From the NCBI RefSeq assembly GCF_000735135.1, contig NZ_JPLZ01000002.1, positions 1-64,000 of the forward strand: DNA of 64,000 bases. Direction: 5' to 3'. Made by a program: the position numbers and the translations under genes. The stretch is from Chryseobacterium sp. FH1. GTDB lineage: Bacteria > Bacteroidota > Bacteroidia > Flavobacteriales > Weeksellaceae. The stretch's first letter is position 1. The number at the start of each line of letters is the position of its first letter. Shown one piece after another: positions 1 through 64,000 of the stretch. Under the pieces are notes generated by a model, which was given only the letters and a program-made list of their open reading frames with translations, was not told the origin of the DNA and did not search any database.

Positions 1-55
1 AAAACAACACAGTTACAGGAGTGATAGACTTGCACGAATTAATAGTTAAAATTAA

Positions 56-1105
56 TTAAATTTTCTTTGCAAAATCCATTAATGGTTTCTCAATATGGCG
101 AAAGCTAAATTTGGAAAAAACGATTGTGAAAATTGTGCCAGATGTAATTGTTAGAACTGAAAAGAGAAGTGGGTCTTCAATATTAAATTTCAACAAAATA
201 AAAATTACTATATAAAAAACGATAAGGTGAATACAATACATTGAGTAAGAAATTTTACCAAGATCGATGAGAAATTTACTGCTAAAAATCTTGTGAAATT
301 TATGATTTGCCTGCATCAATAAAACCATTGAGAATATAGCTATCATAATAGAAATTTGAAAATCAATAAAACAAAGACCTAATGTTACCAGCGATAAAAA
401 ATAGAAAACATAATATTTACCAGTCTCCAGATACATCTTAAAAAAATAGTAGGCAATGTAACCAATTAAGAAGTATTGAATCATATAGGGTAGAAATGAT
501 TTTTGAGGCATGTGTAAATGAGAGTAAACTATTAATGGCATCATCAATATTAATGGAATCACTGACAGTATATTTTTTTCTTTAAAATACTTCCAGATGA
601 AGGGAATGAATAGATAAAACTGCCATTCCAACGTCAAAGACCAAGACTGACCCATTAGTGTGTAAGTAAAGGGATATTTGTTATCGGGAAACACTCCGTG
701 CAACAACAATACATGACTTATGATGTTAATCCAAAAATGGTCATTAAATGCAGTTTCAATAAGTTTTATTCTTGTTTTAATATTTGGATTTTCAAAAGGT
801 AGTTGAGTAAGAATATCTAAAGAAAAATTGAGAGCAAAAATACTGATGCCTAGCGCTACAAGATATATAGGAAATAATCTGAAAGCTCGTCTGATAATGT
901 ATCTGGTGAATATTTCTCCTTTATCAAGTAAAATATGAGTGACAAAGCCACTCAGAATAATAAAAGCTACAACAGGAAGATATCCATTGTAAAAGAAGTC
1001 AGTCAAGAAGTTCTTAGGCAATAAAGGCAAAAACCCGAATCCGTGTAGTAGCACTACCCATAATGCCATCAATCCTCGAAATGATTCTAAGTAATTGTAC
1101 TTCAT
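56..1105 (-). CDS. Acyltransferase family 3 membrane protein (OafA/YrhL-like)
   Basis: 349 residues, almost entirely hydrophobic helices. The N-terminus reads FRGLMALWVVLLHGF, the usual opening of Acyltransferase_3 proteins, with the family's catalytic-type histidine at H21. A second hallmark, YIIRRAFRLFPIY, lies near residues 69-81, and about ten membrane spans follow. Family members transfer acetyl or other acyl groups to sugars of surface polysaccharides from the cytoplasmic membrane; the acceptor here cannot be read from the sequence. The gene stands alone, divergent from the outer-membrane protein gene at 1433. Its DNA looks more AT-rich than the neighbouring housekeeping genes, which could mean acquisition by transfer. 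Confidence 0.88.
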   Translation of the reverse strand: MKYNYLESFRGLMALWVVLLHGFGFLPLLPKNFLTDFFYNGYLPVVAFIILSGFVTHILLDKGEIFTRYIIRRAFRLFPIYLVALGISIFALNFSLDILTQLPFENPNIKTRIKLIETAFNDHFWINIISHVLLLHGVFPDNKYPFTYTLMGQSWSLTLEWQFYLFIPFIWKYFKEKNILSVIPLILMMPLIVYSHLHMPQKSFLPYMIQYFLIGYIAYYFFKMYLETGKYYVFYFLSLVTLGLCFIDFQISIMIAIFSMVLLMQANHKFHKIFSSKFLIDLGKISYSMYCIHLIVFYIVIFILLKFNIEDPLLFSVLTITSGTIFTIVFSKFSFRHIEKPLMDFAKKI

Positions 1106-1134
1106 TAATTAGTTTTCAGCAAAAATAGCAAAAA

Positions 1135-1166
1135 CCCTTTAAACATTCTTTAAAGGGCTTTTTTTT
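1135..1166. terminator. Terminator-like hairpin with T-tract
   Basis: Perfect 9-bp stem (CCCTTTAAA / TTTAAAGGG, loop CATTC) followed on the plus strand by C and eight or more T. On the minus strand it is also followed by a T-rich stretch. It lies upstream of both flanking genes, so its client transcript is not obvious. Confidence 0.6.
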
Positions 1167-1378
1167 GGACATTCAGTTTGGAATCTGTGGACGTTCAGTT
1201 TTTGCGATTATACAGAGGCTTTTTTTATTAATTTATTTTTTGATGTAACAAAATATTGCGTTTGGTTGTCTAGTATATAAATTCCTAATAAAAAATTTTG
1301 TTTCTGAAAATCAACACTTTAAAGACAATAATAAAATTTATTTACTACTTTGTATTGCATAATACTAATTTAATTATA

Positions 1379-1386
1379 TATCTTTG
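1379..1386 (+). promoter_or_regulatory. Bacteroidetes -7 promoter box
   Basis: TATCTTTG matches TAnnTTTG and lies 47 bases upstream of the start at 1433. A TTG at 1355-1357 could be the -33 element, with a 21-base spacer. Confidence 0.55.
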
Positions 1387-1432
1387 CAATATCAAATAGT
1401 AAGAAAAACAAACTACTCTAATAAAATAAATT

Positions 1433-3682
1433 ATGAAAGCTCAAATACTAATCGCAGGTCTCTTCTTCTCCGGAATGATTTCTGCCCAGCAGATCACAAC
1501 AGATTCTACTGCTACAAAAAATATAGAAGCGGTTACAATTACGAAACAAGTTTTTAAAAAAGAGAGCGACCGTTTTGTTTATGATGTTGCCAACTCCCCT
1601 GTTGCAAAAGGAAACACTACTTTTGAAATTTTGAAACAAACACCATTGCTCTCTTCCACAGACGATAAAACTTTGAGAATCGCAGGAAAAAACAACGCTT
1701 TGATTTTCATCAACGGAAGAAAAACGAATATGGATGCTGAATCTTTGGCTCAGTTTCTAAAAAATACGCCAGCGGAAAACATTCAGAAAATCGAGGTGAT
1801 CACAACACCAGGAAGTGAATATCAAGTTGAATCTTCCGACGGGATCATCAACATCATTCTAAAGAAAAAAATGACCGACGGAACGAACGGAAACTTGAGA
1901 ATGTCCAACTCTCAAAACAAATACAACGCAAGCTCTGCAAGTGCCTCTGTCAATTACCGAAAAGATAAATTGGGAATCTCTGGAAATATTAGTACAAGTG
2001 ACAATATCCAAGCGCAAGATTACACCCTGAGAAACAGAAACGGCGAATACTCCAACGAATCAACGGGAAGCATAGACGATCCGAACAAAAATCTTGGTGG
2101 CTACATCAACATTGATTATCAATTGAATGACAACAGCAACTTGGCTTTGACTTGGAATTCTTGGGCAAACAGAAGTCATGATTCAAGGGTTGATCTTTTC
2201 AACATCTCGGAGGGTCCAAATGTGGAAACCGGATTGTTGGAAAAAAGATACACCCTCTCCAGAAACCGCGAAAATGCAAGGTCATACAACAATTCATTAA
2301 ACCTGAATTATGAATTGAAAACCGATACGTTGGGCAGCAAATTGAATTTGAATGCGGCCTATCTCAATTACAGGAGATTTCAAGTGACAGACAACAGAAC
2401 GATTTTCTCCGATGTTTTTAGAAACGACCTAGGACTTAGTAAACAAACCATTCAGGATTTGCCACAATACATCAACAATTTTTCTGGAATGGTAGATTAT
2501 ATCAAGAAATTCAAGAACGATTTTACCGTTTCAGTTGGTGGGAATTATAATAAAACAAAAACCGATAATGATACAAAAAATGACACCTATTTTGTAGATC
2601 CGGCTAGACCAACTAAAAATGAACCTAACCATTTTGTATATGATGAAAACATCTATGGTGCATATTTGACTTTAGAAAAGAAACTTTCGGAAAAATTTTC
2701 TGGGAAAGTTGGAGCACGATATGAGATTACGAACAGTCTTGGAACATCCGACAATTCATCGAATCCAGCTTATGCAAAAATCGAAAGAAACTTCAATAAT
2801 TTCTTGCCTTATCTAAGTTTGAACTACGCCATCAATGACAAGAATAACATTTCCTACGCCTTCTCCAGCAGAATGAGAAGACCAAGTTTCTGGGAAATCA
2901 ATCCTGTGAGAAACATCTTGACGGATGACAATTACACTCAGAATGATCCTTTTGTAAAAGCGTCTTCCGTTTATAATCAAGAGATGACCTATATGTTCAA
3001 AAACTCTTACTTCTTGGTGGTGAATCACTCTTTTGTGAAAGACCAAATCACGCAGGTTCCGTTGCAAGGGATTGTTCAATATGCGAATGGACAAATAGGA
3101 ACTAAAAACGAGTTGCGATACATCAGAACCAACTTTGGAGACAGACACGAACTATCCGCAATGCTAGGACTGCAAAAATCATTTTTCAAACAATATTGGA
3201 GCACCAATTTCAACATCGGAATCCAATATAATAAGAACAAAGGAAGCTTGAGTATGGACCCAACGACTGGCGATATTTTCCCAACTTATGAGAATAACAT
3301 CAGCTCCACAAGTCTTCTAATTCAGATGAACAACAACATCCGACTAGACAAAAAGAAAACCTGGTTCCTTGGTGTCAACGGATTCTATGTGGACAAACAA
3401 CAGATTGAATTAGGTTTGTTAAAAGACTTAATGAGCCTTGACCTTAACCTTAAAAAAATCTGGAACAGCTGGACTTTTGCAGTCGATGTGAGAGATGTAT
3501 TGAGAACAAATGTTGTAGAAATCGAGGATTATCAAGCGAATGGAAACTACAACTACATCAAAAATGACCAATTCCGAAGAGGCGTGATGGTGAGCTTGAC
3601 TTACAACTTCGGAAACAATAAAGTGAAGAAAGTGAGAGACATAGAAAGTGCTTCCGACGCTATTAAAAACCGCACCAGATAA
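1433..3682 (+). CDS. Outer membrane beta-barrel protein (TonB-dependent receptor-like)
   Basis: 749 residues. The signal peptide (about 1-18) ends in SAQQ. A plug-like domain (about 45-145) contains the typical VITTPGSEYQVESSDGIINI stretch. A long barrel of alternating strands and Asn/Ser/Tyr-rich loops follows and ends in a strand close to LTYNFG. This arrangement, with no carboxypeptidase-like N-terminal domain, fits the outer-membrane beta-barrel family widespread in flavobacteria. Such proteins span the outer membrane and some import ligands with TonB energy; no substrate can be inferred. The gene is monocistronic, with a promoter box at 1379 and a terminator at 3717. About 40 residues (Lys/Arg/Ala-rich) follow the last clear barrel strand. 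Confidence 0.88.
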   Translation: MKAQILIAGLFFSGMISAQQITTDSTATKNIEAVTITKQVFKKESDRFVYDVANSPVAKGNTTFEILKQTPLLSSTDDKTLRIAGKNNALIFINGRKTNMDAESLAQFLKNTPAENIQKIEVITTPGSEYQVESSDGIINIILKKKMTDGTNGNLRMSNSQNKYNASSASASVNYRKDKLGISGNISTSDNIQAQDYTLRNRNGEYSNESTGSIDDPNKNLGGYINIDYQLNDNSNLALTWNSWANRSHDSRVDLFNISEGPNVETGLLEKRYTLSRNRENARSYNNSLNLNYELKTDTLGSKLNLNAAYLNYRRFQVTDNRTIFSDVFRNDLGLSKQTIQDLPQYINNFSGMVDYIKKFKNDFTVSVGGNYNKTKTDNDTKNDTYFVDPARPTKNEPNHFVYDENIYGAYLTLEKKLSEKFSGKVGARYEITNSLGTSDNSSNPAYAKIERNFNNFLPYLSLNYAINDKNNISYAFSSRMRRPSFWEINPVRNILTDDNYTQNDPFVKASSVYNQEMTYMFKNSYFLVVNHSFVKDQITQVPLQGIVQYANGQIGTKNELRYIRTNFGDRHELSAMLGLQKSFFKQYWSTNFNIGIQYNKNKGSLSMDPTTGDIFPTYENNISSTSLLIQMNNNIRLDKKKTWFLGVNGFYVDKQQIELGLLKDLMSLDLNLKKIWNSWTFAVDVRDVLRTNVVEIEDYQANGNYNYIKNDQFRRGVMVSLTYNFGNNKVKKVRDIESASDAIKNRTR

Positions 3683-3716
3683 CTACATTATATATCACGT
3701 TAAATTTTTTCAAAGG

Positions 3717-3748
3717 AAACTCCTAATGCAATTTGGGAGTTTTTTATT
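3717..3748 (+). terminator. Rho-independent terminator of the beta-barrel gene
   Basis: AAACTCC pairs with GGAGTTT around an 11-12 base loop, followed by TTTATTTTTT. The T-tract runs into the 3' end of the convergent minus-strand gene. Confidence 0.7.
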
Positions 3749-4765
3749 TTTTCTGATTTCGCCAAATGAAGCCATCCAGCAAATAATGCGTCAATTGAGG
3801 CACGACCAAAAGCGGAACCAGAAACTGTTGCCAAGATATGGAAACTTCGAAGTTTTGAATTGAAAAATGTTCGCGCCAAACCAAGATTTCCCACATCAAT
3901 TCTTCGAAAAAAGCAAAGCCCAGAAGAATCAAAACAAACAAGAAAATCCCAAAGCTGGTTTTAAAAATAGAAAGTTTTTTTAAGCTTAAATTATCTTTCT
4001 GCTCAATTTCACGAATGTAGATCAAAGCGATGTACGGAATGCCGTGAGAAATGACATTAAGCAAGGTGAAAATCAAATCATTATTAAAATAGACAATCCC
4101 GAAATACCAAGACAGATAAGTTCCAACAATGATAGTATTTTTCGGAATGTTAAATGATTTTTCATTAATGAAAAAATAAATGGTTTTCAAAATCCAAATC
4201 GCAAGAATCACAAAATAAATCACCGTAATCGCAGGCACATAATTGGGAATCGAGCTCGTCCAACTGAACTCATTTTCCACAAACCAATTGAACGCTCTGG
4301 GCGTCTTAATCCAATAAAGCATCGGAAAAATCGTGGCGGAATAAATCGCTAAGCCGTCCCAAAATTTTGAAAAACCTTTTTTCTCAAATCTAGCGTAAAG
4401 CCTCATAAAACCATATTGCTGACGCACAAAATGAAACACTGCGACCAACGCCAAACCTGACCAGAAAAACAAACTCCCAAGCTGATAGAAAATCAAACCG
4501 AGAATCAAACTGATTGCCGGAATTCCCAAATACAAAAGTTTCCTTTTATGGAATTCGTCCTTAATGAAATAAGTTTTGAATAATGTTGAGTAAACGTGCG
4601 CCACATCCACGAAAACGATGAGAATCAACCAAGTGTAGAACGAGTAATGATTTTCCAGATTTTGAATCTGACTTTGAAACAAATCACCACCGCCAACACC
4701 AAAAATGGCGGAGACAAGATGAAACGCCAATCCGTTTTCGCATTGTGAATCCAAGGCTGTCTCAT
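3744..4765 (-). pseudogene. Frameshifted polytopic membrane protein, last gene of the polyamine operon
   Basis: The long frame starts at 4754, but that start is probably wrong. In another frame an ATG at 4765 overlaps the upstream stop as ATGA, like other junctions in this operon, and encodes MRQPWIHNAKTDWRFILSPP, a convincing start running into a membrane helix. One extra T in the TTT at 4681-4683 (AAA on the plus strand) would join the two frames as ...FLVLAVVI-LFQSQIQNLE... into about 340 residues. The remainder has about eight membrane helices and several histidines in or near them (DVAHVYSTLFK, FHFVRQQYG, ISHGIPYIA, THYLLDGFIWRN). I do not recognise the family. The frameshift may be a sequencing error, a real inactivation or a recoding site. 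If real, only a protein from an internal start would be made. Confidence 0.72.
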
Positions 4766-6363
4766 CGTTTTAGCATTTCTTTTACCGCATTGATGCCTTG
4801 ATGAAAAGCCTCTTCGAAAATGGAAATTCCTGATAAATCTGAGTGCGCAAAGAACACTTTCCCATCGATATTTTGTTTCGCCAAAGCTCTTTCCACTCCG
4901 AAAATAAAATCCGGAACCGGCGAAATCATCCCGTGACCCAACTTATGAAACTGAATATCAAGGATGAAATCTTCAATCTCGGGATGAGCGACTTTCAAAT
5001 CTGCAAGAACCAGTTTTTTCAAATCTTCATCTTTCTGATAGTATAACTTTTTTCGTGCTTTTTTGCAGTCGTCGGTAGAAAAACTTCGGTAATAGGTGAT
5101 GACTTTTTTGCCCATATTTTGATTGAGGTTTTGATGTTGGTCATTGATGTAACCCAAACCTTCCGTTCCAAAAATCACGTTGTCCCAAGCCAATTCTTCT
5201 CCTCCACCAAATTCATTTTTCAATGTTAAAGTCGCCAATAGCCAAGGCACATAATTGAAATTCTTCAGTTTTCTGTCTTTGAAAATATGTTGATTCACGA
5301 ATTGTGGCGTTGCAAAAAGCACTTTTTCGGCAATAATTTCTTTAGAGATTTTAGTTTGATTATCAAAAACCAAAACCTCCACATTTTCCGCATTCCAAGA
5401 GACATCATAAACCAAATGTTGTGATAGATTTTTGCCTTCCACAAACTTCGAAAGATGCTTCGCTAATCGCGCATTTCCTTCTGGCCAAGTGAAAACCTGG
5501 TCGTGGCGGTTGGTCGCCCAATTGTTTTTTCGTCCGGCGAAATAATGGATTCCCGCCCACGCAGAAACGTATTTCATTCCCAAACCATAGTCGTCTTTGC
5601 AGGAATAATCCATTAGCCAAAGCAATTCTTCGGATTCAAAATGGTTGGATTGAAGCCAGCTTTCAAACGTGATTTTATCAAGATTTTTTGCTTCAGTTTC
5701 TTGGCTGGATTTGTCCAATGGAATATCAAACCAATACTTTCCAGACGCATCTTTTCTGGTTCGGAATTCGTCCATTAATTTGAAAAAACGCTCGAATTCT
5801 TTTTTAGTTTTTAGTGAAATTCCATTTTGTGGTGTGAGGTCATTTTGCCATTCATTTTTGAAGAAAAGTCGCTCTTCTTTTGGGAACGTGAGTTGCTCGA
5901 CATCGAAGGTTGGCAATCCATTTTCGTCATCGCCGAGGTAGATTTTGCATTCCTTCAAAAACTCAATCAACTCCAAATCTTCTTTGTTGGGAATCGGCAG
6001 ATAATGGGCGCCGAGCGGGAATTTTGAGAATTTGTTTTCGCCGTTGGAAGCATTTCCTCCCAAATGATTTTCCATCTCGACCAGAAGAAAATCCGTTTCG
6101 TTGTTCTTGGTCAAATGTCTGCAAGCGGATAGTCCGGAGATTCCGCTTCCGACAATCAGGAATTTGACTTTAATTTCTTCCGTAGATTTAGGAAAATCCT
6201 TTGCCCAAAGTTGATGTCCCAAAACATAATTGGTTCCTGTAATCTTCAATAAAATCGATTTTGATTTTTGCTTGCAATACTGCAGAAAAGGCAACATCGC
6301 GCCAGCCCACAACATTGTCGTAAGAAAAGATTTTCGCGAAATTTGGTTTGGGCTTTGAGACAA
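4762..6363 (-). CDS. FAD/NAD(P)-binding amine-oxidase-like oxidoreductase
   Basis: 533 residues. A Rossmann motif VGSGISGLSA (G72, G74, G77) is followed by an acidic E96 and LGGNA, the dinucleotide-binding start of flavin amine oxidases and desaturases. The C-terminus has the matching FAD segment (FAHSDLSGISIFEEAFHQGI). A short leader precedes the Rossmann fold: SRKSFLTTMLWAGAMLPF resembles a Tat or membrane-anchor signal, though RK replaces RR and the lipobox is poor. It lies 15 bases downstream of the spermidine-synthase-like gene and overlaps the next gene by ATGA. That context suggests a polyamine or related amine as substrate, but this is inference; protoporphyrinogen- or carotenoid-type oxidoreductases share the fold. 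Confidence 0.8.
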   Translation of the reverse strand: MSQSPNQISRKSFLTTMLWAGAMLPFLQYCKQKSKSILLKITGTNYVLGHQLWAKDFPKSTEEIKVKFLIVGSGISGLSACRHLTKNNETDFLLVEMENHLGGNASNGENKFSKFPLGAHYLPIPNKEDLELIEFLKECKIYLGDDENGLPTFDVEQLTFPKEERLFFKNEWQNDLTPQNGISLKTKKEFERFFKLMDEFRTRKDASGKYWFDIPLDKSSQETEAKNLDKITFESWLQSNHFESEELLWLMDYSCKDDYGLGMKYVSAWAGIHYFAGRKNNWATNRHDQVFTWPEGNARLAKHLSKFVEGKNLSQHLVYDVSWNAENVEVLVFDNQTKISKEIIAEKVLFATPQFVNQHIFKDRKLKNFNYVPWLLATLTLKNEFGGGEELAWDNVIFGTEGLGYINDQHQNLNQNMGKKVITYYRSFSTDDCKKARKKLYYQKDEDLKKLVLADLKVAHPEIEDFILDIQFHKLGHGMISPVPDFIFGVERALAKQNIDGKVFFAHSDLSGISIFEEAFHQGINAVKEMLKR

Positions 6364-6378
6364 TTTTAAGGATTTAAA

Positions 6379-7893
6379 TTACTGAATTTTGCCCCATTCT
6401 TCATCAAAATATCGAACTAAAATCTGATTATCCAAACGATTAACTTCCGGATTTTCAGCCTTCATATCTTTGCTGAAGTAGGACATTTGCTTAAAATTAT
6501 AATCATAAAATTTCAAATCAGGAATTTTTCTAACGATTTTATTATCAATCGGTTGGAACGATGCGAAACAAAATCCCCATTCTCCAAAACTCGGAACATA
6601 AGTGTGATAAGCCGTTGTGAAAGGGAAAATTTGATTGATGGTTTTCTCGATGCACCAAAAAGATTTCGGCGCGAAATAAGGCGAAGTTGTTTGCACTACG
6701 ATTTTGGTATCCGGCGTGGTGACTTTCTCCAATTCATTGTAAAACTGAACCGAATATAATTTCCCCAAACTGTAATTGGAAGGGTCCGGAAAATCGATGA
6801 TGATGACGTCGTACTTCTTCTTGTTTTCCTTAATCCAAATGTACGCGTCCTTGTTGACGATTTGTAATTTCGGATTGGAAAGTGCGCTGTGATTCAATTT
6901 TTTCATTGTTTCGTTGTCTTTGAAAAAATTGGTCATCTGCCCGTCCAAATCTACGAGTGTGATATTCTTAACGTCTTTATATTTTAAAACTTCTCTCACC
7001 GCAAAACCGTCGCCTCCGCCCAAAATCAAAACGTTGGAAATATTCTTGGCCATTGACATTGCTGGATGAACCAATGCCTCGTGATAACGGTATTCGTCGG
7101 CGGAAGAGAACTGCAGATTGTTGTTAAGATAAAGCCTGAAATCCTTGTCGTTCCGCGTCAAAACGATTCTTTGATATGGAGAATTGTTTGCGTAAACAAT
7201 ATTTTCACCGTACAATTTCTCTTCAGAAAACGCCAAGAGTTTATCAGAAAAAATGAATAAAGCGACCAATCCTAAAAAGGCGACAATGGATTTGGCCTTC
7301 AAAGCGATTGGATTTTTCAGTTCTTTTTCCAGATAGAATGAAAGGAAAATGGCAATTGAAATATTAATCAAACCAAAAAAAAGTGGCGTTTTGATAATCC
7401 CCAAACTTGGAATCAAAACCAATGGAAAAAGGATTGATGCTAATAAAGCACCAATATAATCAAAGGCAAAAACGTTGGAAACCAAATCCTTGAAAGCAAC
7501 TTTATCCTTCAAGATATTCATCAGCAATGGAATTTCCAATCCGACCAAACATCCCGTGACGAAAACGAAAAGGTACAAAACCGGCTCAAAATGCTGAATT
7601 GTATTAAACAAAAAGAACAAAACCACAGAACTAATTCCGCCAATCACGCCAACGAGAATCTCAATCTCAACAAATTTGTTCAACAAATCCTTGTGAATAA
7701 ACTTGGCAAAATACGACCCAACGCCCATCGAAAATAGGTAAACGCCGATGATGAAAGAAAACTGCTTGACAGAATCTCCCAAAAGATAACTCGCCAAAGC
7801 GCCTGCAACCAACTCATAAATCAGTCCGCAAGTCGCAATGACGAACACCGAAAAAAGCAGAAGCAATTCAAAAGAAATGCGTTTTTTATCCAT
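6379..7893 (-). CDS. Membrane-anchored spermidine synthase-like aminopropyltransferase
   Basis: 504 residues in two parts. About seven membrane helices span residues 8-215. A soluble spermidine-synthase fold (about 225-480) carries YQRIVL (240-245), the substrate segment around DEYRYHEALVHP (266-277), the SAM-type loop GGGDG (292-296), an acidic VDLD (314-317) and IIDFPDP (365-371), where the family's catalytic aspartate lies. Known members transfer aminopropyl from decarboxylated SAM to putrescine or related amines; the matching decarboxylase is encoded at the head of this operon. The start overlaps the DUF350 gene by 8 bases. Membrane-fused members are common beside DUF350 and their true product is uncertain, so no speE symbol is given. 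Confidence 0.87.
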   Translation of the reverse strand: MDKKRISFELLLLFSVFVIATCGLIYELVAGALASYLLGDSVKQFSFIIGVYLFSMGVGSYFAKFIHKDLLNKFVEIEILVGVIGGISSVVLFFLFNTIQHFEPVLYLFVFVTGCLVGLEIPLLMNILKDKVAFKDLVSNVFAFDYIGALLASILFPLVLIPSLGIIKTPLFFGLINISIAIFLSFYLEKELKNPIALKAKSIVAFLGLVALFIFSDKLLAFSEEKLYGENIVYANNSPYQRIVLTRNDKDFRLYLNNNLQFSSADEYRYHEALVHPAMSMAKNISNVLILGGGDGFAVREVLKYKDVKNITLVDLDGQMTNFFKDNETMKKLNHSALSNPKLQIVNKDAYIWIKENKKKYDVIIIDFPDPSNYSLGKLYSVQFYNELEKVTTPDTKIVVQTTSPYFAPKSFWCIEKTINQIFPFTTAYHTYVPSFGEWGFCFASFQPIDNKIVRKIPDLKFYDYNFKQMSYFSKDMKAENPEVNRLDNQILVRYFDEEWGKIQ

Positions 7894-8101
7894 GAATCGC
7901 TCCGCTGATAATGATGGAAATCCCGATGATAAACGCGCCCAGGATAATTGCCAAAGCGGTATTGTTGTTTTTTGAAATCTCGTGCCACGTTTTTTCCGGC
8001 GTCAATTTCTCGATGATGAGGTAGCAAACCAAAAGAATGGCGACTCCCAAAAAAGCGTATAATATTGAATTGACTATCGGTAAATAATTAAATTCTCCCA
8101 T
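7886..8101 (-). CDS. DUF350 small membrane protein
   Basis: 71 residues with two membrane helices (about 9-30 and 47-68) joined by a short polar linker, EKLTPEKTWHEISKNNN. The second helix reads ALAIILGAFIIGISIIISGA, the glycine-rich pattern of DUF350 proteins. Members are normally 60-140 residues, so this is a full single-unit version. The function is unknown. It sits between the 64-residue membrane protein (24-base gap) and the spermidine-synthase-like gene (8-base overlap). DUF350 genes commonly neighbour DUF4178 and aminopropyltransferase genes in other bacteria, suggesting a joint membrane role. Confidence 0.87.
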   Translation of the reverse strand: MGEFNYLPIVNSILYAFLGVAILLVCYLIIEKLTPEKTWHEISKNNNTALAIILGAFIIGISIIISGAIHG

Positions 8102-8125
8102 TGTTTTTTATTTTTTTAATCAAAG

Positions 8126-8320
8126 TTATTTGTGATAATATCTGTAAACGGACGTTCCGTGTGAGCGATATCTCGAGGTTCCGTCCCTGTATTTTTCGGT
8201 CTTTGCGCAATCGCAGAACTGATTTCCCGTGTAGGTCAAATAGAGAAACCAACCAAGAAAAAACACGCCTGCGAAGACTACAAGTTTATATTTCTTGATG
8301 TAATTAATGATTTTTTCCAT
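8126..8320 (-). CDS. Small single-span membrane protein of the polyamine operon
   Basis: 64 residues: a Lys-rich start, one membrane helix (about 13-31), then an outward tail with CDC at 37-39 and many Arg/Tyr/His residues, ending TSVYRYYHK. I do not recognise a family. The start codon shares one base with the stop of the DUF4178 gene (TGATG), so translation is probably coupled, which supports a real gene despite its size. The Cys pair and charged tail could bind metal or a partner, but that is speculation. Confidence 0.72.
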   Translation of the reverse strand: MEKIINYIKKYKLVVFAGVFFLGWFLYLTYTGNQFCDCAKTEKYRDGTSRYRSHGTSVYRYYHK

Positions 8321-9759
8321 CAGCTTGTGTAATCGTTAAAAGGTGAATAGTTGCTGTTCTCCCATTTGGTCTTATCAAAAAGATATTTTCCCCAATAATT
8401 GAGTCCAACAAGTAAGGTCATAATTCCAAGAATGATAAAGTAATTCCAGAAACTGACCGGTTTCCAAAACGCCTGAATGGCGAAATTGGGATTGGCAGAA
8501 TCCGTGTCTGGAATGTTTGTCGAGAAATTTGGATTTTTCAGTTTGAAAGCCTTCGCCTGTTCCAATTCTGCGTAGGTTGTTGAATCATTTTGTTGAAGAT
8601 TTTCGAGATTCACCGCTGTTTTTTCTCCCGATGGCAGGATGACATCTACAAAGCCATCGCCTGTGTAAGCAAACGTCTTTTTGCCATCTGGCGCATAGAA
8701 TGTTTCTCCCGCTGGTTGTTCAAAGCCTTGTTTTTGGGCGCTGATTGAAAAGTGATATTTTCCGGGCGCAACACCACAGAAATTGAATTCTTTTTCCTTA
8801 CCACCTTCCGACCAGCTTTCGCCACTTTCGTAGCCGTGGTATTGTTCGATGTCTTGGGATGTGCATTCGATTTCGTTGGAATTTTCATTAATCAAACTCA
8901 ACTCTATATTCGCCCAAGAATTATCGACGTTGGAAGACAATTTGACATTAAGCGGAGCCGACGCGCCACTCAAATCAAATGATTTGGAAATCAATTCCTT
9001 ACTTCGGACAGAATCAAATCTAATATTATCGCTGAAAACCTCATAATTGCTTCTGGAAACCGTGTTATAAAACTGAAACAGACTCATTATCAACGCCACA
9101 ACGACGAAGACATTCAATAGCTGTCTTGAATTCACATAATAAGGCTGAACAATACCAATCCCCGAATAATTGGGCAGAGACGACAGCTTGAACGCTTTCT
9201 TGACTTCACTTTTCGGAACGTGTTTTCCCCAGAGAAAAGTTTTTTCTGTTCCAACCTGTTCCATAGAAACCATCTCGGTTCCGTTGACAAACTCCTTGTA
9301 AGTCGCTAAGCTGAACTTCAGTTTATCTTCGAAGAAACCCGTTGCCGAGTCAATGTTATTGGGTGTGGATTCGTACCAGCGGTATTTTTTGCCTTCAAAC
9401 TCTGCGTGGAATTTGAATTCTTTGTTAGGCATTGCCTTTGGAAACATTATCACCCAATGACCGTTGCTCTCGCTGAGGAATGCTTCGTTGAGATTTTTAT
9501 CTCTTAGGTGATACTCGCGCCAGAAAACAGAATTTCCATATTTCTTAACCACAATGGCAACCACTGTATATTCTGTTCCGTCTAATTTCCCTTTTTGACC
9601 AACTTCCAAAACCACATTCTCAGTTGGTTTTCTGACATTTTTGATGATTTTCCCTTGCTCGCTCAACATCGAGCAAGACTTACAGATGTAGCTCTCAACA
9701 GTGAAATCGAGGTCTAAGGTATTTTCTTTTTTGCAACTTGGACAGGTGTAAATCATCAT
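8320..9759 (-). CDS. DUF4178 zinc-ribbon membrane protein
   Basis: 479 residues from the start at 9759. A longer frame is open to 9912, but its first 51 codons lie over speD in another frame; the ATG at 9759 forms an ATGA overlap with the speD stop and is preferred. The N-terminus is a zinc ribbon (Cys6, 9, 26, 29). A DUF4178 domain follows (about 53-150, with YTVVAIVVKKYGNSVFWREY), then a second soluble part, one membrane helix (about 214-232), an extracytoplasmic domain of about 200 residues and a second helix (about 437-456). Function is unknown. The family often sits beside DUF350, SpeD and spermidine synthase genes, as here. Confidence 0.84.
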   Translation of the reverse strand: MMIYTCPSCKKENTLDLDFTVESYICKSCSMLSEQGKIIKNVRKPTENVVLEVGQKGKLDGTEYTVVAIVVKKYGNSVFWREYHLRDKNLNEAFLSESNGHWVIMFPKAMPNKEFKFHAEFEGKKYRWYESTPNNIDSATGFFEDKLKFSLATYKEFVNGTEMVSMEQVGTEKTFLWGKHVPKSEVKKAFKLSSLPNYSGIGIVQPYYVNSRQLLNVFVVVALIMSLFQFYNTVSRSNYEVFSDNIRFDSVRSKELISKSFDLSGASAPLNVKLSSNVDNSWANIELSLINENSNEIECTSQDIEQYHGYESGESWSEGGKEKEFNFCGVAPGKYHFSISAQKQGFEQPAGETFYAPDGKKTFAYTGDGFVDVILPSGEKTAVNLENLQQNDSTTYAELEQAKAFKLKNPNFSTNIPDTDSANPNFAIQAFWKPVSFWNYFIILGIMTLLVGLNYWGKYLFDKTKWENSNYSPFNDYTS

Positions 9760-10118
9760 CTTCGGATTTTGTGTTCTTTGATGATTTGTCCCGAGAAATA
9801 GTCGGTCACAGCCTTGGCAATCGTTTCGGTCTTGTGAGAATTGTCGCCGAAGTAATTGCACAACAAAATATCGAAAGTCAGTTGCGAAAATTCTGGCCAA
9901 GTATGGATGCACAAATGAGATTCTTTGAGAATGACAGCCGACGTGAAACTGCCGTTTGAGAAGATGTGATGCGTCTCACCAACCACTTCTGTTTCATTTT
10001 CCGATAAGATTTCCTTTACTCTTTTGATGAAAGAATCGTAGTCTAATAATAGATTCGCCTCGCTTACTTTTAACGTTAATAAGATGTGTAAACCTTCGCT
10101 ATAAGTTTCTAATTCCAT
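9756..10118 (-). CDS. speD: S-adenosylmethionine decarboxylase (pyruvoyl type)
   Basis: 120 residues, the normal size of small bacterial AdoMet decarboxylases that cleave themselves to create a pyruvoyl cofactor. The cleavage-site motif KESHLCIHTWPE is present: E66/S67 is the expected cut, H72 matches the processing histidine, and C87 in DILLCNYFGD matches the catalytic cysteine of the family. The enzyme should therefore be active and make decarboxylated SAM, the aminopropyl donor for the synthase-like gene four genes downstream. It is the first gene of the seven-gene operon; no clear promoter box was found in its 90-base upstream region. Confidence 0.9.
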   Translation of the reverse strand: MELETYSEGLHILLTLKVSEANLLLDYDSFIKRVKEILSENETEVVGETHHIFSNGSFTSAVILKESHLCIHTWPEFSQLTFDILLCNYFGDNSHKTETIAKAVTDYFSGQIIKEHKIRR

Positions 10119-10179
10119 TTGTGCTAAATAATGACAGCAATATCTTATTTTTTTGGAAGATTTACAATAGAAAAATAAA

Positions 10180-10204
10180 AAAGCTACAAAAATCTGTAGC
10201 TTTC
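10180..10204 (-). terminator. Rho-independent terminator after the CtlX-like gene
   Basis: On the minus strand AAAGCTACA and TGTAGCTTT form a 9-bp stem around a 6-base loop, followed by TTATTTTTC. It ends transcription from the gene at 10213-11130 and insulates the speD operon. Confidence 0.8.
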
Positions 10205-10212
10205 ATTGAATT

Positions 10213-11130
10213 TTATTTCTTCGGTAAGAAAACCTCCGCCAACATACAGCGGGCGCTTCCGCCACCGTTGGTTTCTATGGTTTCCAAATCTGAGTAAATG
10301 ATTTCTGAATATTTTTCAATTGCTGAAACTTGTTCTGGTTTCAAAGATTTGTAAGCACTTTGGCTCATTATCAAGAATTTTTCTCTATTTTCATTCTGAA
10401 CTTGAAGCATATTTCCAGCGAAATTCTGCATTTGGTCTTCGGAGATTTCTATCAATTCTTTCCCGGAATTTTTGATGGAATCGATGACGTTTTGTCTTTC
10501 AGTTTCATCATCGATACAATCTAAACAGATGACAACAAATTTGTCCGCCACACACATCATAACATTCGTATGGTAGATTGGCAATCTTTCTTCGCCAGCA
10601 GTTTGATAAGAATGAAAAACGACGGGCGTAAATCCAAAATCAGCACAGAATTTCCTGAAAAGTTTCTCATCCAACCTCAACGAAACCGAGCCATAGGCAA
10701 TCTTGTTGTCGTGGTCGAAAATCATACTTCCGGTACCTTCCAGATATTTGTCCTCGTTTTCAATCTTGGAATAATCGATGATTTCTGTGACGTCAAATTG
10801 TTCTTTGATTTGATTGATGATATCCTCACGTCTCTCCAAACGTCTGTTTTCAGCAAACATTGGATACAAAACGATTTTTCCATCAGCGTGAAAACTCACC
10901 CAGTTATTTGGGAAAATAGAATCTGGCGTTTTTGGTTCAATCGTATCTTTGATGGTAATGACGTTGATGCTTTTCGCTCTCAGTTTCTCAACAAAAGAAT
11001 GGAATTCCTGCAAGGCTTTTTCCTGCACATTTCCTTCCTGCTGTACTTGGAAATAATTGTTGACTGCCGTTTGCTCGTTGAATCCGAAAGCAATTGGCTC
11101 TATCATTAGAACTGTATTGGTTGTCTGCAT
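10213..11130 (-). CDS. CtlX-like citrulline/arginine deiminase-related hydrolase
   Basis: 305 residues of the amidinotransferase/arginine deiminase fold. Visible hallmarks are SIFPNNWVSFH (71-81), GTGSMIFDH, a YHTNVMMCVA histidine segment and a C-terminal catalytic-type cysteine (C295) in GGGSARCMLAEVF. These match the citrulline-utilisation hydrolase (CtlX) group. The reaction would be hydrolysis of a guanidino or ureido group. It is followed by a terminator and lies downstream of a second enzyme of the same fold, though a 106-base spacer with an inverted repeat separates them. Substrate choice between arginine, citrulline and methylarginine cannot be made from motifs alone. Confidence 0.83.
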   Translation of the reverse strand: MQTTNTVLMIEPIAFGFNEQTAVNNYFQVQQEGNVQEKALQEFHSFVEKLRAKSINVITIKDTIEPKTPDSIFPNNWVSFHADGKIVLYPMFAENRRLERREDIINQIKEQFDVTEIIDYSKIENEDKYLEGTGSMIFDHDNKIAYGSVSLRLDEKLFRKFCADFGFTPVVFHSYQTAGEERLPIYHTNVMMCVADKFVVICLDCIDDETERQNVIDSIKNSGKELIEISEDQMQNFAGNMLQVQNENREKFLIMSQSAYKSLKPEQVSAIEKYSEIIYSDLETIETNGGGSARCMLAEVFLPKK

Positions 11131-11154
11131 TTCTATTTAAAATATAAATTTTAT

Positions 11155-11228
11155 TGCTCTCGCAGATTTTTCAGATTTAGCAAATTATCTTAAAGAATCA
11201 GCACAATTTGCTTTATTTGCGAGAGATT
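11155..11228. repeat. Intergenic imperfect inverted repeat
   Basis: CTCTCGCA near 11157 pairs with TGCGAGAG near 11219, and internally AGCAAATT pairs with AATTTGCT. The whole spacer can fold into one long hairpin. It resembles the dispersed 'cgcagattt-agcaaatt' intergenic repeats I associate with flavobacterial genomes. Confidence 0.5.
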
Positions 11229-11236
11229 ATTTTTCA

Positions 11237-12157
11237 TTACTCTCTTACCAACGGCAATGTCGAACATCTCAAAAGTCCACCCATTTTGGAAATTTCTCTA
11301 TATGGAATTTCTTCTACCGTAATTCCCCATTCGTTGCGGAAATGGTCATTCATTCTGGTGAAAGCTTTGTCGGAAACTACAACGTCTGGTGCAATTGAGA
11401 AGACATTCGGGAACATTTGGAACATCTCTTCGTCATTGACATTGAAGCAATTTTCTTCACCAAAAATATCGAGAACCAATTGGTAATCATCTTCGTCCAC
11501 AAATCCATTTTTGTAAATCACACATTTGTCCTCCCCAATCGGGTTGAAAGTACAATCTAAATGCAGAATTCCTTCGTAAGGTTTGGTATCACTTTTCTTC
11601 AAATCCAAATCGATGATTCTCTTTTTAGGGAAATATTCTTTTAGGATTTCAATCGCATATTCGTTGGTTCTGGCGGTTTTCAGATTTCTGTAATCTGGAC
11701 TATAACTGGTTCCTATAAAAAGGAATTCGTCCCAAACAATCACGTCACCACCTTCGATGTGCGCTTTTTCTGGCAAGTTGATAACATTTCTCCAAGAGAC
11801 TTTATCGATGATGTGTCGGTAAGCTTCCTGCTCATCTGCACGGTCTGGGATGATATTCGAAATAATCATTTTATCCTCAATCACAAAAGCGACGTCGCGG
11901 GCAAAAACCTGGTTGTAATCTTTGATGATTTTCGGACGGAAAACCTCAACATCATATTTCTTCAGAACTCTCTCGAATTCTGACATTTCGAAGACAATAT
12001 CTTCCTCTTTCGGATAGATATCATTTTCGATGGTGTTATATGATTTGGCGTCGTAGCTTTCTGCAAGCGTAGGAATTGGTCCGTTGGATTTTGGTTGGCC
12101 CAGAACCACAGACTTCAGTTTTCCCGTTTCGTTTTTAATATTGAGGTTGATTCCCAT
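11237..12157 (-). CDS. Dimethylarginine dimethylaminohydrolase/arginine deiminase-like hydrolase
   Basis: 306 residues from the ATG at 12157. The frame is open further upstream, but those 39 codons are AT-rich and unlike a protein start, whereas MGINLNIKNETGKLKSVVLG is typical. The amidinotransferase-fold motifs are in order: ARDVAFVIED, AHIEGGDVIVW (substrate and catalytic acid), HLDCTFNPIG with its histidine, and GGLLRCSTLPLVRE with the nucleophilic cysteine C298. Family enzymes hydrolyse methylarginine or arginine to citrulline plus an amine or ammonia. With the CtlX-like gene downstream it suggests a small guanidino-compound degradation pair; the exact substrate is unknown. Confidence 0.82.
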   Translation of the reverse strand: MGINLNIKNETGKLKSVVLGQPKSNGPIPTLAESYDAKSYNTIENDIYPKEEDIVFEMSEFERVLKKYDVEVFRPKIIKDYNQVFARDVAFVIEDKMIISNIIPDRADEQEAYRHIIDKVSWRNVINLPEKAHIEGGDVIVWDEFLFIGTSYSPDYRNLKTARTNEYAIEILKEYFPKKRIIDLDLKKSDTKPYEGILHLDCTFNPIGEDKCVIYKNGFVDEDDYQLVLDIFGEENCFNVNDEEMFQMFPNVFSIAPDVVVSDKAFTRMNDHFRNEWGITVEEIPYREISKMGGLLRCSTLPLVRE

Positions 12158-12276
12158 AAAAATGTAAGTGTCGCAAATATAATTAAAGCTATGCAATAAC
12201 CGAAAATTCAGGAATAATATCTGTTTTAAAAATTTATTAAATCGTTTTGCATTACGGTTATCAGTTGTCACCAAAA

Positions 12277-12310
12277 AATAATCCCCAAAACCAGAGTTTC
12301 AGGGATTATT
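12277..12310 (-). terminator. Rho-independent terminator of citrate synthase
   Basis: Minus strand: AATAATCCC, a 15-base loop, then GGGGATTATTTTTT. It lies 20 bases downstream of the gltA stop. Confidence 0.75.
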
Positions 12311-12330
12311 AATTTTATTAAAAAAAGATA

Positions 12331-13617
12331 TTATCTGCTTTTGATGTCAAGATAATCTCTTTCTGTAGCACCTTGGTAGATCTGTCTTGGTCTTCCGATA
12401 GGATCACCTTTCAATCTCATTTCTCTCCACTGAGCGATCCATCCTGGCAATCTTCCTAATGCGAACATTACGGTGAACATTTCTGTAGGGATTCCCAAAG
12501 CTCTGTAGATGATTCCTGAGTAGAAATCTACGTTTGGATATAATTTTCTTTCGATGAAGTATTCGTCTTCCAAAGCTACTTTTTCCAACTGCATTGCAAT
12601 ATCAAGCGCTTTGTCTTGGATTCCTAATGAATTTAAGATATCATCAGCTGCTTTCTTAATGATCTTCGCTCTTGGGTCAAAGTTTTTGTAAACTCTGTGT
12701 CCAAAGCCCATCAATCTGAAACTATCGTTTTTATCTTTTGCTTTTGCTACCCATTTGTTAACATCACCACCATCTTTCTCGATCAATTCCAACATTTCGA
12801 TAACTGCTTGGTTTGCACCACCGTGAAGTGGACCCCAAAGTGCAGAAACCCCAGAAGAGATAGACGCAAAAAGACCTGTGTGAGCAGAACCTACCATTCT
12901 CACTGTAGAAGTAGAACAGTTTTGCTCGTGATCTGCGTGAAGGATTAATAATTTATCTAGCGCTGCAACCACAACTGGATCCATTACAAACTCCTGATTA
13001 GGAAGTTTGAAAGCCATTTTGTAGAAATTCTCTACATAGCTAAGGCTGTTATCTCCGTGGTTGATTGGCAAACCTTGAGTCTTTCTGTAAGTCCAAGCAC
13101 ATAAGTGAGAGAATTTTGCGATCATTAATTCTGATGCGTAATCCAATTCTTCTTTAGATTTCACATCTACCGCTTTCGGGTTGAAAGCTGTAAGCGCAGA
13201 AGTCAAAGAAGATAGAACACCCATAGGATGCGCAGAACGTGGGAAAACATCAATTAATTTCTTAAGCTCGTCTGCTACAAAATTATATTTTTTGATGTTG
13301 TTGTCGAAGTTGGTGAACTGTTCTGCTTTCGGTAATTCGCCGTGAAGTAAAAGGTACATTACCTCCGTGAAATTTGATTTTTCAGCAATTTGATCTATCG
13401 GATAACCTCTGTAGAACAATTCTCCTTTATCACCATCTAGGTAAGTAATTTCACTAATTGTAGCACCTGTGTTTTTGTAACCAAGATCCAAAGTGATCAA
13501 TCCCGTTTGGTCTCTCAATTTGGAAATATCAATTCCTCTGTCTCCGATTGTACTATCTACGATAGGATATTCGAAACTCTTCCCATCGTAATTCAATATA
13601 ACTTTGTTATCTGACAT
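12331..13617 (-). CDS. gltA: Citrate synthase
   Basis: 428 residues, the size of the hexameric-type bacterial enzyme that condenses acetyl-CoA and oxaloacetate at entry to the TCA cycle. The active-site segments are intact: SSGVSALWGPLHGGANQAVI with its catalytic histidine, MGFGHRVYKNFDPRA with the second histidine and arginine, and the PNVDFYSGI region with the aspartate. The N-terminal beta-rich domain (about 1-60) typical of Gram-negative enzymes is present. It is monocistronic, with its own promoter-like boxes and terminator. Confidence 0.97.
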   Translation of the reverse strand: MSDNKVILNYDGKSFEYPIVDSTIGDRGIDISKLRDQTGLITLDLGYKNTGATISEITYLDGDKGELFYRGYPIDQIAEKSNFTEVMYLLLHGELPKAEQFTNFDNNIKKYNFVADELKKLIDVFPRSAHPMGVLSSLTSALTAFNPKAVDVKSKEELDYASELMIAKFSHLCAWTYRKTQGLPINHGDNSLSYVENFYKMAFKLPNQEFVMDPVVVAALDKLLILHADHEQNCSTSTVRMVGSAHTGLFASISSGVSALWGPLHGGANQAVIEMLELIEKDGGDVNKWVAKAKDKNDSFRLMGFGHRVYKNFDPRAKIIKKAADDILNSLGIQDKALDIAMQLEKVALEDEYFIERKLYPNVDFYSGIIYRALGIPTEMFTVMFALGRLPGWIAQWREMRLKGDPIGRPRQIYQGATERDYLDIKSR

Positions 13618-13637
13618 ATTAAAAAATATTTATGTGT

Positions 13638-13668
13638 TAAATATAACACTTTACTTGGAAATGGTCAA
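13638..13668 (-). promoter_or_regulatory. Probable gltA promoter
   Basis: Minus strand TTG (13666-13668), a 20-base spacer, then TATATTTA (13638-13645), one base off the TAnnTTTG consensus, 20 bases before the start codon. Confidence 0.45.
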
Positions 13669-13780
13669 CTGACAAAAGTCATATCACCTGATTGATTTGA
13701 TTGATGCTGATAATTTAACAAATGAAATAATTTTTTATTGATAATTAACCAAAATAAAACATTGATTTACAATTACATAA

Positions 13781-13813
13781 AAAAAAAAGCATCTGAATTT
13801 CTTTCAGATGCTT
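13781..13813 (-). terminator. Rho-independent terminator of enolase
   Basis: Minus strand: AAGCATCTGA, 6-base loop, TCAGATGCTT, then a run of about ten T. A textbook intrinsic terminator 24 bases after the eno stop. Confidence 0.88.
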
Positions 13814-13836
13814 CTAATTATAAATTTTTGTTAAAA

Positions 13837-15162
<1,326 letters not shown>

Positions 15163-15182
15163 TTACTTTTTTTAAAGCATTG

Positions 15183-15190
15183 CAAATTTA
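15183..15190 (-). promoter_or_regulatory. Candidate -7 promoter box of enolase
   Basis: TAAATTTG on the minus strand matches TAnnTTTG, 53 bases before the start codon. No clear -33 TTG at the expected distance. Confidence 0.45.
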
Positions 15191-15249
15191 AACATTTTAA
15201 ATATATTATGTATTGAATCCTATGATACTTAATCTATGTTTTGTAGGAT

Positions 15250-15645
15250 TTATTTCAAAATCTTGTATTTCACTTTTATGATGCCATCATTCAGCTTGCC
15301 GATTTTTTTGAAAGCACCTTGGCTAAGGTCAAATTCCCGCGAAGGCTTCAGAGGACCCCTGTCATTGACTGTGATAATGACTGATTTGTCATTTTCGATA
15401 TTTATGATTTCCACCCTGGTTCCGAATGAAAGCGATTTGTGCGCACCTGTCATTTTGGAATGCCTGTAAGTTTCACCGCTGGCAGTTCTATTTCCATTAA
15501 ATTTATTAGCATAATAAGAAACGTTGGTCGTCCTGTAGCCGGAACTATTTGATGAATTTCTGCTTCCACAGGAAATAACAAAAAGCGCAAGTAGGAATAT
15601 GTATATTTTAAACGTAGTTCCTATTATTTTTAATAAAGTTTTCAT
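15250..15645 (-). CDS. RlpA-like septal-ring/lytic-transglycosylase-type lipoprotein
   Basis: 131 residues. The lipoprotein signal ends in FVISC with C26 as the lipidated cysteine. A double-psi beta-barrel (about 42-125) carries the RlpA hallmarks: VSYYANKFNGNRTASGE, GAHKSLSFGTRVEI and IITVNDRGP. RlpA proteins act on denuded peptidoglycan glycans or at the division site. The usual SPOR domain is absent, so this is the short flavobacterial form and its septal role is uncertain. It is a single gene upstream of enolase in the same direction. Confidence 0.87.
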   Translation of the reverse strand: MKTLLKIIGTTFKIYIFLLALFVISCGSRNSSNSSGYRTTNVSYYANKFNGNRTASGETYRHSKMTGAHKSLSFGTRVEIINIENDKSVIITVNDRGPLKPSREFDLSQGAFKKIGKLNDGIIKVKYKILK

Positions 15646-15778
15646 TGTTATAATTTACATAGGTTAATAAATAGCTTGTAAAAATGTTAAATATTCATTA
15701 ATATTTTGTTTATTTTACAAAAACGTCTATATTAGATTCGAAATTAATTTAGAAATCAAAACATAACCTTCTTTTTGA

Positions 15779-16546
15779 ATGAATTACGAAAGTATAAAAT
15801 TATCAATAGAAAGAAAAATTGCCATAGTGACAATCAACAGACCGGAGAGTTTGAACGCGCTTAACACTCAAGTCTTTAACGATCTGGAAAAAGTGTTTGA
15901 TTTTTTAGAAAATGAAAAAACTGTAAATTGTGTCATCATAACAGGAAGCGGAGAGAAAGCTTTCATAGCTGGTGCAGACATCAAAGAATTTTCATCTTTT
16001 AGCCAAAACCAGGCTACGGACTTATCAAAAAGGGGACATTTTGTTTTCGAAAAAATTGAAAATTTCAGCAAACCTGTCATTGCAGCTGTCAATGGTTTTG
16101 CATTAGGTGGCGGATTGGAATTAGCAATGGCTTGTCACATTAGATACGCTTCTGAGAATGCCAAATTAGGTCTACCCGAAGTGACTTTGGGATTAATTCC
16201 TGGTTACGGCGGAACACAAAGATTACCTAAATTAGTAGGCAAAGGCATTGCAAACGAAATGATTTTCTCTGCTAAAATGATTTCTGCTGAGAAAGCCAAA
16301 TCAATTGGTCTGGTAAATGAAGTTTTTACTTTGGAAGAATTGCTTCCGAAAACGCAAGAATTGGCTGAGCAAATTGTAAAAAACTCACCGCTAGGGATTA
16401 CAAAAGCGATAACAGCTGTCAATGCAAGCGACTCCGAAAAAGGAATGGAGAGCGAGATCAATTCTTTTGGGGAATTGTTCGCAGAAGGAGATTTTAAAGA
16501 AGGCGTTTCGGCTTTTCTTGAAAAGAGAAAACCGGCTTTCAACTAG
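15779..16546 (+). CDS. Enoyl-CoA hydratase/isomerase (crotonase family)
   Basis: 255 residues, typical size. The crotonase core is present: NRPESLNALNTQ, the oxyanion-hole loop AFIAGADIKEF (about 61-71), a second oxyanion segment GFALGGGLELAMACH with one catalytic glutamate (about E113), and LPEVTLGLIPGYGGTQRLP with the other. Both glutamates suggest a true hydratase acting on short 2-enoyl-CoA in fatty-acid or amino-acid breakdown. It lies 9 bases before the deaminase gene, so the two are probably co-transcribed without an evident functional link. Confidence 0.92.
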   Translation: MNYESIKLSIERKIAIVTINRPESLNALNTQVFNDLEKVFDFLENEKTVNCVIITGSGEKAFIAGADIKEFSSFSQNQATDLSKRGHFVFEKIENFSKPVIAAVNGFALGGGLELAMACHIRYASENAKLGLPEVTLGLIPGYGGTQRLPKLVGKGIANEMIFSAKMISAEKAKSIGLVNEVFTLEELLPKTQELAEQIVKNSPLGITKAITAVNASDSEKGMESEINSFGELFAEGDFKEGVSAFLEKRKPAFN

Positions 16547-16555
16547 ATATTACAA

Positions 16556-16987
16556 ATGAATTATAACAAATTCGACATTGCATATCTCAAGATGGCTTCC
16601 GAATGGGGAAATCTGTCATATTGCAAGAGAAAAAAAGTGGGAGCGCTTATCGTGAAAGACAGAATGATAATCTCCGACGGATACAACGGAACGCCTTCTG
16701 GTTTTGAAAACAACTGTGAAGACGAAGACGGAAAAACAAATTGGTTTGTGCTTCACGCAGAGGCAAACGCCATTTTGAAAATAGCAAGCAGTACACAATC
16801 CTGCAAGGGCGCAACATTATACATCACAATGTCGCCTTGCAAGGAATGCAGCAAATTGATTTTGCAGGCAGGCATTCAAAAAGTAGTGTATATGACGGAT
16901 TACTCCGACAATAGTGGGTTGGAGTTTTTGAGAAATGCTGGGATAGAGACATTAAATATAACCGAACAAGAATTATATATTTTATGA
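16556..16987 (+). CDS. Deoxycytidylate (dCMP) deaminase-type zinc enzyme
   Basis: 143 residues of the cytidine/deoxycytidylate deaminase fold. The zinc site is complete: HAEANAIL (H68, catalytic E70) and SPCKECSKLI (C95, C98). The substrate-side motif SDGYNGTPSGFENNC is that of dCMP deaminases (ComEB/Dcd-like). It converts dCMP to dUMP for thymidylate synthesis. It lies between the crotonase and XerD genes on the same strand, with 42 bases to xerD. Confidence 0.92.
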   Translation: MNYNKFDIAYLKMASEWGNLSYCKRKKVGALIVKDRMIISDGYNGTPSGFENNCEDEDGKTNWFVLHAEANAILKIASSTQSCKGATLYITMSPCKECSKLILQAGIQKVVYMTDYSDNSGLEFLRNAGIETLNITEQELYIL

Positions 16988-17029
16988 TGAAATAATACTT
17001 ATTAAGAAACAATTTTTAAAAACACAAAT

Positions 17030-17941
17030 ATGAACTGGTCCGAAAAAATTACAGACTTCTCGAATTTTCTAAAATTTGAGAAAAACTTCTCTGACAACAC
17101 GCTTGATGCGTACCTCAGAGACATCAAAAAGTTGGAAAGCTTTGCGACTAATGATTTAGGAGAGATTGCTCCACACATCATCAGCTACGAAAATCTTCAG
17201 GAATTCATCTATCAACTTTCGAAAAAGAAAATTAGCGAACGTTCGCAAGCAAGAAGCGTATCGTCCATCAAAGCTTTCTTCAAATTCCTTTTGGAAGAAG
17301 AATACAGAGCAGACAATCCCGCATCTTTATTAGAAGGCCCGAAACTTGGCCTCTATCTGCCAGATACGCTGAGCATAGAAGATATCGATAGAATCATAGA
17401 GCACATAGACAAGAAAACCGATATGGGCAAAAGAAACCAATGCATCTTGGAAGTTTTGTACGGATGTGGCTTGCGCGTGTCTGAATTGGTTGATCTTAAG
17501 ATTTCTAACATCAATTTCAAAGAAAACTTCATCATCGTAGAAGGAAAAGGTGATAAGACAAGACTTGTCCCGCTAGCAAAATCAACAGCTGAATACATTT
17601 TAGAATATATTACTACTGTGAGAATTAATGCGAAAGTCAACAAGAAATTTGAAGATATTCTTTTCCTAAACAGCAGAGGAACGAATATGTCACGAGTGAT
17701 CGTCTTCATCATCATCAAGGAAATGACACAGAAAGCAGGCATCAACAAGAGTATTTCTCCACACACATTCCGTCATTCTTTTGCTACGCATTTGTTGCAG
17801 AATGGTGCAGATCTCAGATTCATTCAGGAAATGTTGGGTCACAGCAGTATTACGACAACTCAGATTTACACGCATTTGAAAACCGAGGAATTGAGAGACG
17901 TCATCATTCAGTTCCATCCTAGAAATAGAAAAGCAGTTTAA
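17030..17941 (+). CDS. xerD: Tyrosine recombinase XerD
   Basis: 303 residues: an N-terminal SAM-like core-binding domain (about 5-90) and a C-terminal catalytic domain. All tyrosine-recombinase active residues are visible: R149 (CGLRVSEL), K173, H245 and R248 (HTFRHSFATHLL), H271 (LGHSSITTTQ) and the nucleophile Y280. XerC/XerD resolve chromosome dimers at dif at the division septum. Length and the housekeeping context favour the chromosomal XerD rather than a mobile-element integrase; XerC cannot be wholly excluded. A terminator follows directly. Confidence 0.9.
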   Translation: MNWSEKITDFSNFLKFEKNFSDNTLDAYLRDIKKLESFATNDLGEIAPHIISYENLQEFIYQLSKKKISERSQARSVSSIKAFFKFLLEEEYRADNPASLLEGPKLGLYLPDTLSIEDIDRIIEHIDKKTDMGKRNQCILEVLYGCGLRVSELVDLKISNINFKENFIIVEGKGDKTRLVPLAKSTAEYILEYITTVRINAKVNKKFEDILFLNSRGTNMSRVIVFIIIKEMTQKAGINKSISPHTFRHSFATHLLQNGADLRFIQEMLGHSSITTTQIYTHLKTEELRDVIIQFHPRNRKAV

Positions 17942-17964
17942 TCGAAGGCTTAATATAATCCCTA

Positions 17965-17998
17965 AAACCATCTTGAAATTTCAGGATGGTTTCGTTTT
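17965..17998 (+). terminator. Rho-independent terminator after xerD
   Basis: AAACCATC pairs with GATGGTTT, enclosing TGAAATTTCA, which itself can pair, followed by CGTTTTTG. Confidence 0.75.
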
Positions 17999-18030
17999 TG
18001 AAATTGACCTTATTTCATTAATTTTATCCA

Positions 18031-18546
18031 ATGGAAATTCTAAAATTCTGCCCAAAATGCGGACACGAAACTTTGACATGGAATAATATAACTAAGTTTA
18101 GTTGTAGTAACTGCGATTTCGTTTTGTATCACAATACGGCCGCCGCCGTTGCAGTCATCATCAAACATGAAAATGAATTATTTTTCACAGTCAGAAATCA
18201 GGAACCAGGAAAAGGAAAATTGGATTTGCCAGGCGGTTTTTGTGACCCGAAAGAAAGTGCCGAAGAAACCTGCGCCAGAGAACTTTTTGAAGAATTAGAA
18301 TTGAGAATTAATGTAGAAAAACTGAAATATCTCGGAAGCCGACCGAACATTTATCCATACAAAAACATCAGTTACAATACAATGGATTTGTTTTATGAAT
18401 ATGAAGTCAATGAAAAATTTGAAGTCAAAATAGAAGAATCCGAAATCTCTGAAGGCATTTGGATTCCCATTTCTGAAATTGATATCGACAAAATCGCTTT
18501 CGAATCCCAGAAAAATTTTATTAGGAATAATATTGAAAAACTTTAG
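18031..18546 (+). CDS. NUDIX hydrolase with N-terminal zinc ribbon
   Basis: 171 residues. The zinc ribbon (CPKC at 7-10 and CSNC near 26-29) is followed by a NUDIX domain. The NUDIX box fits G-x5-E-x7-R-E-x2-E-E: GFCDPKESAEETCARELFEE, except that the usual glycine after EE-x is a glutamate. Zinc-ribbon NUDIX proteins include NADH pyrophosphatases, but this protein lacks the longer NudC N-terminal domain, so the nucleotide substrate is unknown. It converges on the thioredoxin-like gene and shares a bidirectional terminator with it. Confidence 0.88.
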   Translation: MEILKFCPKCGHETLTWNNITKFSCSNCDFVLYHNTAAAVAVIIKHENELFFTVRNQEPGKGKLDLPGGFCDPKESAEETCARELFEELELRINVEKLKYLGSRPNIYPYKNISYNTMDLFYEYEVNEKFEVKIEESEISEGIWIPISEIDIDKIAFESQKNFIRNNIEKL

Positions 18547-18548
18547 TT

Positions 18549-18580
18549 AAAAAACCCAGAAAATAATTTCTGGGTTTTTT
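18549..18580. terminator. Bidirectional terminator between convergent genes
   Basis: AAAAAACCCAGAAA pairs with TTTCTGGGTTTTTT around a 4-base loop. Both strands end in a T-tract, serving the NUDIX (+) and thioredoxin-like (-) genes. Confidence 0.88.
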
Positions 18581-18624
18581 ATATCAATAAAGCAATTTGC
18601 GAAAAGCAAACCGCCAAAAGCCAA

Positions 18625-19179
18625 TTATTTCCACTTGATGTTACAGCCCAAACTTGGTCTTTGGAAATCTTCCTGGTCTTGTCCGGCCAAATGATTTTCA
18701 AAAGCAATCACCAAATCCTCGCCTGTAATCTCCTTTTGATTTCCAGGTCTTGAATCGTCCATTTGACCACGATAGATTAATTTTAAATTCTCATCAAAGA
18801 AATAAAAATCTGGCGTACAAGCGGCGTCGAAAGCTTTTGCGACGTCTTGACTTTCGTCGTAGAGATAAGGGAATTTCAAAGTTTTTTCTTCTACAAATTC
18901 TACCATCATCTCTGGAGAATCAGCTGGATATCTGTCAACGTCGTTTGAATTAATCCCGATAAACTCGATGCCTTGAGACTTGTAATCTTCATACAATTCC
19001 TCCAAAACATCGATGATGTGAAGCACAAACGGACAATGATTGCACATAAAAACCACCAAAGTTCCTTTTTTCCCTTTCAAAGATTCCAGAATTTGAACTT
19101 TATTAGTAACAGGATTTAGAAGGCTGAAGTCTGGTGCTTTCGTTCCTAAAGCCAACATATTTGATTGTGTATCTGACAT
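18625..19179 (-). CDS. Thioredoxin family/AhpC-TSA-like redox protein
   Basis: 184 residues with a thioredoxin fold. After APDFSLLNPVTN comes VVFMCNHCPFVLH, a CxxC redox pair (CNHC), then GINSNDVDRYPADSPEMM and CTPDFYFFDENLKLIYRGQMDD. This matches the cytosolic thioredoxin-like/peroxiredoxin-like family common in Bacteroidetes; there is no signal peptide. It is likely a thiol-disulfide oxidoreductase or peroxidase of unknown partner. The stop lies 45 bases past the shared terminator. The 108-base spacer upstream is AT-rich with short direct and inverted repeats. Confidence 0.87.
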   Translation of the reverse strand: MSDTQSNMLALGTKAPDFSLLNPVTNKVQILESLKGKKGTLVVFMCNHCPFVLHIIDVLEELYEDYKSQGIEFIGINSNDVDRYPADSPEMMVEFVEEKTLKFPYLYDESQDVAKAFDAACTPDFYFFDENLKLIYRGQMDDSRPGNQKEITGEDLVIAFENHLAGQDQEDFQRPSLGCNIKWK

Positions 19180-19287
19180 ATTTATTTTTTAATTAAATGA
19201 TTAAAAGATTTGATAATTAAAAGATTAGCATTCCCAAAGTCAGGAAATTCAATAAAGACAAAAATAATTTTTTAATCTTTGAATCCT

Positions 19288-20190
19288 TTAATTTTTTAAT
19301 GTTTTCAGCAAAGATAATGCTTCTTCTACAGAATTATCATAATTTACCCAATTCACATTTTCCAATTTTCTGTTCCAGGTCATTTGGCGTTTTGCGTATC
19401 GGCGGGAATTTTTTTTGATTTCAGAAACTGCAAAATCCAAATCCCATTCGCCATCAAAATATTTGAACAACTCCGAATAACCAACTGTTTGAAGCGCAAC
19501 TTTATCTTTATGAACTATCAATCCTTTGGCTTCTTCCAACAGACCATTTTCCATCATTATATCAACACGTCGATTGATTCTTTCATAAATCACTTCTCTC
19601 GGTGCCTCAATTCCAATTCTAAACGTCTCAAAATGACGCTGGGATTTTGGTAAACTAAGATTTTCGGTGTAGGTTTTTCCAGTCTGCCAAATGATGTCGA
19701 TTGCTCTCAACAAACGCCTTGAATTGTCTTTATCAACAACTGAAAAATATTCAGGGTCAAGTTCTGACAATAATTTTTGTAACGGTTCAATTCCTTGAGT
19801 TTCAAAAATTTCAATCAGTTTTTTCTGATTTTCTTCGTCGGCTTCTGGTAAATCATTCAATCCTTCTACTACTGCTTTCTCGTACATTCCGCTTCCGCCA
19901 ACCATTATGGCAATATCTTTTTCGGCGAAAATCTCATCCAGCTTTTCAATCGCTTCGTGCTCGTACAAACCAATGGAATAATAATCATCGATGCTGAGAT
20001 TCCCGACAAAATGATGTTTTGCCTCGGCCAATTCGGATTCCGTCGGCATTGCAGTTCCGATTTTCATCTCACGATAGAACTGACGAGAATCGCAGGAAAT
20101 AATTTCCGTATCAAGATGATTTGCCAAATCGATTGCCAATCTGGTTTTCCCGATTCCTGTAGTTCCGACGATTGAGATAAGACGTTTCAA
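19288..20190 (-). CDS. miaA: tRNA dimethylallyltransferase
   Basis: 300 residues. The P-loop GTTGIGKT is at about 9-16, followed by the substrate motif ISCDSRQFYREMKIGTA (with the family's D-S-x-Q) and VGGSGMYEKAVVEG. DNSRRLLRAIDI and the KRQMTWNRK tail contact tRNA. It adds dimethylallyl to A37 of tRNAs reading UNN codons. MiaB, the next enzyme in the same modification, is encoded at 46502 in this window. It is a single gene, transcribed away from the aminotransferase gene; the shared upstream region holds nested inverted repeats. Confidence 0.95.
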   Translation of the reverse strand: MKRLISIVGTTGIGKTRLAIDLANHLDTEIISCDSRQFYREMKIGTAMPTESELAEAKHHFVGNLSIDDYYSIGLYEHEAIEKLDEIFAEKDIAIMVGGSGMYEKAVVEGLNDLPEADEENQKKLIEIFETQGIEPLQKLLSELDPEYFSVVDKDNSRRLLRAIDIIWQTGKTYTENLSLPKSQRHFETFRIGIEAPREVIYERINRRVDIMMENGLLEEAKGLIVHKDKVALQTVGYSELFKYFDGEWDLDFAVSEIKKNSRRYAKRQMTWNRKLENVNWVNYDNSVEEALSLLKTLKN

Positions 20191-20243
20191 AAAATTATTT
20201 TTGCAAATTTACGAAATGTGAAATTCTTCGCGCATTATATTTC

Positions 20244-20376
20244 AACGCAAAGGCGCAAAATTGTTATCAACCTACCTGTTGCAAGTCGCAAATCAAATCG
20301 CTTTAAGAATAACAGAATACTCAAAATTGGCGACTTGTAGCATTTGATTTTAAAAATAGATTTGCGCCTTTGCGAT
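20244..20376. repeat. Nested inverted-repeat element in a divergent promoter region
   Basis: Outer arms CGCAAAGGCGCAAA (20246-20259) and TTTGCGCCTTTGCG (20361-20374) are complementary over 14 bases. Inside them GCAAGTCGC (20281-20289) pairs with GCGACTTGT (20330-20338). No ORF is present. It lies between miaA and the aminotransferase gene and resembles dispersed intergenic repeats of flavobacteria. Confidence 0.65.
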
Positions 20377-20425
20377 AAAATTTCTTTTAGATTTAAAATA
20401 ATTATTACTTAATTTTACCATCATT

Positions 20426-21580
20426 ATGGCTTTAAGATTATCTGCATCCAAACTTCCGGACGTGAAAACCACGATTTTCACAGAAATGTCTTTGTTGGCG
20501 CAACAGGAAAATGCCGTCAATCTTTCGCAAGGTTTTCCCGATTATCAAGCTGATGAAAATCTTCTGAAATACTTGGGCGATTTTGCAAAAGAAGGTTACA
20601 ATCAATATGCACCGTTGTTTGGAATCAAGGAACTTCGGGAAGAGATTTCGAGGAAGTTCAGTTCTCAATATCAGGTTGATTATCATCCGGATTCTGAAAT
20701 TAATATCACAGCTGGTGCAACGCAAGGAATTTTCACCGTCATTTCTGCTTTCGTTGAAAAAGATGATGAAGTGATTATCTTCGAACCTGCCTACGATTGC
20801 TACGAGCCAGCGATTATTCTGAATGGTGGAATCGTGAAAAATGTCAAAATGCTTTATCCGGATTACAAAATCAATTGGAATGAAGTGAAAAATCTGGTTT
20901 CCGAAAAGACCAAAATGATTATCATCAACAATCCCAATAATCCTTCTGGGAAAATCTTGAAACAATCCGATATTGATGAATTAATCAAGATTGTAAAAGA
21001 CACTAACATTATTATTCTAAGCGATGAAGTTTATGAAAACATTACTTTTGACGGAAAATCTCATTTGACGTTAGCCAAATATTCAGAATTGAAGGAACGC
21101 ACTTTTGTTGTTGGCTCATTTGGAAAACTGCTTCACATCACGGGTTGGAAAATCGGTTATATTCTCGCGCCCGAACAACTGATGAATGAGTTCCGAAAAG
21201 TCCATCAATACAATGTTTTCTGCATAAATACGCCTGCTCAATTTGCGATTGCAAAATATCTTCAAAACATTCAGGATTTTTCTCAAACCTCCACATTCTT
21301 TGAAGAGAAAAGAAATTATTTGAAAAGTGCTTTGTCAGAAACACCATTTGAATTGTTGGATTGTGAAGGCACCTATTTTCTGTCCGCCAATTTTGGTTCG
21401 ATTTATGATATGCAAGACAAGGATTTTTGCTATTGGCTCACAAAAGAATACAAAGTCGCAACAATTCCATTTTCAGCATTTTACAAAGATAAAACTGATG
21501 AAAAGGTCATCCGATTTTGTTTCGCCAAAAAACAGGAAACTTTGGACAAAGCCATTGAACAATTAATAAAATTGAAATAA
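20426..21580 (+). CDS. PLP-dependent methionine aminotransferase-type enzyme
   Basis: 384 residues of class I/II aminotransferase fold. Features in order: NLSQGFPDYQ at the start, GATQGIFTVISAFV, the NNPNNPSGK motif that contacts PLP, SDEVYENITFD, and GSFGKLLHITGWKIGY with the PLP lysine. This arrangement is that of the YbdL/kynurenine-aminotransferase-like methionine aminotransferases, which regenerate methionine from its 2-oxo acid. It is 3 bases before the DUF2911 gene, so the two are co-transcribed. The substrate assignment is by family resemblance only. Confidence 0.87.
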   Translation: MALRLSASKLPDVKTTIFTEMSLLAQQENAVNLSQGFPDYQADENLLKYLGDFAKEGYNQYAPLFGIKELREEISRKFSSQYQVDYHPDSEINITAGATQGIFTVISAFVEKDDEVIIFEPAYDCYEPAIILNGGIVKNVKMLYPDYKINWNEVKNLVSEKTKMIIINNPNNPSGKILKQSDIDELIKIVKDTNIIILSDEVYENITFDGKSHLTLAKYSELKERTFVVGSFGKLLHITGWKIGYILAPEQLMNEFRKVHQYNVFCINTPAQFAIAKYLQNIQDFSQTSTFFEEKRNYLKSALSETPFELLDCEGTYFLSANFGSIYDMQDKDFCYWLTKEYKVATIPFSAFYKDKTDEKVIRFCFAKKQETLDKAIEQLIKLK

Positions 21581-21583
21581 TAA

Positions 21584-22150
21584 ATGAAAAATTTAATCGT
21601 AACCGCTTCTTTATTAATCGGTATCAGCGCATTTTCACAAGCTAAAATTGACCCGACAAAACTAAACTTTTCGTCTGTAGATGTGAGTCCGTTGGATGTG
21701 GTTTATTATCCGCTTCAGGTCGCTTCTTCCAAATCGGAAACTCCGAAAGTAAAAGTGGTTTATTCGCGTCCGCAAAAGAAAAATCGCGTGGTTTTCAACA
21801 ATCTTGTGAAGTTTGGAGAAATCTGGCGCTTTGGGGCGAATGAAAATACAGAAATCAAATTCTATACGCCGGTAATGATTGGTGGAAAAGAAATTCCCGC
21901 AGGAACTTACAGCCTTTTTGCGATTCCAAGTGAGAAAGAATGGACTATCATTCTGAACTCAGATGTTGACAAATGGGGCGCATACGCTTATGACAAAACG
22001 AAAGATGTTGGAAGATTTACGGTAGCTGTAGAAAAAACCTCGGCTCCGATAGAATATTTTTCAATCACTTTTGTACAGACCAAATCTGGCGCAGATTTCT
22101 ACGCTGGCTGGGACAATTCTCAAATCAAATTCCCGATTGAGTTTAAGTAA
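21584..22150 (+). CDS. Exported DUF2911 protein
   Basis: 188 residues with a signal peptide (about 1-19, ending ISAFSQ). The body matches DUF2911: VKVVYSRPQKKNR, GEIWRFGANENTEIKF, IPAGTYSLFAIPSEKEWTIILN. DUF2911 proteins are small secreted beta-rich proteins of Bacteroidetes with no established function. It follows the aminotransferase by 3 bases and ends at a strong terminator. Confidence 0.88.
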   Translation: MKNLIVTASLLIGISAFSQAKIDPTKLNFSSVDVSPLDVVYYPLQVASSKSETPKVKVVYSRPQKKNRVVFNNLVKFGEIWRFGANENTEIKFYTPVMIGGKEIPAGTYSLFAIPSEKEWTIILNSDVDKWGAYAYDKTKDVGRFTVAVEKTSAPIEYFSITFVQTKSGADFYAGWDNSQIKFPIEFK

Positions 22151-22173
22151 TCAACGAGATTTATAAAAAATTG

Positions 22174-22206
22174 AAGCCTTATCAAAATTTGATAAGGCTT
22201 TTTTGT
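22174..22206. terminator. Bidirectional terminator
   Basis: AAGCCTTATCAAA pairs with TTTGATAAGGCTT almost without a loop, followed by a T-tract on the plus strand and A/T-rich sequence on the minus strand. It separates DUF2911 (+) from the HAD gene (-). Confidence 0.85.
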
Positions 22207-22209
22207 GGA

Positions 22210-22833
22210 CTAATATTTTAATAAATCTTCGAAGTTTCCTATTTGAAATTCAGCGTTATCTATTTTTCCAAAACCATAAGTGGCATAAATAAAATCGACC
22301 CCAGCTTTCTCACTTGACTCTTTGTCCCATATTGTATCGCCGACATAGACTGGATTTTGAAGGTCATTTCTTGTGACAATCAACTGAATGTTTTCATCTT
22401 TTGGCAAACCACGATTTCCAAAACATTCGAAATCCTCGAAATATGGATTGAGGTCGTAATAGTCCAGAAAACTCTCGATGTAGCCCGAAAGACAATTGCT
22501 GACAATGAAAAGACGATGTGTCTTGCTGAGTTTTTCTAAAGTTTCTCTGACTTTTGGGAATAATCTTCCGCCCGACTCATTTAGATATTTCTTCTCTCGC
22601 GTGCTGTAAATAGTTTCAAAATTCTGAAGTTTTTCTTTTGGAACAAAATTGAAATGCTGAGCGAAAATATCACCCATCTTCATCCCGGAAAAATTTCTGA
22701 TATCCAAAGCATTCAAATTAATATCAAAACCAATTTCTACAATGCTGTCATTGAAGGCTCTGACAACGGTTTCCGAAGCGTCCCAAAGCGTTCCGTCCAG
22801 GTCAAAAATAATACTGTCTCTTTCTTCTATCAT
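22210..22833 (-). CDS. HAD-family phosphatase
   Basis: 207 residues. HAD motif I is FDLDGTLWD (nucleophile Asp at about 11), motif II is LFIVSNCLSGY, motif III lysine is in RGLPKDENIQ, and motif IV is YVGDTIWDKESSEKAG. A helical cap (about 20-85) places it with the phosphoglycolate-phosphatase/beta-phosphoglucomutase subgroup. The substrate is unknown. Its start overlaps the hutI stop by ATGA, so translation is coupled to imidazolonepropionase; the functional reason is unclear. Confidence 0.88.
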   Translation of the reverse strand: MIEERDSIIFDLDGTLWDASETVVRAFNDSIVEIGFDINLNALDIRNFSGMKMGDIFAQHFNFVPKEKLQNFETIYSTREKKYLNESGGRLFPKVRETLEKLSKTHRLFIVSNCLSGYIESFLDYYDLNPYFEDFECFGNRGLPKDENIQLIVTRNDLQNPVYVGDTIWDKESSEKAGVDFIYATYGFGKIDNAEFQIGNFEDLLKY

Positions 22834-24056
22834 AAAATTTGTTCTCCGTTGATGTAAACTTTTTTTGGTTTCAAGCTTCCTTGATGATAAAGGATATTGT
22901 GAAAATTATCTGTTTCATAAGTGATGAAATCTGCCTTTTTTCCCTCTGCGATAATTCCTCTGTCGTACAAATCCAAGGCAAAAGCACTTCGAAAAGTGAT
23001 GGCTGACAAAACTTCTGCGGTTGATAATTTTTGATAAGTTGCTAAGATTGAGGCTTGCGTTACGAGATTTCCCATCGGTGCAGAACCTGGATTCCAGTCT
23101 GTTGCGATGGCAAGAATTCCGCCTTTGTCGAGGATTTTTCTGGCTGGTGAAAATGGTTCGCCCAAACCTAAACTTGCGCCTGGAAGTGCAATCGCAACGG
23201 TTTCTGAATTGGCAAGAAACTCAATATCTTCATCAATTGTTGCTTCCAAATGGTCGGCAGACTTGGCACCAACTTCCACCGCAATTCTTGAACTTCCGAC
23301 CGTGAATTGGTCTGCGTGAACGGTGATTTGAAATCCTAATTCTTTAGCTTTCAAAAGGAAATTTTTACTTTCTTCCAGCTGAAAAGCTGATTTCTCAATG
23401 AAGATATCAACTCTGTTTGCGAGGTTTTCTTCTTTTACTTTTGGCAAGATTTCATCAAGAATATAATTAAGATAATCCTCGGAAGAACCTTCAAAATCTC
23501 GTGGCTTCAGGTGAGCTGAAAGGCAAGTTGGAATCAAGGTGGCTTTGGTTTTTGTCTGAGCTTTTTTAATTGCTCTCAACATTTTCAGTTCCTCGTCAAC
23601 ATTCAGTCCGTAACCGCTTTTAATCTCGATGGTTGTGATGCCTTGATTTAATAAAATATTGATGCGTTCCAAGATTCCATCAATCAAATCTTCCTCAGAA
23701 GCTTTTCTGGTGTGTTGCACGGAACTCCAGATTCCACCGCCAGATTCTGCGATTTCTAGATAGGTTTTTCCTGCATTTCGCATTGCAAAATCATTAGCCC
23801 GATTTCCTCCAAAACAAATATGCGTGTGTGCATCCACAAAAGCAGGAAGTGCAATTTGTTCATTTTCAATCAAATCGATTTCTGAATCGGGGAATTTTTG
23901 TTTTAAAACTTCGAAATTACCAACCGCGATAATTTTTCCATTTTCAGTTAGAATTCCTCCATTGGAAATTATTTCTAAAGAGTCGTCGTTTAATTTTCCT
24001 TTGAGTGGAAGATTGTCGAGCGTGACGATTTGCTTGAAAGGACCAGATAATTTCAC
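22830..24056 (-). CDS. hutI: Imidazolonepropionase
   Basis: 408 residues of the metal-dependent amidohydrolase superfamily. The metal motif is FVDAHTHICFGG, followed by RNAGKTYLEIAESGGGI (substrate loop), a GYGLN segment, HADQF and a late ATDWNPGSAP containing the catalytic aspartate. The enzyme opens 4-imidazolone-5-propionate to N-formimino-glutamate in histidine degradation. No other hut gene is in the window, so the rest of the pathway must be elsewhere or missing. It overlaps the HAD gene downstream. Confidence 0.95.
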   Translation of the reverse strand: MKLSGPFKQIVTLDNLPLKGKLNDDSLEIISNGGILTENGKIIAVGNFEVLKQKFPDSEIDLIENEQIALPAFVDAHTHICFGGNRANDFAMRNAGKTYLEIAESGGGIWSSVQHTRKASEEDLIDGILERINILLNQGITTIEIKSGYGLNVDEELKMLRAIKKAQTKTKATLIPTCLSAHLKPRDFEGSSEDYLNYILDEILPKVKEENLANRVDIFIEKSAFQLEESKNFLLKAKELGFQITVHADQFTVGSSRIAVEVGAKSADHLEATIDEDIEFLANSETVAIALPGASLGLGEPFSPARKILDKGGILAIATDWNPGSAPMGNLVTQASILATYQKLSTAEVLSAITFRSAFALDLYDRGIIAEGKKADFITYETDNFHNILYHQGSLKPKKVYINGEQIL

Positions 24057-24167
24057 TTGTAGATATTTATTGTTTTTTAAATGACAAATGCAATCGCTTC
24101 TTTTCTATTGACTTATTTGTTTCCAGATGATAGCGATTTCATAAAAATGCTTGAATCGTAAAATTAA

Positions 24168-24192
24168 AAAAAGAGATGCAAACTACATCCCT
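24168..24192 (-). terminator. Terminator at the end of the methionine operon
   Basis: Minus strand: AAAGGGATG, 7-base loop, CATCTCTTTTTTT (one G-T pair). It lies directly after the metF stop. Confidence 0.78.
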
Positions 24193-24199
24193 TTTTGTC

Positions 24200-25159
24200 T
24201 TAAAATACTTCTCTTCCAATTTTCAAAATGTTATCGCTTTTCCCCATCGAGTAAAAATGCAGAACCGGAATTCCAAAATCCAACAATTCTTTGCATTGAT
24301 TGATGGCCCATTCTATCCCGACTTCGCGAACATCGCTGTTGGTTTTGCATTTCAAAACTTCAGAAATTAAATTCTCAGGCAAATCGATTTTGAAAACTTG
24401 TGGCAACATTTGCAAATGACCTTTGGTAGCAATTGGTTTGATGCCCGGAATGATTGGAACATCAATCCCGATTTCTCTGGCTTGTTTTACGAAATCAAAG
24501 AATTTTTGGTTGTCAAAGAACATCTGAGTGACGATGTAATCTGCTCCGGCTTCCACTTTTTTCTTCAACATCTGGAGGTCGTAATTCATAGAAGGTGCTT
24601 CGATATGTTTCTCCGGATAACCTGCGACGCCGATGCAGAAACTGCTATTTTCCTCGCATTGCACGATTTCCTCGTGAAGGTATTTTCCGGTTCCTAAATC
24701 GTGAATTTGTTTTACCAAATCCGAAGCATATTTGTGTCCACCTTTTGACTGCTCAAAGTATTTTTCACCTTTCATCGCATCGCCCCGAAGAGCAACAATA
24801 TTATTGATTCCCAAATACATACAATCCACCAGAAGATATTCGGTTTCTTCTTTCGTAAATCCTCCGCACAACACGTGTGGAACTGTATCTACGTTATATT
24901 TATTTTGAATCGCGGAACAAATCCCCAAAGTTCCAGGACGCATCCTCGTGATTTTGCGCTCCATCAAACCATTTCCTCTTTCCAGAAAAATATATTCTTC
25001 GCGAGACGTAGTCACATCAATAAAAGGCGGATTGAACTCCATCAACGGGTCAATATTTTTGTATAAATCTGCGATTCCGACGCCTTTTTGTGGCGGAACA
25101 ATTTCGAAAGAGAAAAGTGTTTTTCCGTTGGCGTTTTTTATATGGTCAGTAATTTTCAT
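24200..25159 (-). CDS. metF: Methylenetetrahydrofolate reductase
   Basis: 319 residues, a bacterial MetF-type TIM barrel. The start FSFEIVPPQKG, the DVTTS motif, GICSAIQNKYNVDTVPHVLCGGF, NIVALRGDA (flavin and folate contacts) and GADYIVTQMFFDN are all present. It reduces 5,10-methylene-THF to 5-methyl-THF, the methyl donor for MetH encoded just upstream. It is the last gene of the SAM-riboswitch-led operon, 38 bases after the MetH C-terminal gene, and is followed by a terminator. Confidence 0.95.
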   Translation of the reverse strand: MKITDHIKNANGKTLFSFEIVPPQKGVGIADLYKNIDPLMEFNPPFIDVTTSREEYIFLERGNGLMERKITRMRPGTLGICSAIQNKYNVDTVPHVLCGGFTKEETEYLLVDCMYLGINNIVALRGDAMKGEKYFEQSKGGHKYASDLVKQIHDLGTGKYLHEEIVQCEENSSFCIGVAGYPEKHIEAPSMNYDLQMLKKKVEAGADYIVTQMFFDNQKFFDFVKQAREIGIDVPIIPGIKPIATKGHLQMLPQVFKIDLPENLISEVLKCKTNSDVREVGIEWAINQCKELLDFGIPVLHFYSMGKSDNILKIGREVF

Positions 25160-25197
25160 TATTTTAATTCAAAAATTCAAGGTTTAAAATTCAAGGT

Positions 25198-27861
25198 CTA
25201 ATCAGCTAAATTCGGGCTCAGCCATTTTCTCGCATATTCCAAATCGACATCTTTTCTGTCGGCATAATCTTTCAATTGGTCTTCATCGATTTTTCCAACA
25301 CCGAAATATTTTGATTTTTCATTTCCGAAATAATAACCGGAAACCGCCGCGGTTGGCCACATTGCTAAACTTTCGGTTAAAGTCACGCCTATTTTTTCAT
25401 CAACTTTAAGCAAATCCCAAATCGTCAATTTATCCAAATGGTCAGGACAAGCCGGATAACCAGGAGCGGGACGAATTCCTAAATATTTTTCCTTAATCAA
25501 ATCATCGTTGGTCAAAGTCTCATTTTCTGAATAACCCCAATATTCGGTTCTGACTTTTTTGTGGAGAAATTCTGCGAAAGCCTCTGCAAAACGGTCGGCC
25601 AAAGCTTTTACCATAATTGCATTGTAATCGTCCATTTTATCTTCGTATTCTTTCGCCAATTCATCCGCACCAAAACCTGTACAAACACAAAAAACACCGA
25701 TATAATCTTCTTTCCCAGAATTTTCAGGAGCAATGAAATCTGACAATGCGAAATATTCTTTGCCCTCAGATTTTTTATGTTGCTGTCTCAAAGTTCTGAA
25801 AGTCGAAATCACATTTTGATTGTCATCATAAACCAAAATATCATCACGTTCAGTCGCATTCGCAGGGAAGATTCCGAAAATACCTTTTGCTTTGAAACTT
25901 TTTTCTCGAAGGATTTTTTTAAGCATTGCTTTGGCTTCATTAAACAAAATTGTCGCTTGCTCGCCAACCACATTGTCCGTCAAAATATCAGGAAATTTTC
26001 CGAACAATTGCCAGCTTCTGAAAAATGGTGACCAGTCGATAAATTCTACCAATTCGTCTAAATCTTGGTCCTCGATAATGGTGATTCCTAATTTATTTGG
26101 CTTGTGAATCTGTTCATTTTCCCAATCGATTTTAAACTTCTGCTTTCTCGCTTCATCAATTGTCACGTATTCTTTATCAACTTGTCGGTTCAGGAATTTC
26201 TCACGGAAATCGTCGTAATCTTTTTTTAATTCCAAAGAATAAACGCTGGATTTATCTTTATTTAAAAGCGAACTTACCACACCAACAGCTCTGGAAGCAT
26301 CGTTCACGTGAACAACTGTATTTGCATATTTCGGAGCGATTTTAACAGCTGTGTGCGCTTTGGAAGTTGTTGCGCCTCCAATTAATAATGGAAAACTAAG
26401 ATTTCGTCTTTCCAATTCTGAAGCGAGGTGAACCATTTCGTCCAAACTTGGAGTAATCAATCCGCTTAAACCGATGATATCCACTTTTTCATCAATCGCA
26501 GTTTGGATAATTTTATCAGCCGGAACCATCACGCCGAGGTCGACGATGTCATAATTGTTGCAACCCAAAACCACACTCACAATATTTTTTCCAATGTCGT
26601 GAACGTCGCCTTTTACGGTTGCCATTAAGATTTTTCCGTTAGCTGGTCTAGTTCCATCCTTTTCAGCTTCGATGAAAGGTTGCAGGTAAGCCACAGCTTT
26701 TTTCATTACTCTCGCCGATTTTACAACTTGAGGCAAGAACATTTTTCCGCTTCCAAAAAGGTCACCGACAACGCCCATTCCGGTCATCAAATTAATTTCT
26801 ATGACGTGAAGCGGTTTTTCTGCCTGCAATCTTGCTTCTTCCGTATCTTCCTCAATAAAACGGTCAAGTCCTTTGACCAAAGAATGTGTGATTCTTTCTT
26901 GCAAAGGCATATCGCGCCAAGCCAAATCTTCGGCTTTTTCTTTTTTGGTGGATTTTACTCTTTCGGAATAATCGAGCAATCTTTCGGTTGCATCGTCTTT
27001 TCTGTCGAGCATCACGTCCTCGACCAGTTCTAAAAGTTCTTTCGGGATTTCGTCGTAAACTTCCAGCATCGTTGGGTTTACGATTCCCATATTCATTCCC
27101 GCTTTTATCGCGTGATAAAGAAAAACGGAATGCATCGCTTCACGCACAGAATCATTGCCTCGGAAAGAAAATGAAACATTTGAAACGCCACCGCTAACCG
27201 ATGCGTAAGGAAGATTAGTACGAACCCAACGCGTTGCCTCGATAAAATCGATGGCATTTCTGCGGTGTTCTTCCATCCCAGTTGCAACAGGGAAAATATT
27301 TAAGTCGAAAATAATATCTTCTGCCGGAAAATCCAGTTGATTGACCAGAATATCATAAGAACGTTTGGTAATTTCCAGCCTTCTTTCAAAATTATCAGCT
27401 TGCCCAACCTCATCAAAAGCCATCACAATCACCGCGGCGCCGTAACGTTTGATTGCTCTGGCGTGCTTGATGAACTCTTCTTCGCCTTCTTTTAAACTAA
27501 TTGAATTAACAACCGCTTTTCCCTGAACGACCTGTAATCCGGCTTCCAAAATTTCCCATTTTGAGGAATCAATCATAATCGGGATTCTGGAAATATCTGG
27601 TTCCGAAGCAATTAAGTTTAGGAATTTTATCATTGATGCTTTCCCGTCAATCAATCCGTCATCGAAATTGACATCCAGGATTTGTGCGCCACCATCTACC
27701 TGATGACGGGCGATATCAAGCGCTTCGGAAAATTTTTCTTCCTTAATTAATCGAAGAAATTTTTTGGAACCGGCCACATTGGTTCTTTCCCCAACATTGA
27801 TGAAGTTGGATTCTGGGGTTATAATTAGAGGTTCTAAACCTGATAATTTTAAGTATTTCAT
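25198..27861 (-). CDS. metH: Cobalamin-dependent methionine synthase, C-terminal modules
   Basis: 887 residues covering the folate, cobalamin and reactivation modules of MetH but not the homocysteine module. The pterin-binding domain (about 15-280) has [11 protein letters not shown] and [10 protein letters not shown] helical cap (about 305-400) follows. The B12 domain has DVHDIGKN (ligand histidine) and [13 protein letters not shown] (about 415-540). The AdoMet-binding activation domain (about 560-885) ends with [14 protein letters not shown]. The missing N-terminal module is encoded by the preceding gene, 76 bases upstream, so MetH is split in two. Being intact in all three modules, it should be functional together with its partner. 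Confidence 0.95.
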
Positions 27862-27952
27862 AAGTTAATTTACCAATATATCAGTTTACCAATGTAACAA
27901 TCTTGAGCTCGCAACTTATTGGTAAAGTGACACATTGTTATATTGTTACATT
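27862..27952. repeat. Inverted repeats in the metH split spacer
   Basis: CAATGTAACAAT (27889-27901) is complementary to ATTGTTACATTG (27941-27952), the latter overlapping the last codons of the upstream metH gene. TTTACCAAT and ATTGGTAAA also pair. Related sequences occur in the 30410-30493 spacer of the same operon. Confidence 0.6.
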
Positions 27953-28948
27953 GATTGTCCTAGGTTCGTAGTTATTTGCCAAATCAGCAATCGCTTTAAT
28001 ATGTTCCGGCGTTGTTCCGCAACAACCACCAATAATATTGATTAGTCCTTTTTCCAGATATTCTTGCACTTGCTCTGCCATTTGACTCGCTGTTTCGTCG
28101 TATTGACCGAAAGCGTTCGGTAAGCCGGCATTTGGATAAGCGGAAATCCCAAATTCTGACTGGGAAGAAATCGCTTCCAAATAAGGCGTCAGCTGTTTTG
28201 CACCCAAAGCACAGTTGAATCCGACACTCAATAAGTTAAGGTGAGAAACTGAAATCAGGAAAGCTTCGGCGGTTTGTCCGCTCAAAGTTCTTCCGGAAGC
28301 ATCGGTAATTGTTCCGGAAACCATAATGGGGATTTTAATATTTCTTTCTTCCTGAATCTGGTCGATGGCGAAAAGTCCGGCTTTTGCGTTCAATGTGTCG
28401 AAGATGGTTTCTACTAACAAAATGTCGGAACCGCCGTCCAGCAAAGCTTCTGCCTGTTGTTTGTACGCAATTCTCAGTTCGTCGAAAGTGATTGCGCGAT
28501 AGCCCGGGTCATTCACATCTGGGCTAAGACTTGCGGTTCTGTTGGTTGGTCCGATGGAGCCGGCAACAAATCTTGGTTTGTCGGGATTCTGAGCGGTAAA
28601 TTCATCGCAGACTTTGCGGGCGATTTTGGCTGACTCGTAATTGAGTTCGTAAACCAAATCTTCCATATGATAATCGGCCATCGCAATCGTGGTTCCGGAG
28701 AATGTGTTGGTTTCGATGATGTCTGCGCCTGCTAAAAGATATTTTTTGTGGATTTCTTCAATTGCTTCGGGTTGCGTCAAAGAGAGCAAATCGTTGTTTC
28801 CTTTGAGTGAGGATTCCCAATTTTTGAAACGCTCACCGCGATAATCTTCTTCCGAGAAATTGTAGCGCTGAATCATTGTTCCCATTGCGCCGTCCAAAAT
28901 CAGGATGCGTTCGGAAATGGCTTTATATAATTGTTCTGAATTTTTCAT
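27938..28948 (-). CDS. Methionine synthase homocysteine-binding module (split MetH)
   Basis: 336 residues corresponding to the first module of MetH, a homocysteine S-methyltransferase barrel. It has [18 protein letters not shown] at the start, [12 protein letters not shown], a first zinc cysteine in [10 protein letters not shown], and the final [13 protein letters not shown] with the other two zinc cysteines. It binds and activates homocysteine; methyl transfer needs the cobalamin module encoded by the next gene. The C-terminal codons overlap an inverted repeat. Upstream is a 300-base spacer with a dispersed element. Confidence 0.92.
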
Positions 28949-29248
28949 TATTTCATTTTTTCGTTAACGTGTCAGAATGGATTCCAACGTTTGTTATCTA
29001 TTTTTCGTTAATCGTTAGAATAAATTCTAACGCTAGAATATCGGTCGTTCCTTAGGAACTTGTTTTCTAATCGTCGATTGAAAGAGTAAACCTCAACATA
29101 GCCCCGATGGGAACGGCATCCTTTTTTTGCTTTGACTTAATTTTCTTTTTGACGACCAATCGTCGTAGCAAAAAAAGATATAGTGGACAGCGGGTTGGAA
29201 TCGTGATTCGAAGACGAAAACTTGTTGCTCCAAATTCCTTCGATTCTG
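28949..29248. other. Intergenic spacer inside the methionine operon
   Basis: 300 bases without a gene, between the sulfhydrylase and metH genes. It contains the 29089-29234 dispersed element and, at about 28970-29035, a degenerate inverted repeat (GTTAACG.., ATTCCAACG, GTTAGAATAAATTCTAAC). No promoter of the TAnnTTTG type was evident for metH. Confidence 0.6.
29089..29234. repeat. Dispersed structured element, copy 1
   Basis: Plus strand: CTCAACATAGCCCCGATGGG, GGCATCCTTTTTTTGC, a variable centre, GCAAAAAAAGATATAGTGGAC, AGCGGGTTGGAA, then a tail ending TGCTCCAAA. The T7GC/GCA7 arms pair. It is nearly identical to 34340-34493 outside the loop, and its core is related in reverse orientation to 60605-60731. 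I recall similar elements as widespread in Flavobacteriia. Confidence 0.8.
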
Positions 29249-30409
29249 CTAGTCCAAAGCCTGTTTCAAATCATTGATAATGTCATCAATATTTTCCAAT
29301 CCGACGGAGCAACGCACCAATCCGGCGGTGATTCCAACCTCGTTTCGCTCGTCATCGGAAAGCTTGGAATGCGTTGTGGAAGCGGGATGCGTGACAATCG
29401 TCCGCGTGTCGCCAAGGTTTGCGGAAAGGGAACACATCTTGATTCGGTTGAGGAAATTGCGACCGCCCTCGATGCCGTTTTTGACCTCGAAAGCGACGAT
29501 GTTTCCGCCTAACTTCATTTGTTTTTTGGCGATTTCGTAGCTTGGGTGGGACTTCAGGAAAGGATATTTTACCAATTCGACATTCGGATGATTTTCCAGA
29601 AACTCGGCAACTTTCAAGGCATTTTCGCAATGTTTCTCGACACGAATCGCCAAAGTTTCCAGACTCTTGCTCAAAACCCACGCGTTGAACGGCGACATCG
29701 CAGGGCCTGTGTTTCTTGCGAAAAGGTAAATCTCACGAATCAAATCTGCCTTCCCAACGGCAACGCCACCGAGCACACGACCTTGACCGTCAATGAGTTT
29801 CGTCGCGGAATGTACGACAATATCTGCGCCGTATTTAATCGGCTGTTGTAAGTAAGGTGTTGCGAAACAGTTGTCTACAACGAAAATCAAATCGTGTTTT
29901 TTGGCGATTTGTCCAAAAAATTCCAAATCTAAAATTTCGATTGCGGGATTTGTCGGCGTTTCCAAGTACAATATTTTTGTATTTGGTTTGATATATTTTT
30001 CAATATTCTCGGCGTCTTCTGCTTTGAAATAGGTGGTTTCGATGTTCCATTTTGGGAAATATTTCGTGAACAATGTGTGCGTGGAACCAAACACAGACTG
30101 ACAGCTCACGATGTGGTCGCCAGCGTTGAGCAAAGTCGCAAAGGTGGAATAAATCGAAGCCATTCCCGTTGCGAAAGCGTAACCGGATTCTGCACCTTCC
30201 ATTTTCACTATTTTATCTACGAATTCTGTGACGTTCGGATTGCTGAAACGGCTGTAAAGATTCTTGTCTTTTTCCTCCGCAAAGCTCGCGCGCATATCTT
30301 CCGCATCTTCGAAAACGAAGCTTGAAGTGAGGTATAAAGGCGTAGAATGCTCATCAAACTGAGTTCTTTCGGTTTGGGATCTGATGGCTAATGTTTCGAA
30401 ATTTTCCAT
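29249..30409 (-). CDS. O-acyl-homoserine sulfhydrylase/cystathionine-type PLP enzyme
   Basis: 386 residues of the Cys/Met-metabolism PLP family. YSRFSNPNVTEF, ATGMASIYSTFATLL (PLP phosphate site), YLETPTNPAIEI, VVDNCFATPYLQQP and HSATKLIDGQGRVLGG with the PLP lysine are present. Family resemblance favours O-succinyl/O-acetylhomoserine sulfhydrylase (MetZ-like), making homocysteine directly from sulfide, which fits its place between the homoserine genes and metH. Cystathionine gamma-synthase or beta-lyase cannot be excluded by motifs alone, so no symbol is given. Confidence 0.9.
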   Translation of the reverse strand: MENFETLAIRSQTERTQFDEHSTPLYLTSSFVFEDAEDMRASFAEEKDKNLYSRFSNPNVTEFVDKIVKMEGAESGYAFATGMASIYSTFATLLNAGDHIVSCQSVFGSTHTLFTKYFPKWNIETTYFKAEDAENIEKYIKPNTKILYLETPTNPAIEILDLEFFGQIAKKHDLIFVVDNCFATPYLQQPIKYGADIVVHSATKLIDGQGRVLGGVAVGKADLIREIYLFARNTGPAMSPFNAWVLSKSLETLAIRVEKHCENALKVAEFLENHPNVELVKYPFLKSHPSYEIAKKQMKLGGNIVAFEVKNGIEGGRNFLNRIKMCSLSANLGDTRTIVTHPASTTHSKLSDDERNEVGITAGLVRCSVGLENIDDIINDLKQALD

Positions 30410-30493
30410 AATTTAATGTAACAATGTATCAGTTTAGCAATTTACCAATGTCATTGTTACATTCTTTACATTGGTAGATTGGTACATTAAAAT
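30410..30493. repeat. Inverted repeats in the sulfhydrylase/homoserine dehydrogenase spacer
   Basis: AATGTAACAATG (30416-30427) pairs with CATTGTTACATT (about 30452-30463), and TACCAATGT pairs with ACATTGGTA. It shares words with the 27862-27952 spacer, including TATCAGTTTA. Confidence 0.55.
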
Positions 30494-32032
30494 TTATTTT
30501 GTTTCGCTCAGTCTTAAAATATCTCCGAAAACGCCTCGGGCAGTCACTTTTGCTCCGGCTCCGGCGCCCATAATGACGATTGGATTTTCTCCGTAACTTT
30601 CGGTATAGATTTCGAAGATAGAATCGGAGCCTTTTAATTGTCCGAGTGCGGAGTTTGCTGGAACTGAGATTAATTTGACATCCAGTTCTCCTTTTTCTTC
30701 CTGAAGGTTTCCGTGCAAATCGCCGACGTAACGTAGAACGTGGTCAGGCTTTTGGTTTTCTTTGATGTTTTGATATTCTGAATCTAATTCTTCCAATCTG
30801 GAAATGAATTCATCTTTGTTGATATCCAAAAGATTTTGTGGAACGAGATTCTGGATATTAATATCTTGGAATTCATTAATCAAATCTAATTCTCTTGCCA
30901 GAATCAACAATTTTCTCGCGACATCATTTCCAGATAAATCTTCGCGTGGGTCTGGTTCTGTAAAACCTTTTTCCATCGCTTCTCGGATGATGACGGAATA
31001 TTTGTCATTTCGGAGGGAGAAATTATTGAAAACATAACTCAAAGTTCCGGAGAAGACACCTTTGATTCTGGTGATATTTTCGCCTGAAAGATGGAGAAGT
31101 TTTATCGTGTCAATCAAAGGCAAACCTGCACCGACATTGGTTTCGTACAAATATTTCTTTTTGTTTTTTTCTAATAATTTTCTGAAATCACGGTATTCTG
31201 AAATTGGAAGCGTATTGTAAATTTTGTTAGAGCCTACGACATCAAAACCATTTTCTACAAATGTTGGATAATGTTTTACGAAATCTTTGCTCGCTGTATT
31301 GTCCACCATTACAAGATTTTCCAAGTGATGTTCTTTTGCGAATTCAACCAATTTTTCTATGCTGGATTCTGTTTGGGAAAACTTGATTTTCTGTCTCCAG
31401 TCGCTTCCGAATCCGGCTTGGTTGAAAGCTATTTTTTTGGAATTCGCAATTGCAACGATTTTCAAATCCACTCTTTTTCTTTTCAGAATGTCATAAGCCG
31501 AATCTAAAATTTGCTCTACCAAAGTTCCACCGACATTTCCGTGGCCAATCAAAGCGAGATGAACGGTTTTTGGTTTTCCGTAGATTTCGGTTTCGATGAT
31601 GTTTTTGGTGATTTCGGTCTGGTTTTCGGTCACAACAATGTTCACTCTTCCGGCAGATGCGATTTGACTTAATAATAAAGGAAAAATCTTATTTCGCTGA
31701 AGTTCTGATAAAATCTTATTGTAATTATCCGAAACAAATCCGATAACACTAAGATTATCAATACTATAAATATTATTAACGTGACCTTCCTTCGTTTCCT
31801 GTTCGAATTCTTTTTTCAAAAACTTCACCGCATCTTCGGCATCAACTTCGTCGACAAGAACAGAAATTCCGTTTTCTATCGCCTGCTGGGAAATGACGCC
31901 AACGCTAATTCCGCCTCCATTTAAAGCTTGGAAGATGCGTGAATCCACACCGATTTGTCCAAGGAAATTTTTCCCTTCGAAGTTGACCAAAGCTTTGTTT
32001 CTATAAATATTAATTGCGTTCTTGTCTGTCAT
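30494..32032 (-). CDS. Homoserine dehydrogenase with N-terminal ACT regulatory region
   Basis: 512 residues. Residues about 10-150 look like the tandem ACT regulatory domain of aspartokinases (INIYRNKALVNFEGKNF... and NLSVIGFVSDNYNKIL...), but there is no kinase domain before it. From about 155 comes homoserine dehydrogenase: LIGHGNVGGTLVEQ (NAD-binding), NTASKDFV, GSNKIYN, and NVGAGLPLIDTIKLLHLSGE with the catalytic lysine region. It reduces aspartate semialdehyde to homoserine. The layout equals a ThrA/MetL bifunctional protein without the kinase, so feedback control could remain. Its ATG overlaps the metX stop by one base. Confidence 0.9.
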   Translation of the reverse strand: MTDKNAINIYRNKALVNFEGKNFLGQIGVDSRIFQALNGGGISVGVISQQAIENGISVLVDEVDAEDAVKFLKKEFEQETKEGHVNNIYSIDNLSVIGFVSDNYNKILSELQRNKIFPLLLSQIASAGRVNIVVTENQTEITKNIIETEIYGKPKTVHLALIGHGNVGGTLVEQILDSAYDILKRKRVDLKIVAIANSKKIAFNQAGFGSDWRQKIKFSQTESSIEKLVEFAKEHHLENLVMVDNTASKDFVKHYPTFVENGFDVVGSNKIYNTLPISEYRDFRKLLEKNKKKYLYETNVGAGLPLIDTIKLLHLSGENITRIKGVFSGTLSYVFNNFSLRNDKYSVIIREAMEKGFTEPDPREDLSGNDVARKLLILARELDLINEFQDINIQNLVPQNLLDINKDEFISRLEELDSEYQNIKENQKPDHVLRYVGDLHGNLQEEKGELDVKLISVPANSALGQLKGSDSIFEIYTESYGENPIVIMGAGAGAKVTARGVFGDILRLSETK

Positions 32033-32979
32033 CAGTTCAAAAATAGGGGTGTTAAAATTGTGTTCAGCTGTTCATATTCCATCAGGAAAGCGTCGTGTCC
32101 GTGGATGGATTTGATTTCGTGGTAGTGAACGTTTTTGTTTTTATGTTGTAAAAAATCATAAGTGTTTTTAATCTCAAAGGCTGGATAAAAAAGGTCTGAG
32201 TCAACCGAAACCAAATGGATTTCTGAATTGATGTTTTCCAGTTCATTTTCCTTTCCGTTGATGTTCATCAGAAGATGATTGACGAGTTTGTAAGCTTTTA
32301 AACTAAATCTTTCGTTTAATCGATTTCCGTGGAAGTTTAGCCAGTCGTGGGACTTTAAAATCTGCTTTTCAGAATCGGTTTCTCTTTTGAATCTTGAGTT
32401 AAGCGATTCTGGTGTTCTGTAGCACAACATTGCGTGAACTCTGGCTTTTTCCAATGGTTTTTCTTCAGATTCCAAAAGATATTTCTGAACCAGACATTGA
32501 GAATGCAACCAATCCGAAGTTTTAAAATCTGTAGCAATGGGGATGAATCTTTCTGCTAAATTATTCTCCAAAGCCAACATTTCCCAACCTATTGAACCAC
32601 CGACTGAACCGCCAACTAAAGCGAACAGTTTTTCAATTTTTAAGAGCTTTAAACCTTCAATGAAGATTTTGGCGATGTCCTGAACGATAAAGTTTTCATA
32701 ATCATCAATGAAAAATCCGTCAAAACCATTTCCTGGAATGTTGAAACAGATGATTGTAAATCGGTTTGTGTCGATTACTTTTTCGTCTCCGACCAAGGTT
32801 TTCCACCAGCCGTTTTCGCCCGCAACATCGGAGTTTCCTGTGAGCGCGTGGTTTATCAGAATGATGGGAGCAGAATACAATTCTCTTCCAAAAAGCTGAT
32901 AGCTTAATGGAATATCATAAACCTTTCCGGCTTGTGTCGTGAAATGTAATGTCTGAAGATGTTGTAACTTATTTTCCAA
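32032..32979 (-). CDS. metX: Homoserine O-acetyltransferase (MetX family)
   Basis: 315 residues, somewhat shorter than typical MetX (about 350-380), of the alpha/beta-hydrolase fold. It has LINHALTGNSDVAGENGWW, the nucleophile elbow VGGSVGGSIGWEM, SVDSDLFYP with the acid and SIHGHDAFLME with the histidine. It acylates homoserine to feed the sulfhydrylase downstream. The start is TTG; no in-frame ATG lies nearby upstream, and MENKLQHLQTLHF is a plausible N-terminus. This TTG sits in the 3' arm of a strong hairpin, downstream of a SAM-I riboswitch, so initiation is probably regulated. Succinyl versus acetyl donor cannot be read safely. Confidence 0.88.
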   Translation of the reverse strand: MENKLQHLQTLHFTTQAGKVYDIPLSYQLFGRELYSAPIILINHALTGNSDVAGENGWWKTLVGDEKVIDTNRFTIICFNIPGNGFDGFFIDDYENFIVQDIAKIFIEGLKLLKIEKLFALVGGSVGGSIGWEMLALENNLAERFIPIATDFKTSDWLHSQCLVQKYLLESEEKPLEKARVHAMLCYRTPESLNSRFKRETDSEKQILKSHDWLNFHGNRLNERFSLKAYKLVNHLLMNINGKENELENINSEIHLVSVDSDLFYPAFEIKNTYDFLQHKNKNVHYHEIKSIHGHDAFLMEYEQLNTILTPLFLN

Positions 32980-33003
32980 TTTTATCTGATAAAAAATTGA
33001 AAA
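32972..33003 (-). promoter_or_regulatory. Hairpin covering the metX TTG start codon
   Basis: Minus strand TTTTCAATTTT pairs with AAAATTGGAAAA (one bulged G) around TTATCAGAT. The TTG start at 32979-32977 lies in the 3' arm. It is AU-rich and 29 bases after the SAM aptamer, so it may be the expression platform. Confidence 0.5.
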
Positions 33004-33032
33004 TGCTACGGGAAATGTAGAATAAATGTTTG

Positions 33033-33136
33033 GTTATCTTTTCCCGAATAAATTGGGATAGAATTTAGCACCTTCTTCGTTTCCGAAGGGTTGCCAAGGT
33101 TTCACAGAGTCTAATCTCTCCACCTTTCTCGATAAC
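33033..33136 (-). promoter_or_regulatory. SAM-I (S-box) riboswitch
   Basis: Read on the minus strand the aptamer core is plain: GTTATC (P1 5' arm), GAGAAAGGTGGAGAG, then CTGTGAAACCTTGGCAACC, the conserved S-box block, a P3 hairpin (CTTCGgaaaCGAAG), GGTGCTAAATTC, a CCC..GGG P4 stem, and GATAAC closing P1. Conserved motifs are in the correct order and spacing for SAM-I. It would repress the downstream metX-hom-sulfhydrylase-metH-metF operon when SAM is abundant. No intrinsic terminator with a long T-tract follows, which suggests control at translation. Confidence 0.93.
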
Positions 33137-33168
33137 ATTTTCAATATGTAAATGAACAATTCTGACTG

Positions 33169-33201
33169 CAAATATACTTCACAAAGTTTACTTTTTCCAA
33201 A
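33169..33201 (-). promoter_or_regulatory. Promoter of the methionine operon
   Basis: Minus strand TTTG (33198-33201), 21-base spacer, then TATATTTG (33169-33176), a full match to the Bacteroidetes TTTG/TAnnTTTG promoter. A start site about 7 bases on would put the riboswitch at the 5' end of the mRNA. Confidence 0.7.
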
Positions 33202-33300
33202 TTTCGCTTGAAATTTCTAAAATAATTATTTGTTAATATTCTATTTTCCCAGAACTTGCGTATAATATTTGTATTAAAAATTTCTTTTTACAAATAAATT

Positions 33301-34107
33301 ATGGAAATCAATCTAAATAAACAAGTCGCCATCGTAACGGGTTCCAGCAGTGGAATCGGGAAAGGAATTGCTGTTAGTTTGGCAAAATCCGGCGCCATCA
33401 CCATCATAAATCATTCATCTGAACATTCTCGTCCGGAAGCGGAGGAAACTTTAAAAACCATTGAGGAAAATGGTGGCGAAGGTTTCATTATTCAGTGTGA
33501 TGTGAGCAAGGAAGACCAGGTTCAGGATATGTTCAAAACAACTATTGAGAAATTTGGAACTGTTGACATCCTTGTAAATAATGCTGGTTTGCAACAAGAT
33601 GCCTCTTTCATTGATATGACTTTGGCGCAATGGCAAAAAGTGATTGATGTGAATCTGACCGGACAATTTCTTTGTTCGAGAGAAGCCATTAGAGAATTTT
33701 TGAAGCGTGGAATGAATGACAAATCTAAAGCTTTGGGAAAAATTATCAACATCAGCAGTGTTCATGAGACGATTCCGTGGGCTGGACACGCGAATTATGC
33801 TTCCAGCAAAGGGGCGCTGAGAATGCTGATGCAGACTTTGGCTCAGGAATATGGGAAGGATAAAATCAGAGTTAATAATATTTGTCCGGGCGCAATTCAA
33901 ACGCCAATCAACAAGCCGGCTTGGGACAACAAAGAGTCTCTGGATGCGCTGATGACGCTGATTCCGTACGACAGAATTGGGCAACCGGAAGACATTGGAA
34001 ATTTAGCCGTATTTTTGGCGAGTGATTATTCGGATTACATTACAGGAGCGAGTATTTATGTGGATGGTGGAATGACGACGTTGGAGAGTTTTGCGGACAA
34101 CGGGTGA
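33301..34107 (+). CDS. Short-chain dehydrogenase (glucose 1-dehydrogenase-like)
   Basis: 268 residues, classical SDR. It has VTGSSSGIGKG (cofactor, about 12-22), NNAGLQ, INISSVHETIPWAGHANYASSKGA with the catalytic Ser and YxxxK, and a C-terminal YVDGGMTT. Closest in character to glucose 1-dehydrogenases, which oxidise glucose to gluconolactone with NAD(P). It precedes a large glucosidase gene on the same strand (425-base gap with repeats), and the pair would fit release and oxidation of glucose, but the sugar specificity is inferred. Confidence 0.88.
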   Translation: MEINLNKQVAIVTGSSSGIGKGIAVSLAKSGAITIINHSSEHSRPEAEETLKTIEENGGEGFIIQCDVSKEDQVQDMFKTTIEKFGTVDILVNNAGLQQDASFIDMTLAQWQKVIDVNLTGQFLCSREAIREFLKRGMNDKSKALGKIINISSVHETIPWAGHANYASSKGALRMLMQTLAQEYGKDKIRVNNICPGAIQTPINKPAWDNKESLDALMTLIPYDRIGQPEDIGNLAVFLASDYSDYITGASIYVDGGMTTLESFADNG

Positions 34108-34532
34108 TTATGAATGATAAATGATTGGTGATAAATGATTTTTTTTACTTGAAAATAATTTTTGTGGGATTTTAAGCGCAAAGATTTTTAAGAGCGAAGG
34201 AATTTTTTAAGTGAGCAAAGTTTCGATGAATCGATTTTTGGAGCGGATGGAAATTTTTGTGAATCTTTAATTTGAGGCATTAAAAGTTTCAATTTCATTT
34301 ATATCATTTATCGACTATCATTTATATCGTCGGAGAATGACAAAACCTCAACATAGCCCCGATGGGAACGGCATCCTTTTTTTGCTTTTGAGAAAGTTTT
34401 CTTTTGGATGACCAATCGTCTGAGCAAAAAAAGATATAGTGGACAGCGGGTTGGAAACGTGGAACGAAGGTAGAAACGTGATGCTCCTAAATAAGAAAAA
34501 CGAATAATTATCCAAAAAATAATTAGAAACAT
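34108..34532. other. Intergenic region with repeats
   Basis: 425 bases without a credible gene. ATGATAAATGATT-like words at about 34112-34139 are inverted against TATCATTTATAT-like words at about 34297-34327. A CGCAAAGATTTTTAAG stretch is at about 34179. The second copy of the dispersed structured element lies at 34340-34493. Confidence 0.6.
34340..34493. repeat. Dispersed structured element, copy 2
   Basis: Matches copy 1 (29089-29234) over ACCTCAACATAGCCCCGATG, the GGCATCCTTTTTTTGC and GCAAAAAAAGATATAGTGGAC arms and AGCGGGTTGGAA, with a different loop and a tail ending GATGCTCCTAAA. Small open frames across it, on either strand, follow the repeat and are not genes. Confidence 0.82.
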
Positions 34533-37139
34533 ATGAACGAGGAAGAAAAATTGAGGAATCCGCGTTGGAAGAAATGGGGACCTTATGTGAGCCATCGCCA
34601 ATGGGGAAATGTGCGGGAAGATTACAGTACAAACGGCGATGCGTGGGGATTTACAGGCCACGACACAGCAGAAGCTTGGACCTACAGATGGGCCGAGGAA
34701 GGCATCGCAGGAATCTCGGATGAGAAGCAACAGATGTGTTTTGCCTTCTCATTTTGGAACAAAAAAGATATTAGAATTAAAGAACGTTTTTTCGGGCTGA
34801 GCAATCATCAGGGAAATCACGGGGAAGATATAAAGGAGATTTTTTATTATTTGGACAACACGCCGTCTCATAGCTATATGAAGATGGTTTACAAATATCC
34901 AATCAATGAATTTCCGTACGAGGAAATCATCAATGTGAATGGCCAACGTTCCAAAAATGAGATGGAATATGAAATCATCGACACGGGAATCTTCGACAAC
35001 GATGAATATTTTGATATTTTCATTGAATATGCAAAAGCTGGTGAGGATGATTTTTTAATTAGGATTGATGTTCATAACCGAAGTGATAAACCTGCGCCAA
35101 TCGTGGTTTTGCCAACGGTTTGGTACCGAAACAACTGGGTTTGGGGCTATAATGATTATAAAGCGAATCTTGGTTTTTCCAAGCAAGGTGAGATTGATAT
35201 TCACCACGATAGCATCAGCATCAAGAAGTTATATTCCAGAAACAGAAATGTGGACGCTTTGTTTTGTGAAAATGAGACGAACAGAGCGCGACTTTTCAAT
35301 CTTCCTAAGACGGAAGGTTTCTTCAAAGATGGAATCAATCAATATATTACGAAAGGTTTAGACACCATCAATCCTAAGAAAACCGGAACCAAAGCGTCTT
35401 TGCATTGCGAAGAAATCGTGGAAGCGCACAGCAACAAGGTTTTCGAATTCCGATTGTCGCCTCATATTATGGAGGATGCGTTTTGGGATTTTGATGAAAT
35501 CATCAACCACAGAAAGCAGGATTCGGATGATTTCTATGCGAACATCCAAAAAGATATTGAAAACGAGGACGAGAAAAATGTACAAAGACAGGCTTTTGCA
35601 GGTTTGCTTTGGAACAAACAATTTTATCATTACAATGTTGGAAAATGGCTGAAAGGCGACCCGAATTTCCCGATTCAAAGAAAAGGCTACGTCCGAAACA
35701 GCGATTGGGAGCATCTTCACAACAAAGACATCATCTCGATGCCCGACAAATGGGAATATCCTTGGTATGCGACTTGGGATTTGGCGTTCCATTGCGTGAG
35801 CTTCTGTGTGATTGATTCGGAATTTGCTAAAAACCAATTGATTACACTAACGAAAGAATGGTATATGCACCCGAACGGGCAAGTTCCTGCGTACGAATGG
35901 AACTTCGATGACGTGAATCCACCAGTTCACGCGTGGGCAACTTTCCGGGTTTTCAAAATCGATGAAAAAAATAATGGAAAGCCTGATTTGGCTTTCTTGG
36001 AACGGGTTTTCCAAAAATTATTATTGAATTTCACTTGGTGGGTCAACCGAAAAGATTACAACGGAAATAACATTTTTGGTGGCGGATTCTTGGGTCTTGA
36101 TAATATCGGAGCCTTTGACCGAAATATGGAATTCAATGAAGGTGAGCACTTGGAACAAGCCGACGGAACAAGCTGGATGGCGATGTATGCATTGAATATG
36201 ATGCGTATCTCAATGGAATTGGCAATCCACAATCCAGTCTATGAAGATATGGCCATCAAGTTTTTCGAGCATTATCTTTACATTGCAGAAGCGATGGAAA
36301 ATATTGGTGACGGCAAACAAGGACTTTGGAATGAGGAAGATGGATTTTTCTACGATGTGCTTCAGCTTTCCAATGGAGACAGTGTGAGTTTGAAACTTCG
36401 AAGCATCGTTGGATTGATTCCAATGTTTGCGGTAGAAGTTGTGGAACACAGTATGTTGGAGAAATTGCCAGAGTTCAAAAAACGAATGGAATGGATTCTG
36501 AAAAACAAGCAAGACCTGACAAAACTCGTTTCCCAATGGTACGTGGAAGGCGAAGGAAACAAGCATCTTTTGAGTATTCTCAGAAAAACCAGATTGACTA
36601 AAGTTTTAACAAGATTGGTAGATGAATCCGAATTTTTAAGTGATTATGGAATTCGTGCGATGTCCAAATTCTATGAAGAAAATCCGTTCCGATTTACCGT
36701 TCACGACCAGGAACACATTGTTTATTACACGCCTGCAGAAAGCGACAGTCGAATGTTCGGAGGAAACAGCAACTGGCGCGGACCGATTTGGTTTCCGATT
36801 AACTTCCTGATTGTCGAAAGTTTACAGCGTTTCCATTTCTTTTTCGGTGATGCGTTGACGATTGAATATCCGAAAGGAAGTGGTGTTCAGAAAAATCTGG
36901 AAGAAGTTTCCAAAGACATCAGCGACAGACTTTGTGGTATTTTCCTGAAAGACGAAAACGGAAACAGAGCGTTCAACGGTGGTGTTGATAAATTCAATAA
37001 CGACCCGCATTTCAAAGATTACATTATGTTCTTCGAATATTTCCACGGTGACAATGGTCGGGGCGTTGGTGCTTCCCATCAAACCGGATGGACTTCTACG
37101 GTAGCTAAGTTGATTCAACCGAGGTTGACGCATAGATAA
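34533..37139 (+). CDS. Six-hairpin glucosidase (MGH1/GH63-like)
   Basis: 868 residues, no signal peptide. The family shows in NPRWKKWGPYVSHRQWGNVR at the start (minus the first residues), an N-terminal beta-sandwich region (about 50-330) and an (alpha/alpha)6 part from about 340 with WEYPWYATWDLAFHC, PAYEWNFDDVNPPVHAWA and SNWRGPIWFPIN near the end, finishing HQTGWTSTVAKLI. Related proteins are annotated as glucosidases or mannosyl-oligosaccharide-glucosidase-like GH63 enzymes. It would act in the cytoplasm on a glucoside such as a disaccharide; the substrate is unknown. The upstream SDR could oxidise released glucose. Confidence 0.87.
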   Translation: MNEEEKLRNPRWKKWGPYVSHRQWGNVREDYSTNGDAWGFTGHDTAEAWTYRWAEEGIAGISDEKQQMCFAFSFWNKKDIRIKERFFGLSNHQGNHGEDIKEIFYYLDNTPSHSYMKMVYKYPINEFPYEEIINVNGQRSKNEMEYEIIDTGIFDNDEYFDIFIEYAKAGEDDFLIRIDVHNRSDKPAPIVVLPTVWYRNNWVWGYNDYKANLGFSKQGEIDIHHDSISIKKLYSRNRNVDALFCENETNRARLFNLPKTEGFFKDGINQYITKGLDTINPKKTGTKASLHCEEIVEAHSNKVFEFRLSPHIMEDAFWDFDEIINHRKQDSDDFYANIQKDIENEDEKNVQRQAFAGLLWNKQFYHYNVGKWLKGDPNFPIQRKGYVRNSDWEHLHNKDIISMPDKWEYPWYATWDLAFHCVSFCVIDSEFAKNQLITLTKEWYMHPNGQVPAYEWNFDDVNPPVHAWATFRVFKIDEKNNGKPDLAFLERVFQKLLLNFTWWVNRKDYNGNNIFGGGFLGLDNIGAFDRNMEFNEGEHLEQADGTSWMAMYALNMMRISMELAIHNPVYEDMAIKFFEHYLYIAEAMENIGDGKQGLWNEEDGFFYDVLQLSNGDSVSLKLRSIVGLIPMFAVEVVEHSMLEKLPEFKKRMEWILKNKQDLTKLVSQWYVEGEGNKHLLSILRKTRLTKVLTRLVDESEFLSDYGIRAMSKFYEENPFRFTVHDQEHIVYYTPAESDSRMFGGNSNWRGPIWFPINFLIVESLQRFHFFFGDALTIEYPKGSGVQKNLEEVSKDISDRLCGIFLKDENGNRAFNGGVDKFNNDPHFKDYIMFFEYFHGDNGRGVGASHQTGWTSTVAKLIQPRLTHR

Positions 37140-37147
37140 AATAAATC

Positions 37148-37666
37148 TTACTTATTTAGAGTTATCAAGGGAAATATATCCTTGATAACTTTAAATCCTA
37201 AGTTTCCTTCGGACTCTATAGTTTTTATGTCTGTTATATCATTTATATAACTTTCTTGTCCTGTGGTTAGAAATAAGGTTTTGTTTTTATGCTTTGTCAA
37301 TTTTAAATCCACAATGGCTACAAATTCTCCAGTTATTAGTTTATGAATATTTTTCTTTGATACTATTTTATAAACTCTAGTCTTTGTTTTAGTATCTGTA
37401 AAACTATTATTTATAGAAAAGAAACTAAAAACGATAATATTTCCAGCAATAAGATAAGTGAAAAAATAAAATAGATAATTTTGTTTTAATAATGATTTAA
37501 TACTTCTATTAAATACATTACCTAATATTATTCCTACTAAAAATAAAGTTAAGATAAAAGTAATAGGTACGATTGTTCTAAGATGTAACCGAAAATTAAC
37601 TAAAGCCAGGATACTAAATAACAATGAGAATACAAGCAATATTAAGATTTCCTTTTTGTTACTCAT
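37148..37666 (-). CDS. Uncharacterised AT-rich membrane protein
   Basis: 172 residues with four membrane helices (about 7-23, 32-51, 64-83 and a weaker one), then a basic soluble tail (about 90-172) rich in Lys/Thr. I recognise no family. The DNA is strikingly AT-rich compared with both neighbours, which suggests recent acquisition. The last codons include a hairpin (AGTTATCAAGG / CCTTGATAACT, about 37160-37191) that could also stop plus-strand transcription from the glucosidase gene. It follows the OsmC gene by 27 bases on the same strand. Confidence 0.7.
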   Translation of the reverse strand: MSNKKEILILLVFSLLFSILALVNFRLHLRTIVPITFILTLFLVGIILGNVFNRSIKSLLKQNYLFYFFTYLIAGNIIVFSFFSINNSFTDTKTKTRVYKIVSKKNIHKLITGEFVAIVDLKLTKHKNKTLFLTTGQESYINDITDIKTIESEGNLGFKVIKDIFPLITLNK

Positions 37667-37693
37667 CTTGCAATTTATTTTCCAAAATTAGAA

Positions 37694-38113
37694 TTAAACT
37701 TTTTCTCCATTAACGTGGACTTCGTAAGTAATCTCAACATTTGGTTCAAGCGTTTTGGAAACCGAGCAATATTTTTCGAAAGATAATTCTCCTGCCTTCT
37801 TGGCTTTTTTCGGGTCGATTTCGCCTTCGAGGAAAAATTTTACTTTGATGGATTTAAAAGGTTTGGCTTCGTCCATCTGAACTCTTTCGCCTTCGACTTC
37901 TGCTTTGAAATCGGTGATGGTTTGGCGTTGTTTTTTTAATATTGAAACGACATCAATTCCGCTACAACCAGCCACTGCCATTAATAAAGATTGCATTGGC
38001 GAAACACCTTTTGCGCCAGGCAAAGTTGTATTGTCAAGCAAAATTGAGTTTCCTTGTTCATTGGAACATTCGAAAAGGAAATCGTCGTTGATTCTATTGA
38101 GTGTAATTTTCAT
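37694..38113 (-). CDS. OsmC/Ohr-family protein
   Basis: 139 residues. The two redox cysteines typical of OsmC-like peroxidases are present, C50 in LLMAVAGCSGIDVV and a second in SFEKYCSVSKTLEPN (about C115). OsmC proteins reduce organic hydroperoxides with thiols in the cytoplasm. This one belongs to the YhfA-like short group; the precise substrate is not evident. It is downstream of the DUF58 gene by 21 bases and is probably in its transcript. Confidence 0.88.
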   Translation of the reverse strand: MKITLNRINDDFLFECSNEQGNSILLDNTTLPGAKGVSPMQSLLMAVAGCSGIDVVSILKKQRQTITDFKAEVEGERVQMDEAKPFKSIKVKFFLEGEIDPKKAKKAGELSFEKYCSVSKTLEPNVEITYEVHVNGEKV

Positions 38114-38134
38114 TATGTTAAATTAAGTTCAAAT

Positions 38135-39466
38135 TTACAAAATTCCTCTTGCTTTTATCTCCAGATATTTATTGATGACATCTATGTTGAGGTTTTCCGG
38201 CAATGTATAAATACTGTAAATTCCGTATTTTCTGAGTTCCTGAATAATCAGCTTTTTCTCGAACTCGAATTTTTCTGCAATGATTTCGTCATAGATTTCC
38301 TGCATATTTTCAGGATTCTTATTAAGCAGATTATGAACTTCGGAATTTTTAAAAAATATAACTACGAGAAGATGATTTTTGGCAATTCCTCTCAGATATT
38401 TCATCTGTCGATTCAGTCCATCCAGCGTTTCAAAATTTGTGAATAACAAGACTAAGCTTCTTTGATTCAGATGAAATTTCGTTTCCTGATAAAGCCTTCC
38501 AAAATCACTTTCGAAGAAATTGGTTTGAACATTATAAAGCGCTTCGGAAATTTTTTTCAGTTGACCGGATTTGTTGTCTGCAACGACTTTGTTCTCAGTT
38601 TTTTTTGAAAACGTCATCATTCCGGCACGGTCACCTTTTTTCAGAATGATGTGGGAAAGCGCCATTGTTGCATTAATGGAATAATCCAACAAACTCAATC
38701 CATTGAAAGGCATTTTCATCGTTCTGCCTTTATCGATGAGCATCATAATTCGCTGAGATTTCTCGTCTTGAAACTGATTGACCATCAATTTGCTGGATTT
38801 TGAAGTCGCTTTCCAGTTGATGCTTCGAATGTCATCGCCCTGAACATAATCACGAATTTGCTCAAATTCCATCGTGTGCCCCAATTTTCGGATTTTCTTG
38901 ATTCCGCCCAGCATAAATTCGTTTTGAAGCGCCATCAATTCATATTTTCTGAGATGAATGAACGAGGGATAACTTGCCAATTTCGCATCTTTCTGAAAAG
39001 TAAATCTTCTGGAAACGAAACCAATAGGAGAATTGACGTAAATATTCAAATTTCCAAAACTGTATTCGCCACGTTCTTTCGGCTCGAGAATATATTCGAA
39101 AAAAGTGTTATTTCCGCTTTCAATCTCTTTCTTAATCAGGAAATCCCGCTTTTGAAATTGAAAGGGAATTTCGTCTATGATTTTTGTGTTAATATTAAAA
39201 TTATAATTATTTCTAATCTCAATTTTCACTGAGTTTTCATCGCCGTTTGATAATTTTTCCGGTAAAATTCTTTGAGCGTTGATGCCTTCTTTATTAATGA
39301 AAAGAATCAAACCATCAATCGCCATCAACAGTAAAACAAAAATCAATAATGAATTGGCAATCCACATCATCATAGGAAAGAAAAACGCCAAAACATAGCA
39401 GATTCCAACGCCGAAGAGGGCGAAGAAGAATTTGTTATTGATATATAATTGTTTTAGTATTTTCAT
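38135..39466 (-). CDS. DUF58 (von Willebrand-like) protein of a MoxR locus
   Basis: 443 residues. Two membrane helices at the N-terminus (about 13-55) and a beta-rich middle precede the DUF58 signature IRDYVQGDDIRSINWKATSKSSKLMVNQF (given here only as a landmark near residue 205). A degenerate vWA fold follows (MMLIDKGRTM, LVLLFTNFETLDG). DUF58 proteins pair with MoxR ATPases, which sit directly upstream here (18-base gap), probably in assembly of a membrane or periplasmic complex. In Bacteroidetes related genes form Bat-type loci, though no BatA-E gene is seen here. Confidence 0.9.
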   Translation of the reverse strand: MKILKQLYINNKFFFALFGVGICYVLAFFFPMMMWIANSLLIFVLLLMAIDGLILFINKEGINAQRILPEKLSNGDENSVKIEIRNNYNFNINTKIIDEIPFQFQKRDFLIKKEIESGNNTFFEYILEPKERGEYSFGNLNIYVNSPIGFVSRRFTFQKDAKLASYPSFIHLRKYELMALQNEFMLGGIKKIRKLGHTMEFEQIRDYVQGDDIRSINWKATSKSSKLMVNQFQDEKSQRIMMLIDKGRTMKMPFNGLSLLDYSINATMALSHIILKKGDRAGMMTFSKKTENKVVADNKSGQLKKISEALYNVQTNFFESDFGRLYQETKFHLNQRSLVLLFTNFETLDGLNRQMKYLRGIAKNHLLVVIFFKNSEVHNLLNKNPENMQEIYDEIIAEKFEFEKKLIIQELRKYGIYSIYTLPENLNIDVINKYLEIKARGIL

Positions 39467-39484
39467 TTCTAACTAAGTCAAATA

Positions 39485-40480
39485 TTACCTTGGAACCTCG
39501 ATGCTTTCTAAGATTTGGCGAATGATTTCGTCTGCAGTCAAACCTTCCATTTCGCGCTCTGGAGAAACAATAATTCTGTGTCTCAAAACTGCAAATGATG
39601 CTTCCTTGATATCTTCCGGCGTCACAAAATCACGACCACGAATTGCGGAAAAAGCCTTACTAGCCGTCAACAAAGCCAAACTTGCTCTTGGTGAAGCTCC
39701 GAGATATAAAAACTGATTTTCTCTTGTATTGACAATGATTTTCGCAATATATTCCAGAAGATTTTGTTCTACGACGATTTCTTTTACCAATTGCTGATAT
39801 TGTTTCAATTGCTGGCCGGAAATTACGGTTTCAACCACGTCGGTTTTATCTTCTAGTCTATTGTTGTGTTGGTTTTTGATGATTTCAATTTCCTGCTCCA
39901 GATTTGGATAACCAACTTCAATTTTGAAAAGGAATCGGTCAAGTTGCGCTTCCGGTAATCTGTATGTTCCCTCGTGTTCGATTGGATTTTGAGTCGCAAC
40001 AACCAAGAATGGTTCTTCCATTTGATATTTTACGCCATCCATCGTGATTTGTTGTTCTTCCATTACTTCGAACAAAGCGGATTGCGTTTTTGCTGGCGAA
40101 CGGTTGATTTCATCAATCAAAATAAAATTTGAGAAAATCGGTCCTTTTTTAAATTTGAAATCCGCTTCTTTTACATTGAAAACGGAAGTTCCCAAAATGT
40201 CGGAAGGCATCAAATCCGGCGTAAACTGGATTCTGCCGAAATCCACAGAAATTGTTTTGGCTAATAATTTTGCCGTAATAGTTTTCGCTACGCCCGGAAC
40301 GCCTTCGATTAAAACGTGTCCGTTGGATAAAAGTGCCACCAACAAATGCTCAATCATATTTTCCTGACCGATGATGACTTTTCCTATTTCTGCTTTTACG
40401 CGTTCCAGACTATTTCGCAAGTCCGTCATATCCAGCCTTGACTGGAATTCGGGGGCTTTGTCTTGATATTCTTCTTCCAT
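39485..40480 (-). CDS. MoxR-family AAA ATPase
   Basis: 331 residues. It has Walker A GVPGVAKT, Walker B FILIDEINRSPAKTQ, sensor ATQNPIEHEGTYRLPEAQLD and arginine-finger region RFLFK, with a C-terminal lid. MoxR ATPases act as chaperones together with DUF58/vWA partners; DUF58 is the next gene. Upstream, the rest of the locus (DUF4350, DUF4129, SpoIIM) is separated by the 1.6-kb repeat/transposase block, so either MoxR has its own promoter or transcripts cross the block. No clear TAnnTTTG box was found just before its start. Confidence 0.93.
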   Translation of the reverse strand: MEEEYQDKAPEFQSRLDMTDLRNSLERVKAEIGKVIIGQENMIEHLLVALLSNGHVLIEGVPGVAKTITAKLLAKTISVDFGRIQFTPDLMPSDILGTSVFNVKEADFKFKKGPIFSNFILIDEINRSPAKTQSALFEVMEEQQITMDGVKYQMEEPFLVVATQNPIEHEGTYRLPEAQLDRFLFKIEVGYPNLEQEIEIIKNQHNNRLEDKTDVVETVISGQQLKQYQQLVKEIVVEQNLLEYIAKIIVNTRENQFLYLGASPRASLALLTASKAFSAIRGRDFVTPEDIKEASFAVLRHRIIVSPEREMEGLTADEIIRQILESIEVPR

Positions 40481-40537
40481 AGTTTTTCTAATATTTTATG
40501 ACCTCAAAGGTGTATTCTGTTTAATCAATTTGGCGAA

Positions 40538-40667
40538 GCTCCGTAGGAGCAATATGTCTTTAGTTAATCCGAAGCCTAATTCATCTGAATGTCGTAGGCG
40601 GAGCTCCGTAGGAGCGGTATGTTTGTAGCAAAGTTTGAATCTACCCCCAACAGAGCTCCGTAGGAGC
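40538..40667. repeat. Three REP-like palindromes left of the transposase
   Basis: GCTCCGTAGGAGC occurs at 40538-40550, 40603-40615 and 40655-40667, each preceded by GA/GGA and followed by words such as GGTATGTTTGTAG. Spacings are 65 and 52 bases. The last one is 6 bases from the transposase stop. Confidence 0.88.
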
Positions 40668-41175
40668 GACACATCACCCATCATAAAACTCAAACAAATA
40701 TTTCTCATCAAATTGAATTTCAAATTTATTCAAAAGCTCAAGATATTCCTCTCGAAAACTTTTCTTTTTGTGATGCTCTTCTTGATTATTAATATAATTA
40801 ATGACCTTATCAATCTGACTTTTCGAATATGAAAATGCACCATAACCTTCTTGCCAATTGAATTTCCCATCAAACCAATTCTCCTCATTGATAAATTTTG
40901 AAGAATTTGATTTTATATCACGAACCAAATCCGGAATTTTAAAATTCAAACTATTGAAGCCAATCAAAAGATGAACGTGGTCTGTATTGGCATAAATTGA
41001 CAATAGTTTTTGGTTATTATTTTTAACAATTCCCGCAATATATTTTTGCAATGATTCTCTCTTTGTGGGATGTATCAGATTTTGTCGTCCTTGCACTGCG
41101 AAGACAAATTGAATGTAAATCTGAATGTATGTGTTCGCCATTTTGTTTTGTGTTTTTGTGTCGCTCCTCCGGAGC
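40655..41175. mobile_element. Transposase gene bounded by inverted REP palindromes
   Basis: On the plus strand the left end reads GCTCCGTAGGAGCGACACA (from 40655); on the minus strand the right end reads GCTCCGGAGGAGCGACACA (from 41175). The ends are inverted relative to each other and enclose only the Y1 transposase. Whether the unit moves as one, or only the REPs move, cannot be told from one locus. Confidence 0.6.
40674..41141 (-). CDS. Y1 transposase, REP-associated (RAYT/IS200-like)
   Basis: 155 residues of the HUH/Y1 transposase fold. The metal-binding HUH is H55-V-H57 in TDHVHLLIGF. The catalytic tyrosine is Y116 in NYINNQEEHHKK, giving the IS200-type Y-x3-Q (Y116, Q120). GYGAFSYSKSQ (99-109) is typical of the REP-associated group. 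All key residues are present, so it may be active. It is flanked on both sides by inward-pointing palindromes with the same GCTCCnnnGGAGCGACACA words, as expected for a RAYT mobilising its REPs. It lies inside an operon of chromosomal genes and is transcribed with it. Confidence 0.9.
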   Translation of the reverse strand: MANTYIQIYIQFVFAVQGRQNLIHPTKRESLQKYIAGIVKNNNQKLLSIYANTDHVHLLIGFNSLNFKIPDLVRDIKSNSSKFINEENWFDGKFNWQEGYGAFSYSKSQIDKVINYINNQEEHHKKKSFREEYLELLNKFEIQFDEKYLFEFYDG

Positions 41176-41204
41176 TTTGATTAGAAATCTTGTTTTTTCT
41201 ACAA

Positions 41205-41885
41205 ACATTTCGTTCCTACGGAACTTTTCAAAATATTTTTTTTAATTGTTTTTCTTTTTCCAAATTTTCCTTCTGCGGAACTCTGAAATTATGTTGTAAA
41301 TCTTTGTACAAACTTTTTGCTCATCGGAGTGTTTTTTCTAAAAACATTTCGTTCCTGCGGAATTTTTCAATATTATTTTTTCTTTTTTTTCTTTTCCAAT
41401 TTCCCTTCTGCGGAACTCTGAAATTGTGTTGTGAATCTTTGTACAAACTTTTTACTCCTCGGAGTGTTTTTTCTAAAAACATTTCGTTCCTACGGAACTT
41501 TTCAAATATTATTTTTTAATTTTTTTTCCTTTCCAATTTCCCTTCTGCGGAACTCTGAAATTATGTTGTGAATCTTTGTACAAACTTTTTATTCCTCGGA
41601 GTGTGTTTTCTAAAAACATTTCGTTCCTGCGGAATTTTTCAATTATTATTTTTTCTTTTTTTCTTTTTCCAATTTCCCTTCTGCGGAACTCTGAAATTAT
41701 GTTGTGAATCTTTGTGCAAACTTTTTATTCCTCGGAGTGTTTTTTCTAAAAACATTTCGTTCCTGCGGAATTTTTCAAATATCATTTTTCATTTTTTTTC
41801 TCTATCCAATTTCCCTTCTGCGGAACTCTGAAATCATGTTGTGAATCTATGTACAAACTTTTTACTCATTGGAGTTTTTTTTAAT
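41205..41885. repeat. Tandem array, five units of about 136 bp
   Basis: The landmark CGTTCCT[A/G]CGGAA starts at 41211, 41350, 41485, 41622 and 41758 (periods 139, 135, 137, 136), with a decayed sixth at about 41909. Each unit holds a first palindrome (GTTCCTACGGAAC or GTTCCTGCGGAAT), a T-rich tract, CCTTCTGCGGAACTCTGAAA, ATGTTGTGAATCTTTGTACA and a second palindrome ACTCCTCGGAGT. The palindromes and the adjoining AACATTTCG are diverged versions of the REPs in the same block. Confidence 0.92.
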
Positions 41886-41937
41886 TGCGATTATCATTTC
41901 TACAAACATCTGGTCTCTACGGAATTCATCTCTTAAA

Positions 41938-42048
41938 GCTCCGTAGGAGCTAAATGTTTGTAGTCAAAATTCCTTCAGTGATGCGGAGCTCCAGAGGAGC
42001 GAAATATTTGTAGCCCAATGTCTCACCTATGCGAAGCTCCGGAGGAGC
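41938..42048. repeat. Three REP-like palindromes right of the array
   Basis: GCTCCGTAGGAGC (41938-41950), GCTCCAGAGGAGC (41988-42000) and GCTCCGGAGGAGC (42036-42048), about 50 bases apart. They are followed by TAAATGTTTGTAG, GAAATATTTGTAG and GACACATTCCATCA. The last lies 12 bases from the DUF4350 stop. The centre base triplets vary while stems are kept. Confidence 0.86.
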
Positions 42049-42059
42049 GACACATTCCA

Positions 42060-43229
42060 TCATTTCAAAATATCATCCAAAACTTTATTCATTCTTATCA
42101 AATCCTCTTTCATTACGCTCGCATACGGGCTCTGCCCCTTCTTCACAAGTTCAACAGCTTCAGTTATTAGTTCTCTACTTTTCCCAGTTTTCAGATGCAG
42201 TTTATTAATGAATTGCTCGTCCAGATTATGTGTGTCGATCATCAAATCCATTCTTACTTTATTCAAAAAATACTGTGCTTTTTTCGCCATCATCTCGTGG
42301 AAATCACCTTCCTGCAAATAGAGATTTCCAATACTTCGGATAAATTCTACCGAAGTATTTTTCAGAGGTTCAACAATTGGAACGATGCGCTGTTTCCTTT
42401 TCGCATTGAAAACGACAAAAACCGCCAGACTTGCAAGCAGCAAATACCAAGCATATTTCAATGGTGGATTACTATTGATAAATCTCATCGTCGACATAGA
42501 AAGTGGCGCATCATTTTCTACAAACCAAACTGTTTCCCTGTTTGGCAGATAAGATAAAACACTTTCCGAATATTTGTTTTTTGAATTTAAAAGATAATAA
42601 TTCGTCAAAACCAGCGGCTCGGAATGGATGTAAAAATGACCTTTTCCAAATGGAACTTTGACGAAATCTACATTCATAGTTGTCTGTCCATCTTTGTCCT
42701 TGCTAAATGTTTTTCCAAGAACTTCAATACCTTCCTTAAAATAGGTAAAACCTTTGTTGTCTGGGATTTTGTCAATCAGCAATCGGTTATTTGACAACTT
42801 TTTATCCGTCAATTGCAAATAATAATTACTTTCGAAACTGGCTGTTTTAAATCTAAAACCCAATGTGTCTCGCAATGGCGCAGTTGTATTGTTGGTAAAC
42901 CACATCACATCGGAACCGTTCGAGACTTCATCCAAAATATACTTCCAAGAAACTTTGTCCAATTCTTTTTGGATGATCAAGATGTTGTGTGGCTTTTTCT
43001 GATTGTTTTTTTGATAATAATGATAAGGAGAAACACCAACTTTTTCTAATTTTTTATCAAACAAACGATCCGATTCCTGATTGAAAATGTAAAGTCCGAA
43101 AGGAGTTTTCTTCTCAATATTAAAGTTTTTTCGCCAATCCAAAACCGACTGTTTGCCAATCTGCAACAGACCCACGATAACAAGTATGAGGATAAAAATT
43201 GGAGCGAATATTTTGAATCGGTTAGTCAT
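42060..43229 (-). CDS. DUF4350 membrane protein
   Basis: 389 residues. One N-terminal helix (about 8-25), a large extracytoplasmic domain with a Rossmann-like pattern (about 35-265: NILIIQKELDKVSW, SDVMWFTNNTTAP), a second helix (about 268-285, YAWYLLLASLAVFVVF) and a basic cytoplasmic C-terminus. DUF4350 proteins occur in MoxR/DUF58/DUF4129 loci in many bacteria; the function is unknown. It is 24 bases downstream of the DUF4129 gene. Its stop lies against a REP palindrome where the repeat block separates it from moxR. Confidence 0.82.
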   Translation of the reverse strand: MTNRFKIFAPIFILILVIVGLLQIGKQSVLDWRKNFNIEKKTPFGLYIFNQESDRLFDKKLEKVGVSPYHYYQKNNQKKPHNILIIQKELDKVSWKYILDEVSNGSDVMWFTNNTTAPLRDTLGFRFKTASFESNYYLQLTDKKLSNNRLLIDKIPDNKGFTYFKEGIEVLGKTFSKDKDGQTTMNVDFVKVPFGKGHFYIHSEPLVLTNYYLLNSKNKYSESVLSYLPNRETVWFVENDAPLSMSTMRFINSNPPLKYAWYLLLASLAVFVVFNAKRKQRIVPIVEPLKNTSVEFIRSIGNLYLQEGDFHEMMAKKAQYFLNKVRMDLMIDTHNLDEQFINKLHLKTGKSRELITEAVELVKKGQSPYASVMKEDLIRMNKVLDDILK

Positions 43230-43253
43230 TAATTATAGTCGATAAAGATTTGA

Positions 43254-44024
43254 TCAGAATTTTTCGAAGTAGGTTTTATAATGTTGATAGTCAATTTCTT
43301 GCGTGTCAAATTCTCCATACCATATGTAATCGTAAATATAGATCACGCGTCGGAAATCTTCTTGCAAATTTTTGTCTTTCAGTTCTTTAAGGTAATCTCG
43401 GTTTGTTTTTTCCGGATTCAAGTTGATGAGGTTTTTGTCTGCTAATTTTTTGAGTGAATAAAGAAAATGATAACGAATGGCCGAACGGAAATTATTCTCC
43501 TTTTCAAATTTCAAAATGCTTTGTGGAAAGTTGATTTCGTGGATATTTTCTTCGATATCTTGGGCTGAGATTTTAATTTTTTTATTCTTCTTTCCAAATA
43601 GGAAATTCCCGTCTTTGGACATCAAATATCTTATCAAGATGAACAATAGAATTGCGACGATTGCAATCCCGAAAAATCGCAAAATATTAACCGTATAAAT
43701 ACTGGCTTTATTCGGATCAATGTTTTTAAAGAACAATTGTGCGATTTTTCGTTTTATCAAATCCAAAAGAGATTCTTTAGACTTCAGCGTCTCATAATTG
43801 AAATCGTCTCCGCTGTACTTACTTTTGAAATTTGGAGCGAAGTTTTTTGGATGGAGATTGTTATCTGTAGAATAATTCGTTTTCAGCAACGAATCTGCCG
43901 AGATGTACACAGTCTCATAATCTATCGAATCTACAGTCACAACTTCCTCAGCCTCTTCGTATTGTGAAAAGGCGAAAGTTCCGAACAAGGAAAATATTAG
44001 TAAAAGAAAAATTCTAAATCTCAT
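43254..44024 (-). CDS. DUF4129 membrane protein
   Basis: 256 residues: a signal peptide (about 1-20, ending AFSQ), a mid-protein helix (about 113-133, FFGIAIVAILLFILIRYL) and a C-terminal domain with YHFLYSLKKLADKNLINL and a late YDYIWYGEFDTQEIDY, the usual DUF4129 ending. DUF4129 domains are predicted partners of MoxR/DUF58 systems. It is 26 bases downstream of the SpoIIM-like gene and 24 bases upstream of the DUF4350 gene, in one operon. Confidence 0.82.
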   Translation of the reverse strand: MRFRIFLLLIFSLFGTFAFSQYEEAEEVVTVDSIDYETVYISADSLLKTNYSTDNNLHPKNFAPNFKSKYSGDDFNYETLKSKESLLDLIKRKIAQLFFKNIDPNKASIYTVNILRFFGIAIVAILLFILIRYLMSKDGNFLFGKKNKKIKISAQDIEENIHEINFPQSILKFEKENNFRSAIRYHFLYSLKKLADKNLINLNPEKTNRDYLKELKDKNLQEDFRRVIYIYDYIWYGEFDTQEIDYQHYKTYFEKF

Positions 44025-44050
44025 CTATTCTCCAATAATTATTGATAAGA

Positions 44051-45043
44051 TTAACGAATCTTTCCTCCGAGTTTAATTGCATTCTGGTTTAGTTTTCTGA
44101 TGACAATATGAGGATAAATAAAATAATAAAAAGCAATCACAGCCAAAGTTCCGAAAATGATAACGATGTTCAAAACCAACGGCATCGTCTGCGCATATCT
44201 CGTGACGAATCCTTCTATCAATCCAGCAAAAATGGTAAATGGAACGGTACTCAGATAAATCTTGAAACTATTTCGAAATCCAAGTTTGAAAGATTCTAAC
44301 CTTGATAAAGTTCTCGGAAACAAAATAGACGCACCCAAAATCAACCCGGCCATCGCCTCTACAACCATTCCGAAGATTTCGAAAACGCCGTGCAACCAGA
44401 TTCCTTTGGCACTTTCCAACAAGGCATTTTGCGTCTTGAAGAAAAACTGAAACGCGCCCAGCATAATGCTATTCTGCATCAAAACGTATAAAGTTCCCAA
44501 ACCTCCTGTTACGCCGTAAATGTAAAGTTTTGCACCAACCACAAGATTGTTGACGATGATCATAAATGATGAGCCCCAATTGGAACCAGAGCCGTAAATC
44601 GCCGTTGCATCGCCTTTTTTGATATTTTCCAAAGTTTGGTTCACATAGCCTTCTCCTAAAATTAATGTGGCAAAATCTTTATCATAAATGGAAGAAATCA
44701 CACCAATTCCCACAAACAAAATAAAAAATATAAAAGCATAATAAAGATAACGCCGATATTCGTAAACCGTCATTGGAACTTCTATGGTGAAAAAATGTTT
44801 GATACGGTTTTCTTCGATTCTTTTGGTCTTATAAATTTTCTGAAAAATCTGAGAAGACAAAAAATTGAGATAGATCGTGGTTTTACTTTTTGGATAATAA
44901 GTTTGCGCAAAAGAAAGATCGTTGATCAGATTGATGTAAAGCGACGAGAGATCATCCGGATTTTTTTTCATTTTTCCGTTGATAAGATGTTCGATTTCCA
45001 ACCATTTTTCTTTATTTTGCTTTATAAAAGCCACTTCTCTCAT
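44051..45043 (-). CDS. SpoIIM-like (stage II sporulation M) membrane protein
   Basis: 330 residues. A cytoplasmic N-terminal part (about 1-95) is followed by about five or six membrane helices from 99 on, with the family motifs LWLHGVFEIFGMVVEAMAG (His-Gly-x-x-Glu) and a final YFYFIYPHIV-like helix (VIAFYYFIYPHI). SpoIIM homologues in non-sporulating bacteria sit beside RDD, DUF4129 and MoxR genes; the role is unknown. The name does not imply sporulation here. It is divergent from the RDD gene with only 20 bases between starts. Confidence 0.9.
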   Translation of the reverse strand: MREVAFIKQNKEKWLEIEHLINGKMKKNPDDLSSLYINLINDLSFAQTYYPKSKTTIYLNFLSSQIFQKIYKTKRIEENRIKHFFTIEVPMTVYEYRRYLYYAFIFFILFVGIGVISSIYDKDFATLILGEGYVNQTLENIKKGDATAIYGSGSNWGSSFMIIVNNLVVGAKLYIYGVTGGLGTLYVLMQNSIMLGAFQFFFKTQNALLESAKGIWLHGVFEIFGMVVEAMAGLILGASILFPRTLSRLESFKLGFRNSFKIYLSTVPFTIFAGLIEGFVTRYAQTMPLVLNIVIIFGTLAVIAFYYFIYPHIVIRKLNQNAIKLGGKIR

Positions 45044-45063
45044 TAGGCTAAAATAATAAAAAT

Positions 45064-45816
45064 ATGAATCAAATCGCCATTAATACTTCACAAAATGTAA
45101 ATGTAAATTTTGCATTGGCTGGAGCTGGAGAAAGGATTGTTGCATTTTTTATAGATCTTTTGCTGAAGGGCATTTTCATTTTCATTTTATCTTGGTTCCT
45201 GCGATCGGTCGTGGAATTTTCAGATTTCACTCAAGGGATGGACAGCTGGTCAATTGGCTCATTGATCCTGATGATCACGCTTCCAATCCACGTTTACACT
45301 TTGGTTTTAGAAAGTATGATGGAAGGACAAACGTTTGGAAAAAAATTAATGAAAATAAAAGTCGTGAAAATAGACGGCTATCAGGCGAGTTTTGGAGATT
45401 ACCTGATGCGTTGGGTTTTCCGATTGGTCGATATTTTTGGAAGTTTCGGATTTGTGGCGTTTGTCACGACTTTGTTATCAAAAAACCACCAGCGATTGGG
45501 TGATATGGCAACTGGAACTGCCGTGATTTCGCTGAAAAACAATATCAATATTTCACACACCATCTTGGAACAGCTGAAAGAGGATTACATTCCGACCTTT
45601 CCGCAAGTTATTTTGTTGACCGATAATGACGTTAGAATCATCAAAGAAAATTTCCAAAAAGCAATCAAAGTTGACGACCGTCAAATCATCAACAGATTGA
45701 CACAAAGGATATTAGATATTCTAAAATTAGAGCCAGATTCTATACAAATCACTCAGAAACAATTCCTTAATACAATCATCAAAGATTATAATTTCTATAC
45801 GGGGAAAGATTCTTAA
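45064..45816 (+). CDS. RDD-family membrane protein
   Basis: 250 residues. The RDD domain (about 18-160) has GAGERIVAFFIDLLLKG with its conserved Arg and Asp, a helix around SLILMITLPIHVYTLVLES, GQTFGKKLMKIKVV, and RLGDMATGTAVI. A soluble tail (about 165-250) follows. RDD proteins are small membrane proteins, some proposed as ion exchangers. It is divergent from the SpoIIM gene, and RDD-SpoIIM-DUF4129-DUF4350-MoxR-DUF58 is a familiar gene set, so it belongs functionally to the minus-strand operon. Confidence 0.9.
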   Translation: MNQIAINTSQNVNVNFALAGAGERIVAFFIDLLLKGIFIFILSWFLRSVVEFSDFTQGMDSWSIGSLILMITLPIHVYTLVLESMMEGQTFGKKLMKIKVVKIDGYQASFGDYLMRWVFRLVDIFGSFGFVAFVTTLLSKNHQRLGDMATGTAVISLKNNINISHTILEQLKEDYIPTFPQVILLTDNDVRIIKENFQKAIKVDDRQIINRLTQRILDILKLEPDSIQITQKQFLNTIIKDYNFYTGKDS

Positions 45817-45892
45817 TGCTATTTCTGATTTTAATTCAATGTTATATGTCCGATATTAAAGTGATAGCAATTCATTTCCAGCATCATTTTTA

Positions 45893-45900
45893 TATATTTG
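45893..45900 (+). promoter_or_regulatory. -7 promoter box
   Basis: TATATTTG matches TAnnTTTG, 21 bases before the ATG at 45922. It includes the TTG of an upstream in-frame alternative start, arguing against that start. Confidence 0.5.
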
Positions 45901-45921
45901 AAAAAAACTTTTAAAATTAAA

Positions 45922-46329
45922 ATGAAACATCTCTTATTAATGATTGCGCTGTCCTTCAGCACCGCTTACTATTCTCAAACCGAAACACCACAAGAAAAAA
46001 CACTTATCAATTCCAAAGCAGAATATCCTGGTGGACAGGAAGTTTTCCGCAATGAGTTTATGAGAATGGTTTATGCATATGTAGATCTCACGGCTTATGC
46101 AGTGAATGGAAAATTTTCTTTCATCATTACAATTGATAAAAATGGAAAAATGAGCGAAATGAAAATCCATCCCAAAGTAAAATACGATGAAGAGTTCAAA
46201 CAAGATATGAACTTCGCAATGAAAAGACTCAAGAAAAAATGGAAACCAGCAATTCAAAACGGTGTTCCTGTAAGTTCTAATATTATTTTTGATATTAATT
46301 TTTCATCGGAACACGCGGATCATGATTAA
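45922..46329 (+). CDS. Small exported TonB-C-like protein
   Basis: 135 residues from the ATG at 45922. A TTG start at 45898 is possible but falls in the promoter box. Signal peptide about 1-18 (ending YYSQ). The body AEYPGGQEVFRNEFMR and FSFIITIDKNGKMSEMKI, with a late WKPAIQNGVPVSSNIIF, resembles the C-terminal domain of TonB-type proteins found free in Bacteroidetes. A related pattern occurs in the 48733 protein. No membrane anchor beyond the signal, so a periplasmic role is likely; function unknown. Confidence 0.75.
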   Translation: MKHLLLMIALSFSTAYYSQTETPQEKTLINSKAEYPGGQEVFRNEFMRMVYAYVDLTAYAVNGKFSFIITIDKNGKMSEMKIHPKVKYDEEFKQDMNFAMKRLKKKWKPAIQNGVPVSSNIIFDINFSSEHADHD

Positions 46330-46402
46330 TTTTATCAAAAAAACAACGACATTTTCAATTCTGGAATAATTTCAATCCCTGCCATTCTGTCACAATATTT
46401 TG

Positions 46403-46410
46403 TATCTTTG
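46403..46410 (+). promoter_or_regulatory. -7 promoter box of miaB
   Basis: TATCTTTG, a full TAnnTTTG match, 91 bases before the GTG start. The interval contains AT-rich direct and inverted repeats (GGTTCAAAGTTTTTAACTT and similar). Confidence 0.55.
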
Positions 46411-46501
46411 CGAACTCATTCGTTCAAAGTTATAAGTTCTTGGTTCAAAGTTTTTAACTTAAAATCCAAAACTTGAAACTCGGAACCTTAAACTGTTTAT
46501 T

Positions 46502-47944
46502 GTGCAAGAAAAATATATAGACGAAACCAAACAAGGCGAAGCATTTGCCATTCTCGAAAAACCTGAAAACGGCAAAAAACTGTTCTTAGAAAGCTACGGC
46601 TGTCAGATGAATTTCTCTGATTCTGAGATTGTTGCATCCATCCTCAACGAGCAAGGCTACAACACCACTTTGAACGTGGAAGAAGCAGATTTGATTTTAT
46701 TGAATACTTGCTCCATCCGCGAGAAAGCTGAACAAACCGTGAGAATGCGTCTGGCGCAATTCAAAAATCTGAAAAAAGAACGTCCAAATATGACGGTCGG
46801 CGTTTTAGGTTGTATGGCGGAACGATTGAAAACTAAATTCTTAGAGGAAGAACAACTCGTCGATTTGGTCGTAGGTCCCGATGCTTACAGAGATTTACCC
46901 AATCTATTGAAAGAAACTGAAGATGGAAGAGATGCCATCAACGTCATTCTTTCGAAAGAAGAAACTTATGCCGACATCAATCCAGTTCGTTTGGGTGGAA
47001 ATGGCGTGACGGCTTTCGTAACCATTACAAGAGGTTGCGATAATATGTGTACTTTTTGCGTGGTTCCATTTACGAGAGGTCGTGAGAGAAGTCGTGACCC
47101 GCATTCTATCATTGAGGAGTGCCAAAGTCTTTGGGATAATGGTTATAAAGAAATTACCCTTCTTGGGCAAAACGTCGATTCTTACCTTTGGTACGGTGGC
47201 GGTCCGAAAAAAGACTTCGCCAAAGCATCAGAAATGCAAAAGCTGACAGCGACTAATTTTGCTCAGTTGCTTGATATGGTTGCCGTTGCTGTTCCGAAAA
47301 TGAGAATCAGATTCTCGACCTCAAATCCGCACGAGATGACGGAAGAAGTTTTCAGAATGATTGCAAAGCACGATAACATTTGTAATTATGTTCACCTTCC
47401 CGTTCAAAGTGGAAGCGACAGAATTCTTCAGTTGATGAATCGCCAACACACGCGTCAGGAATATTTAGATTTAATTAAAAAAGGAAAAGAGATTGTTCCC
47501 GATATTTCATTTTCACAAGATATGATCATCGGATTCTGCACCGAAACCGAGGAAGACCATCAAATGACAATGAGCTTGATGCGCGAGGTAGAATATGATT
47601 ACGGTTATATGTTCTCCTATTCCACAAGACCTGGAACACCAGCTCACAAAAAGATGGAAGATGATATTCCAGCCGACGTAAAACAACGCCGTCTAGCGGA
47701 AGTCATTGCTTTGCAAGGCGAACTTTCCAGAAAAAGAATGCAAGGTTACGTCGGCAGAGTTCACGAAATTTTGATTGAAGGTATATCCAAGAAAAATAAA
47801 AACCAATGGAAAGGCAGAAATTCCCAAAACGCTGTTTGTGTGTTTGATATGAAAGAAGACCAGAAATTGGGCGACATTGTGTCTGTTTTCGTACACGGCA
47901 ATACGCAGGGAACGCTTTTGGGGGAAACGGTTGAATCTAATTAG
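46502..47944 (+). CDS. miaB: tRNA-2-methylthio-N6-dimethylallyladenosine synthase
   Basis: 480 residues starting at GTG. The UPF0004 domain (about 25-150) carries three cluster cysteines in [15 protein letters not shown] and GVLGCMAER. The radical-SAM domain has [19 protein letters not shown], and a TRAM domain closes the protein (about 410-478). It adds the methylthio group to i6A37 in tRNA after MiaA (encoded at 19288). The two 4Fe-4S clusters depend on assembly systems such as the suf genes at 55.9 kb. It leads a plus-strand gene series. Confidence 0.95.
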
Positions 47945-47948
47945 AATA

Positions 47949-48725
47949 ATGCCAGACCTTCTATCCATAAAAAAATTACTCTTTAAGGAATATCTTCAAC
48001 ACCAAAAAGATATTTCCAAGAAATTCTATAGATTGAAGGATGCGAAAATCTCTACAGAAAATTTCAGTTTTTACACATCAGTTTCTTCAGTTTTTTCAAG
48101 TAAAATTGAGGGTGAAGATATTGATTTGGACAGTTTTGTAAAACATAAAAACTTCAGAATCGAGTTTCAGCCAGATTACACCAAAAAGATTGATGATTTG
48201 TATGAAGCTTATCAGTTTGCAAAAATCAATCGTTTGAATGAAGAAAATTTACTTCTCGCACATAAAATTTTAACTAAAAACATTCTTTCTGACCATCTAC
48301 AGGGAAAGTTGAGAACAAGCAACATGTATGTGTTGACGGATGATGGTCAGATTGAATATGTTGCGACATCTCCATTTGAAGTTGAAAATGAGATGAAAAA
48401 ATTTCTTTCAGAATTGAAAATTTTAATCAATGAAAATCTGAATACTGAAGAAGTTTTCTTCTATGCATCGCTCATTCACTTGGTCTTTGTGAAAATACAT
48501 CCGATGAATGATGGGAACGGAAGATTGGGAAGATTGTTGGAAAAATGGTTCATTGCAGAAAAATTAGGCGAAAAAGTATGGTTTCTTCAAAGCGAAAAAA
48601 TGTACTACCAAAATCATCAAAACTATTATCAAAACATCAGAAAATTAGGCTTGGAATATGGAAATTTGGATTATTCTAAAGCTTTGGATTTTTTATTAAT
48701 GTTGCCGAAATCCTTAGAATTGTAA
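47949..48725 (+). CDS. Fic-domain AMP-transferase-like protein with N-terminal inhibitory motif
   Basis: 258 residues from the ATG at 47949; the frame is open further upstream but overlaps miaB. The Fic core motif is IHPMNDGNGRLGR (H184, D188, N190, R192), matching HxFx[D/E]GN[G/K]R with Met for Phe. An inhibitory helix motif SxxxE[G/N] appears as S50-S-K-I-E54-G55, so this is a class II Fic that restrains itself. Fic enzymes usually AMPylate proteins; the target is unknown. It begins 4 bases after the miaB stop and is followed by two lineage-specific genes, which together look like an insertion. Confidence 0.9.
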   Translation: MPDLLSIKKLLFKEYLQHQKDISKKFYRLKDAKISTENFSFYTSVSSVFSSKIEGEDIDLDSFVKHKNFRIEFQPDYTKKIDDLYEAYQFAKINRLNEENLLLAHKILTKNILSDHLQGKLRTSNMYVLTDDGQIEYVATSPFEVENEMKKFLSELKILINENLNTEEVFFYASLIHLVFVKIHPMNDGNGRLGRLLEKWFIAEKLGEKVWFLQSEKMYYQNHQNYYQNIRKLGLEYGNLDYSKALDFLLMLPKSLEL

Positions 48726-48732
48726 AATATTA

Positions 48733-49224
48733 ATGAACAAATTTTTATACATAATATTTCTTTTACCAACTTTCCTGTTCCCTCAAAGTTCAAAATGGGA
48801 TTACATTGGGAACATCAATTTTGATGAAACAACGGATAGAAAAGATTTTATTTTATGTAATGAGAATCAGATTTATCAATACTTTAATGACTCAAAAGGA
48901 TTTCAATATGAAGGTGAAAAGATTGCGATTGAAGATGAATTTCAGAAAAAATACAATTCTGGAAATGTAAAAAAGGAAAATGCTTGGATTAGAATTCGTT
49001 TCATTGTGAATTGTATGGGACGGTCTGACAGATTCAGAATCTTGACAGCAAATTACGATTACGAACCAATTGAAATCGATAAAAATATTACATCTCAACT
49101 TTTAGAAATTACAAAAAATCTGAAGGGCTGGATTCCTAAACAGGAAAGAGGCGGAAAAATCGACTATTATCAATATTTAATTTTCAAAATAAAAGATGGA
49201 AAAATCAACGAAATATTGCCTTAG
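48733..49224 (+). CDS. Exported protein of unknown function (TonB-C-like pattern)
   Basis: 163 residues with a signal peptide (about 1-17, ending LFPQ). The rest is polar and beta-rich, with IRFIVNCMGRSDRFRI and a late LKGWIPKQERGG, which resembles the repeat-free TonB C-terminal-like domain of small Bacteroidetes periplasmic proteins. No catalytic motif is visible. It lies 7 bases after the Fic gene and overlaps the next gene by 29 bases. AT-rich codon use resembles the Fic gene. Confidence 0.7.
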   Translation: MNKFLYIIFLLPTFLFPQSSKWDYIGNINFDETTDRKDFILCNENQIYQYFNDSKGFQYEGEKIAIEDEFQKKYNSGNVKKENAWIRIRFIVNCMGRSDRFRILTANYDYEPIEIDKNITSQLLEITKNLKGWIPKQERGGKIDYYQYLIFKIKDGKINEILP

Positions 49225-50020
49225 TTTTCAGCTGATTTTAGTTGCGTTTTTCACTTATGGACAATCTTTGAACTGTAACGTTTTCCGTATGGAAGGCGAT
49301 TCTGTGAAATTCAAAGCTTGCGAAAAAGCGATTGAAACTGTTTACAACAACAGACTTTATCAATTCGATCAACGGTTCCTCGATGGATTATCCGAAGCCA
49401 TAAAAATCGACCCAAATTTCGATTATCCTTACAGAGAACAATCGGTTGCTTATCTCAAAAGTGGCGATTTCGTTTCTTGGAAAAATCTGATTGACAAAGC
49501 TGTAGAACTTAATCCTAAAGGAAATCTCGGTTACAGAGCTTGGTGCAGATACCAATTTTTCCGTGATTACAGAGGCGCAATAACAGACATTGAAGCATTA
49601 GAAAAGATTTACCCGACTGGATATTTGGGATATTCTGCGAATGGTGATTATGAATTGCACATCGCAAAAGCCCTTTGTTATTCAGCGATTGGGCAAAAGG
49701 AAAAGGCAATTTCTATCATAGAAAATCAACTTTCCAACAAAGATCATAATGTTGGCTTGTACGACCATTACCAATTGGGCGTCACGTATTTCGAAACTGG
49801 AAAATATGACAAAGCCTTAGAAAACTTCGAGAAACAAAGCAAAGTTTACGATTTTGCGGAGAATATTTATTTTAAAAGTAAAGTTTCGAAAATTAGAAAC
49901 AAAGATTATTTGGATTTGAAAAATCTTGCCTTAAAATCTTATGATGAAGGCAAAACAATGTTGGAAGGCTATACGCATCATTTCAACAAAGTTTACAGAA
50001 AGCAAATTGCTGAGCTGTAA
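49196..50020 (+). CDS. Tetratricopeptide-repeat exported protein
   Basis: 274 residues. A signal-like helix (about 8-22, QLILVAFFTYG) is followed by several TPR-type helical pairs: LDGLSEAIKIDPNFDYPYREQ, a SWKNLIDKAVELNPKGN stretch, and DHYQLGVTYFETGKYDKALE. TPRs mediate protein contacts; no enzymatic domain is present. It starts inside the preceding gene (29-base overlap), so it is probably co-translated. Its function is unknown. It ends the accessory segment between miaB and the sigma-54 regulator. Confidence 0.78.
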   Translation: MEKSTKYCLSFQLILVAFFTYGQSLNCNVFRMEGDSVKFKACEKAIETVYNNRLYQFDQRFLDGLSEAIKIDPNFDYPYREQSVAYLKSGDFVSWKNLIDKAVELNPKGNLGYRAWCRYQFFRDYRGAITDIEALEKIYPTGYLGYSANGDYELHIAKALCYSAIGQKEKAISIIENQLSNKDHNVGLYDHYQLGVTYFETGKYDKALENFEKQSKVYDFAENIYFKSKVSKIRNKDYLDLKNLALKSYDEGKTMLEGYTHHFNKVYRKQIAEL

Positions 50021-50093
50021 ATATAATTTAAAATTCAAATTCAAAAAATCTTCTGAATTCCATCATCGGAGTTCGTACAAAAAATTAAAAATT

Positions 50094-51389
50094 ATGGCAG
50101 AATTACAATCCATAAAAGCACGCTTCGGCATCATCGGGAATTTTCCTGCACTTAATAGAGCTTTGGAAAAGGCAATTCAGGTCGCTCCAACCGACATTTC
50201 AGTTTTGGTAATGGGAGAAAGTGGCGTTGGGAAAGAGTTTATCCCAAAAATAATCCACGGTGAATCCAGAAGAAAACACCAACCATACATTGTCGTGAAC
50301 TGTGGTGCAATCCCAGAAGGAACGATAGATTCCGAACTTTTCGGACACGAGAAAGGGGCTTTTACAGGCGCGACTTCCACAAGAAAAGGCTACTTCGAAG
50401 TGGCTGATGGTGGGACAATTTTTCTTGATGAGGTGGGTGAATTGCCTTTGCAGACGCAGGTTCGTTTGCTTAGAGTTTTAGAAAGTGGCGAATTTATGAA
50501 AGTTGGTTCTTCCCAAGTTCAAAAAACGAATGTCAGAATAGTGGCCGCGACCAACGTGAATATGATGAAAGCGATTGGCGACAACCGTTTCCGTGAAGAT
50601 CTTTATTATCGTTTGAATACGGTTCAGATTGATATGCCGGCTCTTAGAGAAAGAAAAGGCGATATCCATCTTTTGTTCAGAAAATTTGCGATAGATTTTG
50701 CTGAAAAATACAGAATGCCCGAGTTGAAATTGACAGACGATGCGGTTTCTTACTTAGAAAATTATGCTTTTCCTGGAAACGTTCGTCAGCTAAGAAATTT
50801 GGTGGAACAAATGACTGTGGTTGAACAAAACCGAGAAGTGAATTCCACAAAATTGGCAGAATACATTCCGATGAATGCGAATTTGCCTGCGGTGATTTCT
50901 AAAACCAATACAACTGGAACCTCCACTGATTTTAGTTCAGAACGGGATATTATGTACAAAATCCTTTTCGATATGCGAAGCGACATTAATGATTTAAAAT
51001 CCTTAACTTCGGAACTCATAAAAAATAAAGGAAATTCGGATCTCAGTCTGCAGGAAAAAAATCTGATCAACAGAATTTATACGCCTGATACGCAACAGGC
51101 TACGAGTCCAAATTCTCTGCTTTATTTTGAGAATAATAACAGTCAGCAGAATCAGATCCACCATCCAACGATTGTTTCTGACAACGAAGATCACGACTAC
51201 AATGATGTGGAAGATATTGAAATCGAAGAAAGCAGACCAGAATCTTTGTCACTTCAAAACAATGAAAAAGATCTGATAATCAAGGCTTTGGAAAAACACA
51301 AAGGCAGAAGAAACAAAGCGGCCGACGAATTGGGAATTTCCCAAAGAACGCTTTACAGAAAAATAAAACAATACAATCTTGAGGAATAA
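50094..51389 (+). CDS. Sigma-54-dependent transcriptional activator lacking a receiver domain
   Basis: 431 residues from the ATG at 50094; an upstream open stretch overlapping the TPR gene is not protein-like. The AAA+ domain begins almost at the N-terminus: Walker A GESGVGKE (41-48), the sigma-54 loop GAFTGA (88-93), Walker B GGTIFLDE (106-113), then RLLRVLESGEFMKVG. A Gln/Ser/Asn-rich linker (about 280-385) joins a Fis-type HTH (RNKAADELGISQRTLYRKI) at the C-terminus. With no receiver or sensor domain it must be controlled by expression, a partner or the linker. It runs into lptE after 10 bases. Confidence 0.93.
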   Translation: MAELQSIKARFGIIGNFPALNRALEKAIQVAPTDISVLVMGESGVGKEFIPKIIHGESRRKHQPYIVVNCGAIPEGTIDSELFGHEKGAFTGATSTRKGYFEVADGGTIFLDEVGELPLQTQVRLLRVLESGEFMKVGSSQVQKTNVRIVAATNVNMMKAIGDNRFREDLYYRLNTVQIDMPALRERKGDIHLLFRKFAIDFAEKYRMPELKLTDDAVSYLENYAFPGNVRQLRNLVEQMTVVEQNREVNSTKLAEYIPMNANLPAVISKTNTTGTSTDFSSERDIMYKILFDMRSDINDLKSLTSELIKNKGNSDLSLQEKNLINRIYTPDTQQATSPNSLLYFENNNSQQNQIHHPTIVSDNEDHDYNDVEDIEIEESRPESLSLQNNEKDLIIKALEKHKGRRNKAADELGISQRTLYRKIKQYNLEE

Positions 51390-51399
51390 AAAGAATCAA

Positions 51400-51951
51400 A
51401 TGATCTCTAAATTTAAAAATCAAATTTCACTTAGCATTTTCAAGACATGTCTATTTTTACTTGTTTCTTGTTTGATGTTTTCATGTTACAAATTCACAGG
51501 TTCATCACTGGCTCCAGAAATGAAAACAGTGAAAATCAATATGTTCCCAAACAACGCTGCAAATAATCTCCCGAGTTTGAGTCAGGATTTCACAGTGGCT
51601 TTGCAAAATCGGTTTCTTCAAAGATCTGGTTTGAAAGGCGCAACAGACAATCCACATCTCCTGATCGAGGGCGAAATCAGCGATTACAACATCACGCCAA
51701 CCAGTATTGGAACGCCCACGACGACTGAAACTGGAAATACGATTCAGGCACTTCAGAACAAACTGACCATCACGGTGAAAGTACATTACGAAAATAGCAT
51801 AGATCCGACTTTGAGTTTTGACAGAACTTACAGTGACGAAGCGGTTTTCAACAGTGATTTGGACATCAACACGATAGAAACTGCACAAGTGAGAATTGTG
51901 AACGAGAGGATCATCAACAAAATTTTTAACGACATCGTCGCCAACTGGTAA
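51400..51951 (+). CDS. lptE: LptE-family lipoprotein
   Basis: 183 residues from the ATG at 51400 (a TTG 21 bases earlier overlaps the previous gene). The lipoprotein-type signal ends near C29 (MFSCYKFTGSS), followed by LQNRFLQRSGL, the NPHLLIEGEISDYNITP region, and a KLTITVKVHYENS strand. This is the Bacteroidetes LptE type, which plugs the LptD channel and helps export lipopolysaccharide at the outer membrane. Its position after the sigma-54 activator is a common order in flavobacteria. The assignment rests on family pattern, as LptE sequences are divergent. Confidence 0.82.
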   Translation: MISKFKNQISLSIFKTCLFLLVSCLMFSCYKFTGSSLAPEMKTVKINMFPNNAANNLPSLSQDFTVALQNRFLQRSGLKGATDNPHLLIEGEISDYNITPTSIGTPTTTETGNTIQALQNKLTITVKVHYENSIDPTLSFDRTYSDEAVFNSDLDINTIETAQVRIVNERIINKIFNDIVANW

Positions 51952-51955
51952 AAGT

Positions 51956-53845
51956 ATGAATACGAGAGTTTTAGAATTAATAAAAAATCCAAAGATCATC
52001 ACTGAGTCTGACCTTAATATTTTGGAATCAGAATCAGAAAAAATGCCGTACGCACAAAGTATTCGCGCACTTTATCTCTACGGAATCAATCTCTACAAAT
52101 CAGAAAACTATAAAGAAAACCTTTCTAAAACTGCAGCTTACACGACTGATAAAAAGATACTTTATCAATTTATCAATTCTCAAAAAACCAGTCAAACAGA
52201 AGTTACGCCTGCACCGAACATAACCGAGCAAGTTACTGAAAATCAAATCCCTAACAAAAAAACAACTGCAGAAGACATTATCGAAAAAACTTTAGAAAAT
52301 CCCGAAGATTTTGAAAATAACTCTGTGGTTTTGAACAAGTTTGATATTGATAAGATCATCGAAACCGAAGAGGCGAAAAACTCAGAATTCATTGTTGTTG
52401 AGGGAGAAAAGAATCGTTTGCTGTACGAAGGTGAAGAAAATTTCCTTGAAGAGAAATCTGAGGAAGTAGATATGGAAGCGACGAAAGAATCGGGCGTCAT
52501 TACAATTAAAGATGATTTGGAAGTCAGAGAAAACTTGATCGTCATTGATGAAAATCGTTCGGAAGAAACCATTTCTGAACATCTCGAGGTACAAGAAGTT
52601 CTGGAAACTCCGCAAGAAAAAGCGCCTGGACCTAAAGCTGATACACAAGTTCAGGATGAGGATTCTTCAGGAAATATTAGTTTTAATGGTATCGAAGATT
52701 TTTTACCTCAAGTGAAATTCTCGGTTCCGAAAAATCATTTGGATTATTTGAATCCACCAAAGAAACAGGCGAAGAAGGAAGAGAATTCAATTCAAGAAAA
52801 ACCAGTTTCGAAATCAGATTACAAGGAACCAACAGCTTCAGAAGTTTCTGAAAACGAAATAGATAATACTCAAATCAGTTTTGGGAAAACACAAACTTTC
52901 GAAGTTTCAAAATCAGAAGAAGTTGTAGAAATTGATTCTGACATTACTGAGAACATTAATGAAAATGAAATCAATTTTGAAAATACACAAACTTTCGAAG
53001 TTTCGGAATCGAAAGAAACTGTAGAAATTGAAAAGGAAATTGAGACTCAGCTAGAAGAGAAAATTAGTGATGATCAAATTAGTTTCGAAAACACGCAAAC
53101 TTTTGAAATTGAAAAACGAAAAGAGAATGTGGCTGAAAATCAAATTCAGGAAGTTGAAAATGTCAAAATTGAAAAAGAAGAAATTGCAGAACCAGTTTCT
53201 ACCTGGAAACCAATGTCTTTCAATGCAAATACGCCGGATGCTTTAATCGGTAAAACTGCGGAAATTGAAAAGCCAAAACAGGAAATCAAAATTGAGGAAA
53301 AGCTCGAAACGCCAGAAGTAATCGAGGAAGTTATCATTAATGAAAAACCAATCGCAGAAGAAAAGCCTCAAAAACAAGAAACGGAAAGACCAGTGATGAA
53401 TGTCTCCTTCTTCGGAAATGATGTTTCGAAAATCAAAGAAGAAAAAGAAATTCCGTCAATTCTCGACAAGCCAGAAGTGAAGGAAACTGTTGACAGCAAC
53501 GTTGGAACCTTCATCAACACCTGGCAAAGCTGGCTGAAAATCGACAGACCAAAATCTGATGAATCACCAGAAAAAACAATCATCGTAAAAGAAAAGATTA
53601 TCGACCAATTCATTGAAAAAAATCCTCGAATCTCTCAGCTCAAGGATGAAGTGAATTTTGTGGTGAAAGAGAAAAAAGACGACATTTCGCACTTGATGAC
53701 GGAGACTTTGGCGAAGTTGTACGTGGAGCAAAAACTCTACTCAAAAGCCATCAAAGCCTACGAAATCCTCTCGGAGAAACATCCGCAGAAAGCAGATTAC
53801 TTCAATGAAAAAATTGAGGAAGTGAAGGAAATCAGAAAATCATAA
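51956..53845 (+). CDS. Large acidic low-complexity protein with C-terminal TPR
   Basis: 629 residues, very rich in Glu/Lys/Ile. An N-terminal helical part (about 1-80, MPYAQSIRALYLYGINLYKS) is followed by a long disordered charged region. Residues about 302-391 contain three copies of an ISFxxTQTFEVSxSxExVEI phrase. The C-terminus (about 575-625) is a TPR-like pair, LAKLYVEQKLYSKAIKAYEILSE. No signal peptide or enzyme motif is present. It starts 4 bases after lptE. Similar TPR proteins lie between lptE and secG in flavobacteria; secG is not found here. Function unknown. Confidence 0.82.
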   Translation: MNTRVLELIKNPKIITESDLNILESESEKMPYAQSIRALYLYGINLYKSENYKENLSKTAAYTTDKKILYQFINSQKTSQTEVTPAPNITEQVTENQIPNKKTTAEDIIEKTLENPEDFENNSVVLNKFDIDKIIETEEAKNSEFIVVEGEKNRLLYEGEENFLEEKSEEVDMEATKESGVITIKDDLEVRENLIVIDENRSEETISEHLEVQEVLETPQEKAPGPKADTQVQDEDSSGNISFNGIEDFLPQVKFSVPKNHLDYLNPPKKQAKKEENSIQEKPVSKSDYKEPTASEVSENEIDNTQISFGKTQTFEVSKSEEVVEIDSDITENINENEINFENTQTFEVSESKETVEIEKEIETQLEEKISDDQISFENTQTFEIEKRKENVAENQIQEVENVKIEKEEIAEPVSTWKPMSFNANTPDALIGKTAEIEKPKQEIKIEEKLETPEVIEEVIINEKPIAEEKPQKQETERPVMNVSFFGNDVSKIKEEKEIPSILDKPEVKETVDSNVGTFINTWQSWLKIDRPKSDESPEKTIIVKEKIIDQFIEKNPRISQLKDEVNFVVKEKKDDISHLMTETLAKLYVEQKLYSKAIKAYEILSEKHPQKADYFNEKIEEVKEIRKS

Positions 53846-53851
53846 AAAACA

Positions 53852-53883
53852 AAAATCGTCCCGAATCTCAGGACGATTTTTTC
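53852..53883. terminator. Bidirectional terminator
   Basis: AAAATCGTCC pairs with GGACGATTTT around a 9-base loop, with T-tract on the plus strand and an A/T-rich tail on the minus strand. It separates the TPR-type gene from the convergent GLPGLI gene. Confidence 0.85.
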
Positions 53884-54703
53884 ATTTCAATTCTATTGGA
53901 TTGTTTCTGCTTTTGGCTTCGGTTTCCAGTCGTTTCACCATTTCCTGCATTTGCTTTGGATCCACTCCAGGTCTGTTTCCGCCACCACCTCCAGGGCCTC
54001 TTCCGCCACCGGATCTCTGTGCAGAGTAGAAACTTGCTGGGTCTTTTTGTGCTTTCTTCTCCATTTCGGCATATTTCGATTTGGAAAGTGCAATAATCTG
54101 TCCTCGGTTCAAAGGTTGATGTATTTCTGCGATTTTTTTTGTTTGCATCAAATCGAAGGAATAATCGCCTTTATCATCTTGGACTTTTACAATCAATCCC
54201 GGCAAACCACTGAATTTATATGGTCCATCCTGCAAAGGAATTTCTTGCGTGAACCAAGCGTACCAAGTTCTTCCGCCGAATTTTGTTTCTGCTTTTTGCG
54301 TTTGATAATCTCCAATCTTAATTGTTTCTGGTAGGATTTTCCATTCAAAAACAGGTGTTTCTGAATAAGAATAATTATCTCTTCCGATTCTGGATTTGTA
54401 AACCAAACTTTGATTGGTCAGATCTTTTTCAATCGTAAACTGCATATTGCTTCTCAAATCCTGCAATTGAGTTCTATCAAAATTTCTCGTGGCGCGCATT
54501 CTTTCCATCAAAGAATCTCTCTTCAAAGAATTTTCTGAGTAGAAAATCGATTTTTTGCCGTCTGTGTCCAGATATGCTGACTCTGTTTTTTTCTCCACAT
54601 TAGTAGAATCCGGCGTCAATGTTACCTGGTAAACGAATCTTGTACTTTGCTGAGCCATCACAAGTGGCATTGCGAGCAGACTTAATATTTTAAGTATTTT
54701 CAT
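53882..54703 (-). CDS. GLPGLI-family exported protein
   Basis: 273 residues. Signal peptide about 1-18 (ending MAQQ). The defining motif GLPGLI appears in PYKFSGLPGLIVKVQD, preceded by the conserved GGRTWYAWFTQEIPLQDGP. A Gly-rich stretch (about 237-250) lies near the C-terminus. GLPGLI proteins are small Bacteroidetes periplasmic or outer-membrane proteins, often next to TonB-dependent receptors, with unknown function. It follows a second family member 47 bases upstream. Confidence 0.92.
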   Translation of the reverse strand: MKILKILSLLAMPLVMAQQSTRFVYQVTLTPDSTNVEKKTESAYLDTDGKKSIFYSENSLKRDSLMERMRATRNFDRTQLQDLRSNMQFTIEKDLTNQSLVYKSRIGRDNYSYSETPVFEWKILPETIKIGDYQTQKAETKFGGRTWYAWFTQEIPLQDGPYKFSGLPGLIVKVQDDKGDYSFDLMQTKKIAEIHQPLNRGQIIALSKSKYAEMEKKAQKDPASFYSAQRSGGGRGPGGGGGNRPGVDPKQMQEMVKRLETEAKSRNNPIELK

Positions 54704-54750
54704 TTATTACTGATATTTTATTTTTAAAGCTATTAGCAAAACACCAAAAG

Positions 54751-55689
54751 CTATCTATTTCTCAATTCAATCGGATTTGTATTCCCGAAATTCATCACAC
54801 TTCCACTGTTTGACGGAGATTGCGGAGAAGGATTTCCCATTTGAATGTCTGGTTGTCCGCCCATATCGCCGTTTGGCATTCCAGATTGATTTCCAAATCC
54901 ACCGTTCATCACACCATTTCTTTGATTCATTCTGTTGAAACTATCGAAGTTGATTTCTGGGTCTTTATTAGTTATCATTTCCATTCTTACAGACGCTTTG
55001 TCACCTTGAAAATTAATTCTGGTTGATTTTCTGGCATCCGGTTTTATGGTTTCAGAAAAGGCTTTTTCGATATTGATTTTCTTCACAAAACTGAATCTAT
55101 AATCGCCTTTGTCATCTTCCAATTTCAAGATTAAACCCGAAAGACCTGAGAATTTGTAAGGTCCATCAGCGATTTTGATGTCTGGCGCAAACCAAGCGGT
55201 CCAAATTCTACCTCCGAAATTCATCGTTGCTTTTTGGATTTTATTGCCATTAAATTCAGAAACCTGACTGGAGATTTCCCAATCCATTTTTCGGTCTTCC
55301 TGATAATAAATTTGCTTCGAACCAATACTTTCAACAAAATTCACCGATTTGTCTTCTCCATTTTTTATGATAAAATAATCAAAGAAAGTCGGCTGGATAG
55401 ATTTTCCGTTGGGTAATTTTGGGAATTCGGATTTGTCTTTTTTTGATTTTTTGATTTCCGTAATACCTTGCTGTCTCAAAACATTGGTCAAAGAATCCCT
55501 CAACAATTTGCTTTCGCTAATGAACAATGATTGATTTCCTTTGATGTCCAAAAACGTGTTCTCAACTTTCATATTCACAAGGTTGATGGTATCTGGATTC
55601 ACTTCGGTCTGGTAAATGTATCTTTCGGTTTGGCTCCACATTTTTCCGGAGAAGCAAAAAAATAACATCAAAATAATTAGCTTATTCAT
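54751..55689 (-). CDS. GLPGLI-family exported protein, variant motif
   Basis: 312 residues, a paralogue of the downstream gene. Signal peptide about 1-19. The motif reads GLSGLI instead of GLPGLI (PYKFSGLSGLILKLED), with a Ser for the Pro. FGGRIWTAWFAPDIKIADGP precedes it. The C-terminal third is Met/Asn/Gly/Gln-rich (about 250-300). It shares the ending NPIELR with the neighbour, so the pair likely arose by duplication. It would be exported; function unknown. Confidence 0.9.
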   Translation of the reverse strand: MNKLIILMLFFCFSGKMWSQTERYIYQTEVNPDTINLVNMKVENTFLDIKGNQSLFISESKLLRDSLTNVLRQQGITEIKKSKKDKSEFPKLPNGKSIQPTFFDYFIIKNGEDKSVNFVESIGSKQIYYQEDRKMDWEISSQVSEFNGNKIQKATMNFGGRIWTAWFAPDIKIADGPYKFSGLSGLILKLEDDKGDYRFSFVKKINIEKAFSETIKPDARKSTRINFQGDKASVRMEMITNKDPEINFDSFNRMNQRNGVMNGGFGNQSGMPNGDMGGQPDIQMGNPSPQSPSNSGSVMNFGNTNPIELRNR

Positions 55690-55725
55690 AACTTAAGGAC
55701 TGATTGTTTGATTAACAAAATCAAG

Positions 55726-55733
55726 CAAAGTTA
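55726..55733 (-). promoter_or_regulatory. -7 promoter box of the GLPGLI pair
   Basis: TAACTTTG on the minus strand matches TAnnTTTG, 37 bases before the start of the first GLPGLI gene. No clear -33 at the expected distance. Confidence 0.45.
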
Positions 55734-55860
55734 ATTATTAGAAGCAACAGAATTAATAATTGTTCATTTTTTGACAACAATTTAACATTAACAGACTGTT
55801 TCTCATCATCAAACGAATATCAATTCATCTTCAGAAATCATCAAAATAGACGTCATCGAT

Positions 55861-55891
55861 TTGAGATTGCGGAAATTAGTTCGTACTTTTG
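55861..55891 (+). promoter_or_regulatory. Promoter of the suf operon
   Basis: TTG (55861-55863), 20-base spacer and TACTTTTG (55884-55891) fit the Bacteroidetes promoter, 29 bases before the first suf start. No clear Fur- or IscR-type operator was recognised. Confidence 0.6.
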
Positions 55892-55919
55892 TACACTCAA
55901 ATCATTCTAAATAAAAATA

Positions 55920-56249
55920 ATGATACAAGTAAGTGATCAGGCAAAATCCAAAGCAGCTCAGCTAATGACTGAAGAAGGTTTTGACCCTACAACAGATTAT
56001 ATAAGAGTTGGCGTAAAATCTGGCGGATGTTCCGGTCTGGAGTACGTTCTCAAGTTTGATAATATAAAAAATGAAACAGACACCATATTCGAAGATAACG
56101 GCGTAAGAGTTATTATTGAGAAAAAATCCATCCTTTATCTTGCAGGAACAGTCCTGGAATATTCTGGCGGATTGAACGGGAAAGGTTTTATTTTTAACAA
56201 CCCAAATGCCAGCAGAACTTGTGGCTGTGGGGAGAGTTTCAGTCTTTAA
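55920..56249 (+). CDS. sufA: SufA/IscA-type iron-sulfur carrier
   Basis: 109 residues with the A-type carrier fold. The three conserved cysteines are in VKSGGCSGLEYVL and SRTCGCGESFSL (C-x-C near the end). It carries or delivers Fe-S clusters made on the SufBCD scaffold; sufB follows by 96 bases. Its position as first suf gene and the operon context favour SufA. The following spacer holds a small hairpin just before sufB. Confidence 0.93.
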   Translation: MIQVSDQAKSKAAQLMTEEGFDPTTDYIRVGVKSGGCSGLEYVLKFDNIKNETDTIFEDNGVRVIIEKKSILYLAGTVLEYSGGLNGKGFIFNNPNASRTCGCGESFSL

Positions 56250-56319
56250 AAAATAAGAAACTTCGAAGACATTTGCTTTATTAAGTTTTGTGCTTAAAAA
56301 GAAATAATATTTAAAAATC

Positions 56320-56338
56320 TTAACGCGCTTTGCGTTAA
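56320..56338 (+). promoter_or_regulatory. Hairpin immediately before sufB
   Basis: TTAACGC pairs with GCGTTAA around GCTTT, ending 7 bases before the sufB ATG. It could affect translation or mRNA stability. Confidence 0.4.
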
Positions 56339-56345
56339 AAATATA

Positions 56346-57794
56346 ATGGCAAAATATACTGAGGACGATTTAAGGGAAGACCTTAAAACAAAAGAATATG
56401 AGGCGGGCTTTTATACCGATATCGAGTATGATGATTTCCCGACTGGACTGAATGAAGACATCGTGCGCGCTATTTCTGCAAAGAAAGAAGAGCCAGAATG
56501 GATGACGGAATGGCGTTTGGAATCTTTTCGAATCTGGCAGAAAATGACAGAACCGGATTGGGCCAACATCAAATATGAAAAACCCGATTTCCAAGCGATA
56601 AGATATTATGCAGCTCCGACCAAAAAACCGGAATTGGCAAGTCTTGACGAAGTTGACCCAGAACTTTTGGCAACTTTTGCTAAACTAGGAATCAACATCG
56701 AAGAGCAAAAAAGGCTTTCAAACGTAGCAGTCGACATCGTAATGGATTCTGTTTCAGTGAAAACGACTTTCCAGGCGACTTTGTTGGAGAAAGGTGTGAT
56801 TTTCTGTTCTATTTCCGAAGCGATCAAGAACCATCCAGACCTCGTTAAAAAATATCTTGGAAAAGTAGTTCCTAGAGGCGATAACTTCTACGCAGCACTT
56901 AACTCCGCAGTTTTCTCTGACGGAAGTTTCTGCTACATTCCAAAAGGTGTGAAATGTCCTATGGAATTATCAACCTATTTCCGAATCAATCAGTCAGGAA
57001 CCGGACAGTTCGAGAGAACTTTGGTTATCGCTGATGCAGGAAGTTATGTTTCATATTTGGAAGGCTGTACAGCACCATCAAGAGATGAAAATCAATTACA
57101 CGCTGCTGTTGTGGAATTAATTGCGATGGATGACGCTGAAATCAAATATTCGACTGTTCAGAACTGGTATCCAGGAAATGAAGAAGGAAAAGGAGGTGTT
57201 TTCAATTTTGTGACGAAGAGAGGACTTTGTGAAAACAGAGCTAAGATCTCTTGGACTCAGGTAGAAACTGGTTCTGCAGTGACTTGGAAATATCCATCTT
57301 GTATCTTGAAAGGTGATAACTCAATTGGAGAATTTTATTCGATTGCAGTGACGAACAATCACCAATACGCTGATACAGGAACTAAGATGATCCACATCGG
57401 TAAAAATTCCAGATCGACAATTATCTCTAAAGGAATCTCTGCTGGGAAATCTCAAAACTCATACAGAGGATTGGTAAAAGTGATGCCTTCTGCAAAAGGA
57501 GCGCGTAACTTCTCCCAATGTGATTCATTGTTGATGGGTAACGAATGTGGCGCACACACTTTCCCATACATCGAGATCAAAGATCCAACAGCACAATTGG
57601 AACACGAGGCTACAACTTCGAAAATTGGTGAAGATCAGATCTTCTATTGCAACCAAAGAGGAATTGACACAGAAAGAGCGATTGCATTGATCGTGAATGG
57701 ATTCAGTAAAGAGGTTTTGAACAAGCTTCCAATGGAATTTGCGATTGAAGCTCAGAAATTATTGGAGATTTCATTGGAAGGTTCAGTAGGATAG
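56346..57794 (+). CDS. sufB: Fe-S cluster assembly scaffold SufB
   Basis: 482 residues. Family landmarks are present: [69 protein letters not shown] and a late [20 protein letters not shown] (the core where SufB and SufD meet) with E and C residues implicated in scaffold chemistry. SufB forms a complex with SufC and SufD. It is followed by a toxin-antitoxin pair rather than directly by sufC, an unusual interruption. Confidence 0.96.
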
Positions 57795-57822
57795 AATTTT
57801 GTAAATTTGAAAAAGTTTAGAT

Positions 57823-58035
57823 ATGGAAAATACAATTTTAATTAATAAGATAAAAATATTGCCCAATTCATTAAAGGAAGAGGTCAATGATTTTATTGAT
57901 TTTTTGTTATCTAAAAAAAATAAAAAATCGATTCCTACAATCGAAGAATTTTCTGGAATTTGGTCTAAAGAAGAATCAAATGAAATCGAAAGTATTATTA
58001 AGAAAGGGACAGAAAATATAGACAATGAGTGGTAA
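57823..58035 (+). CDS. DUF2281/VapB-type antitoxin
   Basis: 70 residues. The pattern LINKIKILPNSLKEEVNDFI followed by a DFLLSK-type helix is that of DUF2281 proteins, small antitoxins paired with PIN-domain toxins. The C-terminal tail is acidic and probably contacts the toxin. Its end overlaps the start of the PIN gene by 11 bases, normal for such pairs. It starts 28 bases after the sufB stop. AT-rich codon use differs from sufB. Confidence 0.85.
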   Translation: MENTILINKIKILPNSLKEEVNDFIDFLLSKKNKKSIPTIEEFSGIWSKEESNEIESIIKKGTENIDNEW

Positions 58036-58411
58036 TGTATTAGATACAAATATCATCATTGATTTGTTTCGGGGAGACGAAAAAACAAAATCATTTTTGA
58101 AGAATTTTGATTTTGAAATTCCAGTATTTGTAGTTGGAGAATTGTTCTACGGAGCAGAAAACTCGTCAAAAAAAGAAAAGCATTTTGAGCAAATAAAGAA
58201 ATTTACTGAAAATGTTTCTATTATTAATTCTACCGAAGAAACGGCAAGAATTTATGCTTCTGTAAAATCTTTATTAAAACAGCAAGGAACACCAATTCCT
58301 GAAAATGATATATGGATTGCTGCAATTTCTATTGAGAACGATAAATCTTTGGTGACAAATGACCAACATTTTTCATTGATAAAAAATTTGAAAATCATTA
58401 ATTTAAAATAA
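58025..58411 (+). CDS. PIN-domain toxin (VapC-like ribonuclease)
   Basis: 128 residues with a PIN nuclease fold. The acidic metal-binding set is complete: D7 (VLDTN), E39 (VGELFYGAE), D95 (ENDIWIAA) and D113 (TNDQHF). VapC toxins cut RNA, commonly tRNA or rRNA, when not bound by antitoxin. The pair lies between sufB and sufC in the same direction, so it shares the suf transcript; sufC begins 39 bases after its stop. Confidence 0.92.
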   Translation: MSGNVLDTNIIIDLFRGDEKTKSFLKNFDFEIPVFVVGELFYGAENSSKKEKHFEQIKKFTENVSIINSTEETARIYASVKSLLKQQGTPIPENDIWIAAISIENDKSLVTNDQHFSLIKNLKIINLK

Positions 58412-58450
58412 AAAATCATATTTCACGAAAAGAAATGTGTGTAAAATAAT

Positions 58451-59194
58451 ATGTTACAAATCAAAAACTTACACGCCAAAATTGAAGATGGCGCAGAAAT
58501 ATTAAAAGGAATCAATCTTGAGATCAAACCAGGCGAGGTTCACGCAATCATGGGACCTAACGGTGCTGGAAAATCTACACTTTCTTCTGTGATCGCAGGG
58601 AAAGAAGATTATGAAGTAACCGAAGGAAATATCCTTTTCGAAGGCGAAGACATTGCTGAAGATGCACCAGAAGAAAGAGCGCACAAAGGGATTTTCCTTT
58701 CATTCCAATATCCGGTTGAGATTCCTGGCGTTTCCGTTACCAACTTCATCAAAGCAGCGCTTAATGAAACCCGAAAAGCAAATGGCCTTGAAGATATGGG
58801 TGCAAAAGAAATGCTTGGCCTGATCCGTGAAAAATCTGAGCAATTGGGCATCAAAAAAGATTTCCTTTCCAGATCTCTAAACGAAGGTTTCTCTGGAGGG
58901 GAGAAAAAAAGAAACGAGATATTCCAAATGATGATGCTAAATCCAAAATTGGCAATCCTGGATGAGACCGATTCTGGACTCGATATCGATGCTTTGAGAA
59001 TTGTTGCAGATGGTGTAAACAAATTCAAGAATGAGGGAAATGCAGTTTTGTTGATCACGCATTACCAAAGACTTCTAAATTACATTCAGCCAGATTACGT
59101 TCACGTTTTGGCAGATGGAAAAATCATAAAAACAGGAGATAAATCTCTGGCACTAGAACTTGAAGAGAAAGGTTACGATTGGCTTTTAAACTAA
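58451..59194 (+). CDS. sufC: Fe-S cluster assembly ATPase SufC
   Basis: 247 residues, ABC-type ATPase. Walker A GPNGAGKST, signature FSGGEKKR, Walker B LAILDETDSGLD and switch histidine ITHYQRLLN are complete. SufC is a soluble ABC-like ATPase that drives cluster assembly with SufB and SufD. Its usual neighbour sufB is separated by the toxin-antitoxin pair. sufD begins 28 bases downstream. Confidence 0.97.
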   Translation: MLQIKNLHAKIEDGAEILKGINLEIKPGEVHAIMGPNGAGKSTLSSVIAGKEDYEVTEGNILFEGEDIAEDAPEERAHKGIFLSFQYPVEIPGVSVTNFIKAALNETRKANGLEDMGAKEMLGLIREKSEQLGIKKDFLSRSLNEGFSGGEKKRNEIFQMMMLNPKLAILDETDSGLDIDALRIVADGVNKFKNEGNAVLLITHYQRLLNYIQPDYVHVLADGKIIKTGDKSLALELEEKGYDWLLN

Positions 59195-59222
59195 TTCAAA
59201 ACTTAAATTAATCTTCTAAACG

Positions 59223-60551
59223 ATGCAAAATCAAACCATTACAATGGCTTTATTTGAACAGACAATAACTCAACATTCGGACTTTTTGGAAACACTTCGT
59301 CACAGATTTTTGGACGAGGACAGAAAAACCGCTCTTCAGAAATTTGAAGAAAAAGGTTTTCCGACCAAAAAAGACGAAGAGTACAAATACACGAATCTAA
59401 AGGAAATCACGGAAAAGGAATACAACTTTTTCCCGACAGAAGAGCATCACATTTCGAAAGAACAATTGGATGCGCTTCAGTTGGGCGAAGAACACTTTGA
59501 CCGAATTGTTTTCATCAACGGAAAACTTCACAAAGAATTTTCCAAGATCTCTATCGGAAATGCAGAATTTCTTTCGTTCAATCACGCATTGAATGACCCA
59601 TCTTACAAAGAAGTTTTCGACAAATATTTCAACACGATTGCCAACAAAGATTTGGCTTTCACGAACTTGAATTCAGCTTACTGCAAATTCGGATTCTTCT
59701 TGAGAGTTCCAAAAAACGTGGTCATCGAGAAACCAATCCACGTTTTCTATATTTCTCAAAATCAAGAAGAAAATACGTTTTACAACACAAGAAACCTCTT
59801 GATCGTAGAAGAAAGTGCCAAAGTTGAAATCATAGAAAGCCATCACAATTTTGACGAATCCTTTGTCTTAACCAATTCTGTGACAGAGATTTTCACTTCT
59901 CAAAATGCAAAATCTGACTGGCACAAATTGCAGAATGACAGCGACACTTCGTACCTCGTAGACCACACATTTGCAAAGCAGGAAAGAGACAGTCTGACAA
60001 CGGTGAACACCTTCACTTTCGGCGGAAAATTGGTTCGTAACAATCTGGATTTCATCCACAACGGTGAGAACATCAACTCGTTTATGAATGGGATCACGAT
60101 CATCGGAAAAGACCAATTGGTAGATCACCACACGGCCGTTCACCACAACACGCCGAATTGCGAATCTTACCAGAATTACAAAGGGATCTTCAAAGACAGA
60201 TCGCACGGTGTTTTCAACGGGAAGGTTTTCGTGAACAAGATCGCTCAGAAAACCAATGCATATCAGCAAAACAACAACATTTTGCTGGACGAAGGCGCAA
60301 GCATCGACACAAAACCTCAGCTTGAGATTTTTGCAGATGATGTCAAATGTTCGCACGGTTGTACCGTTGGACAGCTCAACGAAGACGCCATGTTCTACTT
60401 GAGAGCAAGAGGGATTTCCAAGAAAGAAGCCAGAGCCTTGTTGCTTTACGCTTTCGCCAACGATGCAATGCAAAATATTAACATCGAACAACTTAAAACC
60501 AAAGTATCCAAACTTCTCGCCGAAAAACTGGAAGTTCAAATGGAATTCTAA
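59223..60551 (+). CDS. sufD: Fe-S cluster assembly protein SufD
   Basis: 442 residues. A helical N-terminus (GFPTKKDEEYKYTNL) and a beta-helix core follow; the C-terminal region has DDVKCSHGCTVGQLNEDAMFYLRARGI, typical of SufD/SufB. SufD binds SufB and SufC in the scaffold. The start at 59223 is the first ATG; a second ATG at 59244 (MALFEQTITQ) is equally likely. A terminator follows. The cysteine desulfurase gene (sufS) usual next is not in this window. Confidence 0.95.
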   Translation: MQNQTITMALFEQTITQHSDFLETLRHRFLDEDRKTALQKFEEKGFPTKKDEEYKYTNLKEITEKEYNFFPTEEHHISKEQLDALQLGEEHFDRIVFINGKLHKEFSKISIGNAEFLSFNHALNDPSYKEVFDKYFNTIANKDLAFTNLNSAYCKFGFFLRVPKNVVIEKPIHVFYISQNQEENTFYNTRNLLIVEESAKVEIIESHHNFDESFVLTNSVTEIFTSQNAKSDWHKLQNDSDTSYLVDHTFAKQERDSLTTVNTFTFGGKLVRNNLDFIHNGENINSFMNGITIIGKDQLVDHHTAVHHNTPNCESYQNYKGIFKDRSHGVFNGKVFVNKIAQKTNAYQQNNNILLDEGASIDTKPQLEIFADDVKCSHGCTVGQLNEDAMFYLRARGISKKEARALLLYAFANDAMQNINIEQLKTKVSKLLAEKLEVQMEF

Positions 60552-60560
60552 AATAACTCT

Positions 60561-60588
60561 AATCGCATCATCAAGGTGCGATTTTTTT
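60561..60588 (+). terminator. Rho-independent terminator of the suf operon
   Basis: AATCGCA pairs with TGCGATT around a 9-base loop followed by seven T, 10 bases after the sufD stop. Confidence 0.8.
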
Positions 60589-60604
60589 ATTACTATTGAG
60601 ATGA

Positions 60605-60731
60605 TTTGGGCGCCTTTATCCGCGCTCCACTCCCGCTTTTTTGCAATTGCGAAAGACGTTTGTCCATCAATAGAAATTTTGCACCATCGCAATTGCAAAA
60701 AGAGCTCCGTTCAGCTCGGGGCGCAGGTTAC
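60605..60731. repeat. Dispersed structured element, copy 3 (diverged)
   Basis: CCGCGCTCCACTCCCGC, TTTTTTGCAATTGCGA, a loop, ATCGCAATTGCAAAAAGAG, CTCCGTTCAGCTCGGGGCGC. The TTTTTTGCAATTGCG and CGCAATTGCAAAAA arms pair over 14 bases. In opposite orientation to copies 1 and 2 it shares CCGC..TCCACT, T6GC, GCAAAAA and CCGTTC..TCGGGGC, so the three belong to one family. Confidence 0.7.
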
Positions 60732-60761
60732 CATATATTTTGAACATTCTGGGTTAAATTG

Positions 60762-60769
60762 TAAATTTG
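60762..60769 (+). promoter_or_regulatory. -7 promoter box
   Basis: TAAATTTG matches TAnnTTTG, 33 bases before the ATG at 60803. It contains the TTG of a longer alternative start, arguing for the later ATG. Confidence 0.5.
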
Positions 60770-60802
60770 AATTTCTTCAGAACAATTTTTATTTTAACAC
60801 AA

Positions 60803-61324
60803 ATGAACTACGAAAAACTACAATTCAACCTCAACGCTTACAAAGAAACCGGCGAAATCCTAGACGGCGCGAAATTCCTCATTCACCAGTTCGATTTGGA
60901 CGACGACAACTTTGCAGGATTTGGTTTCCGCGATGAATTAGAAAAGAACTCAATTCTCTTAACCGCAAACGGAGAACTCGGAGAATTGCAACACGTGATG
61001 ATCCCAAGAAACCTCTTCGATTTTGATTTGACCTTGGTTCTCAATATGCTGGCTCACGAGATGTTGCACGTCCGCCAGAAATCACCAAGAATGATGGTAA
61101 CGGACAAGAACGAACGCGAATGGCAAGCTTACTACGAAATGCTTTTCCACACCAACTTTCCACAGATTCCAGAACTTTCTGATTATTATAAAAAATTCTT
61201 CGGGGAAAAAGCGTTGATCTATTATTCAAGAATGGGCGAAGGAAGTGAGCTTCAAATAAAGTATGCTGAACAGAAATTGGAAGTTGAAACACTCTTAGAA
61301 GACTTAATTAACAAAGAAAAATAA
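60803..61324 (+). CDS. Uncharacterised protein with HExxH zincin motif
   Basis: 173 residues from the ATG at 60803; a TTG at 60767 is rejected because it lies in the -7 box. The centre carries LAHEMLHVRQ, an HExxH (H85, E86, H89) as in zinc metallopeptidases, followed by NEREWQAYYEMLFH with several acidic residues that could supply a third ligand. There is no signal peptide, so the protein is cytoplasmic. I do not recognise a named family. It is followed 1 base later by the tRNA-binding-domain gene. Confidence 0.75.
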   Translation: MNYEKLQFNLNAYKETGEILDGAKFLIHQFDLDDDNFAGFGFRDELEKNSILLTANGELGELQHVMIPRNLFDFDLTLVLNMLAHEMLHVRQKSPRMMVTDKNEREWQAYYEMLFHTNFPQIPELSDYYKKFFGEKALIYYSRMGEGSELQIKYAEQKLEVETLLEDLINKEK

Positions 61325-61325
61325 A

Positions 61326-61670
61326 ATGACAAAACCAGAAATAACTTGGCACGATTTTGAGAAAATCGACATTAGAGTCGGAACTATCATTTCCGCAACA
61401 GATTTTGAAAAAGCTAGAAATCCGTCTTACCAATTGGAAATCGATTTTGGAGATCTGGGAATTAGAAAATCTGCGGCTCAAATCACGGCTTTGTACAAGA
61501 AAGAAGATTTGATTGGAAAACAGATTATGGCCGTTGTCAATTTCCCGAAAAAACAAATTGCAAATTTCTTCAGCGAGTGTCTGGTGATGGGTGTTTATGG
61601 TGAAAATAAAAGTGAAGTAACGCTTTTGACATCGAGTTTGCCTGTTAAAAATGGATTGGAAGTTGGCTAA
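61326..61670 (+). CDS. tRNA-binding-domain protein (CsaA-like)
   Basis: 114 residues, a single OB-fold tRNA-binding domain. IDIRVGTIISATDF, a YQLEIDFGD strand and LLTSSLPVKNGLEVG at the end are typical of CsaA and the C-terminal domain of MetRS. CsaA is reported as an export-related chaperone; an RNA-binding role is equally likely. It begins 1 base after the preceding stop and converges on the DUF1801 gene with 9 bases between stops. Confidence 0.88.
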   Translation: MTKPEITWHDFEKIDIRVGTIISATDFEKARNPSYQLEIDFGDLGIRKSAAQITALYKKEDLIGKQIMAVVNFPKKQIANFFSECLVMGVYGENKSEVTLLTSSLPVKNGLEVG

Positions 61671-61679
61671 TTGCTTTGA

Positions 61680-62024
61680 TTACTTAATATGAGTTTTAAC
61701 TTCCTTTAGAATATCAAAAATCAATTCCATTGGCAAATCCTCATCCATATCCAAAAGTAGGATTTTGAATTTCTTTCTGCCTTCGGATAAAAGCTCGGGA
61801 TGATGCAATCTATCGCCGTGGTAGAAACTGAGATAATGTTTATGATGCTGTTTGCTGTAATAGAAATAGCAGAGCATTTTCTTTTTGTATTTTAAAAAAG
61901 GAAGTCCAAAACTGAGGGTTTCGGTAATCAATTCATCGGATTCCAAAATCTTTTTTCTAAGAAATAGAAGAACACTTCTCGCAGGCTCATCAATCCGAAA
62001 AAGATATTCTTGAATGGGATTCAT
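61680..62024 (-). CDS. DUF1801 protein
   Basis: 114 residues, mixed alpha/beta. ILESDELITETLSFGLPFLKYK and MLCYFYYSKQHHKHYLSFYHG correspond to the DUF1801/YdhG-like family, whose function is unknown (possibly ligand-binding). No signal peptide or membrane helix. Its ATG overlaps the stop of the ABC transporter gene by one base (TAATG), so it is probably co-translated with the exporter. Confidence 0.85.
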   Translation of the reverse strand: MNPIQEYLFRIDEPARSVLLFLRKKILESDELITETLSFGLPFLKYKKKMLCYFYYSKQHHKHYLSFYHGDRLHHPELLSEGRKKFKILLLDMDEDLPMELIFDILKEVKTHIK

Positions 62025-63862
62025 TAGTCAAAATTCTGCAACTCTACCAATTTGCGGTACGTTCCGTTTTTGTCCATCAATTCCTGGTGAGAACCTTGCT
62101 CTATGATGTCACCTTTTTCCATCACGACAATGTGATCCGCTTTTTGGATTGTCGATAATCTGTGAGCAATGATCAATGACGTTCTGTTCTCCATCATTTT
62201 TTCCAGCGCGTCTTGAACATATCTTTCAGATTCTGTATCCAAGGCAGAAGTTGCTTCATCGAGAATCATAATCGGTGGATTTTTAAGAACCGCTCTCGCT
62301 ATGGAAACACGTTGTTTTTGTCCGCCGGAAAGCTTGTTTCCATCGTCTCCGATATTGGTGTAGTAGCCATCCTGAAGCTGAGAAATGAACTCGTGGGCAT
62401 TTGCAATCTTAGCGGCTTCTATCACTTGAGCTTCGGTCGCGTCTGGATTTCCCATCAAGATATTGTTGTAAACCGAATCATTGAACAAGACCGATTCCTG
62501 AGTTACCATTCCTAACAATTGTCGGTAATCTGTCAGTTTTAAGTTTTTGATATTGTGACCATCAATTAAGATCTCACCTTCTGAAACATCATAGAATCTT
62601 GCTAATAAATTGGCTATTGTCGTTTTTCCACTTCCGGATTGTCCCACCAAAGCAACGGTTTTTCCCTTAGGTAAAGTGATAGAAACATTTTTTAGAATCA
62701 AATTCGATTTCTCGTAATAGAAACCAATATTATTGAATTCGATTTTATCTTTAATCTCGGAAATCGGTGTTGGATTGGCAACTTCTTCGACTTTCAAATC
62801 ATAATCTAAAACTTCCGAAACTCTTTCCAAACTCGCCATTCCACCCTGGATTGCTGAAATTGCATTGGACAAACGCTTCGCTGGATCTAACACCTGAAAG
62901 AAAACACCTATGAAAGCCAGGAAAGTAGCAGGGTCTTTATTGGTTCCATTGATGATCTCTGTTCCCGCATAATAGGTGATGATCAACATTGTTACAGATC
63001 CAAGAAATTCACTCATCGGAGAAGCTAATTCTCGTCTTCGACTCATAGAAATGGCATGATGTTGCCATTGGTCTGTTGTTTTATTAAATCTGTTTTTAAG
63101 GATTTTATCGGCGTTAAAAATCTTAATCACCTTTGCCGATTTGAGGGTTTCATCAACCAAAGAAAAAAGATTTCCCAATTCTTCCTGAGCAAATCTGGCC
63201 TGTTTTTTCAAGCTTTTCCCAACCCACGAGATAATCCATCCCATAATCGGAAAAACCACCAATGAGAACAAAGTCAATTTTGGGGACAGAAGAAACAATG
63301 CTGTCAATGACGAAATGATCATAAACGGCGAGTTCACGATATCTACCAAAGAGCCCATAATGCCGCCTTCTACAGCGCCAATATCATTGGAGATCCGAGA
63401 CATCATATCGCCTTTTCTTTGTTCGGTGAAAAATGAAACAGGTAATTTTAGGAACTTATCGTACATCAAAGTCCGAAGATCTCTTGTAATCCCAACACGA
63501 TAGTTCACCAATAGATATGAGCCTAGATATCTGAAAATATTTCTTAGTAAAAATGCAACCGCTGTGATAGAACACAGAACAGCCAAAACTTTTATGCCAC
63601 CGTGTTCGTCCATATTAATCTGAATCGTATAATATGCCCAATCCTTAACATACCCAAAATAATCTGCAATTCTACCGCTCCAAATTGGTGCTTTTGAAGT
63701 GTCAACTTTGTCCACAGTTCCGAACATCACACTCAGAATTGGGAGCAAAGTTCCAATGGAAGCAATTTGTAAAAGGGAGTATAAAATATTAAAAAACATA
63801 CTGCCCCACAGGAATCTCTGATGTGGTTTGGCAATACTGATGATGCGCTGAAATGGTTTCAT
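62024..63862 (-). CDS. ABC exporter, MsbA-like half-transporter
   Basis: 612 residues. A membrane domain with six helices (about 18-320) precedes an ATPase domain (about 360-605) with Walker A VGQSGSGKTT, signature LSGGQKQRVS, Walker B IMILDEATSALD and the H-loop IIAHRLST. This is an ABC-B exporter of the MsbA/lipid-flippase type and functions as a homodimer. MsbA carries lipid A across the inner membrane; the substrate here is not proved. It is followed by DUF1801 with a one-base overlap. Confidence 0.93.
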   Translation of the reverse strand: MKPFQRIISIAKPHQRFLWGSMFFNILYSLLQIASIGTLLPILSVMFGTVDKVDTSKAPIWSGRIADYFGYVKDWAYYTIQINMDEHGGIKVLAVLCSITAVAFLLRNIFRYLGSYLLVNYRVGITRDLRTLMYDKFLKLPVSFFTEQRKGDMMSRISNDIGAVEGGIMGSLVDIVNSPFMIISSLTALFLLSPKLTLFSLVVFPIMGWIISWVGKSLKKQARFAQEELGNLFSLVDETLKSAKVIKIFNADKILKNRFNKTTDQWQHHAISMSRRRELASPMSEFLGSVTMLIITYYAGTEIINGTNKDPATFLAFIGVFFQVLDPAKRLSNAISAIQGGMASLERVSEVLDYDLKVEEVANPTPISEIKDKIEFNNIGFYYEKSNLILKNVSITLPKGKTVALVGQSGSGKTTIANLLARFYDVSEGEILIDGHNIKNLKLTDYRQLLGMVTQESVLFNDSVYNNILMGNPDATEAQVIEAAKIANAHEFISQLQDGYYTNIGDDGNKLSGGQKQRVSIARAVLKNPPIMILDEATSALDTESERYVQDALEKMMENRTSLIIAHRLSTIQKADHIVVMEKGDIIEQGSHQELMDKNGTYRKLVELQNFD

Positions 63863-63880
63863 TCAAAAAAATTGGAAATG

Positions 63881-63888
63881 CAAAATTA
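63881..63888 (-). promoter_or_regulatory. -7 promoter box of the ABC exporter gene
   Basis: TAATTTTG on the minus strand matches TAnnTTTG, 18 bases before the start. No clear -33 element. Confidence 0.45.
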
Positions 63889-64000
63889 CGGAAAATAAAT
63901 AGCTTAGTTTAAAGCCTATTAAAACAATCAATTGAAAAATTCATTAACCACATAGGCACATAGTTTTTGTGAATCTAAGATAAAATAGATAAGCGTTCAA

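Follow-up and report, generated by a model that had tools for sequence, protein, structure and literature searches.

What do a SpeD-type decarboxylase and a SpeE-type aminopropyltransferase make when the transferase is fused to a membrane domain and encoded beside an amine-oxidase-like flavin protein? We addressed this question at a locus of Chryseobacterium sp. FH1, within a 64,000-nucleotide stretch of DNA (hereafter referred to as the window). Seven genes lie on the minus strand: speD (9756..10118), a DUF4178 gene (8320..9759), a small-protein gene (8126..8320), a short DUF350 gene (7886..8101), the gene for membrane-fused SpeE (gene 5, 6379..7893), the flavin gene (gene 6, 4762..6363) and a gene for a polytopic membrane protein (gene 7, 3744..4765, placed by its homologues). 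The initial annotation had described the same seven genes and their junctions (ATGA, TGATG, 24 bp, an 8-bp overlap, 15 bp and ATGA), and our analysis recovered both; the last junction has the spacing given, but its ATG (gene 7, ~4765) opens a frame that closes quickly. The operon is real, and its gene order exceeds chance, since the same order recurs across Bacteroidota. Terminator-like hairpins lie directly 3′ of gene 7 (3714..3745, listed on the plus strand, 13 pairs of which only 3 are G–C) and between speD and its upstream gene (10179..10204, minus strand, a consensus match only). Terminator-like sites numbered 12 in the region, compared with 5.7 (sd 2.6) in shuffled sequences, while the promoter scan was uninformative (14 sites versus 15.6 in shuffles).

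SpeD, a class 1b S-adenosylmethionine decarboxylase (AdoMetDC) of 120 amino acids (PF02675, 60.5 bits), matched the T. maritima AdoMetDC in the PDB, but its NCBIfam equivalog score was under the cut-off (59.8 versus 75.65 bits). The processing Ser, His and Cys (C87) are all present in the window protein, as first noted for the catalytic residues. Across 77 aligned SpeD proteins, S67, H72 and P75 are invariant (77/77), and the catalytic Cys is replaced by Ser in 16. According to the available part of PMC10407285, a conserved Pro separates true AdoMetDC from an arginine group, and four residues mark an ornithine group. The presence of P75, within the HTWPE motif, in all 77 proteins favours an AdoMetDC identity, short of proof; arginine or ornithine decarboxylase activity is disfavoured by it, not disproved.

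The product of gene 5 (PF01564, 137.9 bits; NCBIfam PRK03612, 640.2 bits) comprises a membrane domain (residues ~11–217) and a SpeE aminopropyltransferase domain (~228–504). Seven hydrophobic segments were computed in the membrane domain, in agreement with the seven helices initially proposed. An alignment of the window protein with 31 of 78 SpeE proteins (A4) showed the motifs GGGDG, D315, D317, D367 and D370 to be invariant throughout. For topology, A4 was extended by 18 further proteins to n = 50, with L027 and L028 excluded from those 18 and the borders of segments and loops set by hand. The loops follow a positive-inside pattern in 50/50 proteins, and E27, E78, E120 and D145 of the membrane domain are likewise present in all 50, suggesting that this domain is more than an anchor. 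Segments 2 and 5 are the least hydrophobic (medians of 1.61 and 1.22), and the hydrophobicity of the seventh segment ranges from −2.4 to 1.2 among the 18 added proteins. If the seventh segment spans the membrane, seven segments and the positive-inside pattern would place the SpeE catalytic domain outside the cytoplasm.

If SpeD and SpeE simply made spermidine and their neighbours were unrelated, the family names and the retained catalytic motifs would be as expected. The operon's SpeD-type and SpeE-type genes are the only ones found in the window genome, and no match to NspC was found there. Clusters joining a class 1b AdoMetDC, a membrane-SpdSyn fusion and DUF350 were reportedly examined by Li et al. 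2019, where a speE deletion is said not to have been complemented and spermidine to have been absent; the abstract is said to count thousands of AdoMetDC genes in genomes encoding membrane-fused SpdSyn-like proteins, and to make no mention of a flavin enzyme or a polytopic His protein. The available part of PMC12803844 (2025), citing Li et al. 2019, states that bacterial membrane-APT proteins of this kind have been shown to take no part in making spermidine or spermine. The genome content is compatible with the non-spermidine role reported for AdoMetDC/membrane-SpdSyn/DUF350 clusters. Given this report on homologues, and a flavin gene beside SpeE in every flavin-positive case examined, we consider plain spermidine synthesis very improbable. 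The use of decarboxylated SAM at the membrane, put forward in the initial annotation, is probable on the strength of the sole SpeD and SpeE genes and of the homologues covered in that part of PMC12803844, and would serve something besides the cell's spermidine.

The flavin protein (533 amino acids, TTG start) scored 39.4 bits with PF01593, against a curated cut-off of 19.8 bits, and 50.1 bits with NAD_binding_8. Its sequence matches in the PDB were strongest around the FAD-binding motif. The best match of its structural model (mean pLDDT of 86.8) was putrescine oxidase 2yg7 (Z of 30.2, rmsd of 3.2, 416 aligned residues), with the spermidine dehydrogenase SpdH at a Z of 26.5; MAO, renalase, protoporphyrinogen oxidase and phytoene desaturase fit at close Z values. 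The model thus points to an amine-oxidase fold, from which we infer an amine as the substrate. PigB, the best NCBIfam match, was set aside as an identity, being weak (59.7 bits in one relative versus a cut-off of 850).

The window flavin protein was aligned with 36 of 79 flavin proteins (A3). We confirmed at least 577 relatives and kept 80 Bacteroidota loci, to which the locus counts refer. A twin-arginine-type R[RK]x[FL] motif precedes a hydrophobic stretch in 78/80 kept relatives, the window protein having the RK form (SRKSFL). The motif is followed by a Cys in 77/80, compared with 2 of 578 control open reading frames from both strands of the same loci, which may not all be genes. In Flavobacteriales the putative lipobox is a loose one, reading LQYC (as in the window) or LQFC. 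The Novosphingobium and Gemmatirosa proteins read ..LLGGC and ..VGLSC. A twin-arginine-type signal and a Cys imply that these proteins should act outside the cytoplasm; the flavin protein is predicted to be Tat-exported and is probably lipid-anchored. Tat export of the family had not featured in the initial annotation.

Is the flavin gene a regular partner of membrane SpeE? In a 296-genome sample, 22 genomes encode a full-length membrane SpeE, and the flavin gene adjoins it in 12/12 flavin-positive genomes, the window's own among them. The remaining 10 of the 22 (8 distant variants and 2 close ones) have no flavin gene. The neighbourhood comparison, named at the outset as a check, cut both ways: where present, the flavin gene always sits at membrane SpeE, but 10/22 SpeE genomes do without it. 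The close operons G289 and G257 end after gene 5, indicating that oxidation is not obligatory. In the Bacteroidota set, the flavin gene lies beside membrane SpeE in all 80 kept loci, although in two of them 472 and 693 bp separate the pair. The two genes are also neighbours in 7/7 plasmid records from two phyla other than Bacteroidota. Occurrence with membrane SpeE in three phyla, combined with predicted Tat export of the family, strengthens the earlier suggestion that the flavin enzyme may modify the product. All nine close gene 7 homologues in the 296-genome sample reside inside flavin-positive operons, giving nested sets of 22 membrane SpeE, 12 flavin and 9 gene 7 genomes. Gene 7 is present in 75 of the 80 kept loci; it is missing from L144, L147, L150, L161 and L163, of which L161 stops ~1 kb beyond the flavin gene and may have lost gene 7 to truncation of the sequence. 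Neither the flavin gene nor gene 7 is a passenger of the operon.

Gene 7 has no Pfam or NCBIfam match. In the window, its start frame closes soon and the remainder lies in another frame, and at the frameshift site (4681..4686, minus-strand gene) a T run at 4681–4683 is one T shorter than in E. lactis L094. A search of the genus found gene 7 in 8 of 23 genomes; seven align from residue 1 and the window alone from residue 28. The frameshift could be genuine or could stem from an error in sequencing. The structural model was built on the unbroken protein of E. lactis (mean pLDDT of 90.0). An alignment of 48 of 73 length-filtered proteins (A2) contains four invariant His residues, each falling inside a different predicted helix according to the secondary structure of the model. 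In the PDB, no solved relative was found for gene 7: the model gave no Foldseek match at an E of 0.001, and its best VIA match was a rhodopsin (Z of 6.8, 169 residues, rmsd of 5.0). Ten weak remote relatives (355–441 amino acids) have the same four His; within the stretches examined, none of the ten (0/10) has a core operon gene nearby. Six of these neighbourhoods were inspected for a clue to gene 7 function and offered no informative partner.

Three further proteins complete the set. The DUF4178 protein (479 amino acids; PF13785, 41.3 bits) has N-terminal CxxC pairs, with at least two CxxC within the first 60 residues in 76/79 length-filtered relatives. The small protein (64 amino acids) has a hydrophobic stretch, a CDC motif and an HK C terminus; it matched no Pfam or NCBIfam family above its cut-off, and among 62 length-filtered relatives, 58 contain the CDC and all 62 the terminal HK. 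DUF350 (71 amino acids; PF03994, 53.0 bits) was found at a single place in the window genome. In our literature search, DUF350 and DUF4178 appeared together only in Ravi et al. 2024 (PMC11237479), the available part of which describes a CesT/Tir-PspA operon with 7TM-SpeE, an 8TM DUF350, DUF4178, PspA and the lipoprotein Ctha_1186. This precedent raises the possibility of a membrane-stress module, in which polyamine enzymes feed a PspA/SPFH-type system and the product acts as a signal or stabiliser, with no covalent modification of the envelope; an SPFH gene directly before the DUF4178 genes in Novosphingobium points the same way. The window operon shares 7TM-SpeE, DUF350 and DUF4178 with the described one, but it contains no PspA, its DUF350 is a 71-residue form rather than 8TM, and it includes the flavin gene and gene 7. 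The only PspA match in the genome lies at C2:258310-258987, ~250 kb from the operon. The Bacteroidota operon has no further widespread companion: among 21 distant loci, apart from shadow frames antisense to genes 5 and 6, no additional partner was found in more than six. A stress module is accordingly rather unlikely.

The reading we favour, with a probability of about one half, is aminopropylation of the envelope followed by periplasmic oxidation, as opposed to ordinary spermidine making. In this pathway, SpeD, judged from its sequence, would make decarboxylated SAM. Membrane-fused SpeE, by its family and catalytic residues, would move the aminopropyl group onto an amine acceptor that sits in the inner membrane or at it, possibly a lipid, as initially suggested. 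The predicted Tat-exported, probably lipid-anchored flavin enzyme would then oxidise the product outside the cytoplasm, its substrate being suggested by the fold. The intramembrane His protein encoded by gene 7 might carry out a third step or take up electrons from the flavin enzyme, and DUF4178, the small protein and DUF350 may form a membrane scaffold or regulator.

Alternatively, the product could be a small free polyamine, for instance homospermidine bearing an aminopropyl group or a triamine resembling norspermidine. It would be exported, coat the surface and be trimmed by the flavin enzyme. The available part of PMC11107197 puts forward a hypothetical route of this type in P. aeruginosa, whereby SpeE2 makes thermospermine that Tat-exported SpdH converts to norspermidine for the cell surface; this route is also a precedent for the favoured reading. 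Both systems would pair an aminopropyltransferase with a Tat-exported flavin amine oxidase, and the fold of the window flavin protein is nearest to putrescine oxidase, with SpdH also among the matches. An acceptor could come from a deoxyhypusine-synthase-like gene in the window genome, possibly a homospermidine synthase. In that part of the P. aeruginosa report, by contrast, SpdH is not placed with speD2-speE2, DUF350, DUF4178 and gene 7 are not mentioned, and SpeE2, at 349 amino acids, is as small as soluble enzymes are and too short to include a comparable membrane domain. The invariant acidic residues hint at more than an anchor, yet they would suit export equally. We regard a free polyamine as possible, though not likely.

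A more specific version of envelope aminopropylation has the SpeE domain facing the periplasm, as an N-in start, positive-inside loops and a hydrophobic seventh segment would suggest. The membrane domain, with its invariant E27, E78, E120 and D145, would then pass dicationic decarboxylated SAM outward, and aminopropylation of the envelope, followed by its oxidation, would take place in situ. We advance this version tentatively, as possible but unlikely.

The core of SpeD, DUF4178, DUF350 and membrane SpeE has been described in parts. The clusters of Li et al. 2019 resemble the window operon in class 1b AdoMetDC, the fusion of a membrane domain with an aminopropyltransferase, and DUF350; the window operon adds the predicted exported flavin enzyme and the polytopic His protein, both conserved. 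Operon variants of ATP-grasp/DUF350, described in the available part of PMC11237479 with AdoMet decarboxylase and polyamine oxidase and with a glutathionylspermidine-synthetase-like ligase, similarly couple AdoMet decarboxylase, DUF350 and polyamine oxidase, whereas the window has membrane SpeE and, by Pfam, no such ligase among its seven genes. No known substrate of membrane-fused SpeE-like proteins was found in print. Only the core was found in print, in keeping with the initial view that the combination with the last two genes is least described; the extension by the flavin gene and gene 7 was not found, and it may be published, since subscription papers lay mostly outside the search. The predicted Tat-type signal and Cys on flavin proteins, conserved beside membrane SpeE, are new here. 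That membrane SpeE is accompanied in three phyla by an amine-oxidase-like enzyme with a predicted export signal would indicate the side of the membrane on which the chemistry may continue, and, if the topology reading is true, a SAM-derived group would be transferred outside the cytoplasm. The finding also narrows to a few genes the choice of deletions whose effects on lipids, lipoproteins and exported amines could be followed.

The operon comprises seven genes on the minus strand at 3744-10118, encoding SpeD, a DUF4178 protein, a small protein, a DUF350 protein, a membrane SpeE, a flavin amine-oxidase-like protein and a polytopic protein (genes 1 to 7). This layout, including the overlaps and gaps at the junctions reported in the initial annotation, was the same on re-examination. 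Pfam matches above the curated cut-offs were AdoMet_dc, DUF4178, DUF350, Spermine_synth and Amino_oxidase with NAD_binding_8, while the small protein and the polytopic protein had no family above them. Among NCBIfam models, the membrane SpeE matched PRK03612 at 640.2 bits, and the best equivalog for SpeD scored 59.8 bits, below its cut-off of 75.65. The flavin protein shares 95% identity with its counterpart in Epilithonimonas lactis DSM 19921, which makes an Epilithonimonas host probable.

Genes 5, 6 and 7 served as queries against 296 genomes from the phylum. A full-length membrane SpeE was found in 22, counting that of the window, and the neighbourhood was examined in each. Twelve genomes carried the flavin gene and nine a close gene 7, all nine being among those 12; ten more weak gene 7 matches lay elsewhere, without core genes. 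The seven genes had been proposed as one unit. Within that proposal, the flavin gene lay next to SpeE in all 12 flavin-positive genomes, but the full set did not hold throughout: the operon ends after SpeE in two close genomes of the 22, and the genes are arranged differently in eight distant ones.

Scanning named genomes with a flavin alignment confirmed at least 577 relatives, of which 80 loci, all from Bacteroidota judging by record titles, were kept. In all 80, the family gene just ahead of the flavin gene is SpeE; two loci have a gap above 100 bp between them, of 472 and 693 bp. Gene 7 occurs in 75, and the plain order of genes 1 to 7 in 58. Across 21 distant loci among the 80, no other cluster of ORFs of at least 110 aa appeared in more than six, barring two antisense to genes 5 and 6; the six loci sharing the most frequent extra cluster are all Sphingobacteriaceae, again judging by titles. 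Elsewhere, in loci L085 and L177, SpeD follows the flavin gene rather than coming first, and gene order is thus not fixed between lineages. The DUF4178 gene is in tandem or repeated copies in L157, L158, L159, L166 and L172, as in the Novosphingobium plasmid operon, and DUF350 is likewise repeated in L157. In Sphingobacterium multivorum (L147), the DUF4178 and SpeE genes are broken into several ORFs, reflecting a decayed operon or sequence errors. Immediately upstream of the window operon, on the same strand, lie two guanidine-modifying enzyme genes, DDAH-like (PF19420, 10213-11130) and arginine-deiminase-like (PF02274, 11237-12274), each with a counterpart in 21 of the 80 kept loci and in none of the 21 distant ones.

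Seven plasmid records carry the flavin protein (Novosphingobium, three; Burkholderia, three; Gemmatirosa, one), with SpeE adjacent in every case. The Novosphingobium order is SPFH, DUF4178, DUF4178, small protein, DUF350, SpeE, flavin, SpeD, and a scan of five plasmid loci showed no gene 7. A full-length membrane SpeE of 35-42% identity also occurs in five other plasmid records (Ensifer, two Tritonibacter, two Alteromonas), which gave no flavin match. The adjacency recurs in Bacteroidota genomes and plasmid records, so the flavin gene widely accompanies the membrane SpeE.

Of the 80 flavin proteins from the kept loci, 78 have R[RK]x[FL] in the N-terminus, 77 of them with a cysteine 14-30 residues beyond; a control set of 578 ORFs of 250 aa or more from these loci, which may include non-genes, had two with the same pattern. 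The window protein has SRKSFL followed by LQYC, a loose lipobox, and the Novosphingobium and Gemmatirosa proteins look like regular Tat lipoproteins. This putative export signal hints at the sidedness of the operon's chemistry. An AlphaFold2 model (mean pLDDT 86.8, low in the signal region) adopts an amine oxidase fold, matching putrescine oxidase 2yg7 (Z 30.2, 416 aligned, rmsd 3.2), MAO (Z 29 to 30), renalase (28.7), protoporphyrinogen oxidase (28.4), phytoene desaturase (28.0) and spermidine dehydrogenase, SpdH (Z 26.5, 448 aligned, rmsd 4.5); the best Foldseek E was 8.4e-24. Rows within 1 Z count as ties, so the fold leaves the substrate unfixed. In the sequence profile, the top PDB stretches lay around the FAD-binding motif.

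The membrane SpeE retains GGGDG, D315, D317, D367, D370, Y270 and Q241 in all 32 aligned proteins; these are aminopropyltransferase motif residues whose roles are known from solved spermidine synthases. Mean column identity is higher in the membrane domain (residues 11-217, 0.75) than in the enzyme domain (228-504, 0.68), and E27, E78, E120 and D145 of the former occur in 50 of 50 proteins. Mean K+R is 9.46 for loops 2, 4 and 6 together versus 1.86 for loops 1, 3 and 5, and the excess of even over odd loops in 50 of 50 proteins points to an N-in orientation. On the scale used, only the first segment (median -0.89) is more hydrophobic than the seventh (~202-217; median -0.45, and -2.4 to 1.2 in 18 further proteins). 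Segments 2 and 5 rank last on this scale, and removing either would break the charge pattern. The SpeE domain would lie outside if the seventh segment spans the membrane and inside if it lies along it; we consider a periplasmic SpeE domain a fairly unlikely reading.

SpeD keeps the processing Ser, the His and the HTWPE Pro in all 77 proteins aligned from loci L094-L173. At the position equivalent to the catalytic C83 of T. maritima AdoMetDC, 60 of these have Cys, 16 have Ser and one has Tyr. The window protein has Cys there and keeps the processing Ser and His, bearing out the annotation of intact catalytic residues. We searched the host genome (3,975,884 bases, 12 contigs) for SpeD, SpeE-type, DUF350, deoxyhypusine-synthase-like and NspC genes and found one each of the first four. 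NspC had no match there, with the control detected in 6 of 14 genomes and above cut-off in one. Bacterial deoxyhypusine-synthase-like proteins can be homospermidine synthases, with one such case listed in the literature for Anabaena. According to the accessible part of PMC12803844, citing Li et al. 2019, bacterial membrane-APT proteins are uninvolved in spermidine or spermine synthesis. We consider ordinary spermidine synthesis a very improbable role for the operon.

Gene 7 is broken in the window: its start ATG overlaps the flavin stop in a frame whose opening residues match those of relatives and which soon closes, the remainder lies in a different frame, and a T run is one T shorter than in E. 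lactis. Eight of 23 genomes of the genus have gene 7; seven align from residue 1 and the window alone from residue 28. The intact E. lactis protein was modelled with a mean pLDDT of 90.0 and a pTM of 0.88. His 58, 113, 242 and 328, invariant in 48 aligned sequences, each fall within a separate predicted helix, which would suit a putative intramembrane metal or heme site. Foldseek returned nothing for the model at E 0.001, and the best VIA Z was 6.8, an ordinary level by the tool's own note. The same four histidines are common to ten remote relatives (355-441 aa), which occur in further genomes from this phylum, apart from the core genes; four examples scanned had no Pfam family above cut-off.

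The available text of Ravi et al. 2024 (PMC11237479) describes 7TM-SpeE, DUF350 and DUF4178 in PspA operons and reports a separate operon variant that pairs a polyamine oxidase with an AdoMet decarboxylase. We consider a stress-module role for the present operon unlikely. The closest model that we found for an aminopropyltransferase acting ahead of an exported oxidase comes from P. aeruginosa: the portion of PMC11107197 available proposes that Tat-exported SpdH oxidises the product of SpeE2. We favour, with a probability of roughly 0.5, envelope modification, in which putative aminopropylation at the membrane would be followed by oxidation outside. The same two steps yielding a free surface polyamine would be a possible but weaker reading. 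A periplasmic SpeE would cut across both forms. The operon core is already known in parts, and its extension by the flavin gene and gene 7 is a conserved variant.
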